This document shows positions 1 to 23,204 of a DNA stretch of 23,204 nucleotides, in pieces; the first letter of the stretch is position 1; the number at the start of each line of letters is the position of its first letter. The stretch lies in the IMG/VR virus record IMGVR_UViG_3300017935_000011, positions 1-23,204 of that record, one strand, 5' to 3'. The position numbers and the translations under genes are program-made. Under the pieces are notes generated by a model. It was not told where the DNA came from, did not search any database, and worked only from the letters and a program-made list of their open reading frames with translations. Source of the stretch: a virus.

Positions 1-2
1 GC

Positions 3-311
3 GTGGCGCGGGCGCTAAGAGCGCTCAAAGCGATGGATATCACGCAGTCACCTCAAGAAGAGATTCGTCATTTCAATGATGTTCGCCTGCTCTTTCTTAA
101 GGGTCTTTCAACTTGGAAATACTTTGGCAATGGATGGATGGCGCGCGTTCAAAGGGTTGAGGATATCGCCCTAAGGATGCTTGCGGAATTCCAGGAAAGC
201 CAAATAAAAACGGCTCAGGCGTCAGCCCAAGCCGCTACTCCGAACGGTCCTTTGATGGGTTCTGCTGGCGCCTCCCTGCCCACATCCCCCAACACCACGC
301 CGGGGGAGTGA
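3..311 (+). CDS. Hypothetical phage protein, 5' end uncertain
   Basis: I do not recognise the family. The frame is open to the window edge, so the gene may begin upstream. A GTG at position 3 and an ATG at 33 (giving a product that starts MDITQ) are possible internal starts, and neither has a strong Shine-Dalgarno. The visible product of about 100 residues is mixed charged/hydrophobic for about 70 residues and probably helical. It then ends in a low-complexity Ala/Ser/Thr/Pro tail. Its stop overlaps the GTG start of the downstream lysin-like gene by four bases (GTGA), so the two are probably translated together. No transmembrane segment is visible, so I do not call it a holin despite its place next to a lysin. 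The reading frame is moderately sure; the function is unknown. Confidence 0.6.
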   Translation: MARALRALKAMDITQSPQEEIRHFNDVRLLFLKGLSTWKYFGNGWMARVQRVEDIALRMLAEFQESQIKTAQASAQAATPNGPLMGSAGASLPTSPNTTPGE

Positions 312-925
312 CGATTATGGACCGCAGGATTGAAAGAGCAATCGTCGCGCTGCTAGTGCTTTGGGCTATAGCGATAGCGTTACTTGTCGCGATGACGCCA
401 GCGGCTCATGCTCGCGGATATCATGGCGCGCACCATCACCGGCACTATCGTCACCATCGGGTTTCTCGCCCCATGTCGCACGGGCGTGGAAAGCACCAGG
501 CCGCTCATACCGCCCCACCCGGTAACCGCGGCCTGGTGACCATCCAAACCGAGGCGGGCCGTATCACGGTCGCCAGCCACCTTGCGCCGCGCTTCAAGGC
601 TCTCATCGCCGATTTTGCCAAGGCGGGCTATCACCCGCGCCGCGTCGGCTGTTTCGCCACAAGCGGGCACGTGCGTCACTCCAGGCACTACGCCGGCGCC
701 GCATGCGACTTCGACGGCTCGCTTTCCCGCTCGGCATTTATGCGTAGCGCGACGGCGCACCGGATCATCGTGGCGCATAGGTTTCGCGATGGCTGTAGCT
801 TCCGCGTGCACGGGATACGCGACTGTGGCCACGTCGATGACGGTGGGATTGGGCGTTCGCGTCATGCGCGCCGCCGCCACCGTTTCGCCCAAAGTCGAAT
901 TGCTCGCCGCCGCTATTCGTGGTGA
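308..925 (+). CDS. Secreted M15-family peptidase, probable endolysin
   Basis: The predicted product is 205 residues. Residues 11-30 are a hydrophobic helix followed by an AHA signal-peptidase-like site (33-35), so it should be exported or act as a signal-anchored lysin. A His/Arg-rich linker (about 36-65) precedes the catalytic part. The motif SRHYAGAACDFD carries the M15 pattern H-x2-G-x-A-x-D (H127, D134). CGHVD (H175) fits the third zinc ligand of this fold. M15 enzymes cut peptide bonds in peptidoglycan stems, and phages use them for lysis. GTG at 308 overlaps the upstream stop; ATG at 317 is an alternative start. The last 25 residues are very Arg-rich and look less protein-like than the overlapping +3 frame, so the true C-terminus is uncertain. 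The zinc site is clear; a lysis role is inferred from phage context. Confidence 0.75.
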   Translation: MTIMDRRIERAIVALLVLWAIAIALLVAMTPAAHARGYHGAHHHRHYRHHRVSRPMSHGRGKHQAAHTAPPGNRGLVTIQTEAGRITVASHLAPRFKALIADFAKAGYHPRRVGCFATSGHVRHSRHYAGAACDFDGSLSRSAFMRSATAHRIIVAHRFRDGCSFRVHGIRDCGHVDDGGIGRSRHARRRHRFAQSRIARRRYSW

Positions 926-1010
926 GTTACCTGAGCAAATGTCAGGGGCGTCAATATTGTCAACCGCCCCTGGCGCCTTCACCGTTCAAAACGAGGTGCA
1001 AACCGCATGA
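837..1010 (+). CDS. Possible small overlapping ORF or displaced lysin C-terminus
   Basis: From an ATG at 837 (or 864), the third forward frame stays open to a TGA at 1010 and encodes 57 (or 48) residues. This product has a balanced composition with acidic and hydrophobic residues (for example KVELLAAAIRGELPEQM). The lysin frame over the same bases instead gives an Arg/His-rich string. Two readings fit: a small separate gene translated out of the lysin end, or a frameshift just after the lysin's zinc-binding CGHVD that moves its true C-terminus into this frame. There is no good ribosome-binding site. I do not recognise the product. Confidence 0.3.
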   Translation: MTVGLGVRVMRAAATVSPKVELLAAAIRGELPEQMSGASILSTAPGAFTVQNEVQTA

Positions 1011-1100
1011 CGCCATAGGTTTCGGATGGTTGCCACGTTAGGTGATTTGGGACAGCCCGAACAACTCTACCCAGACAAATCCGATCTAAACCTACCATCT
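1011..1100 (+). other. Noncoding stretch with possible RNA fold
   Basis: No credible ORF lies between the end of the lysin region and the terminator at 1101. The bases can fold on paper. GGATGGT (1024-1030) pairs with ACCATCT (1094-1100) with one wobble, TAGGT (1039-1043) with ACCTA (1090-1094, sharing one base with the outer stem), and GATTTG (1044-1049) with CAAATC (1076-1081). A small hairpin (1047-1051 with 1056-1060) competes with the last stem. Together with the terminator this could be a structured 3' UTR or a small RNA. Stem pairing alone is weak evidence at this length. Confidence 0.25.
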
Positions 1101-1125
1101 GGCCCCCATTCGGGCCTCTTTTTTT
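1101..1125 (+). terminator. Rho-independent terminator
   Basis: GGCCC (1101-1105) pairs with GGGCC (1112-1116) around a six-base loop. The stem is followed at once by TCTTTTTTT (1117-1125), a textbook intrinsic terminator on the + strand. It closes the lysin transcript. The Shine-Dalgarno of the next gene (AGG at 1126-1128) begins right after the U-tract, so downstream expression would depend on read-through or a promoter I could not identify. Confidence 0.8.
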
Positions 1126-1136
1126 AGGTAAACAGC

Positions 1137-1328
1137 ATGAGAGACGACATAAGAAATCATTGGGGAAAGAACTGCGGTCATTGCAAGCAGTGCGGAGAGA
1201 TTACCCCTATCGAAGAAATGAATTTTGGATATTGCGACGATTGCTTTATCCCTGTCGCCTATAGGGTTTTCTTTTTGTCCTGCCTGACGGCCCTTCTCAT
1301 CTTAGCGATCCGGAGTACGTTTCAATGA
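1137..1328 (+). CDS. Small zinc-ribbon protein with C-terminal membrane helix
   Basis: A 63-residue product. The N-terminal half holds CGHCKQC (C14, C17, C20) and YCDDC (C33, C36), enough cysteines for one zinc knuckle pair. Residues about 42-58 form one strongly hydrophobic helix (FFLSCLTALLILAI), so the protein is probably a membrane-anchored metal-binding protein with its ribbon in the cytoplasm. ATG at 1137 has an AGG eight bases upstream. Its stop overlaps the next start by four bases (ATGA), coupling it to the lipase gene. I know no function for this arrangement. It is one of three zinc-ribbon proteins in the window, the others lying at 15883 and 17249. Confidence 0.7.
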   Translation: MRDDIRNHWGKNCGHCKQCGEITPIEEMNFGYCDDCFIPVAYRVFFLSCLTALLILAIRSTFQ

Positions 1329-1969
1329 CGATCATCACCGATCATGACTTGGCAGTTTTTAACTGTCAGGCATACGGATACCCGGAATACGGCACTCCGG
1401 AATGGAGCCACGCGGGCGAAAGCGATGGCGTCAAGTGGTTCGCGAAATTACTGCCGGACCAGAGCGTACTGCTTGTGCTGCCGGGGACCGATGTCGAGCA
1501 CCTCGAAGACGTATTCTGCGACCTGGATCAAATCCCTGAGGCCTGCGATTTCCTCGCCATGGGGCGCATCAGCAGCGGCTTCGATCGTGGCCTGCCGAGT
1601 CTGATTTCCGATCTCGTCAGCATCTACACACTCGCCACGGTAACGAGCTTCGGCGCCGATCTGCGCATCACCGGTCACTCGCTCGGCGCCGCGCGCGGGA
1701 ACCTCATCCACGAACGCCTCGTCTCCATGCGCTTCAACGTCGAGATTGATCCGGTGCTGTTTGGCGAGCCCCGCTCGACCGAATTGGTGCCGATTGAGGC
1801 CTTCTCTTACATCAACGGCGCCGATCCTATCCACGGGCTGCCGCCTTACCCGTACAGCGGGCGCCCCGCCTATAAGAAGCTCTCTGTGAGGCCTCCTGCA
1901 GGACACCGCTGGGGGTCTTTGCTTGGGTGGCACGATATGAAGCTTTACGAGCAAGGGCTGCGGGCATGA
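1325..1969 (+). CDS. Class-3 lipase-like alpha/beta hydrolase
   Basis: A 214-residue protein with the landmarks of the lipase class-3 family. A strand and an early LPGTD (52-56) are followed by ISSGF (82-86). The nucleophile elbow ITGHSLGAA has GHSLG at 117-121 with S119 as predicted nucleophile. YINGADPIHGLPP (162-174) carries the candidate acid D167, and WHD (202-204) gives H203, completing a Ser-Asp-His triad. Such enzymes hydrolyse ester bonds of lipids. No signal peptide is visible, so it would act in the cytoplasm, on the inner membrane face, or after lysis. It overlaps both neighbours by ATGA junctions. The fold and triad are well supported; the substrate and role in the phage cycle are unknown. 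Confidence 0.85.
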   Translation: MTIITDHDLAVFNCQAYGYPEYGTPEWSHAGESDGVKWFAKLLPDQSVLLVLPGTDVEHLEDVFCDLDQIPEACDFLAMGRISSGFDRGLPSLISDLVSIYTLATVTSFGADLRITGHSLGAARGNLIHERLVSMRFNVEIDPVLFGEPRSTELVPIEAFSYINGADPIHGLPPYPYSGRPAYKKLSVRPPAGHRWGSLLGWHDMKLYEQGLRA

Positions 1970-2622
1970 GGGAAATCATCCTAGACACCGAAACAACCGG
2001 CCTGAGCTGGAATAGGGGCCACCGCATCATCGAACTGTGTTGTCTGGAGGTCGTTAATTACGTGCCGGGGGAAGTGCGCTCGATGCGGTTCGATCCGCAG
2101 CGCGATATCGATCCAGACGCAACTAAGGTGCACGGGATCACGCGGGAGATGCTAGCCGGGAAGCCGCTATTCGGAGACGTTATCGACCGGATCATCGATT
2201 TCCTCGGCGATGCGCCGTTGATTGCGCACTCCGCGCCGTTTGACGCAGGCTTCATGGCTGCCGAGTTCGAGCGCGCGGATTATATCCCTATTCATCCCTC
2301 GCGCTGGGTCTGCACGCTGGCGCTCGCGCGCCGCAAGCGCCCCGGCAAGAAGAACTCGCTGGACGCGATCTGTGCCGATCTAAAAATCCCCCGGCCGGCG
2401 CTCCACAGCGCGAAAGCCGACGTGATGGCCTTGGCCCGCGTCTATGAGCACCTGGCCGACCGGCGGCAGCCCTCGCTTGAGTTAGAGCAGCTGGAGAAGG
2501 TGGAAGAGCTTGTGGGTGCGCGGCCCGTGCGTCTGCCGACTCGCATCACGGGGGCCGAAGCCGCAGCACACGGGGCGATGGTTGAGGTAATGGGGCCGGA
2601 TGCGATTTGGAGGAAGCAATGA
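1966..2622 (+). CDS. DnaQ-like 3'-5' exonuclease (DEDDh)
   Basis: A 218-residue protein that resembles the proofreading epsilon subunit of DNA polymerase III. Exo I is ILDTETTG (D7, E9) and KVHGIT (54-59) is the usual conserved turn. Exo II is AHSAPFDAGF (D93), and Exo III is LHSAKADVMA (H147, D152), which makes it DEDDh type. Residues after about 170 form a charged extension with no recognised domain. I chose ATG 1966 because it starts right at Exo I and overlaps the lipase stop by ATGA. A GTG at 1927 would add 13 residues that overlap the lipase end. It would digest single strands 3' to 5'. No polymerase gene is in the window, so a repair, recombination or host-DNA role is as likely as proofreading. 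Confidence 0.9.
   Translation: MREIILDTETTGLSWNRGHRIIELCCLEVVNYVPGEVRSMRFDPQRDIDPDATKVHGITREMLAGKPLFGDVIDRIIDFLGDAPLIAHSAPFDAGFMAAEFERADYIPIHPSRWVCTLALARRKRPGKKNSLDAICADLKIPRPALHSAKADVMALARVYEHLADRRQPSLELEQLEKVEELVGARPVRLPTRITGAEAAAHGAMVEVMGPDAIWRKQ
2609..2613 (+). promoter_or_regulatory. Shine-Dalgarno deciding the 2619 start
   Basis: GGAGG lies five bases before ATG 2619, inside the end of the exonuclease gene. It supports 2619 over the upstream in-frame TTG at 2607, which lies before the site itself. Confidence 0.7.
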
Positions 2623-2951
2623 AATATCAAATTATCACCATCACCCTCAACCACGGCAACGCTGTTTTTTTGCCGCACGGGATGGAGATCGCAGCCGATA
2701 GCATCAAAGAGGCCGGCGCCAAGGTCGCGGAAAACATGGGCGAGCTGGGCTTGAAGGTCATTGCCGTGAAGGCCATTCACAAGGCGGACGTGACCGAAGA
2801 GTGGGAGCCTGAGCCTGAGAAGCCTAACCTGTTCAATGCGAACGGTGCGGATCCCGGGGCGCTGCCGAAAAGGCGCGGGCCTGGACGGCCGAAGAAGGTT
2901 CTCGCAATTCCCGATATGCGGGATCGTACCACTTCACGAAGAAAGGACTGA
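2619..2951 (+). CDS. Small protein with AT-hook-like motif
   Basis: A 110-residue product. The first 60 residues look like a small alpha/beta domain (a hydrophobic start KYQIITITL, then amphipathic segments). An acidic Glu/Pro linker (about 60-68) follows. The basic segment KRRGPGRPKK (84-93) has the GRP core flanked by Lys/Arg typical of an AT-hook, which binds the minor groove of AT-rich DNA. The end is Arg/Lys-rich. It overlaps the exonuclease stop by ATGA, so the two are probably co-translated. Nucleic-acid binding is inferred from the AT-hook only; a basic tail of this kind could also bind RNA or acidic proteins. Confidence 0.7.
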   Translation: MKYQIITITLNHGNAVFLPHGMEIAADSIKEAGAKVAENMGELGLKVIAVKAIHKADVTEEWEPEPEKPNLFNANGADPGALPKRRGPGRPKKVLAIPDMRDRTTSRRKD

Positions 2952-2954
2952 TCT

Positions 2955-3176
2955 ATGAAACGCATCGCAATCATTCTAGCCTTGGCCGGAATGTCCATCC
3001 CCGCGCAAGCTACGGAATGCCGGGGCCTCTTAAGTCTGGTGTTTGGCGTGAAGCCGTTATTTTCCTGCGAGCAGCGCCGGATAATGCTGGGCGCTGCGGT
3101 TGCTATGCAGCCCCGCGTTTGCACCACGACATGCTCGCCATATCCGCCATATACGTGCACAACGATTTGCTATTGA
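2955..3176 (+). CDS. Small secreted Cys-rich protein
   Basis: A 73-residue product with a clear signal peptide: a KR start, a hydrophobic core IAIILALAGM, and a likely cut near AQA-T (17-20). The mature part is only about 54 residues. It has six cysteines (22, 38, 56, 60, 68, 72), the last four in two copies of C-T-T-x-C separated by a Pro/Tyr stretch. An even number of cysteines in an exported peptide suggests three disulfides in the periplasm. There is no lipobox before C22 (the residues are ATEC), so an Rz1-like lipoprotein spanin is not supported. AAGGA at 2942-2946 serves as ribosome-binding site. Function unknown. Confidence 0.6.
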   Translation: MKRIAIILALAGMSIPAQATECRGLLSLVFGVKPLFSCEQRRIMLGAAVAMQPRVCTTTCSPYPPYTCTTICY

Positions 3177-3185
3177 GGGAATCGC

Positions 3186-3554
3186 ATGAACGACAAGCCT
3201 CCGCTTTACATTGGCCCGCAGCCACCCCTCAACACGGACACCGCGCAGCAAGAACCGCCTGCCCCCGCCAACGACGAGAAGCCCAATCCGCTCATCGATG
3301 AGGCGCACGCATACCTTACGATGTGCTGCCTGGGGTTTGTCGTCGCGCATCAAGGCGTGCCGGTCCCTGCCTCATGGTCTGCCCTGGTGCAGGCCTTTGG
3401 TTGCGTCATCAGCACCGTCTCGATGAGCGACAATCTATCGGCCACGCTGGCCGTGCGCGCGAAGGCGAAGGAGCAATTCTCCGCCGCCGTCAACAAATTC
3501 GTCAAACCGATGCAGCCGGGCGTTTCGCTTATCCGGCCGAATGGGAGGGCATGA
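3186..3554 (+). CDS. Hypothetical phage protein
   Basis: A 122-residue product that I do not recognise. The first 35 residues are Pro-rich and polar and probably disordered. The remainder looks helical, with a moderately hydrophobic patch (about 44-55, MCCLGFVVAHQG) and a Lys-rich amphipathic helix near the end (RAKAKEQFSAAVNKF). The central patch is too short and broken for a confident membrane helix. ATG 3186 sits ten bases after the preceding stop. GC use matches the cluster. It precedes a holin-like gene and the terminase genes, but position alone gives no role. Confidence 0.6.
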   Translation: MNDKPPLYIGPQPPLNTDTAQQEPPAPANDEKPNPLIDEAHAYLTMCCLGFVVAHQGVPVPASWSALVQAFGCVISTVSMSDNLSATLAVRAKAKEQFSAAVNKFVKPMQPGVSLIRPNGRA

Positions 3555-3601
3555 CGATGCTCCCCGATCCAGTTCTAAGCAAGCAGCATAAAGGGGGATG
3601 A
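3551..3601 (+). CDS. Possible 16-residue mini-ORF
   Basis: ATG 3551 overlaps the preceding stop by ATGA and reads 16 codons to TGA 3599-3601, one base before the next gene's start region. The overlap pattern copies that of real genes nearby, and the AAGGGGG at its end serves as ribosome-binding site for the next gene. It may simply help carry ribosomes across the gap. There is no other evidence that the peptide matters. Confidence 0.25.
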   Translation: MTMLPDPVLSKQHKGG

Positions 3602-3602
3602 G

Positions 3603-3800
3603 ATGGACGCGAAGGAAATCATTCGGCGCACAGCGCTGTTCGTGCTAACGATGCTCGGCCTCGCGGCCGGCCTGTCTTTGTTATTGATCCCCTGGAAAGA
3701 TTGGAACAGTGTATTGGTTGGCGCTGGCATCTTCTGCGCCGGGGTCGCAGACTACGTTCTTCGGTTGGTGAGAATTCCACATGCCCCCTCGAAAAGATAA
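3603..3800 (+). CDS. Two-helix small membrane protein, holin candidate
   Basis: A 65-residue protein with two predicted membrane helices (about 11-29, ALFVLTMLGLAAGLSLLLI, and about 37-54) joined by a short loop (PWKDWNS). The basic tail ends HAPSKR. Size and topology resemble class II holins, which pierce the inner membrane at lysis, but many small phage membrane proteins look alike. It sits directly before the terminase genes and overlaps the small subunit gene by 20 bases, whereas the likely lysin is about 2.7 kb upstream. A strong AAGGGGG (3591-3597) precedes ATG 3603. The membrane nature is sure; the holin role is a guess. Confidence 0.6.
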   Translation: MDAKEIIRRTALFVLTMLGLAAGLSLLLIPWKDWNSVLVGAGIFCAGVADYVLRLVRIPHAPSKR

Positions 3801-4296
3801 GAGCCGCCTCACCCAAAAGGAATGCGACTTCTGCTTGGCTTATATTGAGCTTGGGAACGCTACAGAAGCATATCGCCGCACATATTCAACGAACAGATCG
3901 AAGCCGACGCACGCATCTCGCGCCGCTTACAACAAGATACACACCCCCAAAATCGCAGCAAAAATTGCGGAGCTGCAAAGTAAGGCTGAAACCAAGGCCG
4001 TCGCGAGGGTGTCTCTTACACGCGAGATGGTTATTCGCGACTTACTTGAAGTTGTAGAGATTGCCATGGGGCGCAAGCTCACAAAGCTCAAGATTTACCG
4101 GAAGGCCGCAGATAAGATCGAAGACGTTGAGGTAAGCAAGTTCGACATGGGTTCTGCCCTTCGCGCCCTCGAACTGCTTGGCAAGGTTGACACAATCGGA
4201 TTGTTCGTGGAGCGTAGCAAGGTCGATATGCTAAATCGGTTCGAAGCTATGTCCGATGACGAACTTGAAGAATTTATCTCCAGCCGATTGCATTGA
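3781..4296 (+). CDS. terS: Terminase small subunit
   Basis: A 171-residue product. The N-terminal segment (about 8-60) reads LTQKECDFCLAYIELGNATEAYRRTY, then an Ala-rich stretch, then TPKIAAKIAEL. This is the helix-turn-helix pattern of the Terminase_2 small-subunit family (LT..Q..F...Y...GNATEAYR). The middle is a basic helical region and the end is acidic (MSDDELEEFI). TerS recognises the packaging site and stimulates the large subunit's motor. The large-subunit gene starts 41 bases inside this one, a common terS-terL arrangement. The bases here look AT-richer than in the terminase large subunit, hinting at separate ancestry. Confidence 0.85.
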   Translation: MPPRKDKSRLTQKECDFCLAYIELGNATEAYRRTYSTNRSKPTHASRAAYNKIHTPKIAAKIAELQSKAETKAVARVSLTREMVIRDLLEVVEIAMGRKLTKLKIYRKAADKIEDVEVSKFDMGSALRALELLGKVDTIGLFVERSKVDMLNRFEAMSDDELEEFISSRLH

Positions 4297-5899
4297 GCTG
4301 GCAGCTGCGCTGCACGCGCGGGACATAAGGCGTGGGAGAACGTGCCACGGTAAACCCGGCGGCCTAGTTCACTTCATCCGTTATTTTTGGCACGTCCTGG
4401 AGCCCAACACCCCCTTTGTCGAGGGCTGGGCCCTTTATGCGATGTGCAAGCACCTTGAGGCCGTCTCGCGCGGCGATATCAAGCGCCTGCTCATCAACGT
4501 GCCACCTGGATCGATGAAGAGCTTGCTCTGCAACGTTTTCTGGCCGGCCTGGGAGTGGGCTGCGCTCGGCTGCGGTAGCCTTCGCTATCTCGCGTTCAGC
4601 TATTCCAGCGATCTGACCGAACGCGACAACGAAAAGCTCGCGCACCTGATGAAGTCTCCTGAATTCAAGGAGATGTACGGCAAAGACATCCACCTGACGG
4701 CAGATGGCATCAAGAAACCGGCGAACGACAAGCGCGGCTGGAAGCTCGCCTCGTCATCGGGCGGCGTCGGCACGGGCGAGCGCGCAGACCGGATCCTGTA
4801 CGACGATCCACACAACGTCCGGGATGGCGAAAGCAAGGTTGTTACGCAATCGACGGTGCGCTTTTTCCGTGAAAGTCTGTCCGATCGGCTCAACGATCTC
4901 AAGAGAAGTGCCATCGTCGTCATTATGCAGCGCGTTTCGGAAGGTGATGTGTCCGCCTGCATCCTCGACAACGGACTGCCCTACGTGCACCTTTGCATCC
5001 CGGCCGAATACGAGGCGCACCGGCACTGCACCACCTATGTGAATGGCAAGCAGTTCTGGACAGACCCGCGCACCGAAGAAGGCGAACCCTATTGGCCAGA
5101 ACGATTCCCTGTCGAAGAGATGGCGGAGCTGGCCCGCGTCAAGGGCGCTTACGCATGGGCTTCTCAATACATGCAACGGCCCGAAATCCGGGGCGGCGGC
5201 ATCTTCAGGCGCGACGATTGGCAGGAATGGGACGATCCGAAGTGGCCGCGGTTCTCCTACATCCTGGCCTCGCTCGACCCGGCCTTCACCGCGAAGCAGG
5301 CGAACGATCCATCCGCGCTCACGATCTGGGGATGCTGGAGCCACGAAGGTGAGGATTGCGCAATTCTCCTGCACGCCTGGCGCAAATGGCTTCCGCTGCA
5401 TGGCCCGGACATTGATCGCGCGGCCGACGAGACGGATGACGATTACCGCGAGCGCTGCCGGGCTTCCTGGGGGCTGGTGGAGACCGTGGCGGAGGACTGC
5501 CGCCGTTTCAGGTGCGCGAAGCTCCTCATCGAGAACAAGGCGAGCGGCCACGACGTGAGCACGGAAATGTACCGGCTGCACACGGGCCGCTGCACCTATG
5601 AGTTCGTGGACCCCAAGGGCCTCGACAAGCTCGCGCGCGCCGTCCGGGTGCAGCCGGAATTCTCGAACGGCCAAATCTGGGCACGCACGCAAAGGCGCTA
5701 TGCCGCCATGGTGATTGACGAGATGGCCGTGTTCCGCGGCACGGGGCAGGATGCCTACGACGATCTTGTAGACAGCGCCACACAAGCGATATGGTGGTTG
5801 CGCAATCACGGCTTCCTGAAGCGCCGCACCGAAAAAATCCGCGAGCGCGTCCGTGAGGCCTCGAAATATGGCGAAGAGAGGGTGCTCTACGAATGTTGA
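4256..5899 (+). CDS. terL: Terminase large subunit
   Basis: A 547-residue packaging motor. The ATPase half has Walker A VPPGSMKS (82-89) and Walker B RILYDDP (179-185). A coupling-type VVIMQR segment lies at 221-226. The nuclease half begins near LASLDPAF (D341), followed by LLIENKASG (E426) and DDLVDSATQ (D502/D503, D506), the acidic residues expected for an RNase H-like nuclease. It translocates DNA into the prohead through the portal and cuts the concatemer. ATG 4256 lacks a clear Shine-Dalgarno. It overlaps terS by 41 bases, so coupled translation is likely; the next in-frame Met is 63 codons in, too far to be the start. Confidence 0.95.
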   Translation: MTNLKNLSPADCIELAAALHARDIRRGRTCHGKPGGLVHFIRYFWHVLEPNTPFVEGWALYAMCKHLEAVSRGDIKRLLINVPPGSMKSLLCNVFWPAWEWAALGCGSLRYLAFSYSSDLTERDNEKLAHLMKSPEFKEMYGKDIHLTADGIKKPANDKRGWKLASSSGGVGTGERADRILYDDPHNVRDGESKVVTQSTVRFFRESLSDRLNDLKRSAIVVIMQRVSEGDVSACILDNGLPYVHLCIPAEYEAHRHCTTYVNGKQFWTDPRTEEGEPYWPERFPVEEMAELARVKGAYAWASQYMQRPEIRGGGIFRRDDWQEWDDPKWPRFSYILASLDPAFTAKQANDPSALTIWGCWSHEGEDCAILLHAWRKWLPLHGPDIDRAADETDDDYRERCRASWGLVETVAEDCRRFRCAKLLIENKASGHDVSTEMYRLHTGRCTYEFVDPKGLDKLARAVRVQPEFSNGQIWARTQRRYAAMVIDEMAVFRGTGQDAYDDLVDSATQAIWWLRNHGFLKRRTEKIRERVREASKYGEERVLYEC

Positions 5900-5924
5900 A
5901 CCCTATGCAAGCCGGTAACGAATA

Positions 5925-8057
5925 ATGCCCCGCAAATCCGCCCAAGTTCTCCCTTTCTCGCAGCCCGACACGCCAGGCCTGCGCTTCGTCCCTCAGACCG
6001 GCACATGGGAAGAGGACCAAGATGACGGCAGCGTCCTTATCCACCATCGCAACCCTGTCGCAGCCCGCGAGCGCGCCGTTGACGACCACGATGCCAACCT
6101 TGCCGAAGAGCTGAGCGAAGACGCGCTTTCAGGGATTGCGCTCGACCTGCTTGAGGCCATCGAAGAAGACGATAACAGCCGCAAGGAATGGCTAGCTACG
6201 CGCGCCAAGGCGATTGACCTGCTAGCGCTCAAGATCGAAGCTCCGCGCAGCTCGGCCGCCACCAATGGCGTGGTTGAGGGGATGAGTATTGTCCGGCACC
6301 CGCTGCTGCTTGAGGCGACACTGCGCTTTCAGGCCAACGCGTGCGGAGAATTTCTGCCCGCCGACGGTCCCGTGAAGATAGCCAATAAGGGCACCTGCAC
6401 CCCCTCGACGGAAATGGGCGCTGTGGCGCTAGAGGATGCGGTGAACCTCTACGTCACGAACGCGTGCACCGAATATTATCCCGACACGCGCAAGGCATTT
6501 GCCCAGGTTGGCTACTCTGGCGCCGCCATCAAGAAAGGCTACCATTGCCCCATCCGGCGCCGTCCCGCCATCGAGGCGGTTGACGCGAAGGACTTCATCG
6601 TCGCGAACAGTGCGGCCGATATCGACAATGCCCCGCGCGTGACGCACGTCATCAAGATGTCGCCTGCGACCGTGAAGCGCATGCAGCTTGCGGATGCTTA
6701 TCGCGATATCGACCTTTCGGCGCCGGACGAAGAGATCACCGAACTCGACCGCAAGATAGCCTCGACGCAGGGCGTTAGTCGAAACAGCAACCGGCCGGAA
6801 GACACAGACCGCACGATTCTGGAATGCCACTGCGACTACGATCTGCCGGGCTTCGAGCACACGCTAAAGGGAAAGCAAACCGGGTTGCCGCTTCCCTATA
6901 AGATCGTCATCGACAAGACCTCGCGACAAATCCTCGAAATCCGGCGCAATTGGCGCAAGGGCGATGAGAGCTTGCGGAAGCGCCGCACCTTCGTGCTCTA
7001 TCCCTTCGTGCCGATCTTCGGCTTTTGGCCCTACGGTCTCCTGCATTTCCTGGGAAGCACCACGAACGCAATGACGGCGGCGTGGCGTATCATTCTCGAC
7101 AACGGGATGTTCAATAACTTCGCGGCCTTTCTCTACGCGAAGGGGGCAACGAATAACGAGACGCCGAATTTTACGGCCGGGCCGGGCCAGGGTATTCCGA
7201 TTGATTGCCCGACGGGCAGGCTGTCCGATGCGGTCTCGCAGTTGCCTTATAAGCAGACAGACCCGGCTTTTATGACCTTCGTGGACAACATAGCGCAGAC
7301 GGGGCAGCGCCTCGGCGGCACGGCTGAAACGCAAGTCGGTGAGGGCAATCAGCAGGCCCCCGTTGGAACGACGCTGGCCATGATCGAGCAAGCTCAGAAG
7401 ATCATGAGCGGCGTCCACAAGGGCATTCATCCGGCTGTCGCGACAGAATTGCAAATGCTGCGCGACCTATTGCGCGAAGACCCTGAGGCTCTCTGGCGCC
7501 ACCGCGAAGATGGGAAGCGGCCCGATAACGCAGAGCTGATATTGCAGGCGCTTAACGACTACGATTTCGTGCCGGTTTCAGACCCGAACACCCCGACGCA
7601 TATGCACCGGATCATGAAAGCGGCCGCCCTCGGCCAGCGCGCCGACCTGCATCCTGACCGCTATGATCCTGTGGCCGTCGAGACCGAACTATTGCGCGCC
7701 TTGGGCTGGGATAATCCCGAACAGTTCTTCGCGAAACCGCCCGCACCTGGCACGCAACCCGCTGCCGCGCCCGACCCGAACGCTGGCCGCACCATGGCTG
7801 CAATCGTCACCACGAAGATGAAGGGCGACCAGCAGATGCAGATTGCCACGATAAAGGCCCAAACCGATGAGGCAAATCGCGCGATGCAGGCGGCCGATAT
7901 CCAGTCGCGCGAGCGCATAGCCGCCGCAAAACTCGAAGCGGACAGGCAAAACAAAATCCTCGATATTACGCACTCACTTGCTGTACATCCTGCTTCGATA
8001 GCGCCGCTGATTGGCGAGGAAGGTCAGAACCATGAAGGAAATCCGCAGGGCAGTTGA
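5925..8057 (+). CDS. Portal protein (large, P22-like size)
   Basis: A 710-residue protein directly after terL. The N-terminal 80 residues are acidic. The segment EDDNSRKEWL (81-90) followed by a helix, and a later block around VGTTLAMIEQA (about 480-490), resemble portal proteins of podovirus-like phages. A long charged coiled-coil-like helix (about 630-690, rich in Gln, Lys, Ala) makes up the C-terminal part and could be the barrel. The portal dodecamer is the DNA entry and exit channel and the site where the head nucleates. The length is near that of P22 gp1. ATG 5925 lies 25 bases after the terL stop. The call rests on family resemblance and gene order. Confidence 0.85.
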   Translation: MPRKSAQVLPFSQPDTPGLRFVPQTGTWEEDQDDGSVLIHHRNPVAARERAVDDHDANLAEELSEDALSGIALDLLEAIEEDDNSRKEWLATRAKAIDLLALKIEAPRSSAATNGVVEGMSIVRHPLLLEATLRFQANACGEFLPADGPVKIANKGTCTPSTEMGAVALEDAVNLYVTNACTEYYPDTRKAFAQVGYSGAAIKKGYHCPIRRRPAIEAVDAKDFIVANSAADIDNAPRVTHVIKMSPATVKRMQLADAYRDIDLSAPDEEITELDRKIASTQGVSRNSNRPEDTDRTILECHCDYDLPGFEHTLKGKQTGLPLPYKIVIDKTSRQILEIRRNWRKGDESLRKRRTFVLYPFVPIFGFWPYGLLHFLGSTTNAMTAAWRIILDNGMFNNFAAFLYAKGATNNETPNFTAGPGQGIPIDCPTGRLSDAVSQLPYKQTDPAFMTFVDNIAQTGQRLGGTAETQVGEGNQQAPVGTTLAMIEQAQKIMSGVHKGIHPAVATELQMLRDLLREDPEALWRHREDGKRPDNAELILQALNDYDFVPVSDPNTPTHMHRIMKAAALGQRADLHPDRYDPVAVETELLRALGWDNPEQFFAKPPAPGTQPAAAPDPNAGRTMAAIVTTKMKGDQQMQIATIKAQTDEANRAMQAADIQSRERIAAAKLEADRQNKILDITHSLAVHPASIAPLIGEEGQNHEGNPQGS
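8016..8023 (+). promoter_or_regulatory. Shine-Dalgarno deciding the 8032 start
   Basis: GAGGAAGG lies eight bases before ATG 8032 within the end of the portal gene. It argues for 8032 over the in-frame TTG at 8011, which lies upstream of the site. Confidence 0.65.
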
Positions 8058-8529
8058 GGTCTCCAAGGCTGCACATCTCCATCGCGTCACAGGAGGAGCC
8101 GCACGCCATTCCGATGAAGCGGCAGACCGTAAGCTCATTGACCGCATGGTGAAGCCTGAGGCACGCACAGGGCGCGCGGACGGAGGTTCGGCGAAGGGGC
8201 ACCACAAGGGCAAGCCCTCCGTTGCCGTCAACGTGATCGCACCTCCTGGGCAGAGTAAGGCCGTTCCTGTGCCGGTCCCAGTTCGCAGCGCGCCACCTAT
8301 CGCAGCGGCACCAGCTCCAGCCCCTGCCGGTCCCGCATCGCCTGGCATGCGCGGCCCAACGCTCGTCAAGCAGGTCCCGCTCGCTCAAGGGCCCATTGCT
8401 CCGCTGCCGTCGAAGAATGGCGGCAAGATCAAGAAGCGGGCGCGCGGCGGCGCCGTCAAGCAGACCGGCGGCGAGAACGGCGTTGGGCGCATTGAGAAGG
8501 CGGCCATGCAACGGAGACATGGCGAATGA
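8032..8529 (+). CDS. Basic low-complexity GG-motif protein
   Basis: A 165-residue product with little predicted fold. It has an N-terminal amphipathic helix, then RADGG (48-52) and a His/Lys stretch. A Pro/Ala linker (about 70-105) follows, and a basic end has RARGG (137-141) and a second Gly pair. Similar R-A-x-GG or R-K-x-GG elements recur in the genes at 13611, 14032 and 22100. It overlaps the portal gene by 26 bases and the next gene by ATGA. Such basic flexible proteins in phage head clusters may bind DNA or the inside of the shell; that is inference. I do not know a named family. Confidence 0.65.
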   Translation: MKEIRRAVEVSKAAHLHRVTGGAARHSDEAADRKLIDRMVKPEARTGRADGGSAKGHHKGKPSVAVNVIAPPGQSKAVPVPVPVRSAPPIAAAPAPAPAGPASPGMRGPTLVKQVPLAQGPIAPLPSKNGGKIKKRARGGAVKQTGGENGVGRIEKAAMQRRHGE

Positions 8530-8774
8530 AAGCTGACGCCAAGATCGTCAATCTCTTCGGAGAGACCAGCGATCCGCGCATAGCCTCCAATGATGTCGTA
8601 GCGCTTTTAGACGATAAATTGGAAAAAGCGGAAGCTGGCGAAATCGTCGGACTCGCCGTTGCATTCTGCTATTTCGATGGTTCGGTGGGCCGTGAAATGG
8701 CAGGAATGATCCCCTCTGCCTTGGTTGGCTCGCTTTATCATCTCCTGGATGATGCGGTAAAGGCGTCAAAATGA
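8526..8774 (+). CDS. Hypothetical phage protein
   Basis: An 82-residue acidic protein with ATGA overlaps on both sides. Residues about 38-52 (AGEIVGLAVAFCYFDGS) look like a buried strand-turn, and a helical end (LVGSLYHLLDDAVKA) follows, suggesting a compact alpha/beta domain. The hydrophobic strand is followed by Asp and Gly and is not a membrane helix. I do not recognise the family, though it is the kind of small conserved protein found between portal and capsid genes. Confidence 0.65.
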   Translation: MKADAKIVNLFGETSDPRIASNDVVALLDDKLEKAEAGEIVGLAVAFCYFDGSVGREMAGMIPSALVGSLYHLLDDAVKASK

Positions 8775-8962
8775 ACCGTGAGACGAACCGCTACGAGGCC
8801 ATGCTGCGGGATCGTCTTGCGAAAATCCGTCAGGAAAAGCTTGAATTCGTCGGCGCTGGCGTAGATGTTGACCAATATCGCAATTGGACCGGTTACATCC
8901 GGTGTTTGGGCGATGTGATGGCAATCATGGCGGAAGTTCGCAAAAAGATAGACGACGAGTAG
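8771..8962 (+). CDS. Hypothetical small helical protein
   Basis: A 63-residue product. It looks like two charged helices around a short turn, first NRYEAMLRDRLAKIRQEKL, then a second helix ending EVRKKIDDE. It is coupled to the preceding gene by an ATGA overlap. The GC content looks somewhat lower than in the portal gene. I do not recognise it; it could be a small helical binding partner for a neighbouring head protein. Confidence 0.55.
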   Translation: MNRETNRYEAMLRDRLAKIRQEKLEFVGAGVDVDQYRNWTGYIRCLGDVMAIMAEVRKKIDDE

Positions 8963-8977
8963 GATGAAAGGCTGAAT

Positions 8978-9391
8978 ATGCCGGTTTTTGACCCAGCGGC
9001 AGTGATTGAATACAATGAGGATCAAGACCCCAAGCAAGTCGTTCTGGATGCGATCCTGCCTCTTATAGAAGGACTAGACATTTACCGTAACGAAGTTCTG
9101 GTTGTTACCGCTCCTAACCGGAATGTTAGCAAGGGTGGCATTATTATCCCTGAGAAATATAAGAAAGAGCAGCGTTTTCAGGGAAAGATTGGCCTCATTG
9201 TAGCCATGGGGGAAATCGCCTTCAAAGACGATGATCTTTGGCCAGACCACCATAGGCGCCCCAAAGTGGGGACCTGGGTTTTCTATCGCACGGCCGATAC
9301 CAGCGAATGTGCCATAGGGGGCTATTCGTGCCGGTTTATTGATGATAATAAGATTCGTGGACGTTGTCCGTCCTGTGACACGATCCGGTAG
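8978..9391 (+). CDS. GroES-like co-chaperonin
   Basis: A 137-residue protein with the Cpn10 pattern. A strand (NEVLVVTAP, 38-46) is followed by a mobile-loop-like segment NVSKGGIIIPE (49-59), a strand GKIGLIVAMGE (69-79), and VGTWVFYR (97-104) with the final beta-barrel strands. GroES caps GroEL through the GGI(V/I) mobile loop. Phages such as T4 encode their own version (gp31) to fold the capsid protein. Here the gene lies between portal and scaffold, which supports the same role. It has about 30 extra N-terminal residues and a C-terminal CPSC (130-133) not typical of the family. The sampled line 9121-9180 is only 23/60 G+C, lower than most of the cluster. Confidence 0.85.
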   Translation: MPVFDPAAVIEYNEDQDPKQVVLDAILPLIEGLDIYRNEVLVVTAPNRNVSKGGIIIPEKYKKEQRFQGKIGLIVAMGEIAFKDDDLWPDHHRRPKVGTWVFYRTADTSECAIGGYSCRFIDDNKIRGRCPSCDTIR

Positions 9392-9396
9392 CCGCC

Positions 9397-10395
9397 ATGG
9401 CCGAAAAGCACAAATCCGGCGAAGAAGAAGTCCCCGTCAATGACCTGGTTGAGGGTGACGGGACTATCGCCACAGAGGGCGATGAAGCCGATTTGCTGGC
9501 TGGCGATCTCCCCGAAGACATTCACGCCCCCATTGAATTACCCGAACCGGAAGAAGACGCCTACGCGGTTCTGGAAAGACAATTCAAGGAGCTGGAAACC
9601 GAGCGTAACCAAGTCGCAGCCGAGCGTGACGCCGAGCGCAACCGCGCCGCAGCGCTCGAACAGAACCAAAACGCCGCACAGATTAACGAGCTGCAGAACC
9701 ACAAGCTCATTATCGAGCACGCGATTGCGGCGACAAACACTGAGCTTGAGGAAGCCAAGCGCGCATATCGTGAAGCGCGTCAGCTTGGCGACGTAGATGC
9801 CGAACTTGCCGCGACGGAAGCGCTTTCCGACGCCAAGGACAAGCAGCGCCAGCTTGTCGCCGGGCATGAAGAGGTGGTGCGGCGCATTCAGAACCCTCCC
9901 GCCGTTCAGCAGCAGAAGCAGGCCGCGCCGGCCGGTGATGAGATTGAGCGGATGATTACGGAGAACTTTCCACACCCGAAAGATCAAGCGTGGCTGCGCG
10001 CGCACCGCGATGATATCTTCGGGAACGAGAAACGCCGCGATCTGGCTGTAGCGGTCGAGCGTACCGCGCGGCTAAAGGGTCTCGCCCCCAATAGCGATGA
10101 GTATTACGCGTATCTTGATCGCGAAATGGGGTATAATGCCGTGACGGAAGAACCTCCGCAGAGGACTGCCCCTGCAAAAGCGAAACCCGTCACCGAGCCG
10201 CCTGCGCCTCAAGGACGGAAAGCACCGCTGCCGGGCGCCCCGGTCTCGCGGTCAAATGGCGGATCGGGCGGAGATGTCGAGCGCGCAAGCCCGGCTCTCA
10301 AGCAATTGGCAAAAGACCTCGGAATGACAGTGTCCGAATATCTCGCCAATGATAAGCTCATCCGCGAAGGCAAAACGCACCATCGCTACTCCTGA
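9397..10395 (+). CDS. Scaffolding protein
   Basis: A 332-residue acidic protein. The first 50 residues are Glu/Asp-rich and disordered. Residues about 57-160 form a long charged coiled-coil (VLERQFKELETERNQVAAERD and onward). A Gln/Pro/Ala linker follows, then a small helical region and a Pro-rich linker. The conserved-looking C-terminal helix is LKQLAKDLGMTVSEYLAN (about 304-321) with a basic tail (GKTHHRYS). This layout and its place just upstream of the capsid genes match phage scaffolds, which fill the prohead and guide coat assembly through a basic C-terminal helix. No protease motif was seen. The role is inferred from architecture and order. Confidence 0.8.
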   Translation: MAEKHKSGEEEVPVNDLVEGDGTIATEGDEADLLAGDLPEDIHAPIELPEPEEDAYAVLERQFKELETERNQVAAERDAERNRAAALEQNQNAAQINELQNHKLIIEHAIAATNTELEEAKRAYREARQLGDVDAELAATEALSDAKDKQRQLVAGHEEVVRRIQNPPAVQQQKQAAPAGDEIERMITENFPHPKDQAWLRAHRDDIFGNEKRRDLAVAVERTARLKGLAPNSDEYYAYLDREMGYNAVTEEPPQRTAPAKAKPVTEPPAPQGRKAPLPGAPVSRSNGGSGGDVERASPALKQLAKDLGMTVSEYLANDKLIREGKTHHRYS

Positions 10396-10412
10396 TATGG
10401 AAAGACATTAAA

Positions 10413-10970
10413 ATGGCTGGCACAGCGGCGGGAGCAGCGAAAGCGAAAGCGATGCGGGCGGCGAAGGGCAATGCGACTCCGAAGCCCGGTTGTTTCCGTG
10501 CCCGCAACGGGGAAATTCTCAAATTCCGCTCTTCCGATGGAAGCATGTTCGACATCCCGGAAGAGCTGATGGAGGATGGTTGGACCTATCAGTGGTGCGT
10601 CGAGACGGTGCTTGGGGAGCCGAGCACAGACCTGGCACAGATGTACGCCAACAATTGGCGCTATGTGACCTCCGATTCCCGCGTTGGCCAGTTCTTCTTG
10701 CTTCCTGGCGAAAGCGCAGATTGCATCCGCCGCGGCGGCCAGGTCCTCATGGAACGGCCGGCCGAGCTGACGGCGATGTACATTGAGGAGACGAATCAAA
10801 AGACCCGTCTCCAATATGAAGGCCTAATGGACAAAAGCTCTGACCTTGTTGTGCCGGATGGCTTCGACAATCGGGGCAAGGAAGTAAAGCGCGTCCGCAA
10901 ACTCGTAAAGGCGAGCGCAGTTGCAAAGGACTTAGTGGACGCCGAAGACGGCATCCCGGACGAAGAATAA
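10413..10970 (+). CDS. Conserved phage structural protein, unknown role
   Basis: A 185-residue product that starts with an Ala/Lys-rich tail, then a compact domain. The segments GWTYQWCVETVLGEP and GGQVLMERPAELTAMY resemble proteins I have seen between the scaffold and capsid genes of other podovirus-like phages, but I can give no function. The C-terminal part is a charged helix ending in acidic residues (DAEDGIPDEE). It follows the scaffold by 17 bases. A 94-base gap with two stem-loops separates it from the next gene. It may be a virion or assembly protein; that is context only. Confidence 0.65.
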   Translation: MAGTAAGAAKAKAMRAAKGNATPKPGCFRARNGEILKFRSSDGSMFDIPEELMEDGWTYQWCVETVLGEPSTDLAQMYANNWRYVTSDSRVGQFFLLPGESADCIRRGGQVLMERPAELTAMYIEETNQKTRLQYEGLMDKSSDLVVPDGFDNRGKEVKRVRKLVKASAVAKDLVDAEDGIPDEE

Positions 10971-10973
10971 CCG

Positions 10974-11030
10974 CCGCTCTGCCGCGCTGGCATGTAGCGG
11001 GACTGCCTACGATTGGCGCGCGTCCAATTT
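10974..11030 (+). promoter_or_regulatory. Two stem-loops before the capsid genes
   Basis: The 94-base gap 10971-11064 holds two possible hairpins. In the first, CCGCT (10974-10978) pairs with AGCGG (10996-11000), with an inner stem TGCC/GGCA around a five-base loop. In the second, ATTGG (11012-11016) pairs with CCAAT (11024-11028) around a seven-base loop. Neither is followed by a T-run, so a classical terminator is unlikely. They could shield a processed 5' end or weaken read-through ahead of the strongly expressed capsid genes. Confidence 0.35.
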
Positions 11031-11064
11031 GGCGAACCCCTGAAACGTTTTAGGATATCGAAGA

Positions 11065-11676
11065 ATGACGAATGCAAATTCGCCGTTCGGGTTTGCCCAT
11101 CTTGGTTTTCCCGGCGGCGGCGCTGTAGCGAACTACAGCACGGTTTGGAAGAAGGTCGCCTATAACTATGGGACGCCTCTCTATAGAGGGGACGTGCTGG
11201 TCGATCTTGGCAACGGTTACTGCGGACGCTACACGACCGGCGTTGCGGGCTCGAATGTCGTCGGCATCGTTGAGGGGTTTGAATATCTCTCGACTTCGCA
11301 GGGACGGCGCATCCCAAACACCTACCTGCCGTCAGGCGACACAGCCTATGATGTGGACGTGCAGTTGCTTCCTATCTTGGGAGTCCCGCCGCAGCTGTTC
11401 ATCGTCCAGGCCACCTTAACACAGTTCTCGAATTCGGATATCGGCGACAACATCGAGCCGTATCTAGGCGGAACAGGAACCGTGATTGGGGGCACGGGCA
11501 AATCGTCCATGACGATTACGCAGGGAACCAATGAGGCGACAACCGCCACGTTGCCGTTCCGCATCGTTGACTTCTATTCGAACTATGCCCCGGCCGGGTG
11601 GAATGGGACGGATAACAGCAACCCATACAATATCATGGTTGTATCGTCCAATCCGTTCAATGCACTCGGCGCATAA
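11065..11676 (+). CDS. Virion protein, likely head decoration
   Basis: A 203-residue beta-rich protein. The start SPFGFAHLGFPGGG, the middle LYRGDVLVDLGNGYCG and VVGIVEGFEYL, and the Gly-rich GGTGTVIGGTGKSSM all look like a conserved phage structural family that sits just before the capsid gene. No membrane segment is visible. ATG 11065 has AGGA nine bases upstream. The next gene is the major capsid protein, 15 bases on. A head decoration or head-vertex role is my inference; it could also be a fibre-like or internal protein. Confidence 0.6.
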   Translation: MTNANSPFGFAHLGFPGGGAVANYSTVWKKVAYNYGTPLYRGDVLVDLGNGYCGRYTTGVAGSNVVGIVEGFEYLSTSQGRRIPNTYLPSGDTAYDVDVQLLPILGVPPQLFIVQATLTQFSNSDIGDNIEPYLGGTGTVIGGTGKSSMTITQGTNEATTATLPFRIVDFYSNYAPAGWNGTDNSNPYNIMVVSSNPFNALGA

Positions 11677-11691
11677 GGGAGGGTTTGAATA

Positions 11692-12600
11692 ATGGTTAAT
11701 CTTGCGAACATCAAAAATCAGCTTCAGCCCGGCCTCATGAAGGTGGAAGGTCAATACAAGGATGTTCCGCCAGAGTGGAAGGATGTCTTCAAGACCAAGC
11801 AGAGCAAGATGCAAATCGAGCGCGCGCTGATGACGCGGCGCCTTGGTATCGCGCAGGTCAAGAAGGAAGGCATGGCCTCGTTCGCCGATAACAATTCCGG
11901 TGATCGCTGGGTCGTGAACATGGAGACCATCGAGGCCTCCATCATGTACTCCATGACTCGGAAGGCCATCGCAGACGGCCTCTACCGCACGGAATTCCAG
12001 CCGACGAACTTGGGGCTTAATGCCTCGATGCGCGCGTTCTGGAACACGTATGCGGCCAACATCTTCAACACGGCCGGAACCTACGACCCGAACACTGGCG
12101 GCGATGGACAGGCGCTCTTGTCGGTCAATCATCCGATCGATACGGGCGTCTACGCGAACACCTCCTCGACACCTCAGCAGCTCAACGAGACGAGCCTGCT
12201 TGCGGCTTATGAGCAGGTCTACACCGGCCTTTATGACGAGGCTGGCTTGCGCATCGACGCGACGGCGGAAAAGATCATCATTCCCGCGCATCTCTCCGCA
12301 GCGGCCCGGCGCCTGAAAGACGCAGTATTGCGCCCCGGCACGCTCACTAACGATCCCAACGTCATCAACAAGGTCGAGGCCGCAGCCGACACCATCAAGG
12401 TCATGCGCTATCTGACCAGCAAATACGCATGGTTCTGGACCACAGACATCGAAGGCCTCGTACACCTGCAGCGCGAGCCTTACGAGACCTCTATGTGGGT
12501 GGACGAACTGACCGACACGCTCGTGGTCAAGAACTATGAGCGCGCCGGCTTCTTCGTCACCAATCCGCGGGCCGTTGGCGGCCAGCTGGCGACGAGCTAA
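11692..12600 (+). CDS. Major capsid protein (HK97-fold, Mu gpT-like)
   Basis: A 302-residue protein with features of Mu-type major head subunits. GDGQALLSVNHP lies at about 137-148, then KIIIPAHLSAAARRLKD (about 194-210), the TLTNDPNVIN turn, and YLTSKYAWFWTTD (about 239-251). The end shows NYERAGFFVTNPR. It assembles the icosahedral shell on the scaffold. GGGAGGG (11679-11685), six bases before ATG 11692, is a strong ribosome-binding site for a highly made protein. It lies after the scaffold and the likely decoration gene, as expected. The fold call rests on motif resemblance and gene order. Confidence 0.85.
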   Translation: MVNLANIKNQLQPGLMKVEGQYKDVPPEWKDVFKTKQSKMQIERALMTRRLGIAQVKKEGMASFADNNSGDRWVVNMETIEASIMYSMTRKAIADGLYRTEFQPTNLGLNASMRAFWNTYAANIFNTAGTYDPNTGGDGQALLSVNHPIDTGVYANTSSTPQQLNETSLLAAYEQVYTGLYDEAGLRIDATAEKIIIPAHLSAAARRLKDAVLRPGTLTNDPNVINKVEAAADTIKVMRYLTSKYAWFWTTDIEGLVHLQREPYETSMWVDELTDTLVVKNYERAGFFVTNPRAVGGQLATS

Positions 12601-12611
12601 GGGGGGAGTTC

Positions 12612-13598
12612 ATGACCTACACGAATTTCCTCAATGGCGTGGCATCCTTCGGGGTGCCAATGGTCAACGGCGTCTGGACGAACGGGAACGCCTGGTTTGC
12701 GCAGCCTGGCTCTGGAACTATTGGCAGCGACGGGAACACGGCCACTAGCGCAAATACGCCATGCGCCACGGTGTCCAACGCGCTCAGTCTGGCGGCAGCC
12801 GGGAACAACGACTGCATCTACCTGATTGGATCGTCGGATACCGCCTCGCAAACGTCCGACTATTACGGCTCGACACTGACGTGGAATAAAGACTTCACGC
12901 ACCTTGTCGGCATCAACGCGGGGCCGCGCAATTCGCAGCGCTCGCGCATTTCCACTCTTTCAACAGCGAACGGCGCGAACCTCGCTCCGCTCTTCTCCCT
13001 CACCGCCAACGATTGCCATTTCGAGAACATCGAGTTCTTCGCTGCGGCGCCGGGAAGCAATCCAACGCAGGCGCTTGGCTGTATGTTGATATCTGGCGAG
13101 CGCAACGTCTTCAAGAATTGCCAGATATCAGGCGTAGGCACGGCTTCGATGGATGCTGCTGGACAGTATTCCCTAAAAGTGACCGGCCAGGAAAATTACT
13201 TCGAGGACTGCCAAATCGGCCTCGATACGATCACGCGCTCTTCCGCAACTTACGAGATGTATATGAGCGGTGGCGCCGTGCGCAATCTCTTCCGCCGCTG
13301 CCGGATCGTTACCTCGGCCGGCGCCAACACGATGACGTTCCTTACCGTTCCAACGAATGGTATCGACCGCTGGAACATGTTCGAAGATTGCATCTTCATC
13401 AACGTTCCGGCCGGTGGCGTTGCCGGTGCAACCCCGCTGACGCAGGGATTCAGCATTACGGGAGGCGGCTCGCCCGATGGCTGCATTCTTCTCAAAGACT
13501 GCAAATTCGTTGGCATGGCCGCGAGCGAAAGCTCCGCAAGCAGCCGTCTCTACTACTATGCCAATGGCACCGGCAAAATGGTTGATACCGCGTTCTAA
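12612..13598 (+). CDS. Predicted right-handed beta-helix virion protein
   Basis: A 328-residue protein that looks like a pectate-lyase-type parallel beta-helix. Successive rungs end in N-x-F-x-x-C: ERNVFKNC, QENYFEDC, VRNLFRRC and RWNMFEDC place Cys at exactly 170, 200, 230 and 260, each followed by a hydrophobic x-I/F strand. Earlier (CHFENIEF, C135) and later (LLKDCKF, C297) copies extend the series. The N-terminal part (about 50-72) is the usual capping segment ATVSNALSLAAAGNNDCIYLI. No catalytic site is recognised. It lies between the capsid gene and small virion genes, so a head fibre or decoration is more likely than a tailspike; that is inference. Confidence 0.75.
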   Translation: MTYTNFLNGVASFGVPMVNGVWTNGNAWFAQPGSGTIGSDGNTATSANTPCATVSNALSLAAAGNNDCIYLIGSSDTASQTSDYYGSTLTWNKDFTHLVGINAGPRNSQRSRISTLSTANGANLAPLFSLTANDCHFENIEFFAAAPGSNPTQALGCMLISGERNVFKNCQISGVGTASMDAAGQYSLKVTGQENYFEDCQIGLDTITRSSATYEMYMSGGAVRNLFRRCRIVTSAGANTMTFLTVPTNGIDRWNMFEDCIFINVPAGGVAGATPLTQGFSITGGGSPDGCILLKDCKFVGMAASESSASSRLYYYANGTGKMVDTAF

Positions 13599-13610
13599 GG
13601 AGATTGAAAC

Positions 13611-14060
13611 ATGGCCAAAAGCCCATTCTCGACGGCGGGCGGTGGCAGCTCCGATGCGAGGCCGCACGAGTTCGCCGCGCGCAAACACGGGGGCGCCGTC
13701 AAGGCACCTCACCACAAGGGCCATCACCGCGCCGAAGGCGGTAAAATGGTCTCCGACACCATGAAGGAGGCCAAGGGGCACACCGTCGGCACGGTGGAGG
13801 GTGAGGACGTAAAGCCGCGCCTTGACCGCAAGGCCGGCGGCAAAGCTCATTGCGCGCGCGGCGGGAAAGCCGAGGCTCGCAAGCACGGCGGCAAGGTCGA
13901 GCACCACGCCAAGGGCGGCGAAGCGAAGCACCGGGCGGAAGGCGGCGCGGCGCATCATGGCGAGAAGCACGGCCATGAGCACGAGCACGGCCACAGTGAG
14001 GTGCATCACCATGTCCACCATCACGAGCACCATGAGGGTGCTCACGGGGGGCGAGAGTGA
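13611..14060 (+). CDS. His-rich GG-motif protein, possibly truncated by frameshift
   Basis: A 149-residue, strongly basic, low-complexity product. It carries at least seven short elements of the form (R/K/H)-x-GG: RKHGG (24-28), HRAEGG (39-44), RKAGG (73-77), ARGG (82-85), RKHGG (90-94), HAKGG (99-103) and HRAEGG (107-112). Residues about 115-145 are a His/Glu run with some 14 histidines, which could bind divalent metal. The frame stops just after a run of six G (14046-14051). The next frame continues with a similar GG element (RKDGG) and a conserved domain, so this may be half of a split gene. RLDRKAGGK resembles repeats I recall in phage head-cluster proteins. Role unknown. Confidence 0.65.
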   Translation: MAKSPFSTAGGGSSDARPHEFAARKHGGAVKAPHHKGHHRAEGGKMVSDTMKEAKGHTVGTVEGEDVKPRLDRKAGGKAHCARGGKAEARKHGGKVEHHAKGGEAKHRAEGGAAHHGEKHGHEHEHGHSEVHHHVHHHEHHEGAHGGRE

Positions 14061-14259
14061 GCCCAAGGGACGGAAGGACGGCGGCAAGTGGATTCAGGGC
14101 GCGATAAAGCGTCCTGGGGCACTGCACCGGGCGCTTCATGTTCCCGAGGGCGAAAAAATCCCCGCCAAGAAGATGGCGAAGGCCGAGCACTCGGAAAACC
14201 CGCGCATCCGCAAGGAAGCCAATCTCGCTGAAACGCTCAAGGGCATGAGGCACAAATAA
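14032..14259 (+). CDS. Small conserved phage protein (KWIQ-type domain)
   Basis: From ATG 14032 the product is 75 residues. After a short lead and RKDGG comes KWIQGAIKRPGALHRALHV, then PEGEKIPAKKMAKAE, and a helical basic end (NLAETLKGMRHK). This domain recurs in many tailed-phage genomes, often close to or fused with GG-motif proteins; the function is not known to me. No Shine-Dalgarno precedes 14032, and the frame overlaps the His-rich gene by 29 bases. Either it is translated by coupling, or it is the real C-terminus of the preceding gene reached by a +1 shift at the G6 run. It abuts the next gene by TAATG. Confidence 0.65.
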   Translation: MRVLTGGESEPKGRKDGGKWIQGAIKRPGALHRALHVPEGEKIPAKKMAKAEHSENPRIRKEANLAETLKGMRHK

Positions 14260-14597
14260 TGTCGAGCGCCGCTCACTATTACGATTACGAGGCGCCCATC
14301 GTGCCGGGCGGCCTCGATCTCGTGAACCTGAACGAACTGCAGAACCCGTTCACTGTGTCGGCTTTGGTCAACATCGTGAGCGGGTCTGCGTCGTATTTTA
14401 TCGAATTCACGATGGACGATACCACAGGAGATCCCACGACCTTTTCGTGGTTTCCGCACCCGGCCACAGCGCCGGGGCAAAGCGCCTCCGCCATCTTCAA
14501 CCTCAGCAATCTCCCGGTCACTGGTATCCGGCTGCGCCTCGACGCCATTACGGCCGAAGTCAAGTTCGTTGTGATCCAGTCCCCGGCCTCACTCTAA
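14259..14597 (+). CDS. Small beta-rich structural protein
   Basis: A 112-residue product coupled to the preceding gene by TAATG. It alternates hydrophobic and polar residues in the manner of a beta-sandwich (SYFIEFTMDD, GIRLRLDAITAEVKFVVIQ). This pattern, with an aspartate-rich turn after the second strand and a VTGIRL-type strand near the end, is familiar from small proteins in phage structural operons, but I cannot name a role. No signal peptide or membrane helix is present. Likely a virion component or decoration, by context. Confidence 0.6.
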   Translation: MSSAAHYYDYEAPIVPGGLDLVNLNELQNPFTVSALVNIVSGSASYFIEFTMDDTTGDPTTFSWFPHPATAPGQSASAIFNLSNLPVTGIRLRLDAITAEVKFVVIQSPASL

Positions 14598-14608
14598 GGA
14601 CAACCGGC

Positions 14609-15187
14609 ATGGTTCAGTTCACTCCAAATCTGCAGATGACGCTCGCTGGCCAGATGTTCAGCAGCATCGTTGGGGCGGCCGGCACGGGCATCACAGTGCC
14701 GATCTACTCGACCACCAGCCCCACTTGCGCGCTCTGGAATCCCCTTGGTTCTGGCAAGAGCCTTGTTCCTCTGTCGCTCCAGCTCGGCACGGCTGCGACG
14801 GCAACCGCCGCAATCACCACGCTGGCGCTTAGCCAGGTGCTCAATACAGGTGCAGCCTTCGCGACTGGGTTGCCGATTGCCGCGTGGACGGACGCGAACG
14901 TCTACAACGGACGCACATCGCGCGGCGGCGGCGCGGGTGTCGGCAACGCAGGCCGCGTGGGTGTCGCCACCACAACGCTGACAACCGCCGGAACGAGCTT
15001 CTACGAACTCGGCTTCTCGCAAGCAACGACGGCCCTGGCGCCTGGCTGGGTATGGATGGAGCACGACTTCTATGACCGGCTCGTCATCGATCCTGGAACG
15101 CTCATCCACCTCGTCGGCAATCCCCTGGCACCCGTCGAAACGATGGTTGCTTCCTGGCATTGGTACGAGATTCCGTCCAACAGCTAA
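14609..15187 (+). CDS. Structural protein, unknown
   Basis: From ATG 14609 the product is 192 residues (an upstream reading to 14447 would run through the preceding gene). The sequence is Ala/Thr/Gly-rich and beta-like, with GSGKSLVPLSLQLG (about 48-61), a Gly-rich turn RGGGAGVGNAG, and a more conserved-looking end LAPGWVWMEHDFYDRLVIDPG and ASWHWYEIP. The GSGKS string is not a convincing P-loop because no hydrophobic strand precedes it and no Walker B follows. An AAGGA (14596-14600) precedes the start. Probably a virion protein by context. Confidence 0.6.
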   Translation: MVQFTPNLQMTLAGQMFSSIVGAAGTGITVPIYSTTSPTCALWNPLGSGKSLVPLSLQLGTAATATAAITTLALSQVLNTGAAFATGLPIAAWTDANVYNGRTSRGGGAGVGNAGRVGVATTTLTTAGTSFYELGFSQATTALAPGWVWMEHDFYDRLVIDPGTLIHLVGNPLAPVETMVASWHWYEIPSNS

Positions 15188-15196
15188 GGTATCCCG

Positions 15197-15883
15197 ATGA
15201 CCACAACCGGAACATGGAACTGGAACCCGGACGCCGGCTCCATCGTTCTGGCCGCGTTCGGAAGGCTGCAGATTCGCAGGGCCGAGTTGACAACTCAGCA
15301 CCTGGAAGATGCGGCCTTCGAGTCGAATGCGTTGATGGTCGACATCTCGAACCGCAACCCCGAGCGCTGGTTGATGGAGTTACAGTCCATTCCGCTCACC
15401 AGCTCTGCCACCTATACCCTTCAGCAGCGTACAATCGGCGTGACAACGGCGGTCATCGCCACACCGGGGCTGTATGACCGTGCCATGGGACCTATGGCCG
15501 CGGCCGATTATACCGTGATCCCCCAGAAGACCATTGCAGCCCCACCCACGGCCTTCTGGTTCTACCTCGGCATTCCACCGACGATCACGCTTTGGCCTGT
15601 GCCTGACACTGCGACGATAGCCGCAGGGGCAACTCTCAATCTCATGACGTGGCGGCAAACGCAGGATGTGGACCTGACGAACGGGCAATCGGTGGATTGC
15701 CCCTATCGCTTTCTGGACGCCTTCGCGACAGGCCTTGCGGCTCGGCTCGCCGAATACTATCGGCCCGAAAAGGAAGACAAGCTCAACACGCGATACGAGC
15801 AGCGCATGGCTAGAGCGATCAAGCGCGACCAAGAGAACGTCAACATCACCATCGCGCCAACGTTTCAGGGGTATTATCAGTAA
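15197..15883 (+). CDS. Adaptor / head completion protein (P22 gp4-type candidate)
   Basis: A 228-residue protein. The helical start (SIVLAAFGRLQIRRAELTTQHLEDAAFESNALM as a pattern) is followed by a beta-rich middle with GIPPTITLWPVPD (about 135-147). A helical end follows (YRFLDAFATGLAARLAEYY, then a charged helix). That order of helices, P-P-D strand and helices is typical of phage adaptor proteins that bind below the portal and close the filled head. ATG 15197 follows AAGG. A second protein of this general kind lies at 19017, so the assignment of which sits at the portal is uncertain. Confidence 0.65.
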   Translation: MTTTGTWNWNPDAGSIVLAAFGRLQIRRAELTTQHLEDAAFESNALMVDISNRNPERWLMELQSIPLTSSATYTLQQRTIGVTTAVIATPGLYDRAMGPMAAADYTVIPQKTIAAPPTAFWFYLGIPPTITLWPVPDTATIAAGATLNLMTWRQTQDVDLTNGQSVDCPYRFLDAFATGLAARLAEYYRPEKEDKLNTRYEQRMARAIKRDQENVNITIAPTFQGYYQ

Positions 15884-16230
15884 TGGCCTGGCGTCCACAT
15901 GACCGGGCCGAAGTTGACGCGGATAACCCTCGCGCATGGGCTCGCTGTGACCGGTGTTATTGCTTGACGAACCACTATAAGCTGCGCTGGCAATTCCGCT
16001 TCGCCGGGCCGCGCCTCATTAACACGAATCTGCTTGTGTGCGAAAATTGCTTGGACATTCCGAACCCGCAAGAACGCACCATCGTCATCCCTCCGGACCC
16101 GGTACCGATCAAGAACGCGCGTCCATCCGATACCTCCGTTGAAACGGACTATCTATCCACGGACAACGATTTCTATATCGAAGACGATACTGGAGACAAT
16201 TTCGTTATAGGTGGAGAAAATCCGCAATGA
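15883..16230 (+). CDS. Conserved phage zinc-ribbon protein
   Basis: A 115-residue product starting by TAATG overlap. The first half has RCDRCY (C22, C25) and VCENCL (C53, C56), two C-x2-C knuckles about 28 residues apart, with a conserved-looking strand LRWQFRFAGPRL between. The segment IVIPPDPVPIKNARP follows, and the end is acidic and likely disordered. I have seen this layout in phage structural clusters, where it may be a small virion or connector component. The zinc ribbon is sure; the role is not. It overlaps the next gene by ATGA. Confidence 0.75.
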   Translation: MAWRPHDRAEVDADNPRAWARCDRCYCLTNHYKLRWQFRFAGPRLINTNLLVCENCLDIPNPQERTIVIPPDPVPIKNARPSDTSVETDYLSTDNDFYIEDDTGDNFVIGGENPQ

Positions 16231-16763
16231 CGAACATAGAAATAAATCAGCTTCCTCTTACTAACGTTGTTAGTGGGGCGAATGACTATCTTGCGATTGA
16301 CCATTCTAATGGTGACGGAACATTCACCACAAAGCGTGTTGTTCCAAATTTAATCGCTGGATTAAGTCCGACACAAACACTCACGGCTATAGAATTTATA
16401 ATGGGGGTTAATGGCTACCATATATTAACCGGGCTGGCCGGTTATCTGGTATCCCCATACACCGGAATTATAAATTCCGTTACAATGCTGGCAAGTATAT
16501 CCGGTAATATCTCTGTAGATATATGGAAGTGCGCTAATTCAGCATTTGACGCCGGTATCACGCACCCTGTATCTTCCGATAGTATTTGCGGTGGAAATAT
16601 TCCAGCTTTGATTGGCAGCGCAATCTACAATAATGCGCTTCTTTCTGGCTGGAATAGAGCCTTTAATGCAGGAGATGTATTCGCTTTCAACGTAAATAGC
16701 ACCGCTGGAATAATATCTCAGCTCACTCTTTCAATGAGCGTCACAAAAACCTCAACTCCATAA
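16227..16763 (+). CDS. AT-rich beta-structured protein, possible fibre component
   Basis: A 178-residue product. A short start (about 1-45) resembles a virion-attachment segment (INQLPLTNVVSGANDYLAIDH). The rest is a beta-rich domain with SVDIWKCANSAF, SDSICGGNIPAL, SGWNRAFNAGDVFAFNVNS and LTLSMSVT, a pattern I associate with phage fibre or baseplate domains. Base use differs from its neighbours: line 16501-16560 is 26/60 G+C, against 36/60 at 15721-15780, with many ATA and AAT codons. This suggests recent acquisition. It fits inside the cluster with an ATGA start and an 11-base gap to the next gene. Host-contact role is inference. Confidence 0.6.
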   Translation: MTNIEINQLPLTNVVSGANDYLAIDHSNGDGTFTTKRVVPNLIAGLSPTQTLTAIEFIMGVNGYHILTGLAGYLVSPYTGIINSVTMLASISGNISVDIWKCANSAFDAGITHPVSSDSICGGNIPALIGSAIYNNALLSGWNRAFNAGDVFAFNVNSTAGIISQLTLSMSVTKTSTP

Positions 16764-16774
16764 GGAGCGTATCC

Positions 16775-17245
16775 ATGGCTGTCTACTCGGTGAACTCGCT
16801 TGTAGGGGGCGGAACTCCGCAAGCCATCACCACAACCTATAAGACCCAGATTAACCTCAGTGCCGCAACAGCCACTTTGACGCTGTTCGCGATCAATGAC
16901 ATCGAATTCGGCGTCAACGGGACGCCTGCCGACAACGCCATGCAATATGACGTGTCGCGGTCCACGACAATCGGTACAGGTACCTCGGCAACGCCCCTCC
17001 CGGCCAATCCGCTTTTGCGCGCGGCCGGCACCGTAGCGACCGTCTGTCAGACAGGCGAGCCTACCATCACGGCGAACTCTTCGCTGCTCTACATTCCGGT
17101 CAATCAGCGCGCCTCTTACAGGTGGGTAGCCGTGCCCGGCAGTGAGCTGCAGGGGATCGTCACAAACCTCTATGGCCTTGCCATCCGTGCGCTGTCTCCA
17201 GCCTATACCGGAACGGTTGGCGTAACGGCCTTTTGGGTCGAATAG
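16775..17245 (+). CDS. Conserved phage virion protein
   Basis: A 156-residue beta-rich product. The block around residues 104-122 (LYIPVNQRASYRWVAVPGS) and the closing SPAYTGTVGVTAFWVE match a small family I recall from podovirus-like structural operons, probably a head or connector protein. GGAGCG (16765-16770) precedes ATG 16775. GC content returns to the cluster norm after the AT-rich gene upstream. No membrane or signal segment. Confidence 0.65.
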   Translation: MAVYSVNSLVGGGTPQAITTTYKTQINLSAATATLTLFAINDIEFGVNGTPADNAMQYDVSRSTTIGTGTSATPLPANPLLRAAGTVATVCQTGEPTITANSSLLYIPVNQRASYRWVAVPGSELQGIVTNLYGLAIRALSPAYTGTVGVTAFWVE

Positions 17246-17248
17246 GCC

Positions 17249-17509
17249 ATGCGGCGCCCCAATGGGGTTCTAATAGAAACGAACCTCGCGACGGGGAATG
17301 TGCGCGAGATCGACACCTGTATGTGCGGTCACTGCAACCGGCACATTCCGATGTGGAAGCACCAGAGCGGGACAGGCTACTGGTGCTCTCATTGTGGCAA
17401 GACGCTCTGTCCCTCATGCGCCGGCAACGGAGATTGCGACCCGCTTGAAGCGAAGATCTGGAGAGCGCTCGCGAGGCATCGGTTTTACCAGAACGTCAAG
17501 GAACTTTAG
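17249..17509 (+). CDS. Small zinc-ribbon protein
   Basis: An 86-residue product. Cys pairs MCGHC, YWCSHC, LCPSC and a further Cys in GDCD (with intervening His) could bind two zinc ions. The N-terminal stretch VLIETNLATGNVREID looks like a strand pair, and the end is a basic helix (WRALARHRFYQ). This is the third Cys-rich small protein in the window. Similar proteins occur in phage structural clusters. The metal site is well supported; function unknown. ATG 17249 starts three bases after the preceding stop. Confidence 0.7.
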   Translation: MRRPNGVLIETNLATGNVREIDTCMCGHCNRHIPMWKHQSGTGYWCSHCGKTLCPSCAGNGDCDPLEAKIWRALARHRFYQNVKEL

Positions 17510-17514
17510 CATCC

Positions 17515-19020
17515 GTGACCGTCACCAATTACATCACAGCAACCGGGGGGGGTAGCTTCGTCGTTCCGGATGAAGTGTATTCTATTACGCTTCAAGGCAT
17601 CGGTGGCGGGGCGGCAGCAAGCGGAGTATCCTATGCGGGAGGGGGTGGAGCTTTTGCTGCTAGCACCATTTCCGTGGTTCCGGGGCAAACCGTATATTAT
17701 TTCGTGGCGCTCCCGTCATCTTCCCAGCAGACCTGGGCACAGCTTGGCGTAAATGCAGCCCCCGCTCTCTCCTCCCTGGGTATTCTCGCCAATGGCGGGT
17801 CTTCCTCCACAGGCGGACAATCCGCAGGCTGTGTTGGGACTACGGTTTATTCGGGCGGCAACGGGGGTGCAGGGACAGGCTCCCCAGGTGGAGGTGGCTC
17901 GGCTGGCCCCAATGGCGCCGGTAAAAACGGCGGGACAGGCGGCGGGTCCGATGGCGGCGGAGGTGGTGGCGGTTCGAACGGTGGATCGTCTACAGCTGGC
18001 GCCAATGCTACCGGATCGTCAGGCGCCAACGGTGGCCAGGGCACTGCAGGGACCGGTAGCGGGGCCGGAAGTTCAAGCGGAAACGGTCCGAACGGAACAC
18101 TAGGAGGTGGCGGCGGCGGCGGCGATCTGACCGCCGGCGGCAATGGCGGCAACGGTGGCTCCGATACAAGCCTAGGTTCGACCTATGGAGCAGGCGGCGG
18201 CGGTGGCGGCTGCTATGGAAATAGCGGGACGCCCGGTAATGGCGGAACGTATGGCGGCGGCGGCGGCGCGGGCAACACTGTGACAGGGGGGGCAGGGGGG
18301 CAAGGTATCCTCGTATGGTCATACACTGCCACGATCCTCCCAGATACGTGGTTCGAAGCTTTCAGTGAACCGGCGCAATTCAAGCTATCGCCCCGTCTCA
18401 GTGCCGCCATATTAGCGTCAGGGCCGCAAGCTCCGGTTCTGCCGCCGAGTATCTGCGCCGGTCCTAATGTCATTGCGCCGGGGTGGTGGGTTCCCTTCAG
18501 CGAACCGGCGCAATTCAAGATATCGAGACGGCTTAGCGCGGCCGCCCTAGTGGCGAGCGGACCTCAAGTTCTGGGACTCCCCGCGAATATCGTTGCCGGC
18601 GCGAACGTCATGGGCGCCGGCTGGATACCGCCTCTCAGCGAGCCGAATCAATTCAGGATATCTCCCCGGCTTAGCGCGGCACTCCTCGCCCGTGCGTCAG
18701 GACCGATGGCGCCGGTTCTAACGCTCAGCCAACTCCCGGAAGCCGATAAAATTTTTGCGGGTTGGTTCGTTGCGTTAAGCGAGCCCAATCAATTCCGGAA
18801 AGCGCGCGACCTGATTTCAGCGGTCAGAGCGTCTGGACCGCAAGCTCCTATCCTCGATATCCTACAGGAGATAGGATACCTTCCGGACTGGTTCATGGCA
18901 CTGAGCGAGCCGGTACGTTACCCTCCGGCCCTATCGCGCGCGTTGCAGGCCTCCACAGCCGGTCCGATCTTTTATCCCTATCCACCCGTGTTTGCTTGTA
19001 GGGGATATATATTTACATGA
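17515..19020 (+). CDS. Glycine-rich protein with five SEP repeats, possible adhesin
   Basis: A 501-residue product starting at GTG 17515 (AAGGA about 12 bases upstream; no better start). Residues 1-70 are beta-rich (SFVVPDEVYSITLQ, VVPGQTVYYFVALP). About 104-268 is extremely Gly-rich with GG, GGN, GGS and GGGG runs, the composition of polyglycine-II type adhesin tips. From 279 come five tandem repeats beginning at W279, W324, W370, W417 and W459 (spacings 45, 46, 47, 42). Their core is W-x3-(F/L)-SEP-x-QF(K/R), then RLSAA, then ASGPQAPVL; the last repeat is degenerate. A tail-fibre or adhesin role is likely but unproved. It ends in an ATGA overlap with the next gene. Confidence 0.7.
   Translation: MTVTNYITATGGGSFVVPDEVYSITLQGIGGGAAASGVSYAGGGGAFAASTISVVPGQTVYYFVALPSSSQQTWAQLGVNAAPALSSLGILANGGSSSTGGQSAGCVGTTVYSGGNGGAGTGSPGGGGSAGPNGAGKNGGTGGGSDGGGGGGGSNGGSSTAGANATGSSGANGGQGTAGTGSGAGSSSGNGPNGTLGGGGGGGDLTAGGNGGNGGSDTSLGSTYGAGGGGGGCYGNSGTPGNGGTYGGGGGAGNTVTGGAGGQGILVWSYTATILPDTWFEAFSEPAQFKLSPRLSAAILASGPQAPVLPPSICAGPNVIAPGWWVPFSEPAQFKISRRLSAAALVASGPQVLGLPANIVAGANVMGAGWIPPLSEPNQFRISPRLSAALLARASGPMAPVLTLSQLPEADKIFAGWFVALSEPNQFRKARDLISAVRASGPQAPILDILQEIGYLPDWFMALSEPVRYPPALSRALQASTAGPIFYPYPPVFACRGYIFT
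17857..18312 (+). repeat. Glycine-coding low-complexity DNA
   Basis: A G-rich tract made of GGC/GGT/GGG/GGA codons in irregular short arrays encodes the Gly-rich block of the 17515 protein. Several GGCGGCGG runs (for example around 18108-18123 and 18192-18208) are short enough to slip in replication, so length variants are expected. The antisense strand carries a proline-rich open frame, which is only a consequence of this composition. Confidence 0.75.
18340..18948 (+). repeat. Five tandem SEP repeats (DNA level)
   Basis: The repeat cores are similar in the DNA. An 18-base string, GAACCGGCGCAATTCAAG, is shared by the first two copies (near 18367 and 18503). Copies three and four share CAATTC with third-base changes. 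This supports recent local duplication rather than convergence. Repeat starts by the Trp codon are 18349, 18484, 18622, 18763 and 18889. Confidence 0.75.
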
Positions 19021-19709
19021 GCTACACCTACAGCACGCTTCTAACGGCAGTTGCTAACGCGCTCACGGTCGATCCGGGGGATGCGGATTTCGTGGCGCTC
19101 CTTCCCACGATCCTGGATGACGCCGAGCAGCGTTGTTACCGCGAGCTGGACCTCCTGACGGCCAACGTCACCGTTTCGCAAACACTCATCCCCAACACCC
19201 GCATCAACCCGATTCCTACGACCTCGGGACACATGCTTGTGCTCGACGCTATCAACGTCTTCTCGACAGCCGGTGCGCGCTTCTCGCCGCCCGTGAAGAT
19301 GGTTAGCCGTGATGTGGTGGATTTCCTGTGGCCGAACGAGTCCGCGCCATCCGCCGCATCCTTTCCCGTCCTCGCTGCGCGCATCGACGACCTAAACGTC
19401 ATGTTCGGCCCGGCGCCCGGCTCGCCATGGGGGGCTGAGTTCATCGGCACAGTCCGGCCGGCGCCGCTGTCGGCCTCGAACACCTCGACGTTCTTGACGA
19501 ACTACCTCAGCGACTTGTTCTTCAAGTGCATCATGGCGGACGCGAACGGGGTGCTGCTCAAGAACTATGGCGCGCAATCGAGCGATCCGCAGCAAGCCGT
19601 TTCCTGGGAAGCCGCCTACCAGGCCGCCATGGCGTCAGCCAAGACCGAAGAGCTGCGCAAGATGTACATCAGCGCGAATTCCCCGCTTCCTGCATCCGCA
19701 AAGGCGTAA
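19017..19709 (+). CDS. Adaptor-like tail protein (second candidate)
   Basis: A 230-residue product. The helical start YSTLLTAVANALTVDPGDADFVALLPTIL (pattern) and DDAEQRCYREL, the middle beta segment with PVLAARIDDLNVMFGPAPGS, and the helical end (SDLFFKCIMADANGVL, then an amphipathic helix) match the adaptor proteins found between portal and gp10-like protein in podoviruses (T7 gp11/P22 gp4 style). It lies directly before the gp10-like gene, the usual order. ATGA overlap with the preceding gene. It and the protein at 15197 share this general layout; which is gp4-like cannot be decided by eye. Confidence 0.75.
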   Translation: MSYTYSTLLTAVANALTVDPGDADFVALLPTILDDAEQRCYRELDLLTANVTVSQTLIPNTRINPIPTTSGHMLVLDAINVFSTAGARFSPPVKMVSRDVVDFLWPNESAPSAASFPVLAARIDDLNVMFGPAPGSPWGAEFIGTVRPAPLSASNTSTFLTNYLSDLFFKCIMADANGVLLKNYGAQSSDPQQAVSWEAAYQAAMASAKTEELRKMYISANSPLPASAKA

Positions 19710-19712
19710 GCC

Positions 19713-21755
19713 ATGACCCGGTCGCCTATCAATCTCGTGCCAGGCCTCAACGTCGAAGTGACGGAGGCCGCGCTGCGCTCGGGCTATGCCGCGATGGATT
19801 TCGGGCGCTGGAAGGCCGGTCTCTTTGAGAAGATGGGGGGATGGGTAAAATACTTCTCGGGCGTTCTCGACGGCATTCCACGCGCTAGCCATGCCTGGGA
19901 AGATTTGGCGGACAACCAGCGCTATGTGGTAGCTACCACGACCGAACTTGCCGATATCACCAACGGCACTTTGACGAATGTCATTCCGCAAACGGTGACA
20001 ACCAATCCAGCCCCGAACTTCACAACGACGGCCGGATCGTCCAGCGTTACGGTGGCCGACTCGGGGGTATCGACAATCACGCCAAGCGATTCGGTGTTCT
20101 TCGGAACGCCGATTTCCGTCGATGGCATCATTCTATCCGGCCTCTATCCCGTCACGGCGTATCTTGGCGCGGGGGCCTACTCGATTGACGCCGCGATGAA
20201 TGGGCTCGCGGGGGTGAGTGCGGGTGGTGCCGTCCCGGCCTTCACCACGGTTTCCGGCAGCCCAGACGTGACGATCACGCTCGACAATCATGGGCTAGGG
20301 GTCGGTGACGATATTGTGCTGCCAATCGCAACCGCGGTCGGCGGTATCTCCATTGTGGGGCGCTACGTCGCTACGTCGATCACTGACGCGAATAACTTCG
20401 TCGTGGTAGCTGCGCAAACGGCATCGTCGAGCGCCGGTCCAACGTCCATGAATTCCGCAAATGCGCAGCTCACCTATTACCTGACGGCCAATCCGACCCC
20501 GGCAGGGGGAGCCTACGGCGCGGGCAACTATGGCGCTGGCGCCTATGGCACGGGCCAGACTGCGGTGGGGCAAACCGGGACGCCGATAACGGCCATAGAC
20601 TGGACGGTGGATAGCTGGGGTGAGTTGCTCATGGCCTGCCCGCAAGGGGGAGCGCTCTATTTCTGGGGACCCGCGAGCGGCTACGGAAGCGCGCAAGTCA
20701 TCGGCACAGCTCCGCCTTTCAACGCCGGCGCCTTCATGTCGAACTCGCAGCAGATGATGGTCTGCTTCGGCTCGACCGCAGATGCCGCTATTGGTGTTTA
20801 TCAAGACCCGCTCCTTATCCGCTGGTGTGACGTTGGCGATTTCACGACATGGATCGGGACCATCAATAACCAAGCTGGCCAATATCGCCTCAGCCAAGGA
20901 TCGCGCATCGTCGGGGGTGGCTCAACGCCAACCATGGATCTGATCTGGACCGATCAAGATTTGTGGTCAATGTCCTACATCGGTTCTGAGTTCGTGTTTG
21001 GTTTTACGATCATAGGTAAGAATTGCGGGTTGATAGCAAAGCATGCCTGGGGAGCTATCGGCGGAAACGTCTATTGGATGACGCCCTCGGGACTGTTCTC
21101 GCTCTCAGGTGGCATCGTCTCCAAGATGCCATGCCCGGCCTGGGACGCGCTTTATCAGGATCTTGACCTGCCTAATGCGTGGCAATGCCACGTCGGCACG
21201 AATACGCTATTCGGAGAGGTCGATTTCTTCTTTCCGTCCAAATCTGGCGGCTACGGCTACTGCGATAAGAAGCTGACGTTGAATGTGGATGAGGGGCTGT
21301 GGTCGCTCTCTTCGGTCCAGCGCAACACATGGATTGATGTGTCTGGCATAAACAGCCCTATCGCGGCGAATAATTCCGGCATCGTTTACCAGCACGAGGT
21401 TGGATTTGACGCAGATACGGCTCCCATGAACCCTCATTTTGAAACGGGCTGGATAAGAATAAATTCCGGCGAGGACTTGGCATTTATCGACCGCATCATG
21501 CCTGACTTCAAATGGGGAGAGTACAACGGAAGCCAGAATGCGAATATACTTGTTACAGTCAGCGCCATCAAATGGCTGAACCAAGCAAACTCACCCGTCG
21601 TATATGGTCCCTTTACGATGAACGAGGCCCTGCGCTTCATAAGCAAGAGGATGCGCGGAAGGTACATAAAGTTTAGATTTGAAAGCCAGGACACCGGCTC
21701 ATTCTGGCGCGCCGGGAATACGGAGCTTCGCTGGCAAGCCGATGGGAAAAACTGA
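19713..21755 (+). CDS. P22 gp10-like tail / DNA stabilisation protein
   Basis: A 680-residue protein. The start SPINLVPGLNVE and the mid-section resemble P22 gp10 and T7 gp12-type tail proteins. Recurring turns such as DWTVDSWGELLMACPQGGALYFW and LIWTDQDLWSMSY suggest a propeller-like repeated fold. The end RYIKFRFESQDTGSFWRAG is a familiar block. Such proteins sit under the adaptor and keep packaged DNA in. Residues about 80-280 are Thr/Gly-rich and probably an inserted beta domain. The last 300 bases (about 21420-21755) use AGG, AGA and ATA codons, unlike the rest, suggesting a recombined end. ATG 19713 follows the previous stop by three bases; the stop overlaps the next gene by TGATG. Confidence 0.8.
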   Translation: MTRSPINLVPGLNVEVTEAALRSGYAAMDFGRWKAGLFEKMGGWVKYFSGVLDGIPRASHAWEDLADNQRYVVATTTELADITNGTLTNVIPQTVTTNPAPNFTTTAGSSSVTVADSGVSTITPSDSVFFGTPISVDGIILSGLYPVTAYLGAGAYSIDAAMNGLAGVSAGGAVPAFTTVSGSPDVTITLDNHGLGVGDDIVLPIATAVGGISIVGRYVATSITDANNFVVVAAQTASSSAGPTSMNSANAQLTYYLTANPTPAGGAYGAGNYGAGAYGTGQTAVGQTGTPITAIDWTVDSWGELLMACPQGGALYFWGPASGYGSAQVIGTAPPFNAGAFMSNSQQMMVCFGSTADAAIGVYQDPLLIRWCDVGDFTTWIGTINNQAGQYRLSQGSRIVGGGSTPTMDLIWTDQDLWSMSYIGSEFVFGFTIIGKNCGLIAKHAWGAIGGNVYWMTPSGLFSLSGGIVSKMPCPAWDALYQDLDLPNAWQCHVGTNTLFGEVDFFFPSKSGGYGYCDKKLTLNVDEGLWSLSSVQRNTWIDVSGINSPIAANNSGIVYQHEVGFDADTAPMNPHFETGWIRINSGEDLAFIDRIMPDFKWGEYNGSQNANILVTVSAIKWLNQANSPVVYGPFTMNEALRFISKRMRGRYIKFRFESQDTGSFWRAGNTELRWQADGKN

Positions 21756-22096
21756 TGACCGATTCAAATTCCAGCGCGATGCTTGGGCAGGCGAAGGGCG
21801 TCAACCAGAACCTCTCCAGTCTTATATCGGTCCTCAGGGGGCTGTTTCCGCTCAGTGCGTTCTCTGGCATCTTTACGATGGCGGCTGCTGCGACAAAGAC
21901 AATCGCCGATGCGAATTGCAAGGCCAGCAGCATCATCGTTTTGCAGGCCTCGAATGCCGCGGCCGCCACGCTTGAGGGGTCGGCAAAACACCTCTATCCA
22001 GTTGCGGCCAACGGCTCATTCACTGTAGCGACAGCCAGCGCGGGAAATGCGGCCGGAACAGAGAATTATGTCTATCTGATTGTTAATGTGGGGTAA
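21755..22096 (+). CDS. Small virion protein, unknown
   Basis: A 113-residue Ala-rich product. A helical start (AKGVNQNLSSLISVLRGLFP) carries a short hydrophobic segment, then Ala-rich beta-like residues (TIADANCKASSIIVLQASN) and the end NYVYLIVNVG. The hydrophobic stretch is not long enough for a sure membrane helix. It overlaps the gp10-like gene by one base. Similar small proteins follow gp10-like genes in podovirus-like clusters and may be fibre or tail accessory parts. Function unknown. Confidence 0.55.
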   Translation: MTDSNSSAMLGQAKGVNQNLSSLISVLRGLFPLSAFSGIFTMAAAATKTIADANCKASSIIVLQASNAAAATLEGSAKHLYPVAANGSFTVATASAGNAAGTENYVYLIVNVG

Positions 22097-22099
22097 GCG

Positions 22100-22819
22100 A
22101 TGCCGCTCCTTCCTGGCAAATCCAATATCGGCAAGAACATCACGGAACTGGAGCAGCCGAGCGCGCATGCACCGCAAGGGCGTCCTTACCGGCAAGCGCT
22201 CGCGATTGCGCTTAAGACGGCAGGCGCTCCGAAGCGGCGCGCGGATGGCGGCGGCACGGATGCCGATGGTTCACCCCCGGCAGGCGCGGGCGGCTTTACC
22301 GGCGCGCTGACAGGCGACACGCCGGGGCGCGCGGATGCCCTTCCTGTGACTGTTCCCGATGGCGCGCATGTGGTGCCGGCCGATGTGGTCTCCTCGCTCG
22401 GGGGCGGCAATACCGCGGCGGGCCTTAAGCACCTTGGGAAGATGTTCCCGGCGCCTAAAGCGATCGCACCCAAGCCCGTCGTTCCAAAGGCGCCATCCAT
22501 GCCAAACGCGCCACACCTGCTCGCGCCCAAAATCTCCATGCCGAAGATGAAGGCCCCTTCTGTCCGGAATAGGCCGTTCGTGCGCTTCCCGCGCGCGGCG
22601 GGCGGTGCGGCAGATGGCGTCAGATGCGACCTTAGCGACGGCGAATATGTAATTCACCCCAGTCATGTGGTGCAGCTTGGCAAGGGCGATGCCGAGCGCG
22701 GGCATCGCGCGCTCGACCGCTGGTTTATGAATGTGCGCCGTGACGACATCGAACATCGCAAAAGGCTGCCGGGGCCTGTCGGCTCTGGCCTAAAATCAGT
22801 AGGAGGAGGCGTAGCATGA
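22100..22819 (+). CDS. Conserved phage GG-motif protein with internal duplication
   Basis: A 239-residue product. The start LLPGKSNIGKNITELEQ (3-19) and the segment with RQALAIALKTAG (31-42) are familiar from phage morphogenesis clusters, followed by KRRADGGGTD (45-54). Two related blocks follow: VPDGAHVVPADVVSSLGGGN (85-104) and LSDGEYVIHPSHVVQLGKGD (178-197), each with DG-x-(H/Y)-V(V/I)-x-P, then LG-G-(N/D), then a helix. A Pro/Lys/Met-rich spacer (about 117-157) separates them. The role is unknown; context suggests a virion-associated or assembly protein. ATG 22100 comes three bases after the preceding stop. Confidence 0.7.
   Translation: MPLLPGKSNIGKNITELEQPSAHAPQGRPYRQALAIALKTAGAPKRRADGGGTDADGSPPAGAGGFTGALTGDTPGRADALPVTVPDGAHVVPADVVSSLGGGNTAAGLKHLGKMFPAPKAIAPKPVVPKAPSMPNAPHLLAPKISMPKMKAPSVRNRPFVRFPRAAGGAADGVRCDLSDGEYVIHPSHVVQLGKGDAERGHRALDRWFMNVRRDDIEHRKRLPGPVGSGLKSVGGGVA
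22801..22806 (+). promoter_or_regulatory. Strong Shine-Dalgarno for the GNAT gene
   Basis: AGGAGG lies nine bases before ATG 22816, inside the end of the preceding gene, and overlaps an AGGAGG-GC run. It fixes the start of the truncated acetyltransferase gene. Confidence 0.75.
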
Positions 22820-23204
22820 GCCTCCAAATGGCCGCGCCATCGCGAGGCCCCGCATATCCCCAGTCAAAGCAGGTCCATCACGTGCGGCTTGGGGTTTCCG
22901 CCGATCTCCCGGAATTGATGGCGATGGGTCGCGAGCTGCATGCGGAGAACGCCATGATGCCGCTGTCTGAAACGCGGATACAGCAAGCGGCGTGGCGTGC
23001 CGTCAAACAGGACCGCGCGATGGTCGGGTGCATCGGTCCCGTAGGCGGTATCCTCGAAGGCATGATCTACCTGACGATTGGGCAGTTCTGGTACACGGAT
23101 AAGCCGCACCTTGAAGAGCTTTACAATTTCGTGCGGCCAGAATTCCGCCGCTCGCGCCGGGCGGAATCGCTGGTGCGGTTTGCAATGTTTCAATCCACGC
23201 TCCC
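22816..23204 (+). CDS. GNAT-family acetyltransferase, 3' end missing
   Basis: The frame from ATG 22816 stays open to the last base, so the gene runs off the window; 129 codons are visible. The product reads SLQMAAPSRGP, then a helix (LPELMAMGRELHAENAMM), a segment GCIGPVGGILEGMIYLTI, a conserved WYTDKPHLEELYNFVRPEFR, and RSRRAESLVRFAM. This is the GNAT layout: helix, beta strands, then the R-R/S-x-x-A/G-like acetyl-CoA loop followed by helix. Phage GNATs of this sort occur beside structural genes. Substrate unknown. It is coupled to the preceding gene by ATGA with an AGGAGG site. Confidence 0.8.
   Translation, partial: MSLQMAAPSRGPAYPQSKQVHHVRLGVSADLPELMAMGRELHAENAMMPLSETRIQQAAWRAVKQDRAMVGCIGPVGGILEGMIYLTIGQFWYTDKPHLEELYNFVRPEFRRSRRAESLVRFAMFQSTL

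Follow-up and report, generated by a model that had tools for sequence, protein, structure and literature searches.

The open reading frame (ORF) at positions 17515–19020 of the window (the whole stretch of DNA analysed, which makes up an entire IMG/VR virus record, 23,204 bases long and itself a fragment) encodes a 501-aa protein in which a glycine-rich domain is followed by five tandem copies of a repeat, referred to here as W-SEP. On balance, this protein is probably a subunit of a virion receptor-binding adhesin, with an N-terminal binding tip and a C-terminal W-SEP arm or tether. The TNF-like and glycine-rich N-terminal domain would act as the binding tip, and the five repeats would form an attachment arm of variable length by which the tip is joined to the particle, the likely site being the short tail close to the adaptor and nozzle. 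In most relatives, these two parts lie in adjacent ORFs, with the tip exchanged for lectin-like or other domains, while here the two are fused. The binding proteins of phages set their host range. The relevant features of the ORF are as follows.

17515–19020, plus strand: putative glycine-rich adhesin with W-SEP repeats in the same ORF (501 aa, starting at GTG)
17515–18330, plus strand: predicted receptor-recognition-type domain combining a TNF-like beta-sandwich with a glycine-rich lattice (AlphaFold2 and Foldseek)
18349–18483, plus strand: W-SEP repeat 1 (W279)
18484–18621, plus strand: W-SEP repeat 2 (W324)
18622–18762, plus strand: W-SEP repeat 3 (W370)
18763–18888, plus strand: W-SEP repeat 4 (W417)
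18889–19017, plus strand: W-SEP repeat 5 (W459) and C-terminal end (best family match, 29.4 bits)

The GTG start lines up with the methionine start of a fused homologue, L013. The two parts of the protein differ markedly in composition, with glycine accounting for 48% of residues 95–264 vs 6% of the repeat region. The five repeats are W-x3-[LF]-S-E-P units of 42–47 aa, and the W, S-E-P, L, A and G-P residues are common to all five. The original prediction had placed five tandem repeats at W279, 324, 370, 417 and 459, and the ORF, its coordinates and these starting points all proved exact. It had also claimed that the repetition extends to the DNA, and indeed a 61-nt core is present in three of the units, at 18348, 18483 and 18621 (spacing 135 and 138), the second and third copies sharing 75 and 66% identity with the first. 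Tandem Repeats Finder, at a score of 50, did not report the array, which indicates that it has diverged at the DNA level.

No relatives were found when the window’s own repeats were used as the query, whether in tblastn searches of named phages, in locus searches with the repeat region or an alignment of the five units, or with two window-specific DNA patterns. The lead into the family was instead a DNA pattern encoding the consensus W-[FY]-x2-L-S-E-P-V-R-x-K, which matched 20 IMG/VR stretches; a WSEPVR variant matched 43. The W-SEP repeat is present in about 55 IMG/VR loci, with 2–21 tandem units per protein and a unit spacing most often of 34–39 aa, shorter than that of the window units. As these loci were picked by motif, the window was tested separately with a profile lacking window sequences. 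That profile matched the window ORF with an E value of 2.7e–17 over five units, and the repeat region scored 71.2 bits, whereas none of 1000 shuffled versions exceeded 13.2 bits. The window protein is thus a member of the family as defined by tandem W-x3-[LFW]-S-[ED]-P units recognized by a window-free profile.

The original prediction could name no domain for the repeat, and this held in four libraries: no family or relative of the W-SEP repeat was found in Pfam, PHROGs, NCBIfam or the PDB, the last of which also held no structural relative of the repeats, and no family was found for the 501-aa protein in Pfam, PHROGs or NCBIfam. PHROGs matches were obtained for a few repeat proteins; they contained no significant stretch, differed between proteins and were taken to be repeat artefacts. 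No W-SEP repeat array was observed in named phages, plasmids or GTDB genomes. Pattern searches gave 0 and 3 matches in GTDB, of which only one lay within an open frame carrying the motif, in a single copy; since at most one in-frame, unrepeated motif is involved, these matches look like chance. The motif letters were also looked for in open-licence papers, with no result. The predicted fold type of the tip is already known from Pam3 gp24 (see below), and it is the W-SEP repeat and its link to exchangeable adhesins that were not found in the libraries searched.

It had been suggested that copy number may vary, and the range of 2–21 units among relatives bears this out. Variation is also seen between close relatives. 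The repeat ORFs of L040 and L057 encode 376 and 584 aa, with roughly 8 vs 11–12 units, while their adaptor-type proteins are 93–95% identical. The repeat arrays themselves are only 52% identical, i.e. they diverge faster than their neighbours. Most repeat proteins (e.g. those of L042, L046, L055, L011, L016 and L017) end in a conserved C-terminal module, AATETNxDxAxFxINVY ... ARVSIxEI, sometimes accompanied by extra short VSIxEI units; the module is absent from the window protein and from L056. Two N-terminal motifs, F-Q-Y-Q-x-K-T-x-P-V-L and M-L-G-x-G-x-I-G-Q-F-x-I-G-Q, recur in repeat proteins encoded separately from the adhesin (L018, L007, L017, L015 and L056).

The glycine-rich block had been likened to the tip domains of phage adhesins, and structure prediction agreed, the predicted fold being closest to gp24, the tail fibre of the myocyanophage Pam3. 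In the AlphaFold2 model of the window domain, the strands have pLDDT values mostly of 65–86, with a weak middle of 43–54, and the strands from E2-7 to E89-93 and E265-271 flank the glycine-rich stretch; for the corresponding domain of L013, pLDDT is mostly above 80. Both models combine a TNF-like beta-sandwich and glycine-rich loops in one domain, and both have Pam3 gp24 (PDB 7ypx) as their best fold match, with Foldseek E values of 1.7e–4 (probability 1.00) for the window and 1.9e–9 for L013. The L013 model also matched the Qa/Qb chains of the Bxb1 tail tip (PDB 9d93; E=1.6e–8) and, weakly, the glycine-rich ectodomains of ALK/LTK (E about 0.01–0.1). These are likenesses at the level of the fold, confined to the glycine-rich domain, from other hosts and contexts and from proteins that lack W-SEP repeats. 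Many phage ‘glycine-rich domain’ proteins in BFVD matched the model of the domain as well.

The alignment supplied to AlphaFold2 was put together on the assumption of homology. With the window domain alone, phmmer found no relative in the PDB, and plain BLAST with composition correction did not align the domain to its relatives; the assignment of the window domain therefore rests on the model from the assembled alignment. The profile of that alignment matched Pam3 gp24 in sequence in the PDB. Its other PDB matches (MHC chimeras, ferritin etc.) look like matches to glycine linkers. Six relatives matched the Pfam family Gly_rich_2 (PF21722) at E≤0.01 (best E=5e–11), and L013 covers nearly the whole profile yet falls below the gathering cut-off; the window protein, in contrast, gave no match at E≤1 and so lies outside the family as delimited by that cut-off.

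In Pam3 gp24 (7ypx and 7yfw), as here, a TNF-like beta-sandwich is followed by a glycine-rich domain. The N-terminal helix of gp24 docks to the baseplate, and gp24 has been compared with gp38 of phage S16 (PMC9608196). The window protein differs in several respects. It begins directly with the beta-sandwich and has no N-terminal helical docking domain; gp24 lacks repeats, whereas in the window protein the tip is N-terminal and the five W-SEP repeats are C-terminal, the reverse layout; and, unlike in Pam3, no Tfa-like chaperone was identified beside the gene. The glycine-rich lattice tip is shared with the polyglycine II tip adhesins of the S16 gp38 type, but gp38 was not among the listed fold matches, and its domain order differs, as does the TNF-like part. 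The window tip most likely resembles Pam3 gp24 at the level of the predicted fold and would work as gp24 does, minus the layout of the Pam3 protein.

For the repeats, the original prediction had looked to structure prediction for a regular fold, and in this respect it was not upheld. Mean pLDDT by blocks was about 30–57 for the window and 41–69 for L013, in monomer predictions built from about 40–57 sequences, and only short, uncertain helices were seen. The regular, confident fold of a solenoid-type repeat protein was not obtained, which counts against a rigid, monomeric, solenoid-like domain; the repeats may fold on binding or on oligomerization.

Evidence for the exchange of binding domains comes from the ORFs that precede the repeat genes. 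In most cases the adhesin has an ORF of its own immediately upstream of the repeat ORF, and it is of the glycine-rich type in about 16 loci (e.g. L056, which has the gene order of the window). The tip is fused to the repeats in the window, L008, L013 and L045, and in L011 a TIG domain is fused. The upstream ORF of L057 matched Laminin_G_3 (E=1e–9), and that of L003 gave a weak C1q-like match (E=8e–4); still other upstream ORFs could be assigned to no family. Particularly informative are L038, L040 and L057, in which the proteins of the gene designated adA (86–93% identity) and of the adaptor gene (84–95%) are highly similar. Their upstream ORFs are mutually dissimilar, being, respectively, glycine-rich, of an unrecognized type (606 aa) and Laminin_G_3. 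Dissimilar upstream ORFs beside such similar neighbours indicate that the repeat gene is retained and the domain of binding type is replaced.

The ORFs directly upstream of repeat genes often share a C-terminal tail of the form [RK]-x(2-5)-hydrophobic-[GAS]-Y. A tyrosine was found at the C-terminal end of 14 of 24 upstream ORFs, vs 1 of 171 conserved-gene controls, the rows being partly related. This tail is possibly a docking signal. The idea that the tails are degenerate W-SEP units was rejected, as they scored no better than controls. Tail-bearing upstream ORFs include the following, among others.

L014, 1200–2189
L017, 4348–5028
L018, 2966–3757
L026, 11464–12795
L030, 2599–3267
L036, 6346–7509
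L038, 8399–9607
L053, 6244–7179
L056, 4243–5214

The genes surrounding the 501-aa ORF in the window are as follows.

15197–15883, plus strand: adA, second SU10-adaptor-like gene, used as tree marker (PF24175, E=4e–7)
15883–16230, plus strand: zn, conserved gene directly 5′ of the cassette site in the window and L056
16775–17245, plus strand: g16775, which opens the cassette block and encodes a conserved protein of 156 aa
17249–17509, plus strand: zn2, second in the block, with a Cys/His-rich product (invariant residues C-x-HC ... H ... C-x2-C ... C-x2-C ... C)
19017–19709, plus strand: head–tail adaptor, SU10 type (PF24175, E=4e–19)
19713–21755, plus strand: tail nozzle or ‘stabilization protein’ type virion protein (phrog_3287, E=1e–56; named phage homologues)

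The protein encoded by g16775 has no Pfam or PDB relative, and that of zn2 is a probable zinc-binding protein, judging from its invariant residues. The two SU10-adaptor-like genes lie in one virion module and both are kept in relatives. As originally stated, the adhesin gene stands before the tail genes, directly 5′ of the adaptor and nozzle genes. This placement is not the usual one. Relatives usually have the genes in the order mcp (the major capsid protein gene), g16775, zn2, (adhesin), rep (the repeat gene), adA, zn, adaptor and nozzle, whereas the window and L056 carry the g16775, zn2, (adhesin), rep block between zn and the adaptor gene instead. The window has the same block order as L056 and is thus counted among the carriers of the block. 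The components of the block, g16775, zn2 and the repeat, co-occur in 19 loci, and every locus with g16775 (19 of 19) has repeats.

None of the 80 loci gathered by similarity of the capsid protein (MCP) contained g16775, zn2 or the repeat; 10 of these 80 loci also include the adaptor and nozzle genes. The window’s nearest relative, L022/L063 (76% identity in the capsid protein, 53% in the nozzle), lacks the block, and its adA, zn, adaptor and nozzle genes are contiguous. In the adA tree, the window falls among four rows without the block (SH-aLRT 99), and L056 stands beside other such rows, apart from the two clades of repeat carriers. The window and L056 are about 56–57% identical in g16775 but only 31–37% in adA, adaptor and nozzle. 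The block appears to be mobile, given its absence from the nearest relative and from the 80 capsid-collected loci. The simplest reading of these comparisons is that it moved as a unit between lineages, with independent loss as a possible alternative.

The location of the block also bears on where the protein would be attached, and the main rival to a tail-borne adhesin, which we regard as possible but rather unlikely, is a head fibre or capsid decoration. The array would then bind repeated sites on the capsid and display the glycine-rich or lectin domain for loose adhesion to polysaccharide or debris, with no specific tail-borne receptor binding. The main clades carry the block between mcp and adA, closer to the capsid gene than to the nozzle gene, so that the head could be the attachment site; the upstream partners include glycan-binding-like folds (Laminin_G_3 and C1q-like), and several short motifs would suit many equivalent capsid sites. 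In the window and L056, however, the block directly precedes the adaptor and nozzle genes, and the nearest solved folds belong to tail proteins, one from a fibre and the other from a tip. A receptor-binding adhesin, probably of the short tail, remains the preferred reading, although the lack of a confident fold for the repeats and the reversed orientation of tip and arm relative to Pam3 gp24 both count against it. A host-contact role, as originally suggested, is plausible but supported indirectly, the homologues being linked to virion genes and to lectin-like domains.

The low monomer pLDDT of units with so many conserved W, L and P residues would also be expected if the repeats were an assembly or oligomerization device (a trimer shaft, or a part acting like an intramolecular chaperone) that folds only in the oligomer, giving a rigid shaft whose length can vary. 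Trimers are typical of phage fibres, and the number of units varies, as expected for a shaft. We consider this explanation improbable: no coiled-coil or beta-spiral signature was noticed, and a short conserved motif, W-x3-L-S-E-P-V-R, with variable linkers is more like a set of linear motifs. It is very improbable that the gene is a mobile passenger without a structural role, or that the ORF is translated low-complexity DNA. The cassette is, to be sure, dispensable, being absent from L022/L063 and the 80 MCP-anchored loci, but frame and motif are conserved at the protein level in about 55 loci, the gene is found within or close to the block of virion genes in every locus whose flank is long enough, and the fold matches virion tips.

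More tentatively, the data could be accommodated by a broader proposal, in which the W-SEP array is a new short-motif carrier of exchangeable adhesins. Whole binding domains would be swapped through the upstream ORF, which is sometimes fused to the array, and the block would move as a unit between lineages and insertion sites; the tyrosine-ending tail of the tip may serve in docking and would be needless in fused forms. What persists in this family is an undescribed repeat protein, while the adjoining binding domain, sometimes part of the same polypeptide, changes between close relatives. The exchangeable neighbours of the repeat suggest a plug-in system that alters the adhesion target of the phage. 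Should the repeat prove to be the shared attachment element, this would explain how unrelated binding domains are exchanged among these environmental phages without redesign of the tail, and W-x3-[LW]-SEPVR would provide a simple sequence tag for adhesins in unannotated phage genomes.

Two further ORFs of the window were noted. That at 12612–13598, right after the capsid gene, encodes a protein resembling a right-handed beta-helix (weak match to PF13229) that is poorly conserved in relatives. That at 1325–1969, near the start of the record, encodes a protein with a G-H-S-L-G motif, which is typical of serine lipases/esterases.
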